A DNA stretch of 64,000 nt from Solwaraspora sp. WMMD791. Lineage in GTDB: Bacteria; Actinomycetota; Actinomycetes; Mycobacteriales; Micromonosporaceae. The stretch spans positions 3,387,001-3,451,000 of the forward strand of contig NZ_CP120737.1 of assembly GCF_029581195.1 (NCBI RefSeq). Reading direction: 5' to 3'. Position 1 is the stretch's first letter, and every line of letters begins with the position of its first letter. This document shows, one piece after another, positions 1-64,000 of this stretch. The position numbers and the translations under genes were made by a program. The notes beneath the pieces were generated by a model. That model was not told the origin of the DNA. It searched no databases and worked only from the letters and a program-made list of their open reading frames with translations.

Positions 1-1674
1 CACCTGTTCCGGATCGGTTCGGTGTCGAAGCTGATCACCGCGACCGCCGCCATGCAGCTCGTCGAGTCCGGCAGCATCGACCTCGACGCCGACATCGACA
101 CCTACCTCGACTACGACCTGCCGCGAAGCTTCGACGAGCCGATCACCATGCGGCACCTGCTGACCCACACCGCCGGCTTCGAGGAGCGGATCGCCGGCCT
201 GATCGGTGAGGAAGGCACCCAGGTCGACCTGCGCAAGGCGCTCGTCACCGACCCACCGGAGCAGGTCTACCGGCCGGGCACCATGCCGGCCTACTCCAAC
301 TACGGCAACTCGTTGGCCGGCTACATCGTCGAACGGGTCAGCGGGCTGACCTTCGAGGAGTACGTCGAGGAGAACATCTTCGACCGCCTCGGCATGACCT
401 CGTCGTCGTTCCGCCAACCGCTGCCGGCCGATCTGGCCGACCGGGTGTCGAACGGCTACGACAACGTGTCCTCGCCGGCCGGGTATTTCGAGATCATCGG
501 CACCCCGCCCGCCGGGTCGATGAGCGCCTCGGCCCCGGACATGGCCCGCTTCATGCTCGCCCACCTGGGCGAACCCGTCGGCGACACCCCGATGCTCGAC
601 GAATCGACGCTGGAGCTGATGCACCAGCCGGCGCTCGACGAGTCCACGCTCGGCACCCTCGCCGGTGCACCGAGGATGACGTTGGGCTTCTTCGACGAGA
701 GCCGCAACGGCCGACGGATCATCGGGCACGGCGGCGATACCCAGTACTTCCACTCGCACCTGCAGATCTACCCGGAGGAAGGCGCCGGCCTGTTCGTCTC
801 GCTCAACAGCACCGGGACTTCGGGACTGGCCGTCCACGAGCTTCGGCAGAACCTGACGAAGGCTTTCGCCGACCGCTACTTCCCGGCAGTGCCCGATACC
901 GCAGTGAACGACACACCGGTGAACAACTCACCGGCCGGCTCTGCCGAACGAGCCGCGCTGGCTGCCGGCACGTACGGAAGCTCCCGCGCCGTCGAGAGCA
1001 ACTTCATGACCCTGTTCGGCCTGGTCGGGCGGACCACGGTGAGCGTCCAGGACGGCGATCGGCTGCTGTTCGAGCCCCGCCCGCTGTCCGATTCCGCCGC
1101 CGTCTACGAAGAGATCGAGCCCTGGGTCTGGCGTGAGGTCGGCGGGCAGAACACGGTCGCGATACGGGCGGTCGACGGCAAGGTCGACGCGATCAGCTTC
1201 GACTCCGCGTTCGCACTGGTGCCCGTCGAGGCCGCGCGCAGCACCTACCTGGCCATCCCGGTGATCGCCGCCTCGGTGCTTGTCCTGCTGCTCACCGTCC
1301 TGGCCTGGCCGATCGGGGCGATCGGTCGCCGGCTGCTGCGGCGGGCACCACGTGATCGGGCCGGCCGCACCGCACGCATTCTGAGCCGGGTCGCCGTCGT
1401 CAGCGCTCTGCTCGCGATCGGCGGCTGGGTGGGGAGCATCGTGCTCATCATGGGCATGGAGAACCTCTCCACCGTCTCGTTGCGCAACGTGCAGGTGGCT
1501 CAGCTGATCGGCCTGCTCGGGGTGATCCCCGCAGCGGTCCGGCTGGCCGACGACATCCGCCGGCGGGTCGGCTGGTCGCGGATCGCCGGCAGCGCCCTGG
1601 TCCTGCTGGCTCTGACCGGTACAGGGTGGTTCGCTGTCGAGTTCATGCTGCTCTCACCCAACATCTCCTACTGA
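1..1674 (+). CDS. Serine hydrolase, beta-lactamase (class C/PBP4*-like) family, membrane-anchored; 5' truncated by window edge
   Basis: The frame is open from base 1, so the true start lies upstream; 557 residues are visible. The SxxK motif (S-V-S-K, bases 19-30) is intact and carries the nucleophilic serine. The second motif is YSN within YSNYGN (near base 292), and a HGG motif (GHGGDT, near base 727) takes the place of KTG, as in esterases and D-aminopeptidases of the class C fold. About 400 residues of catalytic and accessory domain precede four probable membrane helices at the C-terminus (coding bases about 1240-1670). The hydrolase domain is therefore predicted to face outwards. Likely activities are peptidase or esterase; resistance to beta-lactams cannot be assumed. 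A two-component system follows on the same strand. Confidence 0.88.
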   Translation, partial: HLFRIGSVSKLITATAAMQLVESGSIDLDADIDTYLDYDLPRSFDEPITMRHLLTHTAGFEERIAGLIGEEGTQVDLRKALVTDPPEQVYRPGTMPAYSNYGNSLAGYIVERVSGLTFEEYVEENIFDRLGMTSSSFRQPLPADLADRVSNGYDNVSSPAGYFEIIGTPPAGSMSASAPDMARFMLAHLGEPVGDTPMLDESTLELMHQPALDESTLGTLAGAPRMTLGFFDESRNGRRIIGHGGDTQYFHSHLQIYPEEGAGLFVSLNSTGTSGLAVHELRQNLTKAFADRYFPAVPDTAVNDTPVNNSPAGSAERAALAAGTYGSSRAVESNFMTLFGLVGRTTVSVQDGDRLLFEPRPLSDSAAVYEEIEPWVWREVGGQNTVAIRAVDGKVDAISFDSAFALVPVEAARSTYLAIPVIAASVLVLLLTVLAWPIGAIGRRLLRRAPRDRAGRTARILSRVAVVSALLAIGGWVGSIVLIMGMENLSTVSLRNVQVAQLIGLLGVIPAAVRLADDIRRRVGWSRIAGSALVLLALTGTGWFAVEFMLLSPNISY

Positions 1675-1727
1675 CCGTCGCGACCCGCCCGATCCGTCTC
1701 GCTCAACGAGTAGAGGATGCTGACACG

Positions 1728-3068
1728 GTGAACGACCACATCGGGGGCGACCCGGTCACCGCACCGGCCGCTGGGCCGACCGGGCCGGCGGACCCGTCCC
1801 GGTTGACGAAGCGGTTGGACGTACTGCTCGCCCGCCTCGGGGTCGCCGGGCCGTTCGCCCGGGACTGCCTGCTCGCGGTCGGCGTCGCCGGGCTGACGTT
1901 CACGTTGATGGCGGCTGTGTTCTGGGTCGTGACACCGCCGGGCGAGATCGTGCTCGACCCAGCGCAGGCCTGGTTGCTCGTCGCGCTCGGTGTCGGGCAG
2001 GCACTGCTGCTCTGTCTGCGTCGGGTCCGCCCGGTGGTCTGCCTCGTCGGCGCCGTCGGACTGCAGGTGGTGATGATCGCCCTGTCTCCGCCGGACGCGA
2101 CGATCCGCGGGCTCGCACCGATCGTCGTCGCGTACACCATCGGGGCTCTACTGCCGGCCCGGCGGGCCTTGGCGCTGGTCGGCGCGGCGGTAGCGGTCGA
2201 GGCGACGGCGGCGTTCGTCATCGCCGCCGCGACGACACCGGCCCTGCTGCTGGCAGCGCTCGGCCCGGCTGGGTCGAGCGCGATGTCCAACCTCGGCGCA
2301 TTCGCCGTCGGCAACTACGTGGCGACCCGCCGAAGCTACGTACAGCTGCTGCGGTTGCAGGCGGCTGAGGTGGTCCGGACCCAGCAGGCGAAGGTGCGGG
2401 CGGCGATCGGTGCGGAACGCACCCAGATGGCTCGGGAGCTGCACGACGTCGCCGCCCACCACCTGTCCGGCATGGTGGTGCAGGCGGCGGCGGTGCACCG
2501 GCTGATCGACCGGGATCCGGCCGCGGCGAAGGAGGGGGTGGCCTGGATCCGGTCGCAGGGCAAGGAGACGCTGGACAACCTGCGGCTGGTCGTCGGGGTG
2601 TTGCGGGGCACCCCGGGTGACCGGGCCGACGAGGCGTCCGGGCCCGGCGGGGGAAACGTGCCGGTCCCCGGACTGGGGGTGCTGGGCGAGCTGGTCCGCA
2701 CTGCCCGGGACCTGGGTACGCCGGTCGAGTTCGATGTCGACGGCGTACCCCGCCCGGTGCCGCCGATCGCCGACGTCGCGCTGTACCGGATGGTGCAGGA
2801 ATCGTTGTCGAACGCCCGCCAGCACGCCCCCGGCGCGTCGGTCCGGGTGGTGCTGCGCTACCTGCCGCGCGAGGTGGCCGTGTCGGTGCGCAACGCTCCA
2901 CCGGCGCGCCGACCCGCACCGGCGGCCCGGGCCAGCAGCGGCGTCGGGCTCGTCGGCATGCGGGAACGGGCACAGCTGATCGGTGCCCGGTTCGCGGCCG
3001 GTCCGACCGCCGACGGTGGCTGGTCGGTCACCGCGACACTGACAGACAAGGGAGGCGACCGGTCGTGA
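1728..3068 (+). CDS. Two-component sensor histidine kinase, NarL-partner type (HisKA_3)
   Basis: Membrane kinase of 446 residues that autophosphorylates and passes phosphate to the overlapping response regulator. Several hydrophobic helices fill residues about 45-200. The H-box [14 protein letters not shown] lies near residue 240 and is typical of HisKA_3 kinases. A HATPase_c region follows, with the N-box-like [14 protein letters not shown] and the G-box [12 protein letters not shown] chose the GTG at 1728 because the frame upstream runs into the preceding gene and a GAGG motif lies about 11 bases before it. The last codons overlap the next start as GTGA, indicating translational coupling. 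No extracellular sensor domain is evident, so the stimulus is probably sensed in or near the membrane. It may respond to cell-envelope stress, but that is inference. Confidence 0.9.
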
Positions 3069-3766
3069 CCGGGACACAGATGGACAGTGGGGCCGAGGGC
3101 GGCACCGGGACGATCCGCGTGATGCTGGTCGACGACCAGGCGGTGGTGCGGGCCGGTTTCCGGGTGCTGCTGGAGCAGGCCGAGGAGATCGAGGTGGTGG
3201 CGGAGGCGTCCAGCGGGTCAGCTGCGGTGACCGCCGCCCGGCAGCTGCGTCCCGACGTGATCTGCATGGACGTGCGGATGCCCGGCGGGGACGGGCTCAC
3301 CGCGACCCGGCAGATCCTGGCCGAGGCGGGCGAGCGGCCACCGGCCGTCCTGGTGGTGACCACGTTCGACCTCGACGAGTACGTCTTCGGCGCGCTCGAA
3401 TCCGGGGCCAGCGGTTTCATCCTGAAAGACTGCGAGCCGGAGGAGCTGGTCGACGCGATTCGTCGGTTGGCCAGCGGGTACGGCCTGGTCGACCAGACGG
3501 TGACCCGCCGGGTGATCGCCGAGTTCGCCCGGCGGCGGGCGGTGGCGCCGACCGAGTCGGCGGCCGCGCACCAGCTCACCCCGCGGGAGGCCGAGATCGT
3601 CCGGCTGCTCGCCAAGGGCCTGTCCAACAACGAGATCGCCGACGAGCTGTTCATCGAGACCAGCACCGTCAAGTCGCATCTGGGGCGGGCGATGGCGAAG
3701 ATCGGGGTACGGGACCGGCTGCAGACGGTGGTGTGGGCGTACCAGAACGGGCTGGTGCCCCGCTGA
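3065..3766 (+). CDS. Response regulator, NarL/FixJ (LuxR-HTH) family
   Basis: DNA-binding partner of the kinase immediately upstream; its GTG start overlaps the kinase stop. The 233-residue protein has a receiver domain with the acidic pair in MLVDDQ near residue 22, the phospho-acceptor aspartate in [11 protein letters not shown] near residue 68, and a conserved lysine in FILKDCEP. A LuxR-type helix-turn-helix follows ([36 protein letters not shown]). An alternative ATG start at 3080 is possible. A stem-loop follows the stop. The two genes form a compact operon; its targets cannot be read from the sequence, though the adjacent serine hydrolase is a candidate. Confidence 0.93.
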
Positions 3767-3810
3767 CGCCGCAGCCACTCGCACCTCGCCGGTAGGACTG
3801 CGACCGTGGC

Positions 3811-3837
3811 CCCGGGTCCGCCCGGCTGCGACCCGGG
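3811..3837. terminator. Stem-loop between convergent genes
   Basis: CCCGGGTC at 3811-3818 pairs with GACCCGGG at 3830-3837 around an 11-base loop. It lies between the convergent response regulator and ridA-like genes, so it could serve both. No U-tract follows, as is common in GC-rich actinobacteria. Confidence 0.5.
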
Positions 3838-3841
3838 CCCG

Positions 3842-4255
3842 TCAGTCGAGGACGGCGTCGGCTTCGATCTCGACGCGTACGTCCGGTGCGTACAGCACCT
3901 CGACGCCGATCAGCGACGACGGCGGCAGCGGTTGCGGGAGGCCGACCTCGTCGGCCACCCGGGCCACGCCGGCCATGAACTCGTCCATCTGCTCCGGTGT
4001 CCAGTCGGTGACGTAGAACCGGAGTCGGACGACGTCGGCAAAGCTCGCGCCGGCACCGGCGAGACCGCGTGCGGTGTTGCGCAGCGCCTGCGCGACCTGG
4101 TCGGCGAGGTCGTCGACGTCGCCGGCCGGCTTGCCGTCGGCGTCGCGGCCGACCTGGCCGGCGACCTGCACATGGCGGGTGCCGGTGGCGATCGACACGT
4201 GGTGGTACGGGACAGGCTGGGCCATCCCTGCCGGGGAGAGCAGCTGAACACTCAC
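3842..4255 (-). CDS. RidA family protein (YjgF/YER057c/UK114)
   Basis: Small cytoplasmic protein of 137 residues, the usual RidA length. RidA proteins are trimers that hydrolyse reactive enamine/imine intermediates; many paralogues have other deaminase roles. Supporting motifs are [13 protein letters not shown] near the N-terminus, [32 protein letters not shown] in the middle, and the C-terminal [25 protein letters not shown]. The usual substrate-binding Arg is represented by R in RLRFYVTD. The GTG start has a good ribosome site (GAAGGGA, 4308-4314, is too far; AAGGGAACC at 4262-4270 on this strand is correctly spaced). It diverges from an HxlR regulator with which it shares palindromic operators, so it is probably that regulator's target. 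Confidence 0.88.
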
Positions 4256-4260
4256 GGGTG

Positions 4261-4317
4261 GTTCCCTTCGTCGACCGATGATCGGTATCCAACGTATACC
4301 TGGTATCCGAAGGGAAC
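4261..4317. promoter_or_regulatory. Shared ridA/hxlR control region with nested palindromes
   Basis: The 81-base gap between the divergent genes is packed with symmetry. ATACC-T-GGTAT (4296-4306) is a perfect odd palindrome. GGTAT (4284-4288) and ATACC (4296-4300) form an overlapping inverted repeat, and GGTATCC occurs directly at 4284 and 4302. GTTCCCTTCG (4261-4270) and CGAAGGGAAC (4308-4317) are perfect 10-base inverted arms enclosing the set. These are the expected form of operators for the HxlR dimer. GATACT (4324-4329) just before the regulator start may be its -10 element, giving a nearly leaderless transcript. Confidence 0.65.
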
Positions 4318-4336
4318 TTCAACGATACTAGGTGTC

Positions 4337-4711
4337 ATGCCGGAAACCACTCCCGTACACCCTGACTCTCCGCTCAGCGCCGAGCAGCGCGAGCTGCTCG
4401 ACCAGGTGCTCGACAAATGGTCGCTGCGGGTACTCGAGACGCTCTGCGAGCGACCGCTGCGGTTCAACGAGCTCCGCCGGGCGATCCCGGCGGTCACCCA
4501 GAAGTCGCTGACCGCCACGCTGCGCCGGCTCGAACGCAACGGGATGGTCGAGCGGGTCGTCACCGGCACCCGCCCGCTCGCCGTCGAGTACCGCGTCGCT
4601 CCGCTGGGCAAGACCCTGCAGGACCTCGTCGACGCCCTGTTCGGCTGGACCGCCGCCAACTACGCCGAGGTCGAACGCGCCCGCCGACGCTACGACGACG
4701 AGACGGCGTAG
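4337..4711 (+). CDS. HxlR family winged-helix transcriptional regulator
   Basis: A 124-residue single-domain regulator. The signature lies between residues 15 and 85: LLDQVLDKWSLRVLETLCERPLRF, then FNELRRAIPAVTQKSLTATLRRLERNGMVERVV, then YRVAPLGKTLQ. HxlR proteins usually carry a conserved cysteine near the N-terminus of the winged helix that senses reactive species; here a Cys occurs in LCERP, offset from the usual place, so redox sensing is not assured. The ATG at 4337 starts just after the operator region. The C-terminus overlaps the convergent downstream gene by 22 bases. It probably regulates the divergent ridA-like gene and itself. Confidence 0.88.
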   Translation: MPETTPVHPDSPLSAEQRELLDQVLDKWSLRVLETLCERPLRFNELRRAIPAVTQKSLTATLRRLERNGMVERVVTGTRPLAVEYRVAPLGKTLQDLVDALFGWTAANYAEVERARRRYDDETA

Positions 4712-5610
4712 CCGCGCGCCAACTCCGACCACCGTCGCGAACCGCCGGGCAGCGGCCAGGCCCGGGTGGGGGCGTGACCGGACCGGATCGTCGCCAGCTG
4801 CGCGGCGTACCGCCGATTGACCGCGACCACCGCGTCGGCCGCCCCCGCCGTGCCGGCCTCGACCAGCGGCCGCATCCGTTCGGTCGTCGCCTCGTAGTGC
4901 CGCAGCGCGGCCTCGGTCTCGACGTCGGCCCGCCAGGCCGACGCCAGCGACAGGGCCAGCACCGGCGGCTGTCGGCCCTCGGCGTGCGCGGCGACCAGCC
5001 GGTCGTGCCCGTCGAGCAGGACGTAGCAGTCCAGGCCGCTGATCCACCACAGCAGCACCGGCGCGAGAGTGCCGTCACGAACCTGCTTGCGGTACGCGCG
5101 GACCCGGGGATCGCCCACAGCCGCGAGCCGGCGCAGCGGCAGCACCTGGCCCGGGTCGCGCACGGCGAACCAGTCGACGACGCCCCGGTCGTCCGACAGC
5201 GGGGTGACCGCCGGGTCGGTCGCCGGCCGGCTGATCACCCACCGTCCATCGTGCAACGGGCCGAGCGGGGTCGCGTCCAACGCCGTGGCGAACCGGTGCG
5301 CCCACCGGGCGTGCCACCCTCCGTCATCGGTACCCGCGTGACGAGCCGAGACCGTGGCGAGCGGCCCGACCGACCGGGCCTGCGCGGCCCGTACCGGCGG
5401 GACCGGGCCGACGAACCGGCCGGTACGCACGTAGTCGACGCCGCCGTGGTCGGCCGCGACGACCGCGAACAGCACCGGGCTGCCGGCCTGCTCCAGCAGC
5501 AGCCGGCCGGCACCGGCCACCCGCACCCGCAGGCCGGGCCGGCGCGGTGCGGCGACGTCGCAGACGAGCGCCTGCCACGCGCCGGCGACCGGCTGGTCCA
5601 TCCTGTGCAT
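4690..5610 (-). CDS. Protein of unknown function with a ParB-like LDGHDRLVAA motif
   Basis: A 306-residue cytoplasmic protein that I do not recognise as a named family. The only clear motif is CYVLLDGHDRLVAAHAEGRQPPVLALSLA near residue 215, which resembles the DGHHR-type nucleotide-binding loop of ParB/sulfiredoxin-fold domains. Just before it, DPRVRAYRKQVRDGTLAPVLLWW looks like the helical segment preceding that loop in ParB domains. The N-terminal half is unassigned and rich in Ala, Val and Pro. No HTH is evident, so a DNA partition role is unlikely. It may use CTP or ATP, but that is speculation. An alternative ATG lies nine bases downstream. It converges on the HxlR gene with a 22-base overlap. 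Confidence 0.7.
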   Translation of the reverse strand: MHRMDQPVAGAWQALVCDVAAPRRPGLRVRVAGAGRLLLEQAGSPVLFAVVAADHGGVDYVRTGRFVGPVPPVRAAQARSVGPLATVSARHAGTDDGGWHARWAHRFATALDATPLGPLHDGRWVISRPATDPAVTPLSDDRGVVDWFAVRDPGQVLPLRRLAAVGDPRVRAYRKQVRDGTLAPVLLWWISGLDCYVLLDGHDRLVAAHAEGRQPPVLALSLASAWRADVETEAALRHYEATTERMRPLVEAGTAGAADAVVAVNRRYAAQLATIRSGHAPTRAWPLPGGSRRWSELARGYAVSSS

Positions 5611-5687
5611 CTACGGCATGGTAGGACCCGCCCGCCTGCTCGCCCGGTCGGTAGGATGTGACCCGACGACGCGGGACGGAGGGCAGC

Positions 5688-6092
5688 GTGCACCTGTCGC
5701 GCCGTCGACGGCACCCGAGGCCCCTGCCGCTGCTGCTGGCCCTGCCGCTGCTGCTGGCCCTGCTGCTCTGGGTGCCGCTGTCGATCACCGCGCCCGCACC
5801 CGCAACGCAACCGGCGACCGCGGCACTACCGGTGTCGGCTGCCGTGTCGGTGGTCGCCGCGCCGGCTGCACACCAGCTGTCCCCGGTCACCGGAGGCGCA
5901 CATCTGATGGCCCGGGAGGGCGCGCACCGGTCGGCACCCGCCGGGCCGGACGCCGTCGTCACGGTCGTCACCGCCGGAGCGGCATGGCGGGACTGGACCC
6001 GTCGGTCCGACCGGCGTTCGCTTCTCCCCCGGCACGGCCACGACCAGCGCGGCAGCCGGGCACCACCGAGCCGACCGGTCACGACCGACTGA
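5688..6092 (+). CDS. Small membrane-anchored or secreted protein of unknown function
   Basis: A 134-residue protein beginning with a basic stretch (HLSRRRRHPRP), then a leucine-rich hydrophobic segment (residues about 12-38) that acts as signal peptide or anchor, then an Ala/Val/Pro-rich region and an Arg-rich C-terminal tail. I chose the GTG at 5688 because GGAGGG at 5678-5683 lies five bases upstream; a longer ATG frame from 5658 lacks such a site. No known domain is visible. The leucine stretch is encoded by near-repeats of CTGCTGCTGGCCCTG. It precedes the dedA-like gene by 84 bases, possibly in one transcript. Confidence 0.55.
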   Translation: MHLSRRRRHPRPLPLLLALPLLLALLLWVPLSITAPAPATQPATAALPVSAAVSVVAAPAAHQLSPVTGGAHLMAREGAHRSAPAGPDAVVTVVTAGAAWRDWTRRSDRRSLLPRHGHDQRGSRAPPSRPVTTD

Positions 6093-6176
6093 CCGCGACC
6101 CGCCGCCGGCGGATCGCGGCGTCGCAACTGTCCACAAGGTAGTCGGGGTCGTCGGGGTCGAGCGGAGGATGTCGGG

Positions 6177-6965
6177 ATGATCGGTGCACTGTCGTACGTC
6201 GCTGCGGAGGTCCCGTCCAACGGGCCGCCCTCCGGTGGGATCACCGGATTCGTCGTCGACCTCATGGAGCGACTCGGCGGCCCGGGTGCCGGGCTGGCGG
6301 TGGCTCTGGAGAACCTGTTCCCACCGATCCCGAGCGAGGTGATCCTGCCGCTGGCCGGCTTCACCGCCAGCCAGGGCCGGATGAGCCTGACCGGGGCGAT
6401 CTGCTGGACCACCCTGGGGTCACTGGTCGGCGCGCTGGCCCTGTACTACATCGGGGCGGCGCTCGGGCGGGACCGGGTGCGGCACATCGCCGAACGACTG
6501 CCGCTGGTCAAACTGTCGGACGTCGACAAGACCGAGGCCTGGTTCCTGCGGCACGGGAAGAAGGCGGTGTTCTTCGGCCGGATGATCCCGATCTTCCGGA
6601 GTCTGATCTCCATCCCGGCCGGCGTGGAACGCATGCCGGTCGGCGTGTTCGCGCTCTACACGGCGCTCGGCAGCCTGATCTGGAACACCGCCTTCGTGCT
6701 GGCCGGTTACTCGCTCGGCGAGAACTGGCACGTCGTCGAGTCGTACGCGGGGGTGCTGCAGAAGCTGGTGATCGCGGTCTGCGCACTGGCCGCCGGCTGG
6801 TTCGCGGTGACCCGGATCCGGCAGATCCGCCGGGCGGCGCACGCACCCGGCGTCGACACCGGCATCGAACCGGTCGCCCCGGTCGGCGGGCAGCCCGACG
6901 CCGGCACCGTATACCGCAGCAGGTGGGCCACGAACGATCCACCGTCGGACCTGTTCCCCGAGTAG
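6177..6965 (+). CDS. DedA family integral membrane protein
   Basis: A 262-residue DedA/VTT-domain protein. These proteins help recycle lipid carriers across the membrane; some export undecaprenyl phosphate or phosphatidylethanolamine analogues. The signature includes ENLFPPIPSEVILPLAGFTASQG (residues about 42-65), GSLVGALALYYIGAALGRDRV, the charged segment WFLRHGKKAVFFGRMIPIFRSLISIPAGVERMPVGVFALYTALGSLIWNTAFVLAGYSLG, and a final membrane helix near residue 205. The glutamate and arginines required in E. coli DedA homologues (the E in PSEV, R in FFGRMIP and FRSLIS) are present. The cytoplasmic tail of about 45 residues is unremarkable. The sequence just upstream has GGAGG at 6164-6168. Confidence 0.92.
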   Translation: MIGALSYVAAEVPSNGPPSGGITGFVVDLMERLGGPGAGLAVALENLFPPIPSEVILPLAGFTASQGRMSLTGAICWTTLGSLVGALALYYIGAALGRDRVRHIAERLPLVKLSDVDKTEAWFLRHGKKAVFFGRMIPIFRSLISIPAGVERMPVGVFALYTALGSLIWNTAFVLAGYSLGENWHVVESYAGVLQKLVIAVCALAAGWFAVTRIRQIRRAAHAPGVDTGIEPVAPVGGQPDAGTVYRSRWATNDPPSDLFPE

Positions 6966-7287
6966 GGCCACCCACCCGCGGGTTGTGGGAACGCGCCCAC
7001 GCGCCCGGTCGGGCCTGCGGCTTTACACAGTTGGGGTCGACGTGCGGACGACCGGACGTGCCGGCAACCGGTCGATCGGTGGACCTGCGGTCGACCGTTG
7101 CGCGACATGGACGGGGCCGGCACGTCAATCCCGCCCGAACGCCGACCAAGAGTCTGGAATCCGACTCACGTCGCATGGTACGAATGCGCCCTGACGCGGG
7201 GTCAACGCCCGCACACGGATCGGTTTAGCTACATTCACCGACATCTGCGGCGGCGGACGGCGGCAACTCAAGGGACGGAGTTCGCAG
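6966..7287. other. Intergenic region upstream of the sensor kinase
   Basis: This 322-base stretch has no supported gene. It holds one modest stem-loop candidate (CGACCGG 7049-7055 with CCGGTCG 7068-7074). A less GC-rich segment at about 7220-7240 (GTTTAGCTACATTC) is the best candidate promoter region. AGGGACGGAG at 7271-7280 is the ribosome site for the next gene. I see no clear operator. Confidence 0.5.
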
Positions 7288-9924
7288 TTGACACGGGCCT
7301 TGACGGCAGGCAGGGTGCCCAGCCACTCGGGTGCGCGCCATCGGTGGCGCATCGGCGGCAGCATCGTCGGCCTGCTGCGTTTCCTGGTGGCCGTACCGCT
7401 GGTCGCCGTGATCGGGTTCGCCGGGCTGGCGCTGCAGGGCACGGTACGCCAGGTGCTGACCGCCGACCGGGCCTCCGAGCTGGCGCTGCTCTCCACCGAG
7501 GCCGGCGCGCTGGCCCGCGCCCTGCAGGCCGAGCGGGTCGTCGCCGCCGCCGAGCTGACCACCGGCAGTGACACGGCCAGCGCCAGCTACGCCGAACAGG
7601 TCATCCGTACCGATACGGCGATCGCCGCGTTCCAGCGGCAACGCGGCGAGGTGGACTCCGACAGCGCCGTGCTGCGCCGGGTCGACGCCGGGCTGAACGC
7701 CCTGGCCACCGTCCGCGAACAGGTCCGGTCCAGCCCACGGGTGTCCCTGTCCGCAGTCGCCTTCAGCTACCGGATCCTCATCGCCGACCTGCTCGCCTTC
7801 CGTACCTCGGTGGTCGCCGAGGTCTCGGCGACCACCGCCGACGAGGTACGCGCGGCGGTGGCGGTGTCGGAGGCCGGCGAGGCGATCGGACAGTTGCAGA
7901 TCATCGTGATGCGGAGTCTGGCCGGCGGTGAACTCACCGCGGCCGGCCAGCAGGAGAGCGCCGGCGCGCAGGCCCGGTTCGTCGAGGCCAGCACCTCGTT
8001 CCTCGACCTAGCCGACCCGCAGTGGGTGGTGCGCTGGGAACAGATCGGCACCGACCCGCAGGTCGTCGCCGGCCAGCGGCTCCAGGACCAGGTGGGCCGG
8101 ACGCTGCCCGGGGAACGGTTCGCCCTCGACCCGGACGTCTGGGTCGAGGCCACCGACGGGTGGATCGGTCAGCTGTACGGCATCCAGCGTGAGATGGACG
8201 TCGCGGTGGCCGACGCCGTCGCCGCCGAACGTCAACAGCGCCTCTACACCGCGATCCTGCAGGGCACCGGCATCCTGCTCGTACTGGTCCTCACCGCGGT
8301 CCTCACCGGTGTGGTGGCCCGACGGATCACCAAGCGGCTCCGCAGCCTGCGCAACATCGTCACCACGGTGGCGTACGACCGGCTGCCGGCCGTGGTCCGC
8401 GAACTCGACGCGGCCCCGGCCGGCACGGTACGGCCCGACGAGGTGGCCGACCGGTCGGTGTCGGAGTTCCCGATCACCGGCACCGACGAGATCGCCGAGG
8501 TGGCGACCGCCACCCGTGCGCTGCACCGCGAAGCGGTCCGGGTCGCCGGCGTGCAGGCCGTGCTGCGGGCCAACGTCGCGGAGATCTTCGTCCACCTGTC
8601 CCGTCGTGAGCAGCGACTGGTCGACGCGATGCTCGCCCAGGTCGACGAGGTGGAGCGCGACGAGACCGACCCGGACCGGCTCGAGCAGCTGTACCGGTTG
8701 GACCACCTCGCGACCCGGATGGCCCGGATCAACCAGAGCCTGCTGGTGCTCGGCGGTTCCGGCATTTCCCGGGTACGCCAGGAGGCGGTGCCGCTCGACA
8801 GCGTCATCCAGGCGGCCCTGTCACAGATCGAGCACTACACCCGGGTCCGCATCGGCACCGTCGACCGGGAACTGTCCGTCGTCGCCACCGCGGTCGACGA
8901 GGTCGCGCACCTGCTCGCCGAACTCCTGGACAACGCGACCCGGTACTCGCCGCCGGAGACCGAGGTGCTGGTCAGCGGTCACGCCCTGGCCGACCGCGCC
9001 ATCGTCGAGGTGGTGGACCGGGGGGTCGGGCTCTCCACCCAGCGCTGCGAACAACTCAACGCACAGCTCGCCAGCCCGGGGTCGGTCGACGTGTCCGGCG
9101 TACGGGCGATGGGCTTGGCCGTGGTCGCCCGGTTGGCCAGCCGGCACGGGATCCGGATCGAACTGCACCCGGGACCGGCCGGCGGCACGGTGGCCGAGGT
9201 GATCATGCCCGCGTCGGTGGTCACCCGGCGGCCGGTCGCGCAGCCCGAGCCGATGACGGTCGCTGCCCAGGTACGGCCGTCGATGGTCGGCGGCCGGCCC
9301 ACCACGCCGGGAGCCGCCGACGGTGTCCCGCCGTACCCCGCGATCGGAGCCGGACGGGCTGTGGTCGGTGCCGGCCGCGCCGTCGCCAGCGCCCCGGCAC
9401 CGCTGTTCCGCCCCGCGCCGACGCCGACGCCGACGCACGAGGCCGCACCCGCGCCGACGCCCGCGCCGACACCGGCACCGCGGACCGCGCCGATGACCAC
9501 GCCGTCCGCGCCTGCGCCCGCCCCGGTACCGGCGGTCGCGTCGGTGCCCGTGCCGACGGGCGCGAGCGTCGCCACGACCGCGAGCGGCGTCGCCACTTCG
9601 ACGCACTCCGACGGGGCGGCGACGGGCGACCGCCGGACGGTGAACGGCTGGTTCCGCACCGCCCTCGACGGTGAAGCGGTGATCGTCACCTGGCCGGACG
9701 ACGGTGGCCGACGATGGGCCGCTGCCAGCGAACCCCCGCCCGCCCCGACGCCGGCACCCGACGGGCTGCTGCCTCGCCGCGTACCGCAGCACCACCTGAT
9801 CCCCGACGCGCCGCAACCCGCACCCGCCGCCGCCCGCAAGCTCGACCCGGGCGCCGTGTCGGCGGCCATGTCGGCCTACGCGAAGGGCGTCGCCGGACGG
9901 CGCGCGCCAGCCGCCACCTCCTGA
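7288..9924 (+). CDS. Nitrate/nitrite-sensing (NIT) domain sensor histidine kinase-like ATPase, conservon CvnA type
   Basis: Large membrane sensor of 878 residues. A signal-anchor helix (about 26-50) is followed by an extracytoplasmic helical NIT-type domain (about 55-320), a second membrane helix (about 322-345), a HAMP-like linker, a dimerisation segment (REQRLVDAML to LYRLDHLATRMARINQSLLVLGG) and an HATPase_c domain with the N-box ELLDNATRYSPP near residue 546. The last 230 residues are a disordered Pro/Ala/Thr-rich tail. This is the layout of the CvnA proteins of actinobacterial conservons, which act with roadblock, DUF742 and small GTPase partners. Only the roadblock partner is present. 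TTG is used as start because AGGGACGGAG lies seven bases upstream; GTG at 7315 is an alternative. Confidence 0.88.
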   Translation: MTRALTAGRVPSHSGARHRWRIGGSIVGLLRFLVAVPLVAVIGFAGLALQGTVRQVLTADRASELALLSTEAGALARALQAERVVAAAELTTGSDTASASYAEQVIRTDTAIAAFQRQRGEVDSDSAVLRRVDAGLNALATVREQVRSSPRVSLSAVAFSYRILIADLLAFRTSVVAEVSATTADEVRAAVAVSEAGEAIGQLQIIVMRSLAGGELTAAGQQESAGAQARFVEASTSFLDLADPQWVVRWEQIGTDPQVVAGQRLQDQVGRTLPGERFALDPDVWVEATDGWIGQLYGIQREMDVAVADAVAAERQQRLYTAILQGTGILLVLVLTAVLTGVVARRITKRLRSLRNIVTTVAYDRLPAVVRELDAAPAGTVRPDEVADRSVSEFPITGTDEIAEVATATRALHREAVRVAGVQAVLRANVAEIFVHLSRREQRLVDAMLAQVDEVERDETDPDRLEQLYRLDHLATRMARINQSLLVLGGSGISRVRQEAVPLDSVIQAALSQIEHYTRVRIGTVDRELSVVATAVDEVAHLLAELLDNATRYSPPETEVLVSGHALADRAIVEVVDRGVGLSTQRCEQLNAQLASPGSVDVSGVRAMGLAVVARLASRHGIRIELHPGPAGGTVAEVIMPASVVTRRPVAQPEPMTVAAQVRPSMVGGRPTTPGAADGVPPYPAIGAGRAVVGAGRAVASAPAPLFRPAPTPTPTHEAAPAPTPAPTPAPRTAPMTTPSAPAPAPVPAVASVPVPTGASVATTASGVATSTHSDGAATGDRRTVNGWFRTALDGEAVIVTWPDDGGRRWAAASEPPPAPTPAPDGLLPRRVPQHHLIPDAPQPAPAAARKLDPGAVSAAMSAYAKGVAGRRAPAATS

Positions 9925-9956
9925 CGCTGATTCCTCATCCGACCTGGAGCGACACC

Positions 9957-10361
9957 GTGACAAGCCCGAACGACCTGAGCTGGCTGCTGCAGCACTTCGT
10001 CAGTCAGACCCCGGAAGTCAGCCACGCCCTCGCCATCTCCACCGACGGGCTGGTCCTGGCGCACAACTACGGACTGCCCCGCGACCGCGCCGACCAGCTC
10101 GCCGCCACCGGAAGTGGCCTGATCGCCCTGCTGGTCGGGGCGGCCCGGTTCTTCGAAGCCGGTGAGGTGATCTCCAACGTGACCCAGATGGACGGCGGGT
10201 TCATGTTCTGCATGGCGTTCAGCGACGGGGCATCACTGCTGGTCCTCGCCTCCCCCACCTGCGACGTCGGGCAGGTCTCGTACGAGATGACCGACCTGGC
10301 GAACCGGATGGGCGAGGCGCTCACCCCGGCCGTGCGGGCCGAGCTGCTGCGGATCCTGTGA
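9957..10361 (+). CDS. Roadblock/LC7 domain protein, conservon CvnB type
   Basis: A 134-residue cytoplasmic protein of the roadblock/LC7 family, which in conservons associates with the kinase and a Ras-like GTPase. Typical segments are LSWLLQHFVSQTPEVSHALAISTDGLVLAHNYGLPRDRADQLAATGSGL, then GEVISNVTQMDGGFMFCMAFSDGASLLVLASPTCDVGQVSYEMTDLANRMGEALTPAVR. The GTG at 9957 follows CTGGAGCG and lies 32 bases after the kinase stop. Its stop overlaps the next start (GTGA), coupling it to a substrate-binding lipoprotein instead of the DUF742 protein that normally follows. Confidence 0.92.
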   Translation: MTSPNDLSWLLQHFVSQTPEVSHALAISTDGLVLAHNYGLPRDRADQLAATGSGLIALLVGAARFFEAGEVISNVTQMDGGFMFCMAFSDGASLLVLASPTCDVGQVSYEMTDLANRMGEALTPAVRAELLRIL

Positions 10362-11584
10362 TCGAGATGCGACGCCCAACCTGGTGGCAGCGGCCGCACC
10401 CGACCCGGACCGGTCACCGGCTGCTCGCGGCCGGCCTGGCCGGCGTACTCGTCGCCGGCACCGCCGGCTGCTTCGGCGGCGCGGACGACACGCCGCAGCT
10501 GATCAAGATCGGCATGCTCGCCAACATCGACGGCCAGCTCGAGGCGCCCGGCTCCGAGCTGCGCGACGGATTCCAGCTCTACCTGGACATGCACGGCGGC
10601 CAGCTCGGCGGCCACCCGGCCGAGATGGTCGTCGCCGACGAGGGCTACGACAGTCAGGTGGCCGTCGAGTCCGCCACCCGGCTGCTGGAGCAGGACGGCG
10701 TCTCGGCGATCACCGGCATCATCAACGGCGGTAACGTCACCGCGATCCTGCCGCTGATCAACGAGCACCAGGTGCCGCTGGTCGGCGGGCTGGGCCGCCC
10801 CGAGATCGACGACGTGACGTACGTCTGGCACACCAACCTGCTCTCCGAGGAGCCGGGCGTCGCCATGGCGCCGTTCGTCAAGCAGGAGGTCGGCAACGGC
10901 CGGGTGTACGCGATCGGGCCGGACTTCCAGGGCGGCCGTGACGAGTTGCGCGGCTTCGTCGACACCTTCAAGGGGCTCGGGGGCCGGATCGCCAACCCCG
11001 GCGGGCAGGCGGTGTTCTCCCCCTTCCCCGGCACCACCGACTTCCAGCCGTACCTGGAGGAGATCGCCGAGTCCGACGCGGACGCGATCTACTGCTTCTT
11101 CGACGCCCAGAGCGCCATCTCCTTCGTGCAGCAGTACGCCGAGTCGGAGGTCGCCGATCTGCCGCTGTACGCGGCCGGCTTCGTCACCGAACCGGCGAGT
11201 CTGGAAGCACAGGGCGAGGCGGCGGAGGGCATCTACAACGGGCTGAACTACTCACCCGACCTGGACAACGCGGCCAACCGGGAGTTCGTCGCCGCGTGGA
11301 ACGCGGCCTACCCCGGCCGCGTGCCCACCTCGATCGTGATGGCGTCGTACGACGCGGCGGCCGTGCTGGACCGGGCGATCGCCGCCGCCGGGACCAACCC
11401 GACCCCGGCGCAGATCAACGCGGCGATCGCCAACCTCGGCCAGCTCACCAGCCCGCGCGGGCCGTGGCAGTTCGCCAAGACCACCCATGCGCCGATCCAG
11501 AAGTGGTACCTGCGGCAGGTCCGCCGCGACGGCCGGGCGCTGGCCAACGTCGTGGTCTCCGAACTGACCACCCTCGGCGGCTGA
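10358..11584 (+). CDS. ABC-type substrate-binding lipoprotein, branched-chain amino acid (Peripla_BP_6) family
   Basis: A 408-residue exported lipoprotein. The signal peptide (residues 1-36) ends in the lipobox TAGC, with Cys near residue 37. The mature part has the type I periplasmic-binding fold: LIKIGMLANIDGQLEAPGSELRDGFQLYLDMHGGQLGGHPAEMVVADEGYD, GVSAITGIINGGNVTAILPLINEHQVPLVG, and the C-terminal PTSIVMASYDAAAVLDRAIAAAG and PRGPWQFAKTTHAPIQKWYLRQV. No permease or ATPase genes are nearby. Given translational coupling to the roadblock gene, it may be a ligand-presenting co-sensor for the upstream kinase; that is inference. Family members bind amino acids, amides and aromatic acids, so the ligand is unknown. 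Confidence 0.88.
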   Translation: MIEMRRPTWWQRPHPTRTGHRLLAAGLAGVLVAGTAGCFGGADDTPQLIKIGMLANIDGQLEAPGSELRDGFQLYLDMHGGQLGGHPAEMVVADEGYDSQVAVESATRLLEQDGVSAITGIINGGNVTAILPLINEHQVPLVGGLGRPEIDDVTYVWHTNLLSEEPGVAMAPFVKQEVGNGRVYAIGPDFQGGRDELRGFVDTFKGLGGRIANPGGQAVFSPFPGTTDFQPYLEEIAESDADAIYCFFDAQSAISFVQQYAESEVADLPLYAAGFVTEPASLEAQGEAAEGIYNGLNYSPDLDNAANREFVAAWNAAYPGRVPTSIVMASYDAAAVLDRAIAAAGTNPTPAQINAAIANLGQLTSPRGPWQFAKTTHAPIQKWYLRQVRRDGRALANVVVSELTTLGG

Positions 11585-11654
11585 CCCGCCCCCGGGGCTG
11601 ACACACCCGGTGTTTTCCGACAGTTGCCGGTAGTCCCGGCCGCCACAGCGTGCC

Positions 11655-11687
11655 TAGCCTGACACTCCAGCCTATGAAGGAGTGTGG
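11655..11687 (+). promoter_or_regulatory. Ribosome site and possible -10 element of the S15 peptidase gene
   Basis: AAGGAG at 11677-11682 lies five bases before the ATG at 11688 and fixes this start over the in-frame GTG at 11682. TAGCCT (11655-11660) is a possible -10 element. Confidence 0.5.
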
Positions 11688-13580
11688 ATGGGACGAATCG
11701 GCAGATCGTGGGGGGCCGCCACCGTGGTCCTGCCACTGGCCGTGGTGGCCGGGTTCGGCGCGTCGGCACCGGCGTACGCCCAGCCGGCACCGTCGATCGT
11801 GGTGTCCGACGGCGTCACCCAGCCGGTCTTCGGCTACGCCGACGCGATCCGGGAGAAACTGTTCATCGACTCGACCTTCGACAGCGACGGTGACGGGCTG
11901 CGCGACATCATCGCGTTCGACGTCATCCGCCCGGCAGCCACCGAAGAAGGGCTGCGGGTGCCGGTCATCATGGACGCCAGCCCGTACTACACGACGCTGT
12001 GCCGGGGCAACGACGCGCAGTGCAAGCAGGATCTCGACGGCGACGGCCTGCTCGACACCTGGCCGCTGTTCTACGACAACTACTTCGTGCCGCGCGGGTA
12101 CGCGGTCGTCCTGCTGGACATGGTCGGCACCGGCGCCTCCACCGGCTGCCCGACCACCAACGCCAACCAGGACAACCTCAGCGCGAAGCAGGCGGTCAAC
12201 TGGCTCAACGGTCGGGCGGTGGCCCGCGACGCGGCCGGTGAGGTGGTCACCGCCGACTGGCACAACGGCCACACCGGCATGATCGGCAAGTCGTACGACG
12301 GTTCGTTGGCGATGGCGACGGCGGTGACCGGCGTCAAGGGGCTGACCACGATCGTGCCGATCGGCGGCCCCTCGGAGTACTACGACTACGTACGCAGCAA
12401 CGGGGTGGTGACCCGGGGCAACGACTACCCGTCGTACCTGGCGAACGTGGTGACCAACCCGGACCGGCGGGCGTACTGCAAGCCGGTGCGCGACGCGCTG
12501 GCCGCCGCCGACGGCGACGAGCACGGCGACTACACGGCCTTCTGGAACGAACGCAGCTACGTCAAGAAGGTCGACAAGATCACCGCGAGTGTGTTCCTGG
12601 TGCACGGGATCAACGACGACAACGTGCGCGCCGACCACATGAGCAAGTTCTGGTACGCCCTCGCCGAGCACGACGTGACCCGCAAACTGTGGATCACGCA
12701 GACCGGGCACGTCGACCCGTTCGACTTCCGGCGCGCCGAATGGGTGGCCACCCTGCACCGCTGGTTCGACTTCTGGCTGCACCAGGTGCCGAACGGGATC
12801 ATGGACGAGCCGATGGTGGACGTGGAGCGGGCCGCCGACGTGTGGCAGACGTACGCCGACTGGCCGGTGCCCGGCACGGCCGAAACGGAGATCTTCCTGC
12901 AGCCCGGCGCGGCCGGTGCCGGCGGTCTCGGTCTGGTCCCGGTCGCGACGCCGACCACCGAGAGTTTCCAGGACAACCCGACGCAGAGCCAGAGCACGAT
13001 GATCGGCAACCCGGAGGCGCTCCAGCCACACCGGTTGGTCTACCTCTCCGAGCCGCTGACCGCGCCGTTGCACGTCTCCGGCACCCCGCAGATCCGGATC
13101 CGGGCCGCCGCCGACCAGACCGACACCCACCTCGGGGCGATCCTGGTCGACTACGGCACCGCCGAACGGGTCGCTCACCGGGCCTCCGGCGAGGGCATCG
13201 TCACCCTGACCACGAAGGACTGCTGGGGTGAGGCGAGCGCCACCGACGACGGCTGCTTCCGGCAGACGGAGAAGCGGGTCGCCACCGCCGACACCGAGCT
13301 GGTCACCAAGGGCATCATGGACGCCAGCAACCGGCAGTCGATCCGGGTCGACGCACCACTGACCCCCGGTACGGCGTACAACTTCAGCTTCCCGCTGCTG
13401 CCCGAGGACTACGTGTTCGCCCCCGGTCACCGGATCGGGGTGATCCTGGTCGGCTCCTACCCGCAGTACTCGTCGCAGGCGGTCCAGACCCGGGCCACCA
13501 TCGACGTGGCGCTCAAGACCAGTCGGATCGTGCTGCCGGTGGTCGGCGGGACCGCCGCCGCCCACGCCGCCGGCCTCTGA
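11688..13580 (+). CDS. Secreted Xaa-Pro dipeptidyl-peptidase-like hydrolase (S15/CocE family)
   Basis: A 630-residue exported alpha/beta hydrolase. A Sec signal peptide spans residues 1-31 (ends APAYAQ). The nucleophile elbow GKSYDG places the catalytic serine at about residue 202. The acid and histidine are plausibly in VFLVHGINDDNVR and TQTGHVDPFD. The C-terminal beta-sandwich (X-Pro_dipeptidyl_C, residues about 390-620) contains AEIFLQPG-like start, LSEPLTAPLHVSGTPQIRIRAAADQTDTHLGAILVDYG, and the end FAPGHRIGVILVGSYPQYSSQA. These enzymes release X-Pro dipeptides or hydrolyse esters; the extracellular location suggests nutrient peptide degradation. A palindromic repeat element follows the stop by ten bases. 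Confidence 0.92.
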   Translation: MGRIGRSWGAATVVLPLAVVAGFGASAPAYAQPAPSIVVSDGVTQPVFGYADAIREKLFIDSTFDSDGDGLRDIIAFDVIRPAATEEGLRVPVIMDASPYYTTLCRGNDAQCKQDLDGDGLLDTWPLFYDNYFVPRGYAVVLLDMVGTGASTGCPTTNANQDNLSAKQAVNWLNGRAVARDAAGEVVTADWHNGHTGMIGKSYDGSLAMATAVTGVKGLTTIVPIGGPSEYYDYVRSNGVVTRGNDYPSYLANVVTNPDRRAYCKPVRDALAAADGDEHGDYTAFWNERSYVKKVDKITASVFLVHGINDDNVRADHMSKFWYALAEHDVTRKLWITQTGHVDPFDFRRAEWVATLHRWFDFWLHQVPNGIMDEPMVDVERAADVWQTYADWPVPGTAETEIFLQPGAAGAGGLGLVPVATPTTESFQDNPTQSQSTMIGNPEALQPHRLVYLSEPLTAPLHVSGTPQIRIRAAADQTDTHLGAILVDYGTAERVAHRASGEGIVTLTTKDCWGEASATDDGCFRQTEKRVATADTELVTKGIMDASNRQSIRVDAPLTPGTAYNFSFPLLPEDYVFAPGHRIGVILVGSYPQYSSQAVQTRATIDVALKTSRIVLPVVGGTAAAHAAGL

Positions 13581-13590
13581 CCGCCCGGTC

Positions 13591-13660
13591 CCCCGACGAT
13601 CTTGCACTTATTGTCGAGCAAAGTGGACAAATGCTCTCGATAACTGCAAGATCGTCGGGG
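13591..13660. repeat. Palindromic element copy 1 (about 70 bp, 16-bp perfect terminal inverted repeats)
   Basis: CCCCGACGATCTTGCA (13591-13606) is the exact reverse complement of TGCAAGATCGTCGGGG (13645-13660). The inner part is imperfectly symmetric around CTTATTGTCGAG and CTCTCGATAAC, leaving a loop of about 15 bases. It sits between convergent genes, so it could act as a bidirectional terminator here. A related copy lies at 45536-45606 in the opposite orientation. Confidence 0.9.
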
Positions 13661-13690
13661 CAGGGCAGGGCAGGGCGGGGCAGGGCGGGT
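13657..13690 (+). repeat. G-tract array next to palindromic element
   Basis: Seven runs of three or four G separated by single C or CA steps (GGGGCAGGGCAGGGCAGGG and on). It has quadruplex-forming potential on the plus strand and abuts the right arm of the palindromic element, as a similar tract does at copy 2. Confidence 0.7.
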
Positions 13691-14322
13691 CACAGGGCAG
13701 CGAGCAGGTCGGTGAGGGTGGGGGTGTCCACCCCGCCGGGGAAGCCGCGCAGCAGCACTCCGCCCTTGGCGATCAGCACCACCGCCGGTGGTTCACGCAC
13801 CGCGTACGCCCGCCAGATCGTCCGGTCGGCGTCGACCAGCACCGGATGCTCCACCCGGTGCCGGCGCAGGTAGTCGCGCACCTGTGCCGGGTCGTCCTCG
13901 GCGCCGACCACTCCGACGAACACCACCCGGTCGGCGTTCGCCCTGGCCAGGTCGCTCAGCGCGGTCTGCTGGTCGGCGCAGGTCGTACACCAGGAGGTGA
14001 AGAAGGTCAGCACCACCGCCCGCTCCGCCCACAGATCGGCCAACGCCAGCGGGGTGCGGTCGGTCAACGTACCGCTGACCGCCGGAGCCGGCGGGGAGTC
14101 GGTCGGGGCCGGACGCAAGCTCAGGTCGGTCGGCGCCGGGCCGGGCAGGGTCGACACTCCACCGGGCACCGGCGAGGCCACCGGGTGTACCACCAGGCCG
14201 TCGGCGTCGCCCCCGCCGGCGCAGCCGGCCAGCGCCGCCGTCAGCACCACCGCCAGCGCGGCCCTCAGCGGGCCGGCGGGCAGCTGGCGGGCACCGGCCA
14301 GCCGGCGGGGTCGGGCGGTCAC
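13690..14322 (-). CDS. TlpA/ResA-like thioredoxin-fold lipoprotein
   Basis: A 210-residue exported protein. The signal peptide ends in the lipobox LAGC (Cys near residue 34). A Pro-rich linker leads to a thioredoxin domain with VVLTFFTSWCTTCADQQTAL, whose WCTTC supplies the CxxC redox pair near residue 112, and with the cis-proline loop REPPAVVLIAKGGVLLRGFPG. TlpA/ResA proteins reduce disulfides outside the membrane, often for cytochrome c assembly, but no cytochrome genes are nearby. Its GTG start overlaps the stop of the preceding lipoprotein gene, and that gene in turn overlaps an M6 metalloprotease gene, so the redox protein may assist folding of these secreted products. Confidence 0.87.
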   Translation of the reverse strand: MTARPRRLAGARQLPAGPLRAALAVVLTAALAGCAGGGDADGLVVHPVASPVPGGVSTLPGPAPTDLSLRPAPTDSPPAPAVSGTLTDRTPLALADLWAERAVVLTFFTSWCTTCADQQTALSDLARANADRVVFVGVVGAEDDPAQVRDYLRRHRVEHPVLVDADRTIWRAYAVREPPAVVLIAKGGVLLRGFPGGVDTPTLTDLLAAL

Positions 14323-14774
14323 GAGGGCACCACGGCGACCAGCGCCGGCCCCTCGCTGTCGTCGCGGGTCAGCGGGATCGGCGTACGGTCGTCGACGACC
14401 AGCCGGTAGCCGCCACGCGCCGCCACCTCGACCGGTACGGCGAACTCGCAGTACGTCGGCACCCGCTCCACTTCGAGGTCCTCGTCGAAGGTCGGCACCG
14501 AGGTCCCCGGCGGCAGCTCCCCGGCGGCCAGCACCTCGTCGGACGGGTCGACGATCCGGTACGGCGCGCGGTGGTGGAAGAACGTGTACGCTCCGGTGCC
14601 GGCGCAGTCGACCCCGACCGGACGGATGTCGATGTCGCGGACCAGCACCCGCACGGTGACCGCTGAGCGGGGTTCCGGCTCGGTGCCGCCGCAGGCCGCC
14701 AGGGCCACGGCGGCCCCCGCCGCGCCGACCAGCAGCGCGGCGAGGACCGCCCGGCGGGGTCGGGGCAGGGTCAC
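14319..14774 (-). CDS. Lipoprotein of unknown function
   Basis: A 151-residue exported protein with a signal peptide ending in the lipobox LAAC (Cys near residue 28). The mature part contains two cysteines (VDCAGTGAYTFFHHRAPYRIVDPSDEVLAAGELPPG and VPTYCEFAVPVEVAARGGYRLVVDDR) and looks like a single beta-rich domain. I do not recognise a family. The start is the GTG at 14774, which overlaps the protease stop (GTGA), rather than the ATG at 14792. It is the middle gene of a three-gene operon; its two cysteines could be a substrate for the TlpA-like protein encoded next. Confidence 0.75.
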   Translation of the reverse strand: MTLPRPRRAVLAALLVGAAGAAVALAACGGTEPEPRSAVTVRVLVRDIDIRPVGVDCAGTGAYTFFHHRAPYRIVDPSDEVLAAGELPPGTSVPTFDEDLEVERVPTYCEFAVPVEVAARGGYRLVVDDRTPIPLTRDDSEGPALVAVVPS

Positions 14775-16819
14775 GACTTGTCGACCCGGCACGTCTCGGT
14801 CCGGGTCTTCGTGGGGTCGCCGACCGAGGTGGCGGTCAGTTTGATGTAGCCGGTGGAGACCGCGTCCGCGGCGGCGGCGACCGACACCTTCACTGTGGTC
14901 GACTGACCGAACTCGGCGGTGGCCAGCGCGTTGGGCAGTTCCGCGCGCCAGCCGATGCCGGCCGCCCGGGTCGACAGCCGGTAGACGTCGGCGTCGAGGT
15001 ACGCCGAGACGTCCTCCGGGTGCTGCTGACCGCCGGCCGAGAAGTTACCCGTGTTGGTGAGGGTGAACGAGCAGGTCACGCCCCGGTTGGTGGGTTTGCT
15101 GTTCGGGGTGGTCACGGTGCCCCGGGTCAACGCGACGCCGTGGGTGCTCGGGCCGCCGTCGCCGTCGAGGGAGCGCACCGCCACCGTGTACGACAGCACC
15201 CCCGTGCGGTCCCGGCGCAGGTCCAGAATGTAGAAGTGCAGCCGGTTGGCCTCGTCGACGTACTCGAACTCGCTGCCGGAGCCGGTGCCGGCGTGGAACA
15301 ACGCGTCGGACAGCTGCCGGTAGTCGCCCATGGTGATCTTCTGCGGGGTGCCGTCCGGCCGGTAGAAGTCGACCATGTCGATGTCCTGCGGGTTGGCGTC
15401 GACGACCCAGATGAACGGGGCGCTGTCGGCGTTCTTGGTCTTGCTCAGCAGTACCCCGGCGTCCGGGGTGAACGAGTCCGCGCCCATCCGGTCGACGACC
15501 TCGACGGTGTAGTTGTCGAAGTTGCCGCCGTCGCACAGCGGGTCGGTGCTGGTGCTGCAGGCCGGTGAGCGGTCCCGGTCCATGGCGACGTTGATGCCGG
15601 TCAGGCCGTTGCGGCCGGCGTCGACCGCGCGGGCGGTGACGTCGGCGACGACGATCCCGGACGAGGCGAGGGCCTCCCGGGACAGCCGCAGGATGTGTTC
15701 CTCACCGACCAGCCCGATCTTGATCTTGTCGCGGACCATGTGCAGCGACCCCATCGAGCCGCCATTGGTCGGCGGGATCTGCCAGCGGGTGTGCGGGCCA
15801 CCCGGTCCGTTGAACGACCCGCGCGACATCATCCCCCAGATGCCGGTGTACGTGCGGCGCAGCGGCGTGCCGTACGGGTTGTTGTAGTTGTCACCGATGC
15901 TGAGCAGATGGCTCAGCTCGTGTGCGTACACGCCCATCCCGGAGCTCTCCGCCTGGGTGGACGAACCGCCACCGGCGTTCGGCCAGATCGTCGACGCCGC
16001 CTTCCACGAGGTCCACTCGACGTAGCGGGTCCGGGCCCAGTTCGGCAGGTTCGGATCCGGCGGCCCCCAGGCGTCCGGCACGTCCTCTTTGGTCTGGAAC
16101 ATCATCTGGCCGAACTCCTGCCAGGTCGACGACTCGTCCTGACCGGCGGAGAGGATGAAGACCAGTTCGTACGAGTCGGCCACCTCGTCGCCGACCGCCG
16201 CCCGCCAGGCGCCCAACCCGTCGGTACGGATGTTGCGGGCGCACTGCTCGCCACTCGGGCAGGCCCCAGGGTTGAATCCGTTGTCGATGCCGTACTGGTA
16301 GGACTTCGCCGGCAGCTGGTACGGGCCGAAACCGGTCAGGTCCACGCCGTAGCGGCCGTTGGAATCCTGCATCCAGTATTCGTGCAGCGTGTGGCCCTTG
16401 TTCAGGTCGTTCGGGGTGTTCAGGAAGTCGGTGTAGAACTGGGCGACCTGCTCACGCGGGATGTTCGACGCCGTCGCCTGCGGGTTGCCGAAGACCGTCG
16501 ACCGGGGGCGCTGGGTCACCACGAACGGCTGGTCCGGATAGTCCAGAGTGACCAGCGCGATGTCGAAGTTGCGCACCGACCCGGTCACCGTCGGGTCCGA
16601 CCAGTCCCGGCCCGGCACCGCCACCCAGTCGTCCCAGGTCATCGTGTCCGGGTTCTGCCAGTACTGCGGGTCGAGAATCTCGAACGGTCCGCCGCCGCCG
16701 GCCGGGTTGCCCGGCGCGGCGGCAGCGGAGAGCCCGCCGGTCGGCACGATCAGTGCGGTCACGACAGCCGCGCCGAGCACCGCGCGGCGCACCGCGCGTC
16801 TGGTGGACAGTGGGCGCAT
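14771..16819 (-). CDS. Secreted M6 family metalloprotease (immune inhibitor A-like)
   Basis: A 682-residue exported zinc protease. The signal peptide ends near residue 32 (LSAAAAPG). The catalytic motif GVYAHELSHLLSIGDNYN places HELSH at about residues 300-304, with the downstream SRGSFNGPGGPHTRWQIP segment typical of M6 domains. The second half (residues about 380-680) is an accessory region ending in a beta-sandwich with a Cys pair (CSFTLTNTG and TETCRVDKS). M6 proteases of the immune inhibitor A type degrade host or environmental proteins. ATG 16819 follows GAGAGGTG; GTG at 16828 is an alternative. It heads an overlapping operon and diverges from a PucR-type regulator. Confidence 0.88.
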   Translation of the reverse strand: MRPLSTRRAVRRAVLGAAVVTALIVPTGGLSAAAAPGNPAGGGGPFEILDPQYWQNPDTMTWDDWVAVPGRDWSDPTVTGSVRNFDIALVTLDYPDQPFVVTQRPRSTVFGNPQATASNIPREQVAQFYTDFLNTPNDLNKGHTLHEYWMQDSNGRYGVDLTGFGPYQLPAKSYQYGIDNGFNPGACPSGEQCARNIRTDGLGAWRAAVGDEVADSYELVFILSAGQDESSTWQEFGQMMFQTKEDVPDAWGPPDPNLPNWARTRYVEWTSWKAASTIWPNAGGGSSTQAESSGMGVYAHELSHLLSIGDNYNNPYGTPLRRTYTGIWGMMSRGSFNGPGGPHTRWQIPPTNGGSMGSLHMVRDKIKIGLVGEEHILRLSREALASSGIVVADVTARAVDAGRNGLTGINVAMDRDRSPACSTSTDPLCDGGNFDNYTVEVVDRMGADSFTPDAGVLLSKTKNADSAPFIWVVDANPQDIDMVDFYRPDGTPQKITMGDYRQLSDALFHAGTGSGSEFEYVDEANRLHFYILDLRRDRTGVLSYTVAVRSLDGDGGPSTHGVALTRGTVTTPNSKPTNRGVTCSFTLTNTGNFSAGGQQHPEDVSAYLDADVYRLSTRAAGIGWRAELPNALATAEFGQSTTVKVSVAAAADAVSTGYIKLTATSVGDPTKTRTETCRVDKS

Positions 16820-17018
16820 CGCAGTCACCTCTCGCAGCGGGAAGCCGGCCGAGCTCGAATCTAGGAGCCGGGTGACCGACCGGTCACCGTGCAGCTGTCG
16901 CCGAGATGTGTCGATCTCTTCCGACACCTGCCGGAAGCCTGCCGGCGGAGTCTTGCGTCGCGGCCCGGCGCGGCCGAAGGTGGTTACTCGACGGCGGTAC
17001 GGGCACCGCCGCAGGCGG

Positions 17019-18263
17019 GTGCGACGACGGGGGTACGGATTGCAGGCGGATCTGCAGCGCATCGTGGACACCGTCGCTGCCCGGGTCGGCCGACCGGCGT
17101 TGATCGAGGACCGCCGCCAGCGGGTCGTGGTCTACAGCGAACACAGCGGTCCGATGGACGACGTACGCCGCGATTCGATCCTGCGCCGGCACACCGCCGC
17201 CGAGGTCGTCGCCTGGTTCCGCGACATCGGCATCATGACGGCCCGCACGCCGGTCCGTACCCCGGCCTGCCCCGAGCTGGAGCTGCTGCCCCGGGTCTGT
17301 GTCCCGGTGCGGCACCGGGACCTGCTGCTCGGCTTCGTCTGGTTCATCGACGCCGACGGCACCATGTCCGACGCCGACATCGCGACGGCCGTCGAGGCCG
17401 CCGCAGATCTGGCGTTGGCGCTGTACCGCACCAACCTGATCGGCGAGCTGGCCTCGCAGCGGGAAGCCGAAGCCGCCCGTACCCTGCTGTCCGACTCGGC
17501 CGACATCCGCGACGAAGTGGTCCGGTCGCTGCTGTCCGACGGCGTCGTGACCAGCGACGGCCGCAGCACCGCGCTGGTCGCCCAACCGGTACCGGCCCCC
17601 GGCCAGGTCCTCGACGAGACCACCCGGATCGCCCTGGAACAGGCCCTGGTCGCCACCCGGCGGTGGGTCGGCACCCGGGAGGCCCTGCACCTGGTCCGGC
17701 ACGACCACGGGGTGCTGTTGCTGCGCGACGCGCGGCTGACCGGGCGGGGCTCACCGCCGGCGACCGCCACCCAGCTGAGCAGTGCCCTGGCGACCGTCAC
17801 CGACCGGCTCGCCCCGGTGCAGCGGGTCGTCGTCGGACTCGGCCAGCCACGGCCCCGGCTCGCCGACACCGTGCACTCCTACGCGGAGGCGCTGCAGGCC
17901 GCCCGGGTCGGGGTCCGGCTACCGGCACTCGGCCCCGTGGTCGCCTGGGCCAACCTGGGCATCTACCGGCTGTTGTCGCAGCTCGACGAGCATCAGCTGG
18001 ATGTCGCCGGGGTGCATCCCGGGTTGGCGCGGATGTTGCGCGACGACACCCACCAGGTGCTGCTGGAGACCCTGGAGATCTACCTGGACCTGGCGGGCAA
18101 CGCGCACGCCGCCGCCGAGGCGCTGCGCCTGCACCGCACCACGCTCTACTACCGGCTGCAGCGGGTGGAGCAGCTCGCCGACACCGACCTCAAGGACGGC
18201 AACGAACGGCTCTGCCTCCATCTGGCGCTGAAACTGCGCCGGCTGGCCCGGCCGGCCGCCTGA
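17019..18263 (+). CDS. PucR/CdaR family transcriptional regulator
   Basis: A 414-residue regulator. The N-terminal half has a GAF-like sensing region (LQADLQRIVDTVAARVGRPALIEDRRQRVVVYSEH to VPVRHRDLLLGFVWFIDADGTMSDADIATAVEAAADLALALYR). The C-terminal HTH_30 domain is clear: LARMLRDDTHQVLLETLEIYLDLAGNAHAAAEALRLHRTTLYYRLQRVEQLADTDLKDGNERLCLHLALKLRRL. Such proteins control purine, GABA or secreted-enzyme genes. The start is uncertain: GTG 17019 is used here, but TTG 17040 has a better spaced GGGGG site. It diverges from the M6 protease operon with 199 bases between, so it may control that operon. Confidence 0.85.
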   Translation: MRRRGYGLQADLQRIVDTVAARVGRPALIEDRRQRVVVYSEHSGPMDDVRRDSILRRHTAAEVVAWFRDIGIMTARTPVRTPACPELELLPRVCVPVRHRDLLLGFVWFIDADGTMSDADIATAVEAAADLALALYRTNLIGELASQREAEAARTLLSDSADIRDEVVRSLLSDGVVTSDGRSTALVAQPVPAPGQVLDETTRIALEQALVATRRWVGTREALHLVRHDHGVLLLRDARLTGRGSPPATATQLSSALATVTDRLAPVQRVVVGLGQPRPRLADTVHSYAEALQAARVGVRLPALGPVVAWANLGIYRLLSQLDEHQLDVAGVHPGLARMLRDDTHQVLLETLEIYLDLAGNAHAAAEALRLHRTTLYYRLQRVEQLADTDLKDGNERLCLHLALKLRRLARPAA

Positions 18264-18323
18264 CCGGGCCGGGCCAGGCGCCGGGCCAGGCCGGGCCGGG
18301 TGACCTGCCCGCGAATCCGCGCA

Positions 18324-18764
18324 TCACGCGCCGTTCGCTGTGTCCGGTACGGGGCTGAAGGACCAGACGTAGACGACCTGCCCGTCCTCGTCGGCACCGC
18401 CGGCCCGGCGGTACGTCGCCCGCGCCGGCGCGTTGTCGACGTCGGTGATCACCCACATCCCGAAACAGCCCCGTGTGCGCGCCAGCTCCGCCAGGGCGCC
18501 GACCAGCGCCGTGCCGATCCCCCGACCCTGGTACGCCTCGTCGACGCCCAGTTCGTACAGGAACATCTCGGTGCCCTTGTCCGGGTGGGTCGTCTCCACC
18601 CCGGTGACCATCCCGGCCGGCACCCCGTCGTCGACGTAGGCGACCAGCAGGTGGTGCCGCTCGTCGGCGAGGAAGCGCTCGGTCGCCGCCGGCTGCGGGG
18701 CGTCGTCGAACAGCGCGCCGGCGGCCAGTACCTCCGCCACCGTGGTGACCCGTCGGATCCGCAT
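18324..18764 (-). CDS. GNAT family N-acetyltransferase, aminoglycoside 3-N-acetyltransferase I-like
   Basis: A 146-residue cytoplasmic acetyltransferase. The acetyl-CoA-binding motif is ELGVDEAYQGRGIGTALVGALAELART (residues about 70-97), preceded by TEMFLYELGV and followed by GMWVITDVDNAPARATYRRAGG, the arrangement seen in AAC(3)-I-like proteins. These acetylate aminoglycosides or unrelated amines; chromosomal homologues in actinomycetes are often not resistance enzymes, so the substrate is unknown. The gene converges with the PucR gene across a 60-base GC-rich gap containing repeated CCGGGCC blocks, and lies 31 bases from the end of the propeller gene upstream on the same strand. Confidence 0.85.
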   Translation of the reverse strand: MRIRRVTTVAEVLAAGALFDDAPQPAATERFLADERHHLLVAYVDDGVPAGMVTGVETTHPDKGTEMFLYELGVDEAYQGRGIGTALVGALAELARTRGCFGMWVITDVDNAPARATYRRAGGADEDGQVVYVWSFSPVPDTANGA

Positions 18765-18795
18765 GTCTCTGATTGTGCCGTGCCGGTGGCGGCGG

Positions 18796-21288
18796 TCAGC
18801 CCCACCAGTTGACCGTCAACTGGTCCGGGGCGAGGCTGTTCGTGGCCCGTGGCGTCCAGTAGAAGACGTACGGCCGCTGTGGGCCGATGCCGGCGTCGGT
18901 GATCGCGACCGCCGACCCGCAGCCCGGCTGACCGGGTACGGCCCGGGTGCCGTCCTGGTTCGACCAGGTCCACCGGCTGTCGGCGACGTACCAGTTCGCC
19001 GAGATCGGCCCGCCGATCTTCATGTGGTCGCAGACGAAGACGTACGGCCGCGGGTCGGCACCGGGCCGATCCGCGACGGTGAGCACCCCGGCCGGCGCGG
19101 GCGCGAGGGCCGCCGGCTGCGGCCCCTGGTGGTCGGCCCACAGCCACTGGCCACCGCCGGCGTACGACAGCGCGTAGATTCCGTGCGCCCACTGGCCGAC
19201 GAACACCCAGGGGCGGACCAGCCCGGTGCCGGCGTCGGTGGTGGTGGTCACCCCGAGACCGGTCAGGATGCTGCCCGGGCTCCCCCGGTCGCTCCACGAC
19301 CAGCGGGAGCCGTCCCAGCCGAGCTGCCACACCCGGCGGTGGGGCTCGATCACGAACAGCTGCGGGAACTCGGGCGCGTCCGCCGCGTACCGCATGACCG
19401 CCGCCCCGACCGGCGCCAGCCGGTACGTCGGGTCGGCCAGCGGGTTGCCGTGGTCGGACCACTGCCACCGCAGCCCGGTCCACCAGGCCGACCAGGCGCG
19501 GTGGGCGCCGGCGCCGTCGACGGCGTCGACGAACACGTACGGCCGTTGCGGGGCGCCGGGGCCGTCACGGACGGCCACCACACCGAGCGCGACGGCGACC
19601 TCGGTACCCGGCGGGGCGCCGAGGTCGCTCCACGTCCAGTTGGCCCCGTCCCACCAGCGGCACCAGAGCCGACCGTCGGCGACGACGAACACGTACGGCC
19701 GGGCCGCCGAGTCGGCGCCGTCGCGGACGGTGACCGCGCCGACGGCCGTCACCTCGGTGGCGTCCTGCGGTACGCCGTGCCAGCTCCACCGCCACCGGCC
19801 GTCGACGAGTTCGGTGCCGTACAGCTGCCCGTCGATCAGGTTGAACACGGCCGGTCGTTGCTGCCCGCCCGGCTGGTCGTCGACGGCGAGCGCGCCGACC
19901 AGCTGAGCGGCGCGCGCCTCGGGCACCGGGTTGCCGACCGGCGTGACATGCCACTTCCCGACGACGTCGGCGGGCGCCGCGGTCGGCACCCACCAGCTGA
20001 CCATCAGGTGGCCGACCTGGTCGTCGTCGACGCCCGGTGACCAGTAGTAGACGAAGGGTCGCTGCGGGCCGGACGCCGTGTCGCGGACCGTCGTCGCCGC
20101 GCCGCAGCGCGGCCAACCCGGCAGCGCCTTGGTCCCCGGCAGCTCCGTCCACTGCCAGCGGGTACCGTCCCACCAGTTCGACCGGACCGGGCCGGCCGTG
20201 ATGGCGTCGCAGATGAACAGGTACGGCCGGGAAGCGCTGGTCGGGCTGTCGGTGACGGTGACCGCTCCGGCCGACACCGGCAGCTGCACGTCGTAGTACG
20301 GCAGGTTCTGGTCGGACCAGGTCCACTGCGGCCCGACCGTCGGATACGACAGCGAGTAGAGGCCGTCGACGACGCCGGTGAAGGCGATCGGTGCGACCGT
20401 CGCGCCGGCGGGCGCGGGGACGGTGGTCACGTCGAGCCCGACGGTGGGCTGCGGGCCGGCCGGCCCCACCCCGTGGTCGGTCCACCGCCAACCGCTGCCG
20501 TCCCAGCCGTTGCGCCACACCTCCCCCTCGCCGGTGACGACGAACGCCTGCGGCCACTGCGGGTTCTCCGGGGCCAGCTGGATCAGGCCGACGCCGACAC
20601 CGGTGGTGTACTGCGGGTGGGCCACGTCCGGGGTGCCGAGACCGTCCCACCGCCACCGGGCACCGGTCCACCAGTTCAGCCAGAGCTGCCCGCCGGTGCC
20701 GAGGACGAAGACGTACGGCCGCTGTGCCGCACCCGGGGCGTCCGCGACGGCGACGACCCCGACCCCGCCGGTCACGGCCGCCCCCGGCGGTGCCCCGAGG
20801 CCCGACCAGTTCCAGCTGGCCCCGTCCCACCAGCGACTCCACAGCTGGCCGTCGGCGGTACGGAGGAAGACGTGCGGCCGGGCCGGCGACGCCGGGCTGT
20901 CCCGTACGGTGATCGCGCCGACGCCGCCGGTGATCGGGCTGCCGCCCGGTGGCACACCGAGCGGCACCCAGCCGCGGCCACCGGTGACCAGCGTCAGGTA
21001 GAGCGCACCGTCGACGACGGTGAACACGTACGGCTGCTGTGCCCCGCCGGGGTGGTCGTCGACGGTGACCGCGCCGACCACCTCGGCCTGCCCGACCTTC
21101 GCGGTGGGGGTGCCCAGGTCGGCGACCAGCCACTGACCGTCGGAGACGTCCGACGCACCGGCGGTCGCCGTCGCCGGGTGCGGTGGGGCGGCGAAGGCCA
21201 GCGCGGCGGCCAGCGTCGCGGCGGTGAGGGTGACAGCGGTAGTGGTAGTGGCAGCGGTTCGCCGCTGAGCCCGAAACGGTACGCGCAC
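18796..21288 (-). CDS. Secreted double beta-propeller-like repeat protein (two sets of seven blades)
   Basis: An 830-residue exported protein. A signal peptide of about 45 residues with an AATTTTAVTLTAATLAAALAFAA core precedes two homologous halves (about 47-437 and 438-830). Each half contains seven repeats of about 55 residues. The pattern is W-x-W-x-x-LG, then a Val-rich strand with x-RD-x-P, then xxRPYVFV-xxDG-xLW-xxWWDG. Corresponding repeats match best between halves: both seventh blades have GPQRPFVYYW / GPQRPYVFYW followed by SWW / NWWG. This implies duplication of a whole seven-bladed propeller. It resembles PLL-type lectins and related carbohydrate-binding propellers, but no sugar-binding residues can be assigned. 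GTG 21288 has GAGGGAG nine bases upstream. Confidence 0.8.
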   Translation of the reverse strand: MRVPFRAQRRTAATTTTAVTLTAATLAAALAFAAPPHPATATAGASDVSDGQWLVADLGTPTAKVGQAEVVGAVTVDDHPGGAQQPYVFTVVDGALYLTLVTGGRGWVPLGVPPGGSPITGGVGAITVRDSPASPARPHVFLRTADGQLWSRWWDGASWNWSGLGAPPGAAVTGGVGVVAVADAPGAAQRPYVFVLGTGGQLWLNWWTGARWRWDGLGTPDVAHPQYTTGVGVGLIQLAPENPQWPQAFVVTGEGEVWRNGWDGSGWRWTDHGVGPAGPQPTVGLDVTTVPAPAGATVAPIAFTGVVDGLYSLSYPTVGPQWTWSDQNLPYYDVQLPVSAGAVTVTDSPTSASRPYLFICDAITAGPVRSNWWDGTRWQWTELPGTKALPGWPRCGAATTVRDTASGPQRPFVYYWSPGVDDDQVGHLMVSWWVPTAAPADVVGKWHVTPVGNPVPEARAAQLVGALAVDDQPGGQQRPAVFNLIDGQLYGTELVDGRWRWSWHGVPQDATEVTAVGAVTVRDGADSAARPYVFVVADGRLWCRWWDGANWTWSDLGAPPGTEVAVALGVVAVRDGPGAPQRPYVFVDAVDGAGAHRAWSAWWTGLRWQWSDHGNPLADPTYRLAPVGAAVMRYAADAPEFPQLFVIEPHRRVWQLGWDGSRWSWSDRGSPGSILTGLGVTTTTDAGTGLVRPWVFVGQWAHGIYALSYAGGGQWLWADHQGPQPAALAPAPAGVLTVADRPGADPRPYVFVCDHMKIGGPISANWYVADSRWTWSNQDGTRAVPGQPGCGSAVAITDAGIGPQRPYVFYWTPRATNSLAPDQLTVNWWG

Positions 21289-21434
21289 GACCACCAGCTC
21301 CCTCGGCGGGATCCGCACGAACGAATGAGTCCACAATAGTCGACACATCGACATCCGCGACAGCCGTCGACCGGGTCGATGTTCGCCGGCGAATATCCGC
21401 CCGGCGCCCGGACACCGGGTGGCACGATGGCACC

Positions 21435-22202
21435 ATGGTGACGATCGGCATGCTCGGCGGCATGAGCTGGGAAAGCAGCGCCCACTACTACCGGCTCGCC
21501 AACGAGCTGGTCCGCGACCGCCTGGGTGGGCACCACTCGGCGCGGTGTGTGCTCTACTCGGTCGACTTCGCCGACATCGAGCGCCGGCAGACCGCCGGCG
21601 AGTGGGACGAGGCAGCCGACCTGCTCGCCGACGCGGCCCGGCGGGTCGAGGCGGCCGGTGCCGACCTGCTGCTGCTGTGCACCAACACCATGCACAAGGT
21701 CGCCGACCGGGTCGCCGCCGCGGTCGACATCCCGCTGCTGCACATCGCCGACGTCACCGCCGACGCGGTCCGCGCCCACGGGCTGCACACCGTCGGCCTG
21801 CTCGGCACCGCGTTCACCATGGAGCAGGACTTCCTGCGGAACCGGCTGGCCAGCCACGGACTGACCGTCCTGGTGCCCGACGCCGAGGACCGCAAAATGG
21901 TCCACTCGGTCATCTACGACGAACTGTGCCTCGGGGTGGTCGACGAGTCGTCCCGGGCCAGGTACCTGAAGGTGATCGAGCGGCTGATCGCGGCCGGCGC
22001 GCAGGGCGTGATCCTCGGCTGCACCGAGATCGAGTTGCTGGTCCGCCAGGAGGACACCCCGCTACTGCTGTTCCCGACCACCCGCCTGCACGTCGCAGCC
22101 GCCGTCGACCAGGCGATCGCCGCCGCCGTCACCGAAGATCCGATCGCCGCCGCAGCCCAAGCGTCGGTCGCCGCCGCAGCCGAAGAGTCGGTCGCCGTCT
22201 GA
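21435..22202 (+). CDS. Aspartate/glutamate racemase family protein
   Basis: A 255-residue cytoplasmic racemase of the PLP-independent two-cysteine family. The N-terminus MVTIGMLGGMSWESSAHYYRLANE is typical of the aspartate racemase (YgeA-like) branch. The two catalytic cysteines are in LLLCTNTMHK (near residue 82) and VILGCTEIELL (near residue 195). The phosphate-like loop GLLGTAFTMEQDF is present. The last 30 residues are an Ala-rich extension with repeated PIAAAAQASVAAAAEESVA. It makes D-aspartate or a related D-amino acid for cell wall or metabolite synthesis. A strong hairpin follows the stop. Confidence 0.9.
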   Translation: MVTIGMLGGMSWESSAHYYRLANELVRDRLGGHHSARCVLYSVDFADIERRQTAGEWDEAADLLADAARRVEAAGADLLLLCTNTMHKVADRVAAAVDIPLLHIADVTADAVRAHGLHTVGLLGTAFTMEQDFLRNRLASHGLTVLVPDAEDRKMVHSVIYDELCLGVVDESSRARYLKVIERLIAAGAQGVILGCTEIELLVRQEDTPLLLFPTTRLHVAAAVDQAIAAAVTEDPIAAAAQASVAAAAEESVAV

Positions 22203-22203
22203 G

Positions 22204-22231
22204 CCCCGGCGGGTCGGTCGACCCGCCGGGG
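22204..22231. terminator. Bidirectional terminator hairpin
   Basis: CCCCGGCGGGTC (22204-22215) pairs perfectly with GACCCGCCGGGG (22220-22231) around the loop GGTC. It lies between the convergent racemase and htpG genes and can serve both. Confidence 0.8.
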
Positions 22232-22261
22232 ACCCGACGTGGTGCGGTCAGACAGTGCGGG

Positions 22262-24175
22262 TCAGACGGTCCGGGCCAGCCGGTCGGCGAGCAGCTTGGC
22301 GAACCGGGCCGGGTCGTCCAGTTCGCCGCCCTCGGCCAGCAGGGCGGTGCCGTACAGCAGCTCGGCGGTCTCGACCAGCGCCGGGTCGTCGCCGCGCGCG
22401 TCGTGTGCCTCGCGCAGGCCGGCGACCAGCGGGTGGGTCGGGTTCAGCTCCAGGATCCGCTTGATCTTCGGCCCGTCCTGGCCCATCGCCCGGTACATCC
22501 GCTCCAACGCCGGGGTCATGTCTCCGGCGTCCCCGACCAGGCAGGCCGGCGAGGTGGTCAGCCGGCTGGACAGCCGGACCTCCTTGACGTGGCTGTCGAG
22601 AGTCTTGCCGAGCCAGGTCAGCAGCGACGCGTACGTCTGCTTCTGCTCCTGCCGCTGCGGGTCGGCCTCGGCGGCCTCGTCGTCGCCGTCCAGGTCGACC
22701 TGGCCCTTGGCGATCGAGCGCAGCTTCTTGCCGTCGTAGTCGGCGACCGATTCGACCCACATCTCGTCGATCGGGTCGGTGAGCAGCAGGACCTCGTACC
22801 CCTTGGCCTTGAACGCCTCCATGTGCGGCGAGTTCTCGATCATGGTCCGGGACTCGCCGGTCATGTAGTAGATGTCCTCCTGACCGTCGGGCATCCGCTC
22901 GATGTACCCGGCCAGGGTGGTCAGCTGCTCCGCGTCGTGGGTCGAGGCGAACGACGAGATGTCCAGGATCGCCCGCTGGTTGTCGAAGTCGTTGAGCAGG
23001 CCCTCCTTGACGGCCCGGCCGAGCTGGGTCCAGAAGGTGCGGTAACGGTCGGCGTCGCGCTCCATCAGCTCCTTGAGCGCGGAGAGCACCTTCTTGACCA
23101 GCCGGCGACGGATCAGCTGGATCTGCCGGTCCTGCTGCAGGATCTCCCGGCTGATGTTCAGCGACAGGTCCTGCGCGTCGACGACGCCCTTGATGAAGCG
23201 CAGGTACTCGGGGACCAGCGCCTCACAGTCGTCCATGATGAACACCCGCTTGACGTACAGCTGCACGCCGCGCTTCGAGTCCCGCATGAACAGGTCGTAC
23301 GGTGCCTGCGCCGGCACGAACAGCAGCGCTTCGTACTCGAAGGTGCCTTCGGCCTTCCAGTGGATGATGTCGAGCGGGTCGTTCCAGTCGTGGCTGACGT
23401 GCTTGTAGAACTCCTTGTACTCGTCGTCGGTCACCTCCGAACGCGGCCGCGCCCAGAGCGCCTTCATCGAGTTGAGAGTGACCACCTCGCTGGTGGTCTC
23501 CCCCTCGGCCTCGCCGGGTCGTTCGGTGGTCATCCGGATCGGCCAGGCGATGAAGTCCGAGTACCGCTTGACGATTTCCCGGATCTTCCATTCGTCGGTG
23601 TAGTCGAAAAGCTGGTCCTCGGTGTCCTCCGGTTTGAGGTGCAGAGTGACCGTGGTGCCCTGGGGAGCGTCGTCGACCGCTTCGACGGTGTACGTGCCTT
23701 CGCCGGAGGACTCCCAGCGGGTCGCCGTGGTCTCGCCGGCCCGGCGGGTGGTCAGGGTCACCCGGTCGGCGACCATGAAGGTGGCGTAGAACCCGACCCC
23801 GAACTGCCCGATGAGCTCCTGCGACGCGCTGTCCTTGGATTCCTTGAGTTTGCGCAGCAGCTCGGCGGTGCCGGACTTGGCGATCGTGCCGATCAGGCTG
23901 ACCACCTCGTCACGGGACATGCCGATGCCGTTGTCGCGCACCGTCAGGGTCCGCTGCTCACGGTCGGTTTCGATGTCGATGTGCAGGTCCGAGGTGTCGA
24001 CCTCCAGATCCTTGTCGATCAGCGCCTGCAACCGCAGCTTGTCCAGCGCGTCGGAGGCGTTCGAGATCAACTCACGCAGGAAGATGTCCTTGTTCGAGTA
24101 GATCGAGTGGACCATCAACTGCAGGAGCTGCCGCGCCTCCGCCTGGAATTCGCGCGTCTCAACCCCGGTGCTCAC
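22262..24175 (-). CDS. htpG: Molecular chaperone HtpG (Hsp90 family)
   Basis: A 637-residue cytoplasmic Hsp90 homologue of normal bacterial length. The N-terminal ATPase domain shows REFQAEARQLLQLMVHSIYSNKDIFLRELISNASDALDKLR, VRDNGIGMSRDEVVSLIGTIAKSGT and the lid GQFGVGFYATFMVADRVTL. The middle domain has GVQLYVKRVFIMDD and LPLNISRE-like DLSLNISREILQQ. The C-terminal dimerisation domain ends near TPALERMYRAMGQ. It refolds or holds clients in an ATP-driven cycle. The GTG start overlaps the modC stop (GTGA), and GGAGGG lies just upstream, so it can be translated from the molybdate transport transcript. A heat-shock type promoter directly before it is not evident. Confidence 0.97.
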   Translation of the reverse strand: MSTGVETREFQAEARQLLQLMVHSIYSNKDIFLRELISNASDALDKLRLQALIDKDLEVDTSDLHIDIETDREQRTLTVRDNGIGMSRDEVVSLIGTIAKSGTAELLRKLKESKDSASQELIGQFGVGFYATFMVADRVTLTTRRAGETTATRWESSGEGTYTVEAVDDAPQGTTVTLHLKPEDTEDQLFDYTDEWKIREIVKRYSDFIAWPIRMTTERPGEAEGETTSEVVTLNSMKALWARPRSEVTDDEYKEFYKHVSHDWNDPLDIIHWKAEGTFEYEALLFVPAQAPYDLFMRDSKRGVQLYVKRVFIMDDCEALVPEYLRFIKGVVDAQDLSLNISREILQQDRQIQLIRRRLVKKVLSALKELMERDADRYRTFWTQLGRAVKEGLLNDFDNQRAILDISSFASTHDAEQLTTLAGYIERMPDGQEDIYYMTGESRTMIENSPHMEAFKAKGYEVLLLTDPIDEMWVESVADYDGKKLRSIAKGQVDLDGDDEAAEADPQRQEQKQTYASLLTWLGKTLDSHVKEVRLSSRLTTSPACLVGDAGDMTPALERMYRAMGQDGPKIKRILELNPTHPLVAGLREAHDARGDDPALVETAELLYGTALLAEGGELDDPARFAKLLADRLARTV

Positions 24176-25341
24176 GTGGGTTCCCTCCCTGGAGACGAAC
24201 TGTTGTCGGAAGGCTTCGCTTCCGTCAAGGGAATCGTACGATCCGGCCCGGCCGGGTAGACGGCGGTCTCGGTTGCTTTCAGGCTCGCCCAGATCTGCAC
24301 GCCGGGGCGCAGCCCGAGGTGCGCGGCCCCGGCGGCGGTGATGTCGGCGCCGACGGTGACCGGTCCGGTCAACTCCACCCGCAGCCGGTCGCCGTTGGGT
24401 GCGAGCGCGGCGACCCTGGCCGGCCAGGTGTTTCGGGGGCTGCCGTCCGGGCGCCGCCGGTAGAGCGCGACCGCCGACGGCGGGAAGGCGACGAAGACCT
24501 CGCCCTGCTGGGGTTCCCCGACGACCAGGGTGAACCCGCCGGCGAGGGTGACGTTCGCCCCGGCGGCCCGGCCCCGGTAGAGGTTGAGCCCGACGAGCCG
24601 GGCGACGTAGTCGGTGCGCGGCCGGGCGGTGACGGTGGCAGCGTCACCGGACTGCACCACCGCGCCGTCCTCGATGATCAGCATCCGGTCGGCGAGCACC
24701 ATCGCGTCCAGCGGGTCGTGGCTGACCAGAACGGCGACACCGGGGTGCGCGGCGAGATGCTGGCGCAGGTGGGCGCGGGTGTCCAACCGGGTCCGGGCAT
24801 CCAGGGCGGCGAGCGGCTCGTCGAGCAGCAGCAACTGCGGCCGTACGGCGAGTGCACGGGCCAGCGCGACCCGCTGCGCCTGCCCGCCGGAGAGTTCCCG
24901 GGGCCGCCGCCGCGCGTACCCGGACAACCCGACCCGGTCCAACCAGCGGGCCGCCTCGTCGCGGGCGGCCCGACGCGGCACCCCGTGGCTGCAGGGCCCG
25001 AACGCGACGTTGTCCAGCACGCTCAGGTGCGGAAAGAGCAGGTAGTCCTGGAAGACCACGCCGATGGACCGGCGGTCCGGGGCGAGGAAGGTACGCCGGG
25101 CCGGCTCGTCCCAGGTCCGGCCGGCCAGGCGCAGGTGGCCGCCGTGCAGTGGCTGCAGGCCAGCGAGGGCCCGCAGCGCGGTGGTCTTGCCCGCGCCGTT
25201 GGGCCCGAGCAGTGCCACGACCTCCCCGGCGGCGGCGGTCAGCCGCAGGTCCAGGGTGAAGCCGGCCCGGTGCACCAGCAGGTGCGCGTCGAGGGACGCC
25301 GGTGTCCGGTCCGGGGTCGCCGGCGTCTGGTCCGGGGTCAC
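24172..25341 (-). CDS. modC: Molybdate ABC transporter ATP-binding protein ModC
   Basis: A 389-residue ATPase. The Walker A is LLGPNGAGKTTAL (near residue 40), the Q-loop FQDYLLFPHLSVLDNVAFGP, the signature LSGGQAQRVALARALAV and the Walker B LLLLDEPLAALD followed by the H-loop VLVSHDPLDA. A C-terminal TOBE-like domain (residues about 300-375) binds oxyanion and regulates transport in ModC and related proteins. GTG at 25341 overlaps the modB stop. It powers the ModB channel and completes modABC. The identity as ModC rather than another oxyanion ATPase rests on the modA and modB neighbours and the HTH-TOBE regulator. Confidence 0.92.
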   Translation of the reverse strand: MTPDQTPATPDRTPASLDAHLLVHRAGFTLDLRLTAAAGEVVALLGPNGAGKTTALRALAGLQPLHGGHLRLAGRTWDEPARRTFLAPDRRSIGVVFQDYLLFPHLSVLDNVAFGPCSHGVPRRAARDEAARWLDRVGLSGYARRRPRELSGGQAQRVALARALAVRPQLLLLDEPLAALDARTRLDTRAHLRQHLAAHPGVAVLVSHDPLDAMVLADRMLIIEDGAVVQSGDAATVTARPRTDYVARLVGLNLYRGRAAGANVTLAGGFTLVVGEPQQGEVFVAFPPSAVALYRRRPDGSPRNTWPARVAALAPNGDRLRVELTGPVTVGADITAAGAAHLGLRPGVQIWASLKATETAVYPAGPDRTIPLTEAKPSDNSSSPGREPT

Positions 25342-26198
25342 CGCAGCCCGCCCACCCAGCGGTCGCGCAGCCCGGCGAGGATCGCCACGGAGACGACCAG
25401 CAGCAGCAGGCTGAGCACGATCGCGGCTTCCAGGTCCTGCTCCAGGGCGAGGTAGACGGCGAGCGGCATGGTCTGCGTACGGCCGGGGAAGTTGCCGGCG
25501 AAGGTGATGGTCGCACCGAACTCGCCGAGTGCCCGCGCCCAGCACAGCACCGACCCGGCGGCGATCCCGGGGGCGACGATCGGCAGGGTGACCCGGCGGA
25601 AGGTGGTCCACCGGCCGGCGCCGAGGGTGGCGGCGGCCTCCTCGTAGCGGGGGTCGGCTCCGCGCAGGGCACCTTCGACGGCGATGATCAGGAACGGCAT
25701 GGCGACGAACGCCTCGGCGAGCACCACGGCGGTGGTGGTGAACGGCACGGTGACGCCGAACGTGGTGTCCAGCCAGCCGCCGACCAGCCCGCGCCGGCCG
25801 TAGACGAGCAGCAGCGCGAGACCGCCGACCACCGGCGGCAGCACCAGCGGCACGGTGACCAGGGCGCGGATCAGCCCCCGGCCGGGCAACCGGGTACGGG
25901 CCAGCAGCCAGGCCAGTGGCACGCCGAGCATCAGGCACAGGATCGTGGCGGCGGTGGCGGTGAGCATCGACAGCCGCAGCGCGTCGAGGACACCGGGCGC
26001 GGTGAGTCGCTGCGGCAGCTGCGCCCACGGCGTCCGGATCAGCAGCCCGACCAGCGGCAGCATCAGGAAGGTCAGCCCGGCCAGGGCGGGCAGGGCGAGA
26101 AAGACCGGCAGCCGGCGGTTGCCGGCCCGGTTGCCGGTCCGGTTGCCGGTCCGGTTGCCGGTCCGGTTGCCGGTCCGTTCGGCGTCCCGGCCGGTCAC
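25338..26198 (-). CDS. modB: Molybdate ABC transporter permease ModB with a repeat-encoded N-terminal extension
   Basis: A 286-residue inner-membrane channel. After a 30-residue hydrophilic N-terminus containing the repeated unit TGNR, five or six membrane helices follow. The permease loop that contacts the ATPase is intact: EGALRGADPRYEEAAATLGAGRWTTFRRVTLPIVAPGIAAG (the EAA motif), followed by WARALGEFGATITFAGNFPGRTQTMPLAVYLALE, a diagnostic ModB segment. GTG 26198 overlaps the modA stop. The N-terminal extension is encoded by five 12-bp tandem repeats and is likely to vary in length between strains. Confidence 0.93.
   Translation of the reverse strand: MTGRDAERTGNRTGNRTGNRTGNRAGNRRLPVFLALPALAGLTFLMLPLVGLLIRTPWAQLPQRLTAPGVLDALRLSMLTATAATILCLMLGVPLAWLLARTRLPGRGLIRALVTVPLVLPPVVGGLALLLVYGRRGLVGGWLDTTFGVTVPFTTTAVVLAEAFVAMPFLIIAVEGALRGADPRYEEAAATLGAGRWTTFRRVTLPIVAPGIAAGSVLCWARALGEFGATITFAGNFPGRTQTMPLAVYLALEQDLEAAIVLSLLLLVVSVAILAGLRDRWVGGLR
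26116..26175. repeat. Five tandem 12-bp repeats in the modB 5' region
   Basis: Five back-to-back copies of CGGTTGCCGGTC (first copy ends in CC) at 26116-26127, 26128-26139, 26140-26151, 26152-26163 and 26164-26175. On the coding strand each unit encodes four residues of the TGNR repeat, so slippage stays in frame. Confidence 0.95.
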
Positions 26199-26995
26199 GG
26201 TGTCTGGAAGCCGGCGTCGGCGAGCACCGTCTGCCCGGCGGCGGCGCGGACGTACGCGATGAAGGCGTCGGCCGCCGTCGGGTTCGCCGCCTGGGCGAGC
26301 GCCACGATCGGGTAGTCGTTGACCGCCGCGGCCGACTCGGCGAACTCGACGGCGTCCACCTCGTCGGCGGCGGCAGCGGTGTCGGTGCGGTAGACGAGTG
26401 CGGCGTCGACCTCGCCGAGGCGCACCTTGGACAGGGCGGCCCGCACGTCGCGTTCGTAGGTGACCGGGACGAGGTCGCTGCCGGCGGCGTCGAGGGCGGT
26501 GCGGGCGGCCGCCCCGCAGGGCACCTGCTCGGCGCAGAGCGCGACGGTGACCCCGGGTGCGGTGAGGTCGGCCAGCCCGGTGACGCCGGCCGGGTTGCCG
26601 TCCGGTACGGCGACGACCAGTTGGTTGCGGGTGAATACGACGGGCTCGCCGGCGGCGTCGCCGGCGTCGACGACCGTCGCCATGGTGGCCGGGCTGGCGG
26701 CGGCGAACACGTCGGCCGGGGCACCGGCGGTGACCTGCTGGGCGAGCTGGGAGCTGCCGGCGAAGCTGAAGGTCACGGTGACGCCGGGGTGGGCGGCCTC
26801 GAAGTCGGCCCCGATCCGGGTGAACGACTCGGTCAGCGAGGCCGCCGCGAGCACGGTCAGCGGCCCGGTGACCGCCGGTGACCCGCTGGCGTCGGGGTCG
26901 CCGCTGCCGCTGGCGGTGGTGCCGGCGCAGCCGGCCAGTACGGCGACAGCGACGGCAGCGGCTGCGGGCAGGGCGGCGCTGCGGAGCCGAACCAT
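26195..26995 (-). CDS. modA: Molybdate-binding lipoprotein ModA
   Basis: A 266-residue exported lipoprotein. The signal peptide ends in the lipobox LAGC (Cys near residue 23). The mature part shows the ModA fold: PLTVLAAASLTESFTRIGADFEAAHPGVTVTFSFAGSSQLAQQVTAGAPADVFAAAS, with the Ser residues of AASLTES and AGSSQ expected to bind the oxyanion, then ARTALDAAGSDLVPVTYERDVRAALSKVRLGEVDAALVYRTD. It delivers molybdate or tungstate to ModBC. Its ATG shares one base with the stop of the upstream regulator (TGATG). Confidence 0.94.
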   Translation of the reverse strand: MVRLRSAALPAAAAVAVAVLAGCAGTTASGSGDPDASGSPAVTGPLTVLAAASLTESFTRIGADFEAAHPGVTVTFSFAGSSQLAQQVTAGAPADVFAAASPATMATVVDAGDAAGEPVVFTRNQLVVAVPDGNPAGVTGLADLTAPGVTVALCAEQVPCGAAARTALDAAGSDLVPVTYERDVRAALSKVRLGEVDAALVYRTDTAAAADEVDAVEFAESAAAVNDYPIVALAQAANPTAADAFIAYVRAAAGQTVLADAGFQTP

Positions 26996-27387
26996 CAGGT
27001 GCTCCGTTCGACGACGACGGTGGTGGATTTGACGACGGCGGTGGCGGTCGCGCCGACCACCAGCCCCAGTTGGTCGACCGCCTCCCGGCTCATCAGCGAC
27101 ACGATGCGGAACGGCCCGGCCTGGATGTCGACCTGGGCCATCACGGTGTCGCGGGTGACGGCGGTGACGATGCCGCGCATCCGGTTGCGGGCCGACGACC
27201 GGGCGATGCCGTCGTCGGGGTCGTCGGCCAGCGCGCGGGCGAAGGCTGCCAGGTCGCTGCCGTCGATTTCGCGGTGGCCGTTGCCGTCGCGGGTGGCGGC
27301 GAGCCGGCCCGCGTCGATCCAGCGGCGGACGGTGTCGACGCTCACGCCGAGCAGTTCCGCCGCCGCACCGATCCGATAGCTGGTCAC
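26995..27387 (-). CDS. HTH-TOBE (Mop-like) molybdate-responsive regulator
   Basis: A 130-residue protein. Residues about 1-52 form an excisionase/MerR-type helix-turn-helix (TSYRIGAAAELLGVSVDTVRRWIDAGRLAATRDGNGHREIDGSDLAAFARAL). Residues about 62-130 form a TOBE/Mop domain (RNRMRGIVTAVTRDTVMAQVDIQAGPFRIVSLMSREAVDQLGLVVGATATAVVKSTTVVVE), which binds molybdate. The combination is the actinobacterial counterpart of ModE. GTG 27387 is preceded at short distance by TAGGCT, suggesting an almost leaderless transcript. It is the first gene of the overlapping mod operon and probably represses it when molybdate is plentiful. Confidence 0.9.
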   Translation of the reverse strand: MTSYRIGAAAELLGVSVDTVRRWIDAGRLAATRDGNGHREIDGSDLAAFARALADDPDDGIARSSARNRMRGIVTAVTRDTVMAQVDIQAGPFRIVSLMSREAVDQLGLVVGATATAVVKSTTVVVERST

Positions 27388-27464
27388 CCGACTCAGCCTA
27401 GGGCAGCAGATGCCAGGCAGAAAGGCCCATGCCCCCGGCAGATGCAAGGAGTGAAGGAGGCAGG
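27388..27464 (-). promoter_or_regulatory. mod operon promoter region with repeated GCAGATGC
   Basis: GCAGATGC occurs in direct orientation at 27406-27413 and 27438-27445, 32 bases apart (about three helical turns). On the minus strand TAGGCT lies about eight bases before the regulator start and may be the -10 element. The repeats are candidate sites for the HTH-TOBE protein. Confidence 0.4.
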
Positions 27465-28040
27465 CTAGGCCGCCAGGGACTTGCGCAGGCTGCGCAGGCA
27501 CTGGGTCAGGGCCTCGTAGCGGGGTGCCGTGTTGTCGTTGACGTACTGCCAACCGGCGTACAGCAGCGCCCACAGCAGTTGTTGCGCCCAGGCCGGGTCG
27601 ACCTGCGGGTCGATGCTGCCGTCGGCATGCCCGCGCTCGATCAGGCGCAGCAGCGACCGGTCCGCCTCGGTTTCCTGGCTCCACTCCGGGCGGCAGGCGA
27701 GCTGTGGATCGTTGAAGATGATGGTGAGCGCGTCGCCGAGAGCGAAGTACTCCTGGCAGAGTCGTTCGATGGCGGCCAGTGCGCTGCCCTGCCCAGGGCA
27801 CGCCCGGTCGGTGGCCGCCGCGATGCGGTCCAGCACGTGCTGGCTCAGCGCGTCGACTAGGTCGGACCGTTCCGGGAAGTAGCGGTGCAACGTCGTGCGG
27901 CCGACGCCGGCCTCGACGGCGATGTCGCCGAGCGACGCCGCCTGGTCCCGGGCGAGCACGACGAGCGCCGCGTCCAGGATGGCCCGCCGGGTGCGCGCCC
28001 GGGTGGCTGTCTCCGCTGCCCCGGTCTGTGCCTCCACCAT
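27465..28040 (-). CDS. TetR family transcriptional regulator
   Basis: A 191-residue repressor. The N-terminal HTH (residues about 15-60) reads TRRAILDAALVVLARDQAASLGDIAVEAGVGRTTLHRYFPERSDLVDAL. The C-terminal ligand domain is less conserved and contains WAQQLLWALLYAGWQYVND. ATG 28040 is chosen over an upstream ATG, which would overlap the divergent promoter. An 8-2-8 palindrome lies between this gene and the divergent ABC transporter gene, so the protein probably represses that transporter and is induced by one of its substrates. Confidence 0.9.
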   Translation of the reverse strand: MVEAQTGAAETATRARTRRAILDAALVVLARDQAASLGDIAVEAGVGRTTLHRYFPERSDLVDALSQHVLDRIAAATDRACPGQGSALAAIERLCQEYFALGDALTIIFNDPQLACRPEWSQETEADRSLLRLIERGHADGSIDPQVDPAWAQQLLWALLYAGWQYVNDNTAPRYEALTQCLRSLRKSLAA

Positions 28041-28082
28041 ACTCGGCAACCTACCCGACGGCGTTCCGATAGCGAATAGCCG

Positions 28083-28110
28083 TTGACGCTTCTGGAACAC
28101 CCGTGTTCCA
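28083..28110. promoter_or_regulatory. TetR-type operator and -35-like element before the ABC transporter
   Basis: TGGAACAC-CC-GTGTTCCA (28093-28110) is a perfect 8-bp inverted repeat with a two-base spacer, nine bases upstream of the transporter ATG at 28120. TTGACG at 28083-28088 is a -35-like hexamer. Binding here would block RNA polymerase or the start site. Confidence 0.75.
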
Positions 28111-28119
28111 CTTCAAGCT

Positions 28120-30060
28120 ATGACCGCTCCGATCAGCGTCGGCCATCCACCCGACGACCGACAGCTGCCCCGGCTCCGCCTGCTCTGGTCGTTCGCCCGA
28201 CCGCACCGCCGCGCCCTCGGGCTCGGCCTTCTGCTCGCCCTGCTCGGATCGGCCGGCAGCCTCGCCACCCCGATGGTCACCAAGTGGGTGCTGGACAGCC
28301 TCTCCAGCTTCGACTCGCTGCGCGGACCGGTCCTCGCACTGCTCGGCCTGCTCACTCTCGGCGTCGTCATCTGGCTCTGGCAGTGGATCCTGCTCGGCAC
28401 CGTCGGCGAGCGGGTGATCCTCGACGCCCGTGAGTCGATGGTCCGCCGGCTGTTCCGGGCCACCGTACCGGCGGTGACCAGCCGGCCGACCGGCGAGTTC
28501 ATCACCCGGGTCACCTCCGACACGGTGCTGCTGCGCGAAGCCGCCTCGTCCAGCGTGATCGGCCTGATCAACGGCTCGGTGATGATGGTCGGCACCCTGG
28601 CCCTGATGGCCGTGCTCGACCTCGTGCTGCTCGGCGTAACGGTGGCCGCGGTGGTGGTGATGGCGGTGCTGTTCAGCCTGCTGATGCCCGGCATCGCCAA
28701 GGCGCAGGAGCGGGCCCAGGCACACGTCGGCACCCTGGGTGCGGTGCTGGAGGGGACCCTGCGGGCGATCCGTACCGTCAAGGTCAGCCGGGCCGAGCAC
28801 CGCCAGTCCGACCGGATCGTCGGCGAGGCCCGCGAATCGGCCCGGCAGAGCGTCCGGGCCGTGCGCCGGGAGGCGTACGCCTGGACGATCGCCTGGAGCG
28901 GCATCCAGGGCGCCATCATCATGATCCTCGGCATCGGGGCGTGGCGGGTCAGCACCGGCGACCTGGCCGTTTCCAGCCTGATCGCCTTCCTGCTGTACGC
29001 CTTCGGGCTGATGGAGCCGGTCACCACGCTGAGTCGGCACCTCACGGCCCTGCAGTCGGGCATCGCCGCCGCCGGCCGGATCCGGCAGATCGAGGCGATG
29101 CCGGTGGAGTCCGACCCGACGGCCGGCGGCACCGACCCGGTGCCCACCGCCGACCCGGCGCCCATCACCACCGATGTCGATGCCGGCGAGGACCAACCGG
29201 TGCTGGAGCTGCGGCGGATCACCGCCGGCTACGGTCCCGACCTGCCGGCGGCCGTCCGCGAGGTGGACCTCACCGTGCCCCGGCGCGGTCACGTGGCGAT
29301 CGTCGGGCCGTCGGGAGCCGGCAAGACCACGCTGTTCTCGCTGATCCTGCGCTTCCTCGCCCCGCAGCAGGGCGAGGTGCTGCTCGACGGCCGGCCGTAC
29401 ACGGCGCTGAGCCACGTCGAGGTGCGGGAGCGGCTGGCCTACGTCGAGCAGGACACCCCGGTGATTCCCGGAACCATCCGGGAGAACCTGCTGTTCACCT
29501 ACCCGGACGCCACCGAGGCGGAGATCCGCCGGGCGCTGCACGCGGTCCGGCTCACCGAGAAGGTCGACTCACTCGGCGAGGGCCTGGACACCCCGCTGAC
29601 CCCGTCGTCGATGTCCGGTGGTCAGCGGCAACGCATCGCGTTGGCCCGCGCCATCCTGCGCCGCCCGGACGTACTGCTGCTGGACGAGGCGACCGCCCAG
29701 GTCGACGGCCTGACCGAGGTCGCCATCCACGACTGCATCCGGGAGCAGGCCGCGCACGGCGCGGTGGTCACCATCGCGCACCGGTTGTCCACCGTCATCG
29801 ACGCCGACACCATCGTGGTGATGGAGGCCGGTCAGGTCCGGGCCCGGGGTGACCACCAGACCCTGCTGGCCACCGACCGGCTCTACCGGGAGCTGGTGGA
29901 GGCGTTGCGGATCGCCCAGGCCGGGGATCCCAAGGAGCCGGCCGAGCCTCCCGCCAGGGATCCCGCCGACAAACCCACCGGCGATCCCGCCGACAAACCC
30001 ACCGGCGATCCCGCCGGCACGTCGGCGGCGGACGCGCTGACGGCGAGCAGCGTCCGCTGA
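28120..30060 (+). CDS. ABC exporter, fused permease and ATPase
   Basis: A 646-residue half-transporter likely to work as a dimer. Six membrane helices lie in residues about 25-320. The nucleotide-binding domain has Walker A VGPSGAGKTTLFSL (near residue 400), Q-loop YVEQDTPVIPGTIRENLLF, signature MSGGQRQRIALARAIL, Walker B VLLLDEATAQVDG and H-loop VTIAHRLSTVID. Gln follows the Walker B region in the D-loop (TAQVDG), a variation on SALD. The tail has two and a half copies of an eight-residue repeat (PADKPTGD). Control by the divergent TetR protein suggests a drug or metabolite exporter. Confidence 0.93.
   Translation: MTAPISVGHPPDDRQLPRLRLLWSFARPHRRALGLGLLLALLGSAGSLATPMVTKWVLDSLSSFDSLRGPVLALLGLLTLGVVIWLWQWILLGTVGERVILDARESMVRRLFRATVPAVTSRPTGEFITRVTSDTVLLREAASSSVIGLINGSVMMVGTLALMAVLDLVLLGVTVAAVVVMAVLFSLLMPGIAKAQERAQAHVGTLGAVLEGTLRAIRTVKVSRAEHRQSDRIVGEARESARQSVRAVRREAYAWTIAWSGIQGAIIMILGIGAWRVSTGDLAVSSLIAFLLYAFGLMEPVTTLSRHLTALQSGIAAAGRIRQIEAMPVESDPTAGGTDPVPTADPAPITTDVDAGEDQPVLELRRITAGYGPDLPAAVREVDLTVPRRGHVAIVGPSGAGKTTLFSLILRFLAPQQGEVLLDGRPYTALSHVEVRERLAYVEQDTPVIPGTIRENLLFTYPDATEAEIRRALHAVRLTEKVDSLGEGLDTPLTPSSMSGGQRQRIALARAILRRPDVLLLDEATAQVDGLTEVAIHDCIREQAAHGAVVTIAHRLSTVIDADTIVVMEAGQVRARGDHQTLLATDRLYRELVEALRIAQAGDPKEPAEPPARDPADKPTGDPADKPTGDPAGTSAADALTASSVR
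29959..30020 (+). repeat. 24-bp tandem repeat at the 3' end of the ABC exporter gene
   Basis: Two exact 24-bp units (29959-29982 and 29983-30006), each starting GATCCCGCCGACAAACC, followed by a partial third unit. It encodes the PADKPTGD repeats of the exporter tail and stays in frame. Confidence 0.9.
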
Positions 30061-30069
30061 GTCGTTTCG

Positions 30070-30102
30070 CCCGCCCGGCCCCGGGTAACCGCCCCGGGCG
30101 GG
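30070..30102 (+). terminator. Hairpin overlapping the ribosome site of the endonuclease III-like gene
   Basis: CCCGCCCGG (30070-30078) pairs with CCGGGCGGG (30094-30102). The right arm runs into the GGGAGG ribosome site (30100-30105) of the next gene, so the stem could end the exporter transcript or limit translation. Confidence 0.4.
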
Positions 30103-30113
30103 AGGTGGCGGAG

Positions 30114-30791
30114 ATGGCCGATCGACGGACGGCGACGACGGTGACGGCCCTGCTCGACCAGCAGGGCCGTACGTTCAGCGCGGACGCGGGGATCACCCTG
30201 GCCGACAAGCCCGCGCCGCTGTACCAACTGCTGGTGCTGGCGACCCTGCTCAGTGCCCGGATCTCGGCGCGGATCGCGGTCGACGCAGCCCGCGAACTGT
30301 TCACCGCCGGCTACCGCACCCCGGCGGCGATGGCGAAGGCCAGCTGGCAGGACCGGGTGGACGCGCTGGGCCGGGGCCACTACCGGCGTTACGACGAACG
30401 CACCGCCACCATGCTCGGCGACTCGGCCGAGCTGTGCCAGCGCAGATGGGGCGGTGACCTGCGGCGGCTGCACACCGACACCGGCGACGACCCGGCCGCG
30501 TTGCGCCGGGCGCTCACCGCGTTCCCCGGCATCGGCCCGACCGGTGCGGACATCTTCCTGCGCGAGGTGCAGGCGGTCTGGCCCGGCCTGCGGCCGTACC
30601 TGGACCGGCGGGTGAGCGCCGGCGCCGGCGCCCTGGACCTGCCGACGGCACCGGACCGGCTGGCCGCCCTGGTGCCCGACCGGGACCTGCCACGGTTCGC
30701 CGCCGCGCTGGTCCGGGTGGCGCTGGGCGGTGACCGGGCGGTGGCGGCCACCCATGCCGGCCGGCGGGTCAGCGGGTCGGACGCGGGCTGA
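30114..30791 (+). CDS. Endonuclease III-like HhH-GPD protein lacking the iron-sulfur cluster
   Basis: A 225-residue protein with the helix-hairpin-helix-GPD fold of base-excision repair glycosylases. The hairpin is LTAFPGIGPTGADIFLREVQAVWPGLRPYLDRRV (residues about 137-170). The aspartate of PYLDRRV matches the catalytic Asp of the family. The lysine that follows the hairpin in endonuclease III is replaced (GIGPTGAD has Thr), and the C-terminal four-cysteine cluster is absent. It may be a monofunctional glycosylase or a non-catalytic homologue. ATG 30114 follows GGGAGG by eight bases. Its end overlaps the convergent SARP gene by 23 bases. Confidence 0.78.
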   Translation: MADRRTATTVTALLDQQGRTFSADAGITLADKPAPLYQLLVLATLLSARISARIAVDAARELFTAGYRTPAAMAKASWQDRVDALGRGHYRRYDERTATMLGDSAELCQRRWGGDLRRLHTDTGDDPAALRRALTAFPGIGPTGADIFLREVQAVWPGLRPYLDRRVSAGAGALDLPTAPDRLAALVPDRDLPRFAAALVRVALGGDRAVAATHAGRRVSGSDAG

Positions 30792-31572
30792 TCACGCCGT
30801 CGTGGCCGGGCCGGGGCCGCCGGCGTGCCGGCCCGGGGGCCCGGGTGGCCCGCATCGGGGTCAGGATGTCGGCGAGCAGCGCCGACATCGCCGCCGAGGG
30901 CTCCAGCTGCAACTCCCGCAGCACCAGATCCCGGTACGCGTAGAAGGCGTGCAGCGCCTCGTAGACGTTCCCCTCGGCCAGGTGGATCTGCACGATCAAC
31001 CGGTGCGGGGTCTCCCGTAGCGGTTCGGCACCCATCGCCTCCAGGGCCGCCTGCAGGGCCTCGTCGTGCTCGCCGGCGTCCAGATGGGACCGGGCGACGT
31101 GTTCGAGCATGTGCAGCCGCAGCTGGCGCAGCCGTTCCCGCTCCAGCAGCACCCAGTCGTCGTACCAGCCGGGCAGCAGGTCGTGGCGGGCGGCGGTGAG
31201 CACCGCGTCGGCGAGCCGGGGATCGCCGCCGTCGCGGACCCGGGCGGCGGTGCGGACCAGATCGTCGACATCGACCTTGACCTGCGGATCGAGCCGTACG
31301 GTGTCCCCCACGGTCCGCAGCGGACAGGCCGGTTCCTGGCGCAGCCGCCACAGCGCGGTACGTAGCGACGACAGGGCCCGGTCCTCGGCCGCGTCCGGCC
31401 AGAGCAGGCCGGCCAGATGAGCGCGGGTAGCGCCAGGGCGCAGTCCGATCAACGCGACGATCCGCTGAAGTCCACGAGGGACGATCACTGGATCGTCGTG
31501 GCGCACCAGGCGGAACCCGCCGAGAAGGAGAAGTCGGACCGATGCCTCCGCGTTGCCTGCCTCTGACGTCAC
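30769..31572 (-). CDS. SARP family transcriptional regulator (HTH plus bacterial transcriptional activator domain)
   Basis: A 267-residue pathway-type activator. Residues about 12-95 form an OmpR-like winged helix (VRLLLLGGFRLVRHDDPVIVPRGLQRIVALIGLRPGATRAHLAGLLWPDAAEDRALSSLRTALWRLRQ). Residues about 100-245 form the BTAD domain (DVDDLVRTAARV to EGNVYEALHAFYAYRDLVLRELQLEPSAAMSALLADI). It lacks the NTPase and TPR parts of AfsR, as expected for cluster-situated SARPs. SARPs activate promoters by binding direct repeats near the -35 region. It diverges from the type II polyketide locus and is the obvious candidate activator. GTG is the start. Confidence 0.92.
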   Translation of the reverse strand: MTSEAGNAEASVRLLLLGGFRLVRHDDPVIVPRGLQRIVALIGLRPGATRAHLAGLLWPDAAEDRALSSLRTALWRLRQEPACPLRTVGDTVRLDPQVKVDVDDLVRTAARVRDGGDPRLADAVLTAARHDLLPGWYDDWVLLERERLRQLRLHMLEHVARSHLDAGEHDEALQAALEAMGAEPLRETPHRLIVQIHLAEGNVYEALHAFYAYRDLVLRELQLEPSAAMSALLADILTPMRATRAPGPARRRPRPGHDGVISPRPTR

Positions 31573-31909
31573 GGCCGAACCCCCTGCACGCGTCAGTCAC
31601 CGGTCGCCGTACCCGCACCATGCCTCTGCGTCACGAAGATTATCAATTACGGTTACTCTCAGTCAATGACGGAGTCGGTTAGCCGATTCACCCGACGGTT
31701 GACCACGCCCCATCTGACCTGCCAATTCTCCCGACCCGACAAGGCCACAAACCAGCGACGACACCACCGAACATCACGCGCTGTACCGAGCCGCCGTGAC
31801 CTCAGCGTCACCGTGGCAGCCCCGACGATCGGCCGGCCGCAACGCGGCGGTGACGCCACCGGCGGGATGGTGACCTGCGCAACGGGTTGGACGCCGCTGG
31901 GAGGAAACC
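31573..31909. promoter_or_regulatory. Divergent promoter region of the SARP gene and polyketide operon
   Basis: This 337-base gap has no supported gene. It contains the least GC-rich stretch nearby (about 31635-31665, GATTATCAATTACGG). CGGTTA-type heptamers occur at 31650-31656, 31676-31682 and 31696-31702, and TCGG-TTAG-CCGA is a small palindrome at 31675-31686. The heptamers are candidate SARP sites, but their spacing (26 and 20) does not give the usual 11-base periodicity. GGGAGGAA before 31910 is the ribosome site of the cyclase gene. Confidence 0.45.
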
Positions 31910-32245
31910 ATGGATCGGTCACTGATCATCGCCAAGGTGGTCCCGGACGCGGAGCAGCAGGTCGCCGAGATCTTCGCCGAGTCGGACCGCACCGACCTGC
32001 CCGGCCTGGCCGGGGTACGGCACCGGTCGCTGTACCGGCTGCACGACCTCTACGTGCATCTGATCGAGACCGACCACACCGGCCCGGAGGCGGTGACCGC
32101 CGCCCGGCAGCACCCGGAGTTCGACCGGGTCAGCCGCCGGCTCGCCACCTACATCAGCCCGTACCTGGCGACCTGGCGCAGCCCGCGCGACGCGATGGCG
32201 CACCGGTTCTACCACTGGGACGCACCAACTGGTCGGCGGCCGTGA
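31910..32245 (+). CDS. TcmI family type II polyketide cyclase
   Basis: A 111-residue ferredoxin-like-fold cyclase, the normal length for the family, which includes TcmI and the whiE ORFVII product. It guides late ring closure of an aromatic poly-beta-ketone. Typical segments are DRSLIIAKVVPDAEQQVAEIFAESDRTDLPGLAGVRHRSLYRLHDLYVHLIE, HPEFDRVSRRLATYISPYLATWRSPRDAMAHRFYHW. It is the first gene of the polyketide operon, has a strong GGGAGGAA ribosome site, and its stop overlaps the start of accDA (GTGA). Confidence 0.93.
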   Translation: MDRSLIIAKVVPDAEQQVAEIFAESDRTDLPGLAGVRHRSLYRLHDLYVHLIETDHTGPEAVTAARQHPEFDRVSRRLATYISPYLATWRSPRDAMAHRFYHWDAPTGRRP

Positions 32246-34095
32246 GCGGCCCCGCCACCGCCCGCGACCTGTGGCTGCGCTGCAGCGCCTGCCACGCCCT
32301 GGTCTACCGCCGGCGGATGCGCCGCAACTTCGACGTCTGCCCCGAATGTGGACATCACCGCCGGCTGACCGCGCCGGACCGGATCGCCCAACTGGCCGAT
32401 CCGGACAGTTTCACCCCGCTGCCCCACCGGGCGGCGGAGGTCGATCCGCTGGGTTTCGTCGACACCCAGCCGTACCCGCGTCGGTTGGCCCGCGCACGGG
32501 CCGCGACCGGCCTGGCGGAGGCCGTGGTCTGCGGCACCGCCCGGATCGGCGGGCAGCGCGTCGTCCTGGCCGTGATGGACTTCCGGTTCCTCGGCGGCAG
32601 CCTCGGCGCCGCCACCGGCGAACTGATCACCCGGGCCGCCGAGCACGCCCTCGCCACCGGCGACCCGCTGGTGGTGGTCACCGCCTCCGGCGGCGCCCGG
32701 ATGCAGGAGGGTGCCCTGGCCCTGATGCAGCTGGCCACGATCAGCTGCGCCATCGCCGACCTGCGCGCCGTCGGCGTGTTGACCGTCAGCGTCGTCACCG
32801 ACCCCACGTACGGCGGGGTCGCCGCCTCCTTCGCCACCAACACCGACCTGGTGATCGCCGAGTCCGGTGCCCGGATGGGCTTCGCCGGCCCCCGGGTGAT
32901 CCGCGAGACGATCCGCCAGGAACTGCCCGCCGGTTTCCAGACCGCGGAATTCCTGCTCCGGCGCGGCCAGGTCGATCTGGTCGTCGAACGGCGTGACCTG
33001 CGACCCCGGCTGCGCGCCCTGCTCGCGTCGACCGCCGGTGGCCGCGCCGGAGCAGGTCCGGGGCCGGCACCCACCACCCGTACATCGGCACCCGCCGGCC
33101 GCCCGCCAACGCAGGGCGGCCGGGCCGCGGCATCGTCGGCCGGTGCCGCGGCGGCGGTCGTCCCGGCCGCCCGTCGGGGAGCCGACCCCGACGCCTGGCG
33201 GTGCGTACGGCTCGCCCGCGACCTGGCCAGACCCACCACACTGGACTACCTGGCCGGCGCCTTCGACGGCTTCGTCGAGCTGCACGGCGACCGGCTCGGC
33301 GCGGACTGCCCGGCGATCGTCGCCGGCCTGGCCCGCCTCGGCGACCAGCCGGTGGCGGTCATCGGGCACCAGAAGGGGCACGACGCCCGGGAGATGCTGG
33401 CCCGCAACTTCGGCATGGCCAGCCCCGCTGGCTACCGCAAGGCGCTGCGGGTGATGGGCCTGGCCGCCCGGCTGGGGCTGCCGGTGGTCACCCTGATCGA
33501 CACCCCGGGAGCACATCCCGGCATCGACGCCGAGGAGCAGGGTCAGGCCGGTGCCATCGCGACCTGTCTGCGCACCATGGCGCGGCTGCCCACTCCGGTG
33601 GTCGCCGTCGTCACCGGCGAAGGTGGCAGCGGTGGTGCGCTGGCCCTGGGCGTCGCCGACCGGGTACTGATGCTGCAGAACGCCGTCTACTCGGTGATCA
33701 GCCCGGAGGGCTGCGCGGCGATCCTGTTCCACGACCGGGCCGCCGCACCCCGCGCCGCCGCCGCCCTGCGGCTCACCGCCGCCGATCTGGTCCGCCTCGG
33801 CGTCGCCGACGCCATCGTCGCCGAACCACCGGGCGGAGCCCAGCAGGACCCGGCAGGTGCGGCCGAGCGGCTGCGCGCCGCGCTCACCGCGACCCTGCCC
33901 GACCTGCGCGCCCTGCCGACCGCCGAACTGCTGCGCCGGCGGGCCCGACGGTTCCGCCGCTACGCCGCCGGCCTCGACCGTCCCGTCGGCCCAGACGCGC
34001 AACCGCGTGCCGACGGCGACGGGGGCGGGGACGGGGAACCGACCACCGGCGGCGGACCGACCGCCACCGACCGACCGATCCAGGTGATTCCGTGA
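32242..34095 (+). CDS. Acetyl-CoA carboxylase carboxyltransferase, fused beta and alpha subunits (AccD-AccA)
   Basis: A 617-residue cytoplasmic protein. Residues about 1-260 match AccD: an N-terminal zinc site (CSACHALV and FDVCPECGHH, four Cys), then DFRFLGGSLGAATGELITRAAEHAL, VTASGGARMQEGALALMQLA, DPTYGGVAASFAT and the GFAGPRVIRETI loop. A Pro/Ala-rich linker (about 265-315) leads to an AccA part: TLDYLAGAFDGFVELHGDR, GHQKGHDAREMLARNFGMASPAGYRKALR, LIDTPGAHPGIDAEEQGQAGAIA, GEGGSGGALALGVADRVLMLQNAVYSVISPEGCAAILF. It transfers the carboxyl group from biotin to acetyl-CoA, giving malonyl-CoA for the adjacent polyketide synthase. GTG 32242 overlaps the cyclase stop. Confidence 0.93.
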   Translation: MSGPATARDLWLRCSACHALVYRRRMRRNFDVCPECGHHRRLTAPDRIAQLADPDSFTPLPHRAAEVDPLGFVDTQPYPRRLARARAATGLAEAVVCGTARIGGQRVVLAVMDFRFLGGSLGAATGELITRAAEHALATGDPLVVVTASGGARMQEGALALMQLATISCAIADLRAVGVLTVSVVTDPTYGGVAASFATNTDLVIAESGARMGFAGPRVIRETIRQELPAGFQTAEFLLRRGQVDLVVERRDLRPRLRALLASTAGGRAGAGPGPAPTTRTSAPAGRPPTQGGRAAASSAGAAAAVVPAARRGADPDAWRCVRLARDLARPTTLDYLAGAFDGFVELHGDRLGADCPAIVAGLARLGDQPVAVIGHQKGHDAREMLARNFGMASPAGYRKALRVMGLAARLGLPVVTLIDTPGAHPGIDAEEQGQAGAIATCLRTMARLPTPVVAVVTGEGGSGGALALGVADRVLMLQNAVYSVISPEGCAAILFHDRAAAPRAAAALRLTAADLVRLGVADAIVAEPPGGAQQDPAGAAERLRAALTATLPDLRALPTAELLRRRARRFRRYAAGLDRPVGPDAQPRADGDGGGDGEPTTGGGPTATDRPIQVIP

Positions 34096-34631
34096 TGACC
34101 GCAGCCTCCGCCAACGGCAACCCGGCCGGCCCGGATCTGGCCAGCCAGCTGCGTCGGCTGGCCGAACAGACCCGGGAACTCGTCGGCGAGCTGACCGGAC
34201 CGCTGCGCCGGGTGCAGGTCCGCCACGGCGACACGGTGATCGAGATCGAGTGGCACGATCGACCGGCGCCAGCCGGCGGCGCCGGGCCGAGCCTGCCCGA
34301 CGCGGCCCCGGGCGGCGTGGAGCCGGGCGGCACCGGACCCACCCGTACCGGTGCGGTGACCACCGGGACGGCCCCGCCGGTACGGGCGGTCACGTCACCG
34401 ATCGTCGGCACCTTCTACCGGGCCGCCGAGCCGGGCGGCAGGCCGTACGTCGACGTCGGTGACCTGGTCGAACCCGGCCAGGTGATCGGGATCGTCGAGG
34501 CGATGAAGCTGATGAACGAGATCGTCGCCGACCACCGGGGCGTCGTCGTCGAGGTGCTCGTCGGCGACGGCGAGCCGGTCGAGTTCGACCAACCGTTGAT
34601 CGCGCTCGGCCCGGACCGGGAAACCGGCTGA
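34095..34631 (+). CDS. Biotin carboxyl carrier protein of acetyl-CoA carboxylase (AccB)
   Basis: A 178-residue carrier with the C-terminal biotinyl domain VTSPIVGTFYRAAEPGGRPYVDVGDLVEPGQVIGIVEAMKLMNEIVADHRGVVVEVLVGDGEPVEFDQPLIAL; the Lys of EAMKLM (near residue 138) is biotinylated. The N-terminal 50 residues resemble AccB (LASQLRRLAEQTRELVGELTG), followed by a Pro/Gly linker of about 45 residues. ATG 34095 shares a base with the accDA stop; the GTG at 34092 directly before is an alternative. The carrier moves carboxybiotin between the neighbouring AccC and AccDA proteins. Confidence 0.93.
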   Translation: MTAASANGNPAGPDLASQLRRLAEQTRELVGELTGPLRRVQVRHGDTVIEIEWHDRPAPAGGAGPSLPDAAPGGVEPGGTGPTRTGAVTTGTAPPVRAVTSPIVGTFYRAAEPGGRPYVDVGDLVEPGQVIGIVEAMKLMNEIVADHRGVVVEVLVGDGEPVEFDQPLIALGPDRETG

Positions 34632-34696
34632 GCGAACGGCAGAGAAGACCGTCTGAGAAGACCGGCCGAGGGATCGGCGCAGAGAGGCGGGCAACC

Positions 34697-37332
<2,636 letters not shown>

Positions 37333-37336
<4 letters not shown>

Positions 37337-38616
37337 CCGCGCCCGGGTCGCCCCGGCGGACCGTCGTCACCGGCATCGGGGTGGTCGCCCCCGGCGGGGC
37401 GACCCGGGACAGCTTCTGGGCGACGATCACCGCCGGGCGGACCGCCACCCGCCGGATCACCTTCTTCGACCCGGCACCGTTCCGGTCCCAGATCGCCGCC
37501 GAATGCGACTTCGACCCGGTCGCCGCCGGGCTCGGGCCACGCGACATCCGCCGCGCCGACCGGTACGTGCAGTTCGCGCTGGCCTGCGCGGACGAGGCGG
37601 TCGCCGACGCCGGGCTGAGCCTGGACGACGCCGGCCGGCAGCGGGCCGGGGTCGCGCTCGGCTCGGCCGTCGGCGGCACCATGGCCCTGGAGCAGGAGTA
37701 CGTGGTGGCCAGCGACTCGGGCAGCCACTGGCTGGTCGACGCGGACTGCACCACGCCGTACCTGTATCAGGCCCTGGTGCCCAGCAGCCTCGCCGCCGAC
37801 GTGGCCTGCCGGCACGGGTTGCACGGCCCGGCCCAGGTCGTCTCGACCGGCTGTACCTCCGGCATCGACGCGATCGGCTACGCCCACCAGCTGATCGTCG
37901 ACGGTGACGCCGACGTGATGCTCGCCGGAGCCGCCGACTCGCCGATCTCGCCGGTCACCGTCGCCTCGTTCGACGCGATCGGGGCGACCAGCCCGGACAA
38001 CGACGACCCGGCGCACGCCAGCCGGCCGTTCGACAACGACCGGCACGGTTTCGTCCTCGCCGAGGGGGCCGCCGTGCTGGTGCTGGAGGAGTTCGGCCAC
38101 GCGCGGCGGCGCGGCGCGCGGATCTACTGCGAGGTCGGCGGGTACGCCACCCGCAGCAACGGCTACCACATGACCGGGTTGCGCCCCGACGGTGCGGAGA
38201 TGGCGCTGGCCATCGTCGACGCGATGGGCCAGGCCCGGCTGCGCCCCGACGAGGTGTCGTACGTCAGCGCGCACGGCTCCGGCACCCGGCAGAACGACCG
38301 GCACGAGACCGCCGCGTTCAAACGGGCGCTCGGTGACGCCGCCTACCGGGTGCCGATCAGCTCGATCAAGTCGATGGTCGGGCATTCGCTCGGCGCGATC
38401 GGGTCGATCGAGATGGCGGCCTGCGCCCTGGCGATGGCCCACGGCGTGGTCCCGCCGACGGCCAACTGGCGGACCCGGGATCCGGAGTGCGACCTGGACT
38501 ACGTCCCGAACACCGCCCGCGAGCTGGCGGTCGACGTCGCGTTGTCGGTCGGCAGCGGCTTCGGCGGGTTCCAGTCGGCGATGGTCTTCGCCCGTCCGGA
38601 AAGGACCCTACGGTGA
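37333..38616 (+). CDS. Type II polyketide ketosynthase alpha subunit (KS-alpha)
   Basis: A 427-residue condensing enzyme. The active site is [17 protein letters not shown] with Cys at about residue 174, and the two catalytic histidines are in [14 protein letters not shown] and [12 protein letters not shown]. It extends an ACP-bound chain with malonyl units, working as a dimer with KS-beta encoded immediately downstream. Length and motifs are standard for the aromatic branch. GTG at 37333 overlaps the cupin stop, and the KS-beta GTG overlaps this stop. With no ketoreductase in the locus, an unreduced poly-beta-ketone is expected. Confidence 0.96.
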
Positions 38617-39881
38617 ACGACGACGAGGCACGGTCGCGGCTGGGCCGGCGACGGGCGGTGGTCACCGGCGTCGGGGTGGTGGCGCCGACCGGGCTGGGCG
38701 CCGACGCGCACTGGAAGGCGACCTTGGCCGGTCAGGTGCGTACCGGGCGGATCAGCCTGTTCGACCCGCAGCCGTACCCGGTCACCCTGGCCGGCGAGGT
38801 CGCCGACTTCGACGCGCTGCAGTGGACGGACAACCGGCGGGCGGTGCAGACCGACCGGTGGACCCACCTCGGTTTCGCCGGCGCGCGGCTCGCCCTGGCC
38901 GATGCCGGGTTGCCGGAGACGGCCGAGGATCCCGACCGGTACGCGGTGGCGCTGGCCAGCTCCTCGGGGGGCAACCTGTTCGGGCAGCGGGAGCTGCAGC
39001 GGCTGTGGAGCCGGCCGGGACGCACCGTCGGGGCGTACCAGTCGATCGCCTGGTTCTACGCGGCCAGCGTCGGCCAGCTCTCCATCGCCCACCAGTTCAA
39101 GGGCGCCTGCGGGGTACTGGTCGCCGAGGCGGCCGGCGGCCTGGACAGTCTGGCGCACGCCGCCCGGACCATCCGGCGCGGTGCCGACGTGGTGCTGGCC
39201 GGCGCCACCGAGTGCGCGCTGAGCCCGTACGCCCTGGCCTGTCAGCTGCGCGGCGGGCTGCTCAGCACCGGCACCGACCCGGAGACGGCCTACCTGCCGT
39301 TCGACGTCGACGCCGCCGGTTACCTGCCGGGCGAAGGCGGCGCGGTGCTGGTCGTCGAGGAGCTGGGGCACGCACTGGCCCGGGGCGCGCCGGTGATCTA
39401 CGGCGAGGTCGCCGGCTGGGGTGCCAGCCACGACGCCCGGCACACCGACCGGCACAGCGGCGGTGACGTCGGCCAGTACGCGCGCGCCATCTGGCGGGCG
39501 CTGGAGAGCGCCGGGGTGGCACCCGCCGACGTCGACGTCTGCCTGCCGGACGCGCTCGGCGTACCGCGTTTCGACCGGGCCGAGGCGCAGGCGCTGCGGG
39601 CGGTCTTCGGCCCGCAGGGGCCACCGGTGACGACGCTGAAGCCGCTGACCGGGCGGGCGCATCAGGGCAGCGCCGCGCTGGACGTGGCGACCGCGCTGCT
39701 GGCGCTGCGGCACCGACTGCTGCCGCCGACGGCCGCGCCGCGCCGGACGGCCGCCGGCTGCGACCTCGACTTCGTCCGTACGGCGCGGGAGTGCCCGGGG
39801 CGGACCGCGCTGGTCGCGGCCCGGGGATTCGACGGCTTCAACAGTGCCCTGGTGCTGCGCCGCGAGCCGGACTGGGAATGA
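38613..39881 (+). CDS. Type II polyketide chain length factor (KS-beta) with Ala at the usual Gln position
   Basis: A 422-residue homologue of KS-alpha that sets chain length. Aligning [15 protein letters not shown] with the KS-alpha [13 protein letters not shown] puts residue 173 at the active-site position. There it has Ala, where most chain length factors have Gln (AEQAGGLDAL). The downstream [38 protein letters not shown] and [25 protein letters not shown] segments are typical. GTG 38613 is preceded by GGAAAGG and overlaps the previous stop. It is the last gene of the operon. Confidence 0.94.
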
Positions 39882-40010
39882 TCGACTACCACCGACGGAA
39901 TTTGCACGACTGGACGAATAGAAGATCAACAAGTAGAAGACCTTCCATGCCCTGGGCGATTTGACGTAAGGTCGCCAGCATGGCACCCGACGTCGCCGGC
40001 GCGGTCTGAG
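39882..40010 (+). promoter_or_regulatory. AT-richer gap before the toxin gene
   Basis: This stretch of 129 bases is noticeably less GC-rich than its surroundings (GAATAGAAGATCAACAAGTA near 39916). GATTTGACGTAAGG near 39960 offers a TTGACG -35-like hexamer (39961-39966). It marks a compositional boundary between the polyketide operon and the toxin-immunity pair. Confidence 0.4.
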
Positions 40011-40739
40011 ATGACCTTGGACAGCGTCGGCCGCGCCGTCGACGCGTTCCTCGAAAACATCAGCGGGACCAGTTCACGAATCGTCGGGACGTCCAGGAAC
40101 ATAACCAGGGCCCAACACGAATTCCTCCATCTGACCCGCGGTTCCCGCAACGACGAGGTCGACACGACCGTCACCGACATCACCGGCGCCCTGAATCGAC
40201 TGGACGAGGCCCACCGGGCGAGCATCGCCGCGATGTACGCGATCGAGGAGTACTGCCGCGCGGTGGGCATCCCGGTGCGACCCAGGGCCGCCGATTCCTC
40301 GGCCGTCACCAGTACGCCCACCCTGCCCTCGCGGGCCGGCGACCCCCGGCCACCAGCGGGTGTTCCAACTCCGGCGCGTCCGGCCAGGAAACCGGAGACC
40401 GGACTGCGCCGGGAGAACGAATGCGCAGAAGTCCTCGCCGCGTACGGATACCACCTCGAACAGAATCCACCGAAACGACCGAACGGAAAGAAGCCGGATT
40501 ACCTACTGGAAGGCCGATACTTCGACTGCTACGCACCCACGACGGAAAATATCAGCGAAATCAGAAAAATGATCAGCCGCAAGATCAAAAGGGGCCAGGC
40601 AGAGCGAATCGTACTCAGCCTCGACGACAGTCCCGTCGAACTGGACGACATCCGACAGATCCTGTACCGCAAGCCGGTGTCCGGGCTGTGCGAGGTGCTG
40701 GCCATCAGGCAGGACCGGGTAGTCGCCCTGTACCCGTGA
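40011..40739 (+). CDS. Polymorphic toxin with CdiA C-terminal tRNase-like domain
   Basis: A 242-residue protein. Residues 1-90 are helical without a signal peptide (VDAFLENISGTSSRIVGTSRNITRAQHEFLH to DITGALNRLDEAHRASIAAMYAIEEYC) and could be a secretion or packing domain, as in toxins exported by type VII-like routes. A Pro-rich hinge (90-130) follows. Residues about 131-242 match the CdiA-C tRNase type: RRENECAEVLAAYGYHLEQNP, NGKKPDYLLEGRYFDCYAPTTENISEIRKMISRKIKRGQAERIVLSLDDSP, VLAIRQDRVVALYP. The E138-region, PD163 and D172 give a PD-(D/E)xK-like set. Codons in the toxin half are richer in A/T than neighbouring genes. The gene just downstream is probably its immunity gene. Confidence 0.82.
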   Translation: MTLDSVGRAVDAFLENISGTSSRIVGTSRNITRAQHEFLHLTRGSRNDEVDTTVTDITGALNRLDEAHRASIAAMYAIEEYCRAVGIPVRPRAADSSAVTSTPTLPSRAGDPRPPAGVPTPARPARKPETGLRRENECAEVLAAYGYHLEQNPPKRPNGKKPDYLLEGRYFDCYAPTTENISEIRKMISRKIKRGQAERIVLSLDDSPVELDDIRQILYRKPVSGLCEVLAIRQDRVVALYP

Positions 40740-40755
40740 CGAGGAAAGGACCCGT

Positions 40756-41205
40756 GTGGCGGACGAATACTGGCTGTACAGTGCGGCCGCGGTGACCCGC
40801 GAACAGGTGCTCGCCCTGCTGGCGGCAGCGTTCGACGCCGAGCACACCGACTTCGGGCTGGGGCGCGGTGAATCCCTCGCGGTGACCGCCTGGGTCGTCG
40901 ATGACCCGGAGGAGGTCGAATCAGGGCAGGACGCCGGCATCGCCGAGCCGAAGGTCGGGGCGTTGTTCCGGCTCCGCTCGGTCGACACCGTCGAGACCGC
41001 CGACCGGGAGACCCGCGAGATCATCGACGCCGTGCTCGCTCTGCTCCTGGCGTACCCGGCGGACGCCGTACTGCAGTTGGACACCGAGACCGTCCTGCGC
41101 CGCACCGACGGGCAGGTCGTACTCAACAGCGACTGGCCGGGGTGGGCCCAGATTCCCGCGCTGGCCGCCGTCGTGGCCGACCACCCGGCCCGACCCCTGG
41201 ACTGA
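40756..41205 (+). CDS. Immunity protein candidate (SitI3-like)
   Basis: A 149-residue cytoplasmic protein, 16 bases after the toxin gene, with a strong GAGGAAAGGA ribosome site. The pattern EYWLYSAAAVTREQVLALLAAAFDA, SLAVTAWVVDDPEEVES, VGALFRLRSVDTVETADRETREIIDAVLALLLAYPADAVLQLDTETVLRRTDGQVVLN resembles SitI3-family immunity proteins. It is acidic, as many nuclease inhibitors are. The position immediately after a CdiA-type nuclease strongly suggests it binds and blocks that toxin. The assignment to SitI3 is from memory of the family pattern and is less certain than the pairing. Confidence 0.7.
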   Translation: MADEYWLYSAAAVTREQVLALLAAAFDAEHTDFGLGRGESLAVTAWVVDDPEEVESGQDAGIAEPKVGALFRLRSVDTVETADRETREIIDAVLALLLAYPADAVLQLDTETVLRRTDGQVVLNSDWPGWAQIPALAAVVADHPARPLD

Positions 41206-41242
41206 TCCCTGGACCGATCCCTGGACCGACCCATGGACTGAC
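41195..41242 (+). repeat. Four 12-bp tandem repeats at the 3' end of the immunity gene
   Basis: CCCTGGACTGAT, CCCTGGACCGAT, CCCTGGACCGAC and CCATGGACTGAC lie back to back at 41195, 41207, 41219 and 41231. The first unit contains the stop codon; in the second and third units the same position reads CGA, so a single change would extend the protein through the array until the TGA in the fourth unit. Confidence 0.95.
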
Positions 41243-41337
41243 CGGCCCGGCGCATGGATCCGTCGGGCACGGGTAGGGAGACCCTGGACGGCGCTACGGA
41301 CATCGGACGTGGCGCGGGCGACCACCGGGGAGGCGAC

Positions 41338-42306
41338 ATGCAGATCGGGTACAAACTGGCCACCGAGGCCTTCGGGCCGGCCGAGCTGATCGCCCAGGCG
41401 GTCCGGGCCGAACAGGCCGGCTTCGACTTCGTCGAGATGAGCGACCATTTCCACCCGTGGCTGGACTCCCAGGGCCACTCACCGTTCACCTGGAGCGTGC
41501 TCGGCGCGATCGCCGCCCGTACCGACCGGATCGGCCTGGCCACCGGGGTGACCTGCCCGAGCCTGCGCTACCACCCGGCGATCGTCGCGCAGGCCGCAGC
41601 AACCATGGCGTTGCTGTCCGACGGTCGGTTCACCCTCGGCGTCGGGGCCGGTGAACGGCTCAACGAGCATGTCACCGGTCAGCCGTTCCCCAGCGTGCAG
41701 GGACGGCACGAACGACTCCGGGAGGCGTTGGAGATCATCCGGTTGCTCTGGTCCGGCGGCTACCACTCGTACCAGGGCAGACACCTGCAGCTCGACGACG
41801 CCCGGGTGTTCGACCTGCCGGAGACGTTGCCGGTGATCGCGGTCGCCGCCAGCGGGGCGGCCTCGGCGCGGCTGGCCGCCGAACTCGGCGACGGGCTGTT
41901 CGCCACCGAGCCGAAGGGGTCGATCGTCGAGCAGTTCCAGCAGGCCGGCGGCACCGGGCCACGGTACGCCGAGGTGCCGATGGCCTGGGCGGTCGACGAC
42001 GACCAGGCCATCAAGGCAGCCTGGGAGTCCAGCCGGTGGGCACTGACCGGCTGGAAGGTGATGAGCGAGCTGCCCAACCCGGTCAACTTCGAGGCGGCCT
42101 CGGCGATGGTCGACGCCGGCGACATCGCCGAGCACTTCAGCGTGGGGCCGGACCCGGCGGTGCACCTCGAAGCGGTCAGACCGTACGTCGACGCCGGTTT
42201 CGACCACATCGTGTTGCAGAACGCCGGGCCCGACCCGGACGGATTCATGGACTTCTTCGAGCGGGAGCTGGCCGGCCGGCTGCGAGGGCTCGACAACGGC
42301 CGGTAG
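41338..42306 (+). CDS. F420-dependent LLM-class oxidoreductase (G6PDH-like subfamily)
   Basis: A 322-residue TIM-barrel enzyme that transfers hydride with cofactor F420. It starts MQIGYKLATEAFGPAELIAQAVRAEQAGFDFVEMSDHFHPWLDSQGHSPFTWSVLGAIAARTDRIGLATGVTCPSLRYHPAIVAQAAATMALLSDGRFTLGVGAGERLNEHV, the arrangement of the TIGR03557-like group related to F420-dependent glucose-6-phosphate dehydrogenase. The histidine in SDHFHPW corresponds to the conserved active-site region. The substrate is unknown. ATG 41338 follows GGGGAGG. It is a single gene downstream of the toxin pair. Confidence 0.9.
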   Translation: MQIGYKLATEAFGPAELIAQAVRAEQAGFDFVEMSDHFHPWLDSQGHSPFTWSVLGAIAARTDRIGLATGVTCPSLRYHPAIVAQAAATMALLSDGRFTLGVGAGERLNEHVTGQPFPSVQGRHERLREALEIIRLLWSGGYHSYQGRHLQLDDARVFDLPETLPVIAVAASGAASARLAAELGDGLFATEPKGSIVEQFQQAGGTGPRYAEVPMAWAVDDDQAIKAAWESSRWALTGWKVMSELPNPVNFEAASAMVDAGDIAEHFSVGPDPAVHLEAVRPYVDAGFDHIVLQNAGPDPDGFMDFFERELAGRLRGLDNGR

Positions 42307-42337
42307 GCCAGCTTCCGCGTCGGCTGCGCGCCGCAGG

Positions 42338-42556
42338 TCAGGCGCGGGCCGGTCCGGAGTAGTCGGGGGCGACGTAGACCGGCAGCCGCTCGCCCTGACT
42401 GCGGGCGTAGCGACGGGTGTAGATGACGGGCGTGGCTCCAGACTGCAGCGGCACCGTGTACTGCGTAGGCAAGGTGTCCGCGGCAGCGGCGAGGCGGCGG
42501 GGGGTCACCTCGCGACGTTGGTCGTGCCACGGGCCACCCAGGAAGAGAACCTTCAT
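42338..42556 (-). CDS. Small conserved protein of unknown function (72 aa)
   Basis: A 72-residue acidic-neutral soluble protein: MKVLFLGGPWHDQRREVTPRRL at the start and RLPVYVAPDYSGPARA at the end. The opening GGPWHDQ motif is seen in short actinobacterial and phage-associated proteins, but I cannot name a function. AAGGAT lies six to seven bases before the ATG, supporting this start. It lies in the gap between the F420 enzyme and cobF and is transcribed against both. Confidence 0.6.
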   Translation of the reverse strand: MKVLFLGGPWHDQRREVTPRRLAAAADTLPTQYTVPLQSGATPVIYTRRYARSQGERLPVYVAPDYSGPARA

Positions 42557-42722
42557 ATTGCGATCCTTGCCGCTCGCCGGCTCCCGCGCCTCCCCCGTCC
42601 GACCAATTGCCGCAAAACTGTGCCCAAAAGCGGCCACCGACCGCTAAACCTGGACACCTCTGGGTAGCCGCCACGCCGAGAGCACGGCGACCGACCCGCC
42701 GCCGGTGGGGCACACTCGCCAG

Positions 42723-43493
42723 GTGCGAGAGATTCTTGTGATCGGCATCGGGGCCGGTGACCCCGACCAGTTGACCGCAGAGGCGGTCGCCGCGATCCGC
42801 CGGGTGGACGTGTTCTTCCTCGTCGACAAGGGCCCGGTCAAGCAGGACCTGACCGCCCTGCGGCAGGAGATCCTGCGCCGGCACACCGACGGGGCGTACC
42901 GGCTGGTCGAGATCCCGGACCCGGAGCGGGACCGGACCGCGGCGGCCTACCCGGCGGCGGTCGAGGACTGGCGGCGCCGACGCGCCGACCGCTTCGCCCG
43001 GCACCTGGTCGAGGACCTGCCCGACGGCGGCTGCGGCGCCTTCCTGGTCTGGGGCGACCCCGCGCTGTACGACAGCACCCTCGCCATCCTCGACGACCTT
43101 CGTGAGCGCGGCGTCGTCGAATTCGACCACCAGGTCATCCCGGGGATCAGCAGCATCGCGACCCTGACCGCCCGGCACCGGATCGCACTGAACCGGATCG
43201 GCCGGCCGGTGCAGATCACCACTGGCCGCCGCCTCGTCGACGACGGCTTCCCCGCCGGCGTCGACGACCTGGTCGTGATGCTCGACGCGCAGTGCGCCTT
43301 CACCCGGTTCACCGCCGACGACCGGGTGGACATCTACTGGGGCGCCTACCTGGGCACCCCGGACGAGATCCTGGTCGCCGGCCCGGTGCACGAGGTCGCC
43401 GAGCAGATCGTCACCGCGCGCGCCGAGGCGCGCCGCCGCAAGGGCTGGATCATGGACACCTATCTGCTCCGCCGATGCGCGCTGCCCGGCTGA
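42723..43493 (+). CDS. cobF: Precorrin-6A synthase (deacetylating) CobF
   Basis: A 256-residue tetrapyrrole methyltransferase. It starts VREILVIGIGAGDPDQLTAEAVAAIRRVDVFFLVDKG, has the SAM-binding AFLVWGDPALYDSTLAILDDL and VIPGISSIATLTARHRIALNRIGRPVQITTGRRL, and ends with an interface region containing GWIMDTYLLRR. CobF methylates C1 of precorrin-5 with loss of acetate in aerobic cobalamin synthesis. No other cob genes are in the window and no cobalamin riboswitch is apparent upstream, so it is an isolated pathway gene here. GTG 42723 is preferred; GTG 42705 would add six residues. Confidence 0.93.
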   Translation: MREILVIGIGAGDPDQLTAEAVAAIRRVDVFFLVDKGPVKQDLTALRQEILRRHTDGAYRLVEIPDPERDRTAAAYPAAVEDWRRRRADRFARHLVEDLPDGGCGAFLVWGDPALYDSTLAILDDLRERGVVEFDHQVIPGISSIATLTARHRIALNRIGRPVQITTGRRLVDDGFPAGVDDLVVMLDAQCAFTRFTADDRVDIYWGAYLGTPDEILVAGPVHEVAEQIVTARAEARRRKGWIMDTYLLRRCALPG

Positions 43494-44446
43494 TCTCGCT
43501 GGTCCTGCTGCTGCAGGCACGGGAATCGATGACCGCTGCGGAGCTGGCCCGCGAGCTGGAGGTTTCGGAGCGCACCATCTACCGCGACGTGCTGGCGCTG
43601 TCCGCCGCCGGGGTGCCGGTCTACGCCGACCAGGGCCGGGCGGGCGGATACCGGCTGCTGGACGGATACCGGACCCGGTTGACCGGGCTCAGCCGGGCCG
43701 AAGCCGAATCGCTGTTCCTGTCCGGGTTGCCGGGACCGGCCGGGGACATGGGTCTGGCCGAGGCGCTCGGGGTGGCCCAGTTGAAGGTGACGGCCGCACT
43801 GCCGGCCGGGCTACGCGACGCCGCCGACCGGGCCCGGCAGCGGTTCCACCTGGACGCGCCGGGGTGGTTCCGGTCGGCGCAGCCACCGCCCGCGCTGGCC
43901 GCGCTGGCCCGCGCCGTCTGGCAGGACCAGGTGGTACGGCTGGGCTACCGCCGGGGTGACGCCGAAGTGTCGCGGACGGTGGCGCCGTACGGTCTGGTAC
44001 TCAAGAACGGCGGCTGGTACCTGGTGGCGGCCGTCGCCGACGATCACCGGATCTACCGGGTGGACCGGATCGCCACGGTCGTCGCGACCGGCGCGACGTT
44101 CACCCGGACGGCCGGGTTCGACCTGGGACAGCTGTGGGCGCGGCGGTCGGCCGAGTTCGTCCGCCGGGTGCTCGCGACGGAGATCACCGTACGGTTGAGT
44201 CCGGCCGGCCTGCGGGCGCTGCGCTGGGCGGTCGAGGAGCCGGCCGCCCGGGTGGCGGTGGCGTCGGCCGGGCCACCCGACGGGCAGGGCTGGGTGCACA
44301 CCCGACTGCCCGTCGAGTCGCCCGACGTGGCGTTCAGCCAGTTGCAGGCCCTCGGGCCGGAGGTGGAGGTGCTCGCGCCGACGGCGCTGCGGGACCGGAT
44401 GCGCGCTGCCGCCGCCCGGCTCACCGCCCTCTACGCCGCCGACTGA
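43475..44446 (+). CDS. HTH-WYL domain transcriptional regulator (YafY/DeoR-like)
   Basis: A 323-residue regulator. The N-terminal HTH_11 is [82 protein letters not shown]. A WYL domain spans residues about 140-215 ([50 protein letters not shown]), followed by a WCX extension. WYL domains bind nucleic-acid or nucleotide-like ligands. Its start overlaps the 3' end of cobF by 19 bases, so it is probably co-transcribed with it. The target is not evident. Confidence 0.9.
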   Translation: [323 protein letters not shown]

Positions 44447-44505
44447 CCGCTTGCTGCGTCACCTACCGACCGCTTGCTGAGGTCACCTGCCGACCACCGG
44501 TGACC

Positions 44506-45420
44506 TCAGCGGTAGCCGGTGGTGTCCGCCGGCCGGCCCGTCTCCACCACCTCGACGATGTAGCGGTACGCGTCCGGCTGGCTGCCGTCGACGTCGGTGA
44601 AGCCGTACTCCTTCGCCAGTTGCCCGCTGGACAGCGACTGTCCGGTGAACCGGGACACCTGGGGGTCGGCCGCCAATGCGGCGACCGCCCGGCCGACCAG
44701 GACCGGTGTCTCGGAGATGGCGAAGTGCGGATCCTTGGCGGTGCCGTCGCGCCAGTTCGCCTCGGTCACCTCGAAGTGCTCCAGCATCGCCTCGGACCGA
44801 ATCCAGCCGGGGCTGAGCGCCACCGCGGTCGCCCCGTACGGCCGCAGCTCCTGCGCCTGGGCGAAGGCCAGCCGCAGGACGGCGTTCTTGGCGGTGTCGT
44901 AGAAGATCGACTCCCGGTAGTGGGTGCCGTTGTAGTCGGCGGTGCCGTCGGTCATCTCCACGACCAGCCCACCCGGCTGGCGGATCAGCAGGGGCAGCGC
45001 GTAGTGGCTGGTGATCAGGTGGGTGTCGATCGCCAGCCGCAGCGACCGTAGGCCACGGTCCAGCGGCTGCTTCCACACCGGTGATTCGAAGTCGGTCAGG
45101 TGGTCGGCCCCCCAGATGTCGTTGACCAGCACGTCCAGCCGGCCCTGTTCGTGATCGATCCGCTCGACCAGCGCCTGAACCTGGTCGGGCTCCAGATGGT
45201 CGGTGGGGACCGCGATGCCGACGCCGCCAGCGGCGTCGACCAGCTCGGCGGTCTCCTCGATGGTCTCCGGGCGATCCATCTCCGAACGCCGTTCGCGGGT
45301 GGTCCGCCCAGTGACGTAGACGGTGGCACCGGCGGCGCCGAGTTGAACCGCGATCTGCCGGCCGGCGCCCCGGGTCGCCCCGGCCACCAGCGCGGTCCTA
45401 CCAGTCAGTGGTGTGTCCAT
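44506..45420 (-). CDS. Short-chain dehydrogenase/reductase
   Basis: A 304-residue oxidoreductase with a Rossmann fold. The NAD(P) motif is TGRTALVAGATRGAGRQIAVQLGAAGATVYVTGRT (residues about 5-40), the dinucleotide-contact loop LDVLVNDIWGADH replaces the usual NNAG, and the catalytic Tyr-Lys pair is in THYRESIFYDTAKNAVLRL (Y-x3-K as YDTAK). Arg of TGRT favours NADPH. An insertion around residues 55-65 and the long C-terminal tail set it apart from simple reductases. An upstream GTG or ATG would add ten residues. It diverges from the lectin/beta-helix gene. Confidence 0.9.
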   Translation of the reverse strand: MDTPLTGRTALVAGATRGAGRQIAVQLGAAGATVYVTGRTTRERRSEMDRPETIEETAELVDAAGGVGIAVPTDHLEPDQVQALVERIDHEQGRLDVLVNDIWGADHLTDFESPVWKQPLDRGLRSLRLAIDTHLITSHYALPLLIRQPGGLVVEMTDGTADYNGTHYRESIFYDTAKNAVLRLAFAQAQELRPYGATAVALSPGWIRSEAMLEHFEVTEANWRDGTAKDPHFAISETPVLVGRAVAALAADPQVSRFTGQSLSSGQLAKEYGFTDVDGSQPDAYRYIVEVVETGRPADTTGYR

Positions 45421-45487
45421 GATGACGACGGTGCCAGCAAAACCTGACAACCGACGTCACCTTTCCCAGAGTCCTCCCCGACACTCG

Positions 45488-45540
45488 CCCGCCCCGCCCC
45501 CCCGCCCCCGCCCCCGCCCCCGCCCCCGCCCCCGCCCCCG
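45488..45540. repeat. GCCCCC hexamer tandem array
   Basis: About eight successive copies of a CCCCCG hexamer, one with two extra C and the first shorter. The minus strand carries G5 runs separated by single C, with strong quadruplex potential. It abuts the left arm of palindromic element copy 2. Confidence 0.9.
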
Positions 45541-45606
45541 ACGATCTTGCAGTTATCGAGATCATTTGTCACGATTTGTCCAACGATGAGCGCAAGATCG
45601 TCGGGG
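45536..45606. repeat. Palindromic element copy 2 (71 bp, inverted relative to copy 1)
   Basis: CCCCGACGATCTTGC (45536-45550) and GCAAGATCGTCGGGG (45592-45606) are perfect 15-base inverted arms. The first 26 bases equal the reverse complement of 13635-13660, the end of copy 1, and CATTTGTC one base later also matches. The other half has diverged in the centre. Unlike copy 1 it lies upstream of two divergent genes, where a terminator is not needed. Confidence 0.92.
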
Positions 45607-45637
45607 CAGGGCAGGGAGGGGCGAGCGGGTTGACTTG

Positions 45638-45653
45638 ATCGAAACACTTCGAT
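45638..45653. promoter_or_regulatory. Operator-like palindrome before the lectin/beta-helix gene
   Basis: ATCGAA-ACAC-TTCGAT is a perfect six-base inverted repeat. TTGACT (45630-45635) directly before it can serve as -35 and GATACA (45651-45656) overlaps its right arm as a weak -10 with 15-base spacing. CGAAA-type palindromes are typical of LacI-family control of secreted carbohydrate enzymes in actinomycetes. Confidence 0.55.
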
Positions 45654-45739
45654 ACATTGCGGTAACGCTGGGAAAACCCTTTCCTGACGCGCTGCCGTGG
45701 GGCACCACCAGCGACGTCCAGTACACCAGGGAGGATTCA

Positions 45740-47362
45740 ATGACAGCCACCAGATGGCGGCGCTGGCGTACTGGCATCGTCGCGCTGGCGACGACCGCCA
45801 TGGTCGTCACCGGCGCCGCGGTCGGCTTGACGCCCGCATCCGCCGCCACCGTCGACACCAGCGCCTGGTACGTGCTGGTCAGCCGGCACAGCGGCAAGGC
45901 GATCGACCTGTACAACTGGGCCACCTCCGACGGTGCCCCGATCGTCCAGTGGACCCGTAACGACCTGGCGGTCCAGCAGTGGCAGTTCGTCGACGCCGGC
46001 AACGGCTACTACAAGATCCGGTCCCGGCACAGCGGCAAGTTCCTGGAGCTGCCGAACGCCAACGACGGCACCCAGCTGATCCAGAACGCCGACAATGGCA
46101 CCACCCGCCAGCACTTCGGGGTCCGCGACTCCGACAGCGGCTACGTCCGCTTCGTCAACCGGCACACCAGCAAGGCCCTGGACGTGTGGGAGTGGTCGAC
46201 CGCCGACGGCGGGATCATCTCCCAGTATCAGGATGTCGGCGGCTGGAACCAGCAGTGGCAGATGGTCCGGGTCGGCAGCGGCGACCCGCCGCCGACCACC
46301 CCGCCACCGGCCGGCGGCTGTGGCTCCGGCGCGTTCAACGCCGAGGCCGTCCTGAACGGATCCACCTGGACCGCTCGCAACGGCGGCAGCACCCTCTACA
46401 CCGGTAGCAGCATGCTGTCGGCCATGCAGGCGGCGGTGAACAGCCTGTCGGCCGGGCGCACCAGCAAGCAGAAGGTGATCGTCCGGGGCTCCGGATCGAT
46501 CAGCGCCGGCTCCCGGCTGTCCCTGCCGTCGTACACCACGCTCGAGGTCTGCGGCACCGTCAACGTGACCGGTTCCGGCTCCGGCGACCAGGCCGTGGTG
46601 TACGCCCGGGGCGTCACCGACGTCGAGGTCACCCGCCTGAACATCACCGGCAGCCCGCTGTACGGGATCTTCATCCGCAACGGCAACAACATCACCCTCG
46701 GCCAGATCGACATCCGGGTCACCGCCGGTCTGGGCATCCGGATCGACAACCACGGCGACCGCAGCCAGCGCTCCCGCAACGTCCGGATCGACAACGTGTA
46801 CGTGCAGGGCACCAGCGCGCACGGGGTCGAGACGTACGGTGTGGACGGGTTGACCGTCGGCACCGTCACCGCCCGCAACACCGGATACTCCGGGCTGCTG
46901 CTCAACGACACCATCAATGCGACGGTCGGCACGGTGGACGCTCAGGGTGCCGGTACCGGCACCGGGTACGCCGGGTTCCGGATGGCCAACCGCAACGGCC
47001 GGGTCGGCGACAGCTACCCGACGAACATCCGGGTCGGAACGGTCGTCGCGCGCGGCGGCGGGCGGGGCATCTTCTGCGTGTCCGAGTCCGGCGGCGCGGT
47101 CATCGACCGGATCGACATCTCCGGTACGGGGAGCAACTCGATCCTGTTGGAGAACTGCTACAACGTGAACATCGCCGCGGTCTCCGGCACGGTCAACGGC
47201 TCGGACGTGCGGATCGCCTCGCGTACCGAGTTCCCGGTGTCGCGCGACATCACGCTGCAGAACCTGACCCTGACCAACTCACGGATCACCGAGAGCCCTT
47301 GCGGGCAGAACATCGTGATCCGCAACATCGTGCTGAACAACTCGACGATCAGCCGCTGCTGA
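45740..47362 (+). CDS. Secreted ricin-type lectin domain fused to a right-handed beta-helix
   Basis: A 540-residue exported protein. The signal peptide ends near residue 34 (PASAAT). Residues about 38-180 form a ricin-B/CBM13 trefoil with three repeats around QQWQF, RQHFG and NQQWQM and the sugar-site pattern GKAIDLYNW / GKFLELPN / SKALDVWEW. A Pro-rich linker (PPPTTPPPAGG) leads to a parallel beta-helix (about 195-540) with many Asn/Val/Thr turns such as VEVTRLNITGSPLYGIFIRNGNNITLGQIDIRV, ending in a Cys pair. The helix resembles pectate lyase-like and polysaccharide-degrading folds. It probably binds and cleaves a plant or microbial polysaccharide; catalytic residues cannot be named. Confidence 0.87.
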   Translation: MTATRWRRWRTGIVALATTAMVVTGAAVGLTPASAATVDTSAWYVLVSRHSGKAIDLYNWATSDGAPIVQWTRNDLAVQQWQFVDAGNGYYKIRSRHSGKFLELPNANDGTQLIQNADNGTTRQHFGVRDSDSGYVRFVNRHTSKALDVWEWSTADGGIISQYQDVGGWNQQWQMVRVGSGDPPPTTPPPAGGCGSGAFNAEAVLNGSTWTARNGGSTLYTGSSMLSAMQAAVNSLSAGRTSKQKVIVRGSGSISAGSRLSLPSYTTLEVCGTVNVTGSGSGDQAVVYARGVTDVEVTRLNITGSPLYGIFIRNGNNITLGQIDIRVTAGLGIRIDNHGDRSQRSRNVRIDNVYVQGTSAHGVETYGVDGLTVGTVTARNTGYSGLLLNDTINATVGTVDAQGAGTGTGYAGFRMANRNGRVGDSYPTNIRVGTVVARGGGRGIFCVSESGGAVIDRIDISGTGSNSILLENCYNVNIAAVSGTVNGSDVRIASRTEFPVSRDITLQNLTLTNSRITESPCGQNIVIRNIVLNNSTISRC

Positions 47363-47394
47363 CCGTCCGTACGCCGTACCGCACCTGCGCCGGT

Positions 47395-47424
47395 GGCCGG
47401 CCGCCGTGACGACGGTGGCCGGCC
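47395..47424. terminator. Strong bidirectional hairpin terminator
   Basis: GGCCGGCCGCCGT (47395-47407), loop GACG, ACGGTGGCCGGCC (47412-47424): a 13-base stem with one G-U pair. It lies between the convergent beta-helix gene and the surface-protein operon. Confidence 0.75.
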
Positions 47425-47481
47425 GCCGTCGACGCTCACGGCGGGGTGGCCGGCGCAGCCCGGCGGCTCAGCTCAATGAGC

Positions 47482-48384
47482 TCAGCTGGCCGGCCGACGG
47501 TCGCGACGCCAGCAGACGGCCTGCCGGACCAGCAGCCCGAGGATCAGCATGCCGGCCAGGGCGGCCCAGCCCCACGGGTACCGCTCGGTCTGCACCTCGA
47601 ACACCACCGCGTCGGTGTCGCCGACCGTGTCCATGGTGGTCAGCCGCCCCTGCACGGCGTACCGGCCGTACAGGGGGCCGTCGACCGGCACGACGATCCG
47701 CACGGTCGTGCCCTGCCCCGCCGGCAGCGGCGCGACGTCGGTCGCCTCGACGACCGACGTCGGGCGACCGGGCCGGCCGGTCAGCAGGGACAGCTGTGCC
47801 TCGCCGGCCTCGACGGTGCCGTCGTTGCGCAGGTCGATGTCGATGACGATCTCGCCGCGCAGCGCGAGCAGGGTCGCCCAGTCCCGCGCGGCCGGCACTA
47901 CGCTCAGCCCGGCCAGTCGCAGCCCGGCCCGGCCGGGCCCGGTAGGGGCGACCGGCGCGGTCAGGTCGGTGAGGTCGATCGGGGCGGTACCGGTCACCGC
48001 GACCGTGGCGGCCTCGTCGACCGCCTCGTCCACCGCCTCGGGGGTGAGGGTCCGGGCCCGGACCACGCAGGGGCAGGCCACCGGTGGCGCGGCGACGGCG
48101 AGCCGGGCGGCGAGCGGCTGCGGGTCGGCGACGTACAGCTGCCGGGCCGCCCCGGTGGCGCAGTCGAGCGCGCCCCGCCGGGCCTGGTTGCCGCAGATCT
48201 CCAGCTGCACGATGCCGGTCGGCCAGCCGGTCAGGGTGACGGTCACCGACGCGCCGACGGAGCCGGCGGCCGGTGCGACGGTGACCTGGGGCGCGGTGGC
48301 GGTCGCGGGTGCCGACGGCAGGCCGCCGGCACCCGCGACCAGGACCAGGGCCAGGGCGCACGCCGAGGTCCGGCGACCGGTCAT
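47482..48384 (-). CDS. Exported membrane-anchored surface protein of unknown function in the haem/WxL locus
   Basis: A 300-residue protein with a signal peptide (ends near SAPATA), a body of beta-rich character and a C-terminal membrane helix (WGWAALAGMLILGLLVRQAV) followed by a basic tail. The first part (VTVAPAAGSVGASVTVTLTGWPTGIVQLEICGNQARRGALDCATGAARQLYV) has Cys and a VTLTGWP pattern reminiscent of a neocarzinostatin-like domain. The second part (IDIDLRNDGTVEAGEAQLSLLTGR, GQGTTVRIVVPVDGPLYGRYAVQGRLTT) looks like a CARDB/Ig-like domain. ATG 48384 overlaps the DUF916 stop. It is the last gene of the minus-strand iron-regulated set, presumably a surface partner. Confidence 0.7.
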   Translation of the reverse strand: MTGRRTSACALALVLVAGAGGLPSAPATATAPQVTVAPAAGSVGASVTVTLTGWPTGIVQLEICGNQARRGALDCATGAARQLYVADPQPLAARLAVAAPPVACPCVVRARTLTPEAVDEAVDEAATVAVTGTAPIDLTDLTAPVAPTGPGRAGLRLAGLSVVPAARDWATLLALRGEIVIDIDLRNDGTVEAGEAQLSLLTGRPGRPTSVVEATDVAPLPAGQGTTVRIVVPVDGPLYGRYAVQGRLTTMDTVGDTDAVVFEVQTERYPWGWAALAGMLILGLLVRQAVCWRRDRRPAS

Positions 48385-49499
48385 GACGCCGCGGTGGTCG
48401 CCGGGCCGGTGGTGGCCGGGTCGCCAAGCGGCGCCGGGGTCTGCGCCGGCTCGGCGGCCCGGTCGGCGGCAGGCACCACCGCCGGGTCGGTGGCCTGGTC
48501 GGTGGTCGCGGCCGCGCGGCCGGTGCGCCACCGCCGGACGGCGAGCCAACCGGCGAGTACGGCGATCGCGGCGAGCAGCAGCCACGGCGGTGCCCAGACG
48601 CTCGCTGTCCGGGTCACCGGTGGCAGTGCCTCGTCCACGGTGGTCGGGGCGAGGTCGACGGTGGCGGTCAGCCGCAGCGCCGGCGGTACGCCGGTGATCC
48701 GCTCGGTCACCGTGAAGGTGCTGCCGGGCAGCAGTTCGGGCAGGTCGACCGGGTCGGTGCGGGCCAGGTCCCAGCCCAGCGGGCCGGCCAGCAGCACCGT
48801 GCCGGTGCCGCCGACGCGGATGTTGCCGGTGTTGCGGACCTGGTAGGTGACGACGGCGTCGCCGTCGCCGAGCGGGTTGAGCGGGTCGTCGTAGTCGATG
48901 CTCATCGACTCGACGCTGATCGACGGCTGGACCGGCCCGTCGACCCGCAGGTAGATCCGGGCGGCCACCCGCTGGTCGACGGCGACTTGCTGGCCGTCGG
49001 CAGCGGTACGGACCTGGACCAGCGAGCCGATGATCCCGCCGGCGTGGTCGCCCGGAGTGGCGTTGGCCGGCACGCTCAGCCGGAACTCGATGTCCCGCCG
49101 CTGGCCGGCCGGCACGACGAACTCACGTTGGTCGAAGTGGACCCAGGTGCCGACGTCGGTGGCCGGTTCGTCGGCTGGAAGCAGGGCGAACGCGCCGTCG
49201 TCGGTGAGGAACCCGTCGGTGCCGTACACGGTGAAGGTCTGATCCTGGTCACCGAGGTTGCTGATCCCGACGTGGTCGGTGATCTCGGTGCCGGGGGGCA
49301 GGTCGTAGACGAAGTAGTTGCGTCCGGTCGGCCCGTCCGGGCCGGACGGTTGCACCGCCCAGGTCACCGCGTCGGCCGGGGCCGGGCTGGCCGACTGCGC
49401 GGCGGCCGGGGTGGCGCCGATCAGCGTGAGCAGGCCGGCCGCCAGCAGGCCGATGACGGTGTGGCGACGGGGCGGGCGGCGGGTGGGCGGGGCGGACAT
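48381..49499 (-). CDS. DUF916-type WxL-interacting protein, membrane-anchored
   Basis: A 372-residue exported protein. A signal peptide (ends PAAAQS) leads to a DUF916-like region: VTWAVQPSGPDGPTGRNYFVYDLPPGTEITDHVGISNLGDQDQTFTVYGTDGFLTDDGAFALL, WVHFDQREFVVPAGQRRDIEFRLSVPANATPGDHAGGIIGSL, VDQRVAARIYLRVDGPVQPS. A second beta domain and a C-terminal membrane helix (PPWLLLAAIAVLAGWLAVRRW) follow, then a Pro/Ala cytoplasmic tail. In Firmicutes such proteins bind WxL-domain surface proteins and peptidoglycan. The gene upstream encodes a protein with a WxL-like C-terminus, so a matching pair is likely. Confidence 0.83.
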   Translation of the reverse strand: MSAPPTRRPPRRHTVIGLLAAGLLTLIGATPAAAQSASPAPADAVTWAVQPSGPDGPTGRNYFVYDLPPGTEITDHVGISNLGDQDQTFTVYGTDGFLTDDGAFALLPADEPATDVGTWVHFDQREFVVPAGQRRDIEFRLSVPANATPGDHAGGIIGSLVQVRTAADGQQVAVDQRVAARIYLRVDGPVQPSISVESMSIDYDDPLNPLGDGDAVVTYQVRNTGNIRVGGTGTVLLAGPLGWDLARTDPVDLPELLPGSTFTVTERITGVPPALRLTATVDLAPTTVDEALPPVTRTASVWAPPWLLLAAIAVLAGWLAVRRWRTGRAAATTDQATDPAVVPAADRAAEPAQTPAPLGDPATTGPATTAAS

Positions 49500-49559
49500 C
49501 GGGCACTCCAGTCGGGCCGGTGGCCGGTGCGGAGCCGTCGCGGCCCCGCACCGGCCGGT

Positions 49560-49615
49560 GGAGCTGATCCTCGGGACAGGGTCAGCTGGAGCTGATCCTC
49601 AGGACAGGGTCAGCG
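49560..49615. repeat. 28-bp tandem duplication at the 3' end of the htaA-like gene
   Basis: Two adjacent 28-base units (49560-49587 and 49588-49615), each beginning GGAGCTGATCCTC on the plus strand, differ at one internal base and the last base. The internal difference turns CGA (on the minus strand) into the TGA stop of the gene, so the second unit lies just beyond the stop. Confidence 0.92.
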
Positions 49616-51107
49616 TCAGGGTCGCGGTGTAGTCACCCGGCACCGCCGCGGCCGGTACGCCGAGATTGAGCTGCGCGCCGCAGGTGAAGCTGCCGGCGCT
49701 GGCGCCGGCCGCCGAGGTGCACAGCGCCCGGGCGGTGCCCAGGCCCGCGCCTGGTTCGGCCACCGCACCGGGGGTCACGGTGCCGGTCGCCCCGACCAGC
49801 GGGTCGTCCACCGGGGACGCGCTCGGCACCCAGCCGAGGTTGTCCGCGGCGATGGTCGCGTCACCGGTGGCGAGGAAGTCACCGACCTGGCCGACCAGGC
49901 TCCAGCCGGCGTTGGTGCCGCGCAGGTCGGACACGGTGGCGGTGTTCAGCGCACCGCTGGTGACCGCGCCGTTGGCCACCGCAGGCAGGGTGACCGACGA
50001 GCCGGCCACGCTCAGCGTGAGCGGTCCGCCGGCCAGGACGGTCGCGGCGATCTGCTGGCTGGCGTCGCCGCCACCGGCCGGGGCCGCGAAGTCGACCGGG
50101 GTGAAGGTGTCCTGGCTGCGGTCGGCGGAACCACGTGCCGCGAACGTGATCACGTAGCACTGGGTGACGGTGCAGTCGACCGCGTTGCCGTTGCGGTCGG
50201 TGTACCGGGCGCTGATCGGCAGGGTGGTGCTGAACGAGCCGTCCGGGTTCATCGTGTCCCGGGCCTCGGTCGGCGTGTTGGTGGTGTTCACCCACTTGGT
50301 GACCTGCAGCACGCTGGCGTTGGTCCAGTGGTCGTCGACCTTCGGGCCGAACGACACGTAGATGCCGGCGGCGTTGTTGGCCTCGGGGTCGAAGCCGCTG
50401 CCGGCGACGGAGATCGTCGCGCCGGCCGGGTCGACGCCGGAGTCCGGGGTGACGGTCACCGACGGCGCGCCCGGCTCACCGCCACCGGAGGTGGCTGCGG
50501 TGAAGGAGACCGGGTCGAGCGTCTCACCGGCGGCGTAGAAGCCGGCGAATGCGCTGGCGCCCTCGTCGGTCAGGACCGCGGCCAGGGCGGTGCCGGTGAT
50601 GGCGTCGGAGTCGGCGACCGGGTTGGCCGCGGTGGTGGTGAGGTCGGCAATCGTGGCCTGGGTGACGTCGACCGGCGGGAAGGCGGTGCTCTCCAGCTCG
50701 ACGTCGGCCTTGAGTACCGCGGTGCCGCTGGTGACGACCACCGTCGGGTTGGCCATGGTGATGGTGAACATGTGCGCCGGGTAGGAGAAGACGATGGTGC
50801 CCCCGTACGTGGCGTTCGTCTCCCCGGTCTCGGCGTCGTAGCTGCCACCGGTGGCGGGGAAGGCGAAGGTGCCGTCGGGGTTGATCGACGCACCGTCACT
50901 CGCCGCGATCGGCGGAGTGCCGTTGCCCAGCGAGACGTAGTTGCGGAACGACGCCTTGAAGCCCCAGTTCAGGCTTCCCTCGGTGATGTCGGCCGGGGCG
51001 GCCACGGCGGGTGCGGCGCCGACGAGTGCGGTCGTGGCACCAAGTACGGCTGCTGCCGCCCAGGTCGCCGACCGTCGCCCCAGAGCACCTGCTCTGGTTG
51101 AGATCAT
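49599..51107 (-). CDS. HtaA-domain haem-binding surface protein with neocarzinostatin-like and WxL-like domains
   Basis: A 502-residue exported protein. Signal peptide to about residue 37 (AVAAPA). Residues about 38-205 form an HtaA domain (ITEGSLNWGFKASFRNYVSLGNG to FAGFYAAGETLDPVSFTA), which binds haem in corynebacteria. Residues about 218-350 form a neocarzinostatin-like Ig domain (VTVTPDSGVDPAGATISVAGSGFD, AVDCTVTQCYVITFAARG). Residues about 360-502 look like a WxL domain (LRGTNAGWSLVGQVGDF, GDATIAADNLGWVP, LTLTLS end). No membrane anchor or LPxTG is present, so wall association through the WxL-like part is likely. ATG 51107 follows AAAGGACC. The first iron box lies 70 bases upstream. Confidence 0.87.
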   Translation of the reverse strand: MISTRAGALGRRSATWAAAAVLGATTALVGAAPAVAAPADITEGSLNWGFKASFRNYVSLGNGTPPIAASDGASINPDGTFAFPATGGSYDAETGETNATYGGTIVFSYPAHMFTITMANPTVVVTSGTAVLKADVELESTAFPPVDVTQATIADLTTTAANPVADSDAITGTALAAVLTDEGASAFAGFYAAGETLDPVSFTAATSGGGEPGAPSVTVTPDSGVDPAGATISVAGSGFDPEANNAAGIYVSFGPKVDDHWTNASVLQVTKWVNTTNTPTEARDTMNPDGSFSTTLPISARYTDRNGNAVDCTVTQCYVITFAARGSADRSQDTFTPVDFAAPAGGGDASQQIAATVLAGGPLTLSVAGSSVTLPAVANGAVTSGALNTATVSDLRGTNAGWSLVGQVGDFLATGDATIAADNLGWVPSASPVDDPLVGATGTVTPGAVAEPGAGLGTARALCTSAAGASAGSFTCGAQLNLGVPAAAVPGDYTATLTLTLS

Positions 51108-51176
51108 CAACTGGTCCTTTCCGGATGGTTACTCACCGTGCTCAGACTCCGCTGTAGACACGGCCTGCGATCGAAG

Positions 51177-51195
51177 TTAGGTTAGCCATACCTAA
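51177..51195. promoter_or_regulatory. DtxR/IdeR-type iron box 1 (htaA side)
   Basis: TTAGGTTAGCCATACCTAA matches 17 of 19 positions of the DtxR/IdeR consensus TTAGGTTAGSCTAACCTAA. It lies about 70 bases before the htaA-like start. Repression by iron-loaded regulator is expected. Confidence 0.9.
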
Positions 51196-51268
51196 CGACG
51201 AACGAAACCAGCGAGGGGTACCTGATCTTCAAACCGGTCGGACCCTTGTCCTGACCTGCGCGAGTGAC

Positions 51269-51287
51269 TTAGCTTAGGCAAACCTTC
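51269..51287. promoter_or_regulatory. DtxR/IdeR-type iron box 2 (hmu side)
   Basis: TTAGCTTAGGCAAACCTTC matches 15 of 19 consensus positions. It lies 39 bases before the plus-strand surface protein gene and probably gives iron control of the hmu operon. Confidence 0.8.
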
Positions 51288-51325
51288 ATTGAGACCTCAA
51301 CCGGCGACCGTCGGAAGGATCACCC

Positions 51326-52213
51326 ATGCCTACGCCGCTGGTCAGCGGCCGTGTCGTCGCGACCGCCGCCATCGCCACCATCGCCGTACTCGCCACGCCG
51401 CCCCTGGCCACACCCGCCGCCGCCGACACCACCGCAACCGGATCCGGCGGCCAACGGCTCACCGTCTCCACGTCCAGCGGAATCAGCCGCTCCGGCCAGA
51501 CCGTCACCGTGACCGGCACCGGCTACGACACTGCCAAGGGCATCTACGTCGGCTACTGCGTGGACAACGGCGACGGGCAGCTGCCGACGCCGTGCGGCGG
51601 TGGGGTGGACACCTCCGGCACCGGCGGCAGTTCGCACTGGATCTCCAGCAACCCCCCGTCGTACGGCGAAGGGCTGGCCGTGCCGTACGGGGCCGGCGGG
51701 TCGTTTCAGGTCGCCATTCCGCTCACCACGAAGATCGGTGACGTCGACTGCACCGTACGCACCTGCGCGGTGGTGACCCGCGCCGACCACACCCGCAGCA
51801 GCGACCGCAGTCAGGACGTACGGATCCCGATCAGCTTCGCGGCCGCCGCCGCACCGGCGCGCACCAGCGCCGCACCGGCCGGCGTCGACCCGGCCCGCAC
51901 CTCAGCCGCCCCGGCGGCGACCCGGGCCGGTACCGGGACCGCCGGCACCGCACCGACCGACCCCACCACCGGTGGTACGGCGAGCGCCACCCCCGCCGGC
52001 ACCGACGGTGCCACCACCGACGGCACCGGTACGCCGACCGCCGCCGACGGCACGACCGTCGTCGACCCGGCCGGGCTGGCCGTCACCCGGGTCAGCACCG
52101 TCGGCCCGGCCGGCCAGTGGTGGCGCAGCACGCTGATCCTGCTGGCGCTCGGCGTACTCGCGCTGGTCGGACTGTCGGCGGCCCGCCGCCGGACCCGCCG
52201 GAGCCGGTCGTGA
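51326..52213 (+). CDS. Surface-anchored neocarzinostatin-like protein, first gene of the hmu operon
   Basis: A 295-residue exported protein. Signal peptide to about residue 33 (PAAADT). Residues about 40-165 form a neocarzinostatin-like Ig domain: LTVSTSSGISRSGQTVTVTGTGYDTAKGIYVGYCVDNGDGQLPTPC, then DVDCTVRTCAVVTRADHTRSSDRSQDVRIPISF. The Cys pairs fit the fold, and the same domain occurs in the divergent htaA-like protein. A long Ala/Thr/Pro spacer (170-255) precedes a C-terminal membrane helix (STLILLALGVLALVGL) and basic tail without LPxTG. The spacer suits a stalk through the wall, carrying haem to HmuT. ATG start; iron box 2 is upstream. Stop overlaps hmuT. Confidence 0.83.
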   Translation: MPTPLVSGRVVATAAIATIAVLATPPLATPAAADTTATGSGGQRLTVSTSSGISRSGQTVTVTGTGYDTAKGIYVGYCVDNGDGQLPTPCGGGVDTSGTGGSSHWISSNPPSYGEGLAVPYGAGGSFQVAIPLTTKIGDVDCTVRTCAVVTRADHTRSSDRSQDVRIPISFAAAAAPARTSAAPAGVDPARTSAAPAATRAGTGTAGTAPTDPTTGGTASATPAGTDGATTDGTGTPTAADGTTVVDPAGLAVTRVSTVGPAGQWWRSTLILLALGVLALVGLSAARRRTRRSRS

Positions 52214-53295
52214 CCGCCCGCCGGACCCGACCGGGCGCACCGCACCGGATCCGGCCCGCGCCGGGCGCACCGCGCCGGACCCGACCGGGCCGGCTGGCCG
52301 CCCTGCTCGCCGCCGCCCTGCTCGCCAACGGTGTCGCCGCCTGCGCCACGGCCGACGCCGACCCGACCGGCACCGCCGCCAGCTGTGGCCCGGTCACCGC
52401 GACCGTCGCCGACGCCGACGTGACCCCGCTGGACCCGGCCCCCACGCCGGTGCTGCCGGTCACCGTCACCGACGCCGCCGGCGACCGGGTCACCGTCACC
52501 GACGCCAGCCGGATCCTGGCCGTCAACCTGTACGGCTCCATCGCCGAGATCGTCTTCAGCCTCGGCCTCGGTGACCGGGTCGTCGGACGGGACACCTCCA
52601 CCGACTTCCCGGCCGCCGCCGACCTGCCGGTGGTCACCCCCGGCGGGCACGACCTGTCCACCGAGGCGATCATGGCGCTGGACCCGAGCGTGGTGCTGCT
52701 CGACGACAGCATCGGCCCGCCCGAGGTGCTCGACCAGCTGCGGACCGCCGGCATCCCGGTGGTCCGCATCGGCGACGAGCAGAGCCTGGCCGCCGTACCG
52801 GTGCACATCCGCGAGGTCGCCGCCGCCCTCGGCGTCGCCGACGCCGGTGAGACGCTCGTCGCCCGGGTCGACGGCGAGATCGCCGCCGCCCGCGACGGCG
52901 TGGCCCCCGACGCCGACCGTCCCCGGGTCGCCTTCCTCTACCTGCGCGGCACCGCCGGGGTGTACCTGATGGGCGGCAAGGGCGCCGGCTCCGACGCGAT
53001 GATCGACGCCGCCGGAGGCGAGGACGCCGGCACCGCCATCGGGCTGGAACGGTTCCGGCCGCTGACCAGCGAAGGCCTGATCAACGCCGCGCCGGACGTC
53101 ATCCTGGTGATGACCAAGGGCCTCGAATCCGTCGGCGGTGTGGACGGCCTGGTCGCCATGCCCGGCGTCGCCCAGACCCCGGCCGGCCAGCAGCGACGGG
53201 TCGTCGACATGGACGACACCGTGCTGCTCAACTTCGGCACCCGCACCGGGAAGGCGATCCAGGCCCTCGCCCGCGCCATCCACGAATGCCGGTGA
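52210..53295 (+). CDS. hmuT: Haem ABC transporter substrate-binding lipoprotein HmuT
   Basis: A 361-residue exported lipoprotein of the class III (helical backbone) binding family. A long basic N-region leads to a signal peptide with the lipobox VAAC (Cys near residue 48). The mature part has VTVTDASRILAVNLYGSIAEIVFSLGLGDRVVGRDTSTDFPAAADLPVV, ALDPSVVLLDDSIGPPEVLDQLRTAGIPVVRI, FLYLRGTAGVYLMGGKGAGSDAMIDAAGGEDAG, FRPLTSEGLINAAPDVILVMTKGLES. It receives haem and docks on HmuU. GTG 52210 overlaps the previous stop. Haem rather than siderophore specificity follows from the neighbours. Confidence 0.92.
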   Translation: MTARRTRPGAPHRIRPAPGAPRRTRPGRLAALLAAALLANGVAACATADADPTGTAASCGPVTATVADADVTPLDPAPTPVLPVTVTDAAGDRVTVTDASRILAVNLYGSIAEIVFSLGLGDRVVGRDTSTDFPAAADLPVVTPGGHDLSTEAIMALDPSVVLLDDSIGPPEVLDQLRTAGIPVVRIGDEQSLAAVPVHIREVAAALGVADAGETLVARVDGEIAAARDGVAPDADRPRVAFLYLRGTAGVYLMGGKGAGSDAMIDAAGGEDAGTAIGLERFRPLTSEGLINAAPDVILVMTKGLESVGGVDGLVAMPGVAQTPAGQQRRVVDMDDTVLLNFGTRTGKAIQALARAIHECR

Positions 53296-54350
53296 GCCCG
53301 GTGACCGCCTCCGCGCTCGCGGCCCGCCGGCCGCTGCTGCTCACCGGGCTCGTCGGCGCGCTGCTGGCGGTCGGGGTGGTCGCCGCCGGCACCGGTCAGG
53401 TGCAGATCGCCCCGGCCGAGGTGCTCGCCTCGGTGCTGCACCGGCTCGGCCTGGAGGTCGGCGCGCTGCCGACCGCCCCGCACGGCGAGAACGCGCTGTG
53501 GATCGTCCGCTTCCCCCGGGTCGTGCTGGCTGCGATCGTCGGCGCCGCCCTCGGCTGCGCCGGCGCCGTCATGCAGGGCGTCTTCGGCAACCCGCTGGCC
53601 GAACCCGGCGTCATCGGGGTCTCCGCCGGAGCCGCCGTCGGTGCCGCGCTGGCCATCGTCACCGGGGTCACCGCCCTCGGTGGCTGGACCCTGGCCGCCG
53701 CCGCGTTCGCCGGCGGGCTGGCCACCACCTACCTGGTCTACGCGCTGTCCCGGGCCGACGGTCGCACCGAGGTGGTCACCCTGGTGCTGACCGGGATCGC
53801 GGTCAACGCGGTCGCCGGAGCGATCATCGGCCTGCTGATGTTCGTCACCGATGCCGCCGGGGTGCAGGCGATCGCCTTCTGGAACCTCGGCAGCCTGGCC
53901 CAGGCCAACTGGAACGCCGTCGCGGTCACCCTGCCCTGCCTGATCGTCGGGCTGGCCGCCGCGTTCACCTCGGCCGGCAAACTGGACCTGCTCGCCCTCG
54001 GCGAACGCTCCGCCCGGCACCTCGGCGTCGACGTGGAGCGGCTGCGGGTACGGCTGATCGTGGTGACCGCGCTGCTCGGTGCCGCCGCCGTCGCCTTCAC
54101 CGGCGTGATCAGCTTCATCGGCCTGGTGGTGCCGCACCTGGTCCGGATGGTCGCCGGTCCCGGCCACCGGGTGCTGCTGCCGGCCAGCGCGCTCGGCGGC
54201 GCGATCGTGGTGATCGCCGCCGACCTGGCCGCCCGTACCGTCGTCGAATACCAGGAGCTGCCACTCGGGGTGCTCACCGCCGTGGTCGGCGGCCCGGCCT
54301 TCTTCTGGCTGCTGCGCCGGACCCGCCGCCGCGCCGGAGGCTGGGGATGA
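53292..54350 (+). CDS. hmuU: Haem ABC transporter permease HmuU (FecCD family)
   Basis: A 352-residue FecCD-family permease with about ten membrane helices. Diagnostic segments are WIVRFPRVVLAAIVGAALGCAGAVMQGVFGNPLAEPGVIGVSAGAAVGA, VQAIAFWNLGSLAQANWNAVAVTLP, LLALGERSARHLGVDVERLR, VAFTGVISFIGLVVPHLVRMVAGPGHRVLLPASALGGA, and the C-terminal ELPLGVLTAVVGGPAFFWLLRRTRR. GTG 53292 overlaps the hmuT stop as GTGA; ATG 53286 would add two residues. It forms the dimeric channel moved by HmuV. Confidence 0.94.
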   Translation: MSPVTASALAARRPLLLTGLVGALLAVGVVAAGTGQVQIAPAEVLASVLHRLGLEVGALPTAPHGENALWIVRFPRVVLAAIVGAALGCAGAVMQGVFGNPLAEPGVIGVSAGAAVGAALAIVTGVTALGGWTLAAAAFAGGLATTYLVYALSRADGRTEVVTLVLTGIAVNAVAGAIIGLLMFVTDAAGVQAIAFWNLGSLAQANWNAVAVTLPCLIVGLAAAFTSAGKLDLLALGERSARHLGVDVERLRVRLIVVTALLGAAAVAFTGVISFIGLVVPHLVRMVAGPGHRVLLPASALGGAIVVIAADLAARTVVEYQELPLGVLTAVVGGPAFFWLLRRTRRRAGGWG

Positions 54351-54400
54351 CCCGGCCGCTGCGCCGCGACCTGGGGATGACCCGGCCGCTGCGGCTGCTC
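54341..54400 (+). repeat. 30-bp tandem duplication over the hmuV start
   Basis: The first 23 bases of 54341-54370 are repeated exactly at 54371-54393. The repeat contains CTGGGGATGACCCGGCC, so the ATG and its context occur twice, 30 bases apart and in frame (MTRPLRRDLG then MTRPLR). Confidence 0.95.
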
Positions 54401-55252
54401 GGCCGCCGCCGGCCACCGAGGATGCCCGCCGGGCACCCGGTCGGCACCCCGCTGATCGAGGTCGACGGGCTGCGAGTGCGACTCGGCGGCCGTACGGTCC
54501 TCGACGAAGTCGGCCTCGTCGTCCACACTGGCGAGGTGGTCGCCCTCGTCGGTCCCAACGGCGCCGGCAAGTCGACCCTGCTCGCCGTCGTCGGCGGTGA
54601 CGTGTCGCCGACCGCCGGAGCGGTCCGCGTCGACGGAGCCGCACTGAGCGCCTGGACACCGGTCGAGCTGGCGTTGCGGCGGGCGGTGCTGACCCAACGG
54701 AGCGTCCTGTCGTTCCCGTTCACCGTCGCCGAGGTGGTCCGGATGGGCCGGGCACCGTGGGCGGGGTCGGCTGCCGAGGCCGACGACGACGAGATCGTCG
54801 ACGACTGTCTGCGGGCCACCGACGTGGCGCAGTTCGCCGGCCGTACCTTCACCTCGCTCTCCGGCGGGGAGCAGGCCCGCGCCGCGCTGGCCCGGGTGCT
54901 CGCCCAGCGCGCGGCCGCGCTGCTGCTCGACGAGCCGACCGCCGCGCTCGACCTGCACCATCAGGAGCTGGTGCTGCGGATCGCCCGGCAGCGGGCCGCC
55001 GCCGGTGACGCGGTCATGGTGGTGCTGCACGACCTCGGCCTGGCCGGTGCCTACGCGGACCGGATCGCGCTGTTGTCGACCGGCCGGCTGCGGGCCGTCG
55101 GACCACCGGCCGAGGTCCTCACCGGCGACCTGCTCAGCGAGGTGTACCGGCACGACATCGAGGTGCTGACGCACCCTGGGACCGGGCTACCGCTGGTCGT
55201 CCCGAGACGGCAGGGCCTGACCGTCGACAACTGGAAGGAACCCCCACGATGA
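54347..55252 (+). CDS. hmuV: Haem ABC transporter ATP-binding protein HmuV
   Basis: A 301-residue ATPase. Walker A is VALVGPNGAGKSTLLAVVGG (near residue 70), Q-loop LTQRSVLSFPFTVAEVVRMGR, signature FTSLSGGEQARAALARVLAQ, Walker B ALLLDEPTAALDLHHQE, H-loop VMVVLHDLGLAGAYADRIALL. The SFPFTVAEVVRMGR segment is typical of HmuV. The first ATG overlaps the hmuU stop (ATGA), and a second ATG 30 bases later lies in an exact duplication, so two N-termini differing by ten residues are possible. The last bases overlap the haem oxygenase start. Confidence 0.94.
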   Translation: MTRPLRRDLGMTRPLRLLGRRRPPRMPAGHPVGTPLIEVDGLRVRLGGRTVLDEVGLVVHTGEVVALVGPNGAGKSTLLAVVGGDVSPTAGAVRVDGAALSAWTPVELALRRAVLTQRSVLSFPFTVAEVVRMGRAPWAGSAAEADDDEIVDDCLRATDVAQFAGRTFTSLSGGEQARAALARVLAQRAAALLLDEPTAALDLHHQELVLRIARQRAAAGDAVMVVLHDLGLAGAYADRIALLSTGRLRAVGPPAEVLTGDLLSEVYRHDIEVLTHPGTGLPLVVPRRQGLTVDNWKEPPR

Positions 55253-55935
55253 GCGACACCTTCTCCGCCCGGCTGCGGGCGGCCAGCTGGCAGGACCATC
55301 AGGCGGCCGAGTCACAGCGGTACGTCTCGGCGCTGGTCGCCGGGGAGCTGCCCCGCCAGCGCTACACCGACCTGGTCGCCCAGCACTACTTCATCTACCA
55401 GGTGCTGGAGGAGGCGGCCGAGGCGATGCGCGACGACCCGGTCGCCGGTGGGTTCGTCGACGACCGGCTGACCCGGTTGCCGGCGCTCGAAGCCGACCTG
55501 GCGTTCCTGCTCGGCCCGGACTGGGCGGGCCGGATCAGCCCGAACCTGGCGACCCGGCGCTATGTCGCCCGGATGCACGAGATCTGTTTCACCTTCGCGC
55601 CGGCGTTCGTCGCCCACCACTACACCCGCTATCTCGGCGACCTCTCCGGTGGGCTGTACATCGGCCGGCAGGTGGCGCGGGCCTACGACCTGACCCCGGC
55701 GGGCGGGGTGGCGTTCTACCACTTCGCCGGCATCGACGACGCCCGCGCGTACAAGGACGCGTACCGGGCCCGGCTGGACGCCCTGCCGTTGGACGTCACG
55801 GCGGAGGCCGCCCTGGTCGGCGAGGTCGCAGTGGCGTACCGGCACAACACGGCGGTCCTCGCCGAGCTGGGCCACGACGGCGATCCGAAGCCGGCGACGC
55901 CGACGACGCCGGAGTCGATGGAGTCGGCGGCGTGA
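55249..55935 (+). CDS. Biliverdin-producing haem oxygenase (HmuO type)
   Basis: A 228-residue cytoplasmic enzyme of the classic alpha-helical haem oxygenase family. The proximal haem ligand is His17 in WQDHQAAE. The distal helix is HYTRYLGDLSGGLYIGRQVARAY, with the flexible GDLSGG kink. FVDDRLTRLPALEADLAFLLG and FYHFAGIDDARAYKDAYRARLDALPL are also standard. It opens imported haem to biliverdin, CO and ferrous iron using electrons from a reductase not found here. ATG at 55249 overlaps hmuV (ATGA), so supply and breakdown of haem are translated together. Confidence 0.96.
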   Translation: MSDTFSARLRAASWQDHQAAESQRYVSALVAGELPRQRYTDLVAQHYFIYQVLEEAAEAMRDDPVAGGFVDDRLTRLPALEADLAFLLGPDWAGRISPNLATRRYVARMHEICFTFAPAFVAHHYTRYLGDLSGGLYIGRQVARAYDLTPAGGVAFYHFAGIDDARAYKDAYRARLDALPLDVTAEAALVGEVAVAYRHNTAVLAELGHDGDPKPATPTTPESMESAA

Positions 55936-56309
55936 GCGCGGCGCACGGCCAGCGGGCCGACCAGCCCCAGGACCAGCCGGCCGACCGACCGCAGGACCGG
56001 TCCGCCGATCCGTTCACCCCTGATGTCGTCGCCCAGATCGCGCACCATATGAACGACGACCATGCGGCGGACTCGCTGCTGATCTGCCGTTCGCTCGGCG
56101 GCGCGCCGGCCGCCAGCGCGGCCCGGATGACCGGGCTGGACGCCGACGGGATCGACTTCGCCGCCACCGTCGACGAGGTCGAGGTCCCGCTGCGGGTGCC
56201 GTTCGCCCACCGGTTGACCGAGCGGGCGCAGGTCCGTCGGGAGGTGGTCCGGATGTACCAGGAGGCGTGCGCCCGGTTGGGAGTCCCAGCCCGCCCCGCA
56301 GAGTCCTGA
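55932..56309 (+). CDS. DUF2470 family protein (haem utilisation associated)
   Basis: A 125-residue protein. After a charged N-terminus, residues about 28-115 match DUF2470: FTPDVVAQIAHHMNDDHAADSLLICRSLGGAPAASAARMTGLDADGIDFAATVDEVEVPLRVPFAHRLTERAQVRREVVRMYQEA. The same domain closes HugZ-type haem oxygenases and chloroplast haem-binding proteins, with the HHMNDDH motif as likely haem contact. GTG 55932 overlaps the haem oxygenase stop. It may hold haem or its product for the oxygenase. Confidence 0.88.
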   Translation: MSAAHGQRADQPQDQPADRPQDRSADPFTPDVVAQIAHHMNDDHAADSLLICRSLGGAPAASAARMTGLDADGIDFAATVDEVEVPLRVPFAHRLTERAQVRREVVRMYQEACARLGVPARPAES

Positions 56310-56350
56310 CACGAAGCACCCTCCCGCATACTCTGTGCAACCATCACCGC

Positions 56351-56797
56351 ATGACGCGGACGCGACGCAGCAGTCTCTCCGGAGCACTGACGCTGGTGGT
56401 CGTCGCACTGCTGGCGCTCGGCGGATGCACCGGCATCGGGATCGGCGAGGCCCCGGATTCGGGCACGGCCACGTACTCGGCGTGGGGGCTCAACGAGGCG
56501 TCGAGCGCGCTGACCGGCTCCGACCGGATGATCGTGCTCAACGGCGACCGACAGCGCAGCGAACAGGAGTTCTTCCAGGTCAGCGGAGTCTGGGGGCCGG
56601 ACGGGTTCACCCTCGACGAGTCGTCGGCGACCAAGGTGCGCGCACTGGCGGGACAGTTGCCCGACCGCACCGGCGACCCCGACTGTCACCGGCTGGTGCT
56701 GGTCAACCACGGCTTGTTCGGCGGTGGCGCGATCGCCGTGCTGGACCCGCAGGCCTTCGCCCCCGGTGAGCCGGTCGTCGCCAAGCCGTTGACCTGA
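56351..56797 (+). CDS. Small lipoprotein of unknown function
   Basis: A 148-residue exported protein with signal peptide and lipobox LGGC (Cys near residue 26). The mature part (TATYSAWGLNEASSALTGSDRMIVLNGDRQRSEQEFFQVSGVWGPDGFTLDESSATKVRALAGQLPDRTGDPDCHRLVLVNHG) has one further Cys. I do not recognise a family. It follows the haem operon by 41 bases on the same strand, without the overlap seen between the other genes, so it may be transcribed separately. Confidence 0.7.
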   Translation: MTRTRRSSLSGALTLVVVALLALGGCTGIGIGEAPDSGTATYSAWGLNEASSALTGSDRMIVLNGDRQRSEQEFFQVSGVWGPDGFTLDESSATKVRALAGQLPDRTGDPDCHRLVLVNHGLFGGGAIAVLDPQAFAPGEPVVAKPLT

Positions 56798-56822
56798 CCC
56801 GACCGGCCCACACTGGCAGGCG

Positions 56823-58445
56823 TCAGCCGGCGGGTGCCGGCACCGGCGCGCAGGGCGCGCCGTTGAGCGTGAAGTCGGTCGGGGTACGGCCGGCACCACC
56901 GCCGGTGCCGCTGGCACCGAGGAACCCGAAGGCGACCCTGCCGCCGGGTGGGATCGTCCCGTTCCAGGCGGCGTTCGTCGCGGTCACCGCCGGGCCGTCC
57001 TGCGTCGCCACCGTGTTCCAGGCGACCGCGACCCGCTGGTCGTCGGCGAAGGTCCAGCTCACCGACCAGCCGTCGACCGGCTCGTCGCCGGTGTTGACGA
57101 CCGTGACCGAGGTGGTGAAGCCCGCACCCCAGTCGCTGTCCACCCGGTACCCGACCTGGCAGCCGGGCTCCGGCTCCTGGGCACCGAACGAGATCCGGTG
57201 CAGCTGCCCCGGCAGGTCGTTGACCAGGTAGAACTCGCCGTCGGCGGCCACCCCGATCGAGGTGGGTTGGATCGGCAGCTCGCCGATGACCGCCGTGTCG
57301 TACCCGCCGTCGGCCCTCGGTCGGACCGCGTACGCGGCCGCGGAGCAGTAGTCGGTGGCCAGGTAGGTACCGGCGGCGATGTCGGCCGACGCGCTGCCCC
57401 GGTAGACGTGGCCGCCGATCACCGCGCAGCCACCGACCGAGGTCTGGTAGTGGAACACCGGGTCGACGTACTCGGCGGTCGGGTCACAGCGCTGCGGATC
57501 GAACTCGACCGGGCCCTCCCGGCAGGACCAGCCGAGGTTGGCCCCGGGCTGTCCCCGCAGGTGGTTCACCTCCTCGTAGGTGCCCTGGCCGACGTCGGCG
57601 ATCCACAGCGAGCCGTCGGCCGGGTCGACCGAGAAGCGCCAGGGGTTGCGCAGCCCGTACGCCCAGATCTCGTCGCGGGCGTCGGCGTCGCCGACGAACG
57701 GGTTGTCAGCCGGTACGCAGTACGCCAGCTCGCCGCAGCGGGCCGAGACGTCGATCCGCAGGATCTTGCCGAGCAGGGTGCCGAGGTCCTGCCCGGTGCC
57801 GAGCACGTCGTCGGCGCCGCCGCCGTCACCGATGCTCCAGTAGAGGTAGCCGTCGGTGCCGAACGCCAGCTGGCCGCCGTTGTGGTTGGCGAACTCGGCG
57901 TGCGGCTGGACCAGGACGACCTCCGCCTCGTCGACCGGCACCGGCTGTTGGCCGGGGTCGTCGAGGGCGATCCGCGCCAGGGTGACCGCCCCGTCGGGCA
58001 ACGCCGTGTACGCCAGATAGATCACCGGGTCGGTGGCGAAGTCCGGTGACGTGGCGATGCCGAGCAGGCCACGCTCGTTACCGCTGACGTCGACCCGGTC
58101 GCCGATGTCGAGTAGCGGTGCGGCGGCGAGACCGGTGTCCGGATGGTAGACCCGCACCCGACCGGTCTTCTCAGTGATGAAGAGTCGGCCGCTGTCGTCG
58201 TCGGGCGCGATCATCGCGGTCGGCCGTTGCAGTCCGAAGGCGACCTGGGTGGTGGTCACCGTGAGCTGCTCGAGCGGTACGGCCAGCGGGGCCGCCAGCG
58301 GATCGGTGTACGGCGCCGCCAGCGGATCGGTGTACGGCGCCGCGTGGCCGGCGGCGGGGGTCAGCATCAGCAGCGACGTCGCGACGAGGGCCGTGCCCGC
58401 GCGGCTGACCGCCGACCCGAGATATCGAGGCATTCTCATATTCAT
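56823..58445 (-). CDS. Secreted PQQ-dependent sugar dehydrogenase-like protein with CBM2
   Basis: A 540-residue exported protein. Signal peptide to about residue 35, then a duplicated eight-residue segment (APYTDPLA twice). Residues about 60-420 form a six-bladed soluble glucose dehydrogenase (GSDH) propeller: LQRPTAMIAPDDDSGRLFITEKTGRVRV, NERGLLGIATSPDF, QPHAEFANHNGGQLAFGTDGYLYWSIGDGG, EIWAYGLRNPWRFSVDPADGSLWIADVGQ, GWSCREGPVEF. Residues about 435-530 form a family 2 carbohydrate-binding module (CQVGYRVDSDWGAGFTTSVTVVNTGDEPVDGWSVSWTF to PTDFTLNGAPC). It probably oxidises cellulose-derived sugars. The GSDH domain in such fusions often uses PQQ as cofactor, as in AA12 enzymes; PQQ supply is not visible here. 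Confidence 0.9.
   Translation of the reverse strand: MNMRMPRYLGSAVSRAGTALVATSLLMLTPAAGHAAPYTDPLAAPYTDPLAAPLAVPLEQLTVTTTQVAFGLQRPTAMIAPDDDSGRLFITEKTGRVRVYHPDTGLAAAPLLDIGDRVDVSGNERGLLGIATSPDFATDPVIYLAYTALPDGAVTLARIALDDPGQQPVPVDEAEVVLVQPHAEFANHNGGQLAFGTDGYLYWSIGDGGGADDVLGTGQDLGTLLGKILRIDVSARCGELAYCVPADNPFVGDADARDEIWAYGLRNPWRFSVDPADGSLWIADVGQGTYEEVNHLRGQPGANLGWSCREGPVEFDPQRCDPTAEYVDPVFHYQTSVGGCAVIGGHVYRGSASADIAAGTYLATDYCSAAAYAVRPRADGGYDTAVIGELPIQPTSIGVAADGEFYLVNDLPGQLHRISFGAQEPEPGCQVGYRVDSDWGAGFTTSVTVVNTGDEPVDGWSVSWTFADDQRVAVAWNTVATQDGPAVTATNAAWNGTIPPGGRVAFGFLGASGTGGGAGRTPTDFTLNGAPCAPVPAPAG
58291..58338 (-). repeat. 24-bp tandem duplication in the PQQ dehydrogenase gene
   Basis: Two exact 24-base copies (58291-58314 and 58315-58338), each starting GCCGCCAGCGGATCGG on the plus strand, encode the repeated APYTDPLA stretch just after the signal peptide. 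Confidence 0.93.
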
Positions 58446-58500
58446 GTCGGTCAGCCTATGGCCGACCCGTCGATCGCCACACCCCCGTCGACCGGGTGGC

Positions 58501-58529
58501 GTATCAATTTAGCCACTTAGAGTAGTCAA
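58501..58529 (-). promoter_or_regulatory. Sigma-70-type promoter of the PQQ dehydrogenase gene
   Basis: On the minus strand TTGACT (58529-58524) and TGATAC (58506-58501) are separated by exactly 17 bases, close to the housekeeping consensus. The start codon lies about 55 bases downstream. Confidence 0.7.
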
Positions 58530-58559
58530 TCACGCGCACAGTGTGGTTACGCTGGGTAC

Positions 58560-59717
58560 ATGGAGCCGGCCACCCCCGACCCGATCCAGATCGCCGAACT
58601 GGTCATCGCCTGGTCCGGTGGGATAATTGCGGCTTTTGCACTACTGGTCACCGCGTTGACAGTCGTCTTCGTCCTGGCGGGTTTCGTCGGAGTCCGGGAA
58701 CTGCGCACCATCCGGCGTACCGGGGCCCGCGCCCGGCTCGAGCTGGACCGGCAACGGGTCGTCGCCCAGGAGATCGTCGCCCAGGCCGACCGGGCGATCC
58801 TGCAGGCCGAGACGCTGTCCGGGCAGACCGACACGCTGGTCGGCCGGGTAGAGACCGCCGTCACCCGCGCCGAACGTCAGTCCGAGCAGGTCCACCTGCT
58901 GATCGAGGACATGCAGTCGCGGCTGAGCGACTTCGATCACCGGCTGACCACCCAGGTCGAGGTCTCCTACCTGTTCAACCTCGGTGAGGCCGCCTACTGG
59001 GAGGGCTACTACGAGAAGGCGGTGGAATGCCTGCGCCGGGCGGTGGAGCTCGACCCGCGCAACCCACGGGTGCGCTACCGGCTGGGCCGGTCACTGACCA
59101 ACCTCGGCGAGGACGCCGCCGCCGAGGAGGAGCTCACCACGGCGATGGCGTACAAACTGCCGGCGGACGCGACCGAGCGGGCCCTGGCCCTGCTGCACCG
59201 CTACGCCCACCCCGACCGGGCACTCGCGTACGCGCGCAGCGCCACCAAGCACGGCCCCGACGACGCCCAGAACTGGAACTGCCTCGGTCTGCTGCTGCGC
59301 GACAACGGTGACTTCACCGCCGCCCGCGACGCCCACCAGCAGGCCAACCGGCTGGACCACGAACTGGTCGCGACGCCGTTCTTCCTCGCCCTGCTCGCCG
59401 CCCAGGCGCAGGCGCTGCCGCACGCCCGGGACCGCTCGGCGGAGGCGATCAACCGGCTCGACTCCAGTGAGCGCCGGGCGAAGATCAAGCCGATGTGGAC
59501 CTCGTTGATCCGCTGGACCGACGAGGTGCTGCGGGGCAACTACGCCGAGGCCGACCTGCACGCGGCAGTGCTCTACCAGACCTGCCAGTCGACCCGCCGG
59601 GCCCGGGAGATCTGCGACCACATGGACTTCCTGCTGCGGGCCCTGGCCCGGGAGGAACACCGCGAACGCTACCTCGGCGCCATCGAGCGCACCTGGCTGA
59701 CCGGCCGCGTCGGCTGA
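58560..59717 (+). CDS. Membrane-anchored coiled-coil/TPR protein
   Basis: A 385-residue protein. A single membrane helix (residues about 18-45, GGIIAAFALLVTALTVVFVLAGFVG) leads to a cytoplasmic coiled coil (about 50-135, with heptads in RARLELDRQRVVAQEIVAQADRAILQAETLSGQTDTLVGRVETAVTRAERQSEQVHLLIEDMQ). TPR-like repeats follow (VSYLFNLGEAAYWEGYYEKAVECLRRAVELDPRNPRVRYRLGRSLTNLGEDAAAEEELTTAM, NWNCLGLLLRDNGDFTAARDAHQQANRL). TPRs suggest a scaffold for a complex at the inner membrane; partners are unknown. ATG 58560 lies close to the promoter-like GGTTACGCTGGGTACA, so it may be leaderless. Confidence 0.8.
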   Translation: MEPATPDPIQIAELVIAWSGGIIAAFALLVTALTVVFVLAGFVGVRELRTIRRTGARARLELDRQRVVAQEIVAQADRAILQAETLSGQTDTLVGRVETAVTRAERQSEQVHLLIEDMQSRLSDFDHRLTTQVEVSYLFNLGEAAYWEGYYEKAVECLRRAVELDPRNPRVRYRLGRSLTNLGEDAAAEEELTTAMAYKLPADATERALALLHRYAHPDRALAYARSATKHGPDDAQNWNCLGLLLRDNGDFTAARDAHQQANRLDHELVATPFFLALLAAQAQALPHARDRSAEAINRLDSSERRAKIKPMWTSLIRWTDEVLRGNYAEADLHAAVLYQTCQSTRRAREICDHMDFLLRALAREEHRERYLGAIERTWLTGRVG

Positions 59718-59719
59718 CG

Positions 59720-59989
59720 TCAGGACTTGCGGCGGGCGCTGGCGCCGGAGATGACCGCCACACCGGCGGCGGCGAGGCCGACCTGCAGCGCCAGCTCGAT
59801 CCAGTCGATCCCCCGGGTGTCGGCCACCCCGATCACACTCGCGACCAGGGTGCCGAGCAGGGCTGCCACCACCCCGATCAGCAGCGTCACCCAGATCTTC
59901 AGATCCTGCTTGCCGGGAATCACCAGCCGCCCGAGCGCCCCGATGACGAGTCCGATGATCAGTGCCGAGAAGATGCCGCTGATTTCCAT
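59720..59989 (-). CDS. GlsB/YeaQ/YmgE family small membrane protein
   Basis: An 89-residue protein with three membrane helices: MEISGIFSALIIGLVIGALGRLVIPGKQDLKIWVTLLIGVVAALLGTLVASVIGVADTRGIDWIELALQVGLAAAGVAVISGASARRKS. The GALGRLVIPGKQ loop after the first helix is the family signature (transglycosylase-associated protein). Members are stress-induced in many bacteria; the molecular role is uncertain. ATG follows GGAGGCAG at a good distance. It converges with the TPR gene, two bases apart. Confidence 0.9.
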   Translation of the reverse strand: MEISGIFSALIIGLVIGALGRLVIPGKQDLKIWVTLLIGVVAALLGTLVASVIGVADTRGIDWIELALQVGLAAAGVAVISGASARRKS

Positions 59990-60234
59990 CTGCTGCCTCC
60001 TTGTGCCGTCTGACCGGGTTGGCCGGCCCTTCCACCATGCCAGAGCCAGACAACTACCAGGCAACCATCGGGTAGCCGCCGGCACCAGGGCCGGTCGACC
60101 CTCCGGCACGCGTCCCTATACAGTGGACCGGCCCGCGACATGGACCTTCTCAGTGAATTCGCAGCTTGACGGCGTAGGGTCCCGGGTAAGACATCGGTGT
60201 CCTGGCCTCGTCACCCCTCGACTGGAGCATTGGC
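59990..60234. other. Divergent intergenic region upstream of YeaQ-type and LCP genes
   Basis: A 245-base gap without a supported gene. TTGACG at 60166-60171 with TAAGAC at 60187-60192 is a weak candidate promoter for the LCP gene (15-base spacing). GGAGG (about 59997-60001 on the minus strand) is the ribosome site of the YeaQ-type gene. Confidence 0.4.
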
Positions 60235-61395
60235 ATGTCGGCACCGGGCGCAGCCACCAGCGCACCGAGCAGCCCCCCGACCGCGCAATCGTCGCTACCG
60301 CGACGGCGTACCCCGATCTGGGCGGTGCTGACCGTGGTCGTCGGCAGCCTGCTGCTGGCGACCAGCGCCGCCGCCCTGGTCGCCAGCAGGGTCCTCGTCG
60401 AGCGCTACACCGGCGAGATCCAGCAGCAGGACCTGCTGGCCGGCGCGGCACGGCTACCGGAGCAGGACGAGGAGCCGGGCGAAGCGCTGGACGGACCGGT
60501 CACGATGCTGCTGCTCGGCGTCGACGAGCGGGGCAGCCGCCCCGGCGAGATGCGCTCCGACACCATCATCATCCTGCACATCCCGGACACCCACGACCAG
60601 GCGTACCTGATCTCGGTGCCCCGGGACACCTGGGTCGAGGTGCCGGCGTTCGCGCCGAGCGACCACCCCGGCGGCGAGTCGAAGATCACCGACGCCTTCT
60701 ACGCCGGATCCCGCAACGGTGCCGGCCGGGCCGGTGGGGCCCAACTCGTCGCACTCACCCTCAAGGAGCTCACCGGTATCGAGTTCGACGGCGCGGCGAT
60801 CATCGACTTCGGCGGCTTCCGCGACGTGATCGACGCGCTCGGTGGCGTCGAGATGTGCGTCGACCAACGGGTCATGTCGCAACACATGCGGCTGGTCGAC
60901 GGCATGCCGACGTGGCTGGCCGAGGCCCGTGAGATGGGCGGCGGCGAGGAGCTCTGGCACGAGGTGGGCTGCAAGCGGATGGCCGGCTGGGAGGCCCTCG
61001 ACTACTCCCGCCAGCGGTACGGCCTGCCCAACGGCGACTACGACCGGCAACGCCACCAGCGACAGCTGATCAAGGCCATGGTGCAGGAGGCCAGCAGCAC
61101 CGGCGTACTGACCGACCTGGCCAGGATCGACCGGGTGATCACGGCGGCGGGCAAGGCCTTCGTCCTCGACACCGGCGGGATCCCGATCGCGGATTTCGTG
61201 TTCACCCTGCGCGGCGTCACCGCCAATGACCTGATCATGGTGAAGACCAACGGCGGCGAGTTCAACCCGGCCGGATTCAGCAGTACGGCGGCCGAACGGC
61301 TCACCCCGGAGAGCCTGGAGATGTTCGACGCCGTCCGCGCCGGCACCCTCGACGAATACCTGCTGGCCAATCCCGACGCCGTCCAGCAGGACTGA
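60235..61395 (+). CDS. LytR-CpsA-Psr (LCP) family cell wall ligase
   Basis: A 386-residue membrane protein. A short cytoplasmic N-terminus with RRRTP leads to one membrane helix (about 28-50, WAVLTVVVGSLLLATSAAALVA). The extracellular LCP domain has VTMLLLGVDERGSRPGEMRSDTIIILHIPDTHDQAYLISVPRDTWVEVP (the D-E-R and R-S-D residues bind pyrophosphate and Mg), KITDAFYAGSRNGAGRAGGAQLVALTLKELTGIEFDGAAIIDFGGFRDVIDALGGVEMCVD and CKRMAGWEALDYSRQRYGLPNGDYDRQRHQRQLI. LCP enzymes link glycopolymers to peptidoglycan from lipid carriers. In the last motif R-Q-R-Y matches the family active-site arginines. Confidence 0.95.
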   Translation: MSAPGAATSAPSSPPTAQSSLPRRRTPIWAVLTVVVGSLLLATSAAALVASRVLVERYTGEIQQQDLLAGAARLPEQDEEPGEALDGPVTMLLLGVDERGSRPGEMRSDTIIILHIPDTHDQAYLISVPRDTWVEVPAFAPSDHPGGESKITDAFYAGSRNGAGRAGGAQLVALTLKELTGIEFDGAAIIDFGGFRDVIDALGGVEMCVDQRVMSQHMRLVDGMPTWLAEAREMGGGEELWHEVGCKRMAGWEALDYSRQRYGLPNGDYDRQRHQRQLIKAMVQEASSTGVLTDLARIDRVITAAGKAFVLDTGGIPIADFVFTLRGVTANDLIMVKTNGGEFNPAGFSSTAAERLTPESLEMFDAVRAGTLDEYLLANPDAVQQD

Positions 61396-61503
61396 CGCCG
61401 GCGCGGTGCCGCCCCAGCACGGTCGGGAAATTGCCCCGACGACACCCGCGGACATACGTCACCGTGATTTCCTCCGTTCCGTCCACATCGGTACGGTGTG
61501 CGC

Positions 61504-62244
61504 ATGGCCGCCGCATACCCGGTACGGGTCAGCTTCACCGACCACATCTCCGCCACTGACTGGCAGGCACTGCAGCAGGCCGGTCAGCTCGTGCAGATCC
61601 GGCGCAGACAGGGGCTTTTCCTGCAGGACGACCAGAGCCGTGACGTCTTCGTCCTGATCTCCGGTGCGGCCAAGGTGTACCGCACCGAAGCCAACGGCAG
61701 CGAGACCATGTTGACCGTACGCTCCACCGGCGATCTGCTGGGCGACATCGCGGCGCTGGACGGAACGCCCCGGTCGGCCAGTGTCTCGGTGCTCAGTCAG
61801 GTGACCGCCCGCAAACTCACCAACGAACAGTTTCTCGCTCTGGTCGAGGACCGGGGCCTGCACGTGGCGCTGCGCCGGTACACCAACGCGCGACTGCGCG
61901 AGTCCGACGAACAACGAGTGGAGATCGCCTCCCTCCCGGTGCCGCAGCGGCTGGTCCGGGCCCTGTTGCGGCTCGCCAAGGCGGGCCCGGACGGACCTCG
62001 CCGGGCCGTACTCGATCTCGGCATCTCCCAGGACGGCCTGGCGCAGTTGATCGGCGCCTCCCGCAACGCGGTGGTCACCGCGATCAGCGAATTGCGTCGC
62101 GACGGTCTGCTGCGTACCGCACCGCGCCGCTACGAATTACTCGACGTCGATCGGCTCGCGACCATCGGATACCGCGCCCGGCCGTACGACGACAACGGAC
62201 GACGACAGCCGCGCCCCGACGACGACCCGGACCACCGCCGCTGA
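61504..62244 (+). CDS. Crp/Fnr family transcriptional regulator
   Basis: A 246-residue regulator. Residues about 15-125 form a cyclic nucleotide-binding-fold domain (LVQIRRRQGLFLQDDQSRDVFVLISGAAKVYRTEANGSETMLTVRSTGDLLGDIAALDGTPRSASVSVLSQVTARKLTNEQFLALV). The phosphate-binding cassette GDIAALDGTPRSAS keeps the Arg-Ser pair, so cyclic nucleotide binding is possible. Residues about 150-225 form the HTH_Crp (PRRAVLDLGISQDGLAQLIGASRNAVVTAISELRRDGLLRTAPRRYELLD). GTG 61498 is an alternative start two codons earlier. It lies upstream of a nucleotide-cyclase-like gene, which suggests a synthesis-response pair. Confidence 0.9.
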   Translation: MAAAYPVRVSFTDHISATDWQALQQAGQLVQIRRRQGLFLQDDQSRDVFVLISGAAKVYRTEANGSETMLTVRSTGDLLGDIAALDGTPRSASVSVLSQVTARKLTNEQFLALVEDRGLHVALRRYTNARLRESDEQRVEIASLPVPQRLVRALLRLAKAGPDGPRRAVLDLGISQDGLAQLIGASRNAVVTAISELRRDGLLRTAPRRYELLDVDRLATIGYRARPYDDNGRRQPRPDDDPDHRR

Positions 62245-62423
62245 CCGAACAGGTCGGCGGCACCACCATCTGTCGATCACGCAGCGCCCTGTTCAGACGG
62301 ATGCCGTCCGTCGAGGGTGCATAGTCGTCGGCAAATAGCGACTGTGCCCACTGGATGGCAGAGATCAGTGCGGGATCCTCGGCAGGATGCGAGGCCGACG
62401 ATCTCGAAGCGACAGGAGCACCA
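62245..62423 (+). promoter_or_regulatory. Intergenic region upstream of the cyclase-like gene
   Basis: The 179-base gap contains a less GC-rich stretch near 62315-62345 (GCATAGTCGTCGGCAAATAG) suited to a promoter. AGGAG at 62414-62418 lies five bases before the GTG at 62424 and decides that start over the ATG at 62355. No Crp palindrome is clear. Confidence 0.45.
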
Positions 62424-63314
62424 GTGGTCGCCATACCTGCGCCATTCACCACCACCAGGGAACTGCCCCCGTACACCGGCGTCCTCGCGGTCGACGCGTT
62501 GGGCTTCACCACCGAGCCCGGCAGCACCCACCAGCACATCAGTCACCTGATTCCGCAACTCGTTCGCCAGGCATTCGACGAGTCCGGCGTCGGCGAGGCA
62601 TGGCAGTCACCGCCGTTCTTCGCCAACACCGGTGACGGGCTCGCCATCGGCGTACCGACCAGGCTGCTGCCCGCGCTGGTCCATCCGTTCCTCGCCGTCC
62701 TGCAGCAGGTGCTGACCAACCACAACGCCACGATCCTGCGCGGTCAGCCGGTCATCCGGTTGCGGGTCAGCCTGCACGTCGGCCCGCTGCCGGTCGACCC
62801 CGACCGGCCCGAGTACTCGGGAAACGGCACCGCCCGCAACGACACCCACCGGCTGCTGGACTCCGACGCGGTCCGGATCATGCTGGCCGCCGCCGAACCG
62901 TCGGTCACCCACGTCGCGGCGATCCTGTCCGACCGGGTCTTCTGCGACGTCGTCCGGGACGGCTACACCAGCCGGCACCCGGACCATTTCATCGAGGTCG
63001 CGGCGAGCGTGCCGGGCAAGGGTTTCAGCCAGCGTGCCTGGCTGTACGTGCCGGAGCCGTCCGGCAGCCTGCTGGCGGCCCCCCGGTTCGCGGTGCAGCC
63101 GACCGGGCAGCCGGCCGGGCCGGAGCAGGACCAGGCCGGGTCGGCGCAGCAACCTACCGGGAGCGCGGACGCGGGCCGGGAGCCGGGCGCCGACCCGCGA
63201 CGGGCCCCGGACCAACGGGGTGAGCTACGGATCCGGCGCAACTCCGGGCAGGCCGCGAACCAGGTCAACGGCGGGATGTGGCAGTCCCGGGGTGGGCGTA
63301 CCGGATGGCACTGA
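62424..63314 (+). CDS. Class III nucleotide cyclase-like domain protein (signalling or conflict module)
   Basis: A 296-residue protein. Residues about 18-190 resemble actinobacterial cyclase-like domains: YTGVLAVDALGFTTEPGSTHQHISHLIPQLVRQAFDESG, FFANTGDGLAIGVPTRLLPALVHPFLAVLQQVLTNHN, RLRVSLHVGPLP, NGTARNDTHRLLDSDAVRIMLAA. The aspartates of AVD and TGDG match the two metal ligands of class III cyclases, and N-D-T-H-R fits the NxxxR motif, so activity is possible. The last 90 residues are disordered (Gln/Pro/Arg-rich). GTG is chosen on its AGGAG site. The stop overlaps the next gene by ten bases. Similar domains sit beside NTPase effectors in predicted conflict systems. Confidence 0.7.
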   Translation: MVAIPAPFTTTRELPPYTGVLAVDALGFTTEPGSTHQHISHLIPQLVRQAFDESGVGEAWQSPPFFANTGDGLAIGVPTRLLPALVHPFLAVLQQVLTNHNATILRGQPVIRLRVSLHVGPLPVDPDRPEYSGNGTARNDTHRLLDSDAVRIMLAAAEPSVTHVAAILSDRVFCDVVRDGYTSRHPDHFIEVAASVPGKGFSQRAWLYVPEPSGSLLAAPRFAVQPTGQPAGPEQDQAGSAQQPTGSADAGREPGADPRRAPDQRGELRIRRNSGQAANQVNGGMWQSRGGRTGWH

Positions 63315-64000
63315 CCGACGGGCTCGACGATCTGCTCGACGACGACCTGCTCGGTGCCGACGAACTCGGCCCGGAGCCGGCGGTCAGCGTCGCCGTCACC
63401 CACAACGACGGGCAGGTCGCCCACACCGTCTACGGCGGACTCCACCAGTACGTGCAGCGGGTCCGTGACTACCACGAGCTGAGCCCCGACTTCGTACGGG
63501 ACCGGCTCGACGGCTTCGTCGACCCCGGCTACCACACCGTCGGCGGCGACCGGCTCGACGGCGACGGGGCGCTCACCCTGCTGCGCCGCTACGGCGGAGC
63601 GATCCTGGTCGGCGGCCCCGGCACCGGCCGGTACACGGCGGCGCTGCGCCTGCTGCAGGGCACCGGACAACAGCTACGGGAGATCCGCCCGACGTACGAC
63701 CCGGCGCGGCAGGAGCAGCTGACCGTCGCCGAACTGCCCGTCGCGGCGGGCTTCGCCTACCTGCTGGAACTGCCCGAGCAGGCCCACCACATCCAGTACG
63801 GGTTCGCCCGCGACCTGGGTGCGTACTGCGCCAGCCTGGCCCGCCGCGGCTCCAGCGTCGCGGTGACCGTCACCGAGGCGACGTGGGCCCAGCTCGGTGC
63901 GGTACGCGACGGCCCGGTGCTGCGGGTCGGCGTACCGCCGCCGGGTCAGGTCCTCGGGCTGCGGCTGCGCCGGTTGCGCCCCGACCTGGATTTGCGCTGG
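63305..64000 (+). CDS. P-loop-like protein with degenerate Walker A, 3' truncated by window edge
   Basis: The frame is open to base 64000; 232 residues are visible. An acidic N-terminus (DGLDDLLDDDLLGADELG) precedes a segment with VYGGLHQYVQRVRDYHELSPDFVRDRLDGFVDPGYH. GGAILVGGPGTGRYTAALRLL (near residue 98) looks like a Walker A loop in which the invariant Lys-Thr/Ser is Arg-Tyr, so ATP hydrolysis at this loop is doubtful. A second mixed alpha/beta stretch follows (SSVAVTVTEATWAQL, GPVLRVGVPPPGQVLGLRLRRL). ATG 63305 overlaps the cyclase-like gene by ten bases, implying coupled translation. It may be a STAND-like or membrane-associated effector; the rest lies outside the window. Confidence 0.65.
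   Translation, partial: MALTDGLDDLLDDDLLGADELGPEPAVSVAVTHNDGQVAHTVYGGLHQYVQRVRDYHELSPDFVRDRLDGFVDPGYHTVGGDRLDGDGALTLLRRYGGAILVGGPGTGRYTAALRLLQGTGQQLREIRPTYDPARQEQLTVAELPVAAGFAYLLELPEQAHHIQYGFARDLGAYCASLARRGSSVAVTVTEATWAQLGAVRDGPVLRVGVPPPGQVLGLRLRRLRPDLDLRW

Follow-up and report, generated by a model that had tools for sequence, protein, structure and literature searches.

An actinomycete operon of a Crp/Fnr regulator, a class III cyclase-like protein and a pseudo-STAND-like protein, with a motif common to the latter two

Do the genes at the end of this stretch of Solwaraspora sp. WMMD791 DNA (the window, 64,000 nucleotides in all) form a nucleotide-signalling unit, and what could tie their products to one another? 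A gene for a Crp/Fnr-type regulator is followed by one for a cyclase-like protein, one for a degenerate P-loop protein, and one for a 238-aa protein. The earlier note had the positions of the first three right. Its grouping of three genes stands, but the unit comprises at least four, as the sequence past 64000 reveals: the P-loop gene ends at genome position 3452575, and the gene for the 238-aa protein (genome 3452572–3453288, outside the 64-kb window) follows it and ends the operon at 3453288. A guess that this fourth gene encodes an SPFH/band-7-like protein was unsupported by Pfam in 18 homologs. The features of the window are as follows.

61498–62244, + strand: gene for the Crp/Fnr-type transcription factor (Pfam cNMP_binding and HTH_Crp_2; possible start at ATG 61504)
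61729–61785, + strand: phosphate-binding-cassette-like stretch of the Crp/Fnr protein, residues 78–96 of 248 (from the sequence and alignment A4)
62345–62360, no strand assigned: palindrome TGCCCACTGGATGGCA, putative operator between the crp and cyclase genes, at a conserved place
62414–62418, + strand: Shine–Dalgarno-like AGGAG ahead of GTG 62424
62424–63314, + strand: gene for the class III nucleotidyl-cyclase-like protein, 296 aa (319 aa from ATG 62355), assigned from fold matches
62493–62495, + strand: first metal-ligand-like Asp, D47 (319-aa frame), in AVD
62634–62636, + strand: second metal-ligand-like Asp, D94, in TGDG
62838–62852, + strand: NxxxR motif NDTHR (N162, R166)
63219–63296, + strand: C-terminal tail motif of the cyclase-like protein, GELRIRRNSGQAANQVNGGMWQSRGG, resembling the N-terminus of the next protein
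63305–64000, + strand: pseudo-STAND-like P-loop protein, first 232 of 756 aa, continuing beyond the window
63380–63457, + strand: N-terminal motif of the P-loop protein, AVSVAVTHNDGQVAHTVYGGLHQYVQ, from motif-pair scoring
63611–63634, + strand: degenerate Walker A GGPGTGRY, residues 103–110, read from the sequence

The cyclase gene probably starts at GTG 62424, as in the earlier note, since AGGAG lies at 62414–62418 and, in the related loci L042 and L044, the sole start codon detected near the conserved region sits at the matching place. A longer reading frame from ATG 62355 is possible, and the same ATG is found in the closest relative, L040. The P-loop gene starts at ATG 63305 (756 aa) or GTG 63278, before the stop of the cyclase gene, and the two genes thus overlap as had been claimed.

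The grouping of these genes exceeds chance, because matches to the cyclase, P-loop and 238-aa proteins occur together in 12 of 61 genomes (the window's own and 60 relatives) and dN/dS is 0.04–0.43 in comparisons with four loci at genus level (L040, L041, L043 and L044); against L046, from another genus, it is 0.46–0.58. Of the 21 genomes that match the cyclase, nine (mostly with remote paralogs) lack a match to the P-loop protein; genome G014 shows the reverse, a P-loop match but none to the cyclase. The operon is present in five of six same-genus relatives, and in all five carriers the same TPR and LytR/CpsA/Psr genes lie upstream of it; the same response-regulator, kinase and ABC genes lie downstream in four of the five. 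A single fixed, syntenic place in the genus is not what a mobile defence island would look like. The Crp–cyclase–P-loop operon is kept in Micromonosporaceae and in other actinomycetes. Its occurrence is patchy, with a match at E 1e-30 in 26 of 394 genomes of the class; 20 of the 27 matches of this search outside genomes G000 and G050 were fetched.

The cyclase-like protein gave no match in Pfam, NCBIfam or PADLOC, and its sequence profiles gave none in the PDB, where those of the P-loop protein returned only noise, so that the folds were needed. The core of the cyclase AlphaFold model spans residues 41–231 in the 319-aa frame. Foldseek with this model gave 47 PDB matches with an E of at most 0.001, and the best 50 PDB matches listed are all class III cyclases. 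The best is 3uvj_D (E 1.8e-5, probability 1.00), although the TM-scores by query are modest, 0.30–0.41, and the identity is 10–18% among the matches listed. Adenylate and guanylate cyclases rank above pyrimidine cyclases, and the matches include a uridylate cyclase (8jsz) and PycC (7r65). The AVD, TGDG and NxxxR elements reported earlier are all present. From the class III cyclase family, we take D47 and D94 to be the metal-binding aspartates and N162 and R166 to be the transition-state residues, so that the window protein has, by its sequence, both aspartates and the Asn/Arg pair. D47 is Asp in 99 of 101 homologs (with 2 gaps), D94 in 101/101, N162 is kept in 93/101 and R166 in 101/101, a conservation that is partly built into the GTDB set, since its loci (the best 80 of 90 relatives) were picked with the help of two conserved peptides, among whose residues are some of the catalytic type. 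The 101-locus set also holds two duplicate pairs (L049/L068 and L051/L142) and a few loci cut by contig ends. We infer that the window protein has the class III cyclase fold with catalytic-type residues, and catalysis is predicted.

The Walker A of the P-loop protein reads GGPGTGRY, as first described, and its degeneracy is family-wide: GxxxxGK[ST] is missing in 78 of 78 homologs, and L052 alone retains the Lys (GAGKEA). No Pfam NLR domain (NB-ARC, NACHT or similar) scored above its cut-off in the window protein; among two sets of homologs, nSTAND3 matched below threshold, in 2 of 12 proteins of one set (best 0.13) and in 10 of 17 of the other (best 0.0026). In Foldseek, no PDB entry matched the P-loop model with an E of at most 0.001. 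The best 50 matches, which are weak, include AAA+ proteins (RuvB, p97 and RFC), helical-repeat proteins and an Avs5 filament, and we therefore limit our claim to a predicted STAND/AAA-like part plus a helical superstructure.

What connects the two proteins besides their genes? Neither a shared motif nor its covariation was part of the earlier note. Across the family, the C-terminus of the cyclase and the N-terminus of the P-loop protein carry a common short motif, an aligned stretch of about 26 residues rich in Gly, Asn and Val, which covaries between partners and exists in several types across the loci. In 78 pairs, the mean motif score is 60.5 for cognate partners vs 37.3 for non-cognate ones, and 0 of 10,000 permutations were as high; 69 of the cognate pairs lie above the 95th percentile of shuffled heads and 9 do not, and several of the high scores contain low-complexity linker. 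These pairs come from 64 GTDB loci and 14 own or relative loci. From the 80 GTDB loci, 16 had been dropped, L068 and L142 because they are duplicates and 14 because the next ORF is outside 600–830 aa or lies at too great a distance; the own and relative loci, 21 in all, had lost the 7 in which no P-loop gene was called. The hold-out loci behave similarly: for 19 of the 20 (L166 was left out), the cognate mean is 59.8 vs 40.7 for non-cognate pairs, again with 0 of 10,000 permutations as high, and 14 of 19 pairs exceed all their 20 shuffles while 5 do not (12 of 17 exceed them without two duplicates). The pair in the window is borderline, with a score of 49 (rank 7 of 78) and a largest shuffled control of 50; since it falls just below its top shuffle, the local pair alone is no proof of a shared motif. 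The motif-bearing ends of both proteins are predicted to be disordered. Judged from the family's sequences, the cyclase and P-loop proteins appear to be tied by the terminal motif, and gene overlap is not their sole tie.

The upstream protein has both domains of a Crp/Fnr regulator above the Pfam cut-offs, cNMP_binding with 62.7 bits (cut-off 27.5) and HTH_Crp_2 with 50.2 bits (cut-off 27). The phosphate cassette that the earlier note had called intact-looking is found as a cassette-like stretch in its sequence, GDLLGDIAALDGTPRSASV. A Crp homolog lies directly upstream of the cyclase in 79 of 80 GTDB loci (the best 80 of 90 relatives) and adjoins it in 18 of 20 hold-out loci, 2 of those 20 being duplicates of earlier ones. 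The palindrome pattern TGCCC-N6-GGGCA, with at most one mismatch, occurs in the crp–cyclase interval of 33 of 93 loci vs 1.3 expected, a pattern derived from some of the same 93 loci in which it was counted; at the same tolerance, it occurs in 0 of 16 non-duplicate hold-out intervals. Across the whole window it is not enriched (7 matches vs 6.1 expected), and therefore only its conserved place counts.

How might these parts work together? We put at about even the chance that the operon is a self-contained nucleotide-signalling circuit, in which the pseudo-STAND protein clusters and activates the cyclase through the shared motif and the Crp/Fnr protein reads the product. The 756-aa protein, with its P-loop inactive and part of its length made up of alpha-helical repeats, would act as a STAND-like receptor and cluster on meeting its trigger. 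Its N-terminal motif would then recruit or template the corresponding motif in the C-terminal tail of the cyclase, in an assembly that is probably cross-beta (amyloid-signalling-like). Since class III cyclases have their active sites at the dimer interface, clustering would switch the cyclase on. The resulting cyclic nucleotide would be bound by the Crp/Fnr protein from the adjacent gene, which may act at the palindrome before the cyclase gene and perhaps elsewhere too. Some relatives add a gene for the Pycsar-type effector PycTM, and there the same signal would probably also open this membrane effector; the gene is absent from the window, and the output here would therefore be transcriptional and/or through the 238-aa protein. 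These results suggest that many actinomycetes have a built-in alarm circuit of a regulator, a signal-making enzyme and a receptor-like protein that has an end motif in common with the enzyme.

A sharper form of this circuit, which we hold only tentatively, is a prion-like signalosome: the pseudo-NLR would template an amyloid motif onto the class III cyclase, the polymer would activate it, and Crp/Fnr, with or without PycTM, would read the product. If so, an all-or-none assembly would be converted into a transcriptional state. The available discussion of PMC11224242 poses the activation of Pycsar-type cyclases by oligomerisation as a question, and PMC7889193, in the part available, describes the outcome of amyloid-motif signalling in filamentous bacteria as still to be explored; this operon unites both questions. 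With the receptor-like protein, the motif pair, the cyclase-like enzyme and the probable reader side by side, every step lends itself to assay with a small number of purified proteins. Among the literature matches listed (titles and abstract starts), none joins a cyclase with an amyloid-signalling motif and none describes a Crp–cyclase–pseudo-STAND operon, which agrees with the view that this arrangement was not previously described. The word 'cyclase' is absent from the available main text of PMC7889193 and PMC12261475, although the founding BASS paper (Dyrka 2020) may mention one.

The covariation of the motif, in the 78 pairs and in the hold-out set, is equally compatible with an ordinary short beta-strand docking element, stoichiometric and EAD-like rather than amyloid, with the P-loop protein holding the cyclase as its scaffold or inhibitor, and with release or dimerisation as the control. 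The EAD principle is that a core component and the effector from an adjacent gene bear matching non-catalytic modules, which are most alike between neighbouring copies (PMC7159879, in the part available), and iSTAND2 systems infrequently carry cNMP cyclases joined by the same EAD (PMC8195603, likewise). We nevertheless consider docking somewhat unlikely, as the published EADs are small and mostly alpha-helical according to the available text of PMC7159879, while the window motif is a short, Gly/Asn/Val-rich stretch predicted to be disordered. A circuit unrelated to immunity, which would sense a cell-state cue in filamentous actinomycetes and adjust transcription through Crp/Fnr, would account for the presence in five of six same-genus relatives with shared flanking genes, the dN/dS values within the genus and the putative operator inside the operon. 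Such a developmental or stress regulator seems to us unlikely, given the patchy occurrence in the class and the hint of a cell-damaging output from PycTM in some relatives.

Could the locus instead be a Pycsar-type anti-phage system that makes cUMP or cCMP upon infection and whose effector, in the window genome, has been lost or relocated? An in-house HMM built from 24 of the same proteins detects a PycTM-like gene after the operon in 40 of 101 loci, and the Pfam PycTM model (PF18967) scored above its cut-off in 4 of 4 operon proteins tested. Of the 16 PF18967 matches in the 61 genomes, 8 have a homolog of the window cyclase no more than about 5 kb away. The Foldseek matches to 8jsz and 7r65 point the same way, as does the nucleotide-binding domain of the Crp protein, whose best PADLOC score is with PycTIR. 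Against this, PF18967 has no match in the window genome, PycTM accompanies only 3 of 13 full operons in the 61 genomes and only 2 of 20 hold-out loci, and the window cyclase gave no hit to the PycC models of PADLOC. Six cyclase homologs gave one weak PycC match (E 0.062), and Pfam found no TIR domain in the four operon proteins, so that the window locus shows neither a PycC-family sequence nor a PycTM or PycTIR effector. The fixed syntenic position in the genus and the higher Foldseek rank of adenylate and guanylate cyclases also speak against a Pycsar system, which we regard as rather unlikely.

The circuit that we favour, with the pseudo-STAND protein upstream of the cyclase and Crp/Fnr downstream, can be set against several known systems. 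With the class III cyclases CyaC (1wc1) and Rv1900c (1ybu), the window cyclase shares the fold and catalytic-type residues; it differs in its low identity to the matches listed, in going unrecognised by Pfam and in its C-terminal motif tail. With Pycsar it has in common the class III fold, PycTM beside relatives of the operon and a CNBD receptor gene nearby, but this CNBD sits on a Crp/Fnr transcription factor and not on a TIR protein, the operon adds a pseudo-STAND protein linked by the shared motif, and PycTM and PycC matches are absent as described. A link to a CRP-like regulator is also described for some actinobacterial peptide-processing systems with an AP-ATPase (Kaur et al. 2020, PMC7159879, in the part available), whose neighbourhoods thus combine a STAND-type ATPase with a CRP-like factor that recognises cNMP; they are centred on a metallopeptidase and its peptide, and their section of that paper, as available, names neither a cyclase nor a shared terminal motif. 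The iSTAND and iSTAND2 systems with their EADs (Kaur et al. 2020, 2021, in the parts available), beside which we set the P-loop protein by their descriptions only, likewise couple an inactive STAND to an adjacent enzyme through a matching module, and cNMP cyclases, though infrequent, occur in iSTAND2, with an example named in Micromonospora. Those systems have a MoxR–vWA pair, whereas the window operon adds a dedicated Crp/Fnr gene; by PF07726 (MoxR family), no such pair is found in the locus in the window genome, where the nearest match starts at 3584223, about 131 kb away. The BASS pairs (NLRs with Bell, CHAT or TIR effectors) have their motif at the NLR-like N-terminus and the effector C-terminus, with adjacent or overlapping genes (PMC7889193, in the part available). 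The same placement is found here across the family, with the window pair borderline, together with adjacent overlapping genes, several motif types and an actinomycete host, a likeness in the published layout, the amyloid being putative here. In contrast to BASS, the P-loop of the receptor in the window is degenerate, no Pfam NLR domain scores above the cut-off in it, and its partner is a nucleotidyl-cyclase-like protein.

The window covers genome positions 3387001-3451000 on a single 6.93-Mb contig. The features of the operon are as follows, the window holding all but part of the P-loop gene and the fourth gene, which encodes 238 residues.

61498-62244, Crp/Fnr gene; Pfam cNMP_binding and HTH_Crp_2, both above their cut-offs
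62345-62360, putative operator palindrome, between the Crp/Fnr and cyclase genes
62424, preferred GTG start of the cyclase-like gene (296 aa); the reading frame also allows ATG 62355
63305 or 63278, start of the P-loop gene, overlapping the cyclase stop; 756 aa from ATG 63305
genome 3452572-3453288, 238-aa gene, overlapping the end of the P-loop gene

The cyclase start at 62424 is preferred because AGGAG precedes this GTG, and because the sole start codon found near the conserved cyclase region in the genus relatives L042 and L044 matches its position. The gene after the 238-aa gene is on the opposite strand, as read from the ORF list. The cyclase, P-loop, and 238-aa proteins gave no match above cut-off in Pfam or NCBIfam, and the sole matches at E ≤ 1 among the three in Pfam, NCBIfam, and PADLOC are those of the 238-aa protein to CCDC93_N (0.058) and PADLOC DpdD (0.01).

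In the AlphaFold model of the cyclase, residues 41-231 (319-aa frame) form a confident core, and both ends are disordered. Foldseek gave 47 PDB matches to this model at E ≤ 0.001; all 50 among the matches listed are class III cyclases, including the uridylate cyclase 8jsz (E 8.1e-5) and PycC 7r65 (E 1.1e-3). D94 and R166 are kept in 101/101 homologs, and D47 is Asp in 99, the other two being gaps. N162 is kept in 93; the eight homologs that lack it, L052-L059, are remote paralogs. Val replaces this catalytic-type Asn in five of them (L053, L055, L056, L058, and L059), yet these lie near Crp/Fnr genes, on the opposite strand at L053, L055, and L056; at L058, a PycTM-like gene, resembling the Pycsar membrane effector, lies between two Crp genes. 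Both the cyclase fold and the catalytic-type residues are shown by computation.

In the P-loop protein model, the first 54 residues are disordered and a P-loop-like alpha/beta part spans about 86-210, followed by a helical and hairpin region and then by helices that reach almost to the C-terminus, interrupted once by a long disordered gap. Walker A reads GGPGTGRY in the window protein and elsewhere mostly GxPGTGRRTAALNLL or GTGASTAAFALL; GxxxxGK[ST] occurs in none of the 78 homologs, and L052 alone retains the Lys (GAGKEA). Pfam nSTAND3 scored below cut-off in 2/12 homologs (best 0.13) and in 10/17 Streptomyces-type homologs (best 0.0026). The two groups are homologous to one another (hhalign E 1.2e-31), and their fourth genes less certainly so (E 3.2e-6, probability 87.9). 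We call the P-loop protein pseudo-STAND-like; its PDB fold match is weak.

The coupling of these genes was followed in the window's genome and 60 relatives, where, at E 0.001, the cyclase matched in 21 genomes, the P-loop protein in 13, and the 238-aa protein in 14. All three occur together in 12/61 genomes, as 13 operons (G005 has two), each preceded by a Crp/Fnr gene. A P-loop match is absent at this threshold from the other nine cyclase-matching genomes, mostly with remote paralogs, and in G014 the P-loop protein matched but the cyclase did not. Among the GTDB loci (best 80 of 90), which are mostly from Streptomyces but also from Kitasatospora, Salinispora, Actinoplanes, Micromonospora, Plantactinospora, Pilimelia, Fodinicola, and others, a Crp/Fnr gene lies immediately 5′ of the cyclase in 79, and at L106 none was found upstream. 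Two loci from the same-family relatives are identical to GTDB loci, L049 = L068 (Actinoplanes philippinensis) and L051 = L142 (Pilimelia terevasa); both genera belong to Micromonosporaceae, which places the window's host in this family. A class-wide sample had cyclase matches at E 1e-30 in 26/394 genomes, and 20 loci from it formed a hold-out, with a Crp/Fnr gene in 18, a P-loop protein in 18, and the fourth gene in 17; two of the 20 duplicate earlier loci, and L160 is truncated by a contig end.

Within the genus, 5/6 relatives have the operon, all five sharing the upstream TPR-LytR/CpsA/Psr neighbourhood and four (not L044) the downstream response-regulator, kinase, and ABC genes. The dN/dS is 0.04-0.43 against four genus-level loci (L042 left out) and 0.46-0.58 against L046. 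At L042 (G004:C1:5043918-5045926), the P-loop gene is spread over frames, with matched pieces 4-235, 236-611, and 689-752, owing either to disruption of the gene or to an error in sequencing.

The interval from crp to the cyclase domain contains TGCCC-N6-GGGCA, allowing one mismatch, in 33/93 loci (32/91 without duplicates) versus 1.3 expected, counts that are circular for the Micromonosporaceae loci because the pattern was first seen there; Streptomyces loci such as L111-L138 played no part in finding it. At this stringency the pattern was found in 0/16 non-duplicate hold-out intervals examined, three of which have TGTCC-N6-GGACA instead, a sister version of this putative operator. Perfect TGTCC-N6-GGACA palindromes are present in the crp-cyclase intervals of L163, L170, L171, and L052.

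One and the same short motif is found in the last residues of the cyclase and in the N-terminal region of the P-loop protein, where the first 110 residues were examined. It is xNxGQVAxTVxGGMHQ in the window's clade and NxNTGTVHGGQ, GFxxxxVxGGQH, AVMGNVGRDITYTG, or VGQGxAxxGDVxGN at other loci. A change of type on one protein tends to go with a change on its partner. Motif pairs were scored by local BLOSUM62 alignment. For 78 pairs, cognate (same-locus) scores averaged 60.5 and non-cognate scores 37.3, a result reached in 0/10000 permutations; common ancestry inflates cognate scores against random pairing, but it does not account for two otherwise unlike proteins resembling each other at the ends that face one another. 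The controls averaged 26.6 for shuffled heads (largest 50) and 22.6 for internal windows of the same protein (largest 49). Cognate scores exceeded the 95th percentile of shuffled heads in 69/78 pairs and the largest shuffled score in 56/78. The window pair scored 49, rank 7 of 78, next to that largest shuffled head of 50. In the hold-out (19 pairs, 17 without duplicates), the means were 59.8 and 40.7, again with 0/10000 permutations, and 14/19 pairs (12/17) exceeded all 20 of their own shuffles, several of these alignments crossing a low-complexity linker. At L086 and L103, the fourth gene is followed by one for a very small protein (97 aa and 80 aa, respectively; the L086 protein bears an NTGTVHGGQ motif) and then by a second P-loop paralog, possibly a second motif pair without a cyclase.

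A PycTM-like gene lies downstream of the cyclase in 40/101 loci (39/99 without duplicates), counted with an HMM built from 24 of the same proteins; four representatives exceed the Pfam cut-off (32.7-48.8 bits vs 27.2). The Pfam model itself (PF18967) has 16 matches in 13/61 genomes, eight of them no more than about 5 kb from a homolog, sometimes remote, of the window cyclase. PycTM is found in 3/13 full operons and a PycTM-like gene in just 2/20 hold-out loci, and the window genome has no Pfam PycTM match. The cyclase therefore comes from a lineage whose members in some cases work with a Pycsar effector, but the window locus falls outside the Pycsar definition. By our own sequence reading, a restriction-endonuclease-like protein is encoded downstream at L077, L084, and L116; the L077 and L116 loci additionally encode a vWA-like secreted protein there.

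Gene coupling and motif sharing are likewise computed observations. All the parts are most simply explained if the receptor clusters, the shared motif relays this clustering to the cyclase, whose active sites would lie at the dimer interface, and the dedicated Crp/Fnr protein acts last, as reader. We infer the clustering, together with any amyloid state, product, ligand, and trigger.

Published bacterial amyloid-signalling (BASS) motifs begin an NLR and end its partner, which is a Bell protein or, more rarely, a CHAT or TIR protein, the two being encoded by adjacent or overlapping genes (PMC7889193, PMC8086366). The present motif is placed in the same way, and the likeness claimed is one of placement. 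The closest precedents are Pycsar, these BASS pairs, and two kinds of system described by Kaur et al., iSTAND/EAD and CRP-linked AP-ATPase systems (PMC7159879, PMC8195603). Pycsar, BASS pairs, and iSTAND systems each differ from the window operon in a tested feature, and we therefore file the operon as a variant, a member of none of these three.
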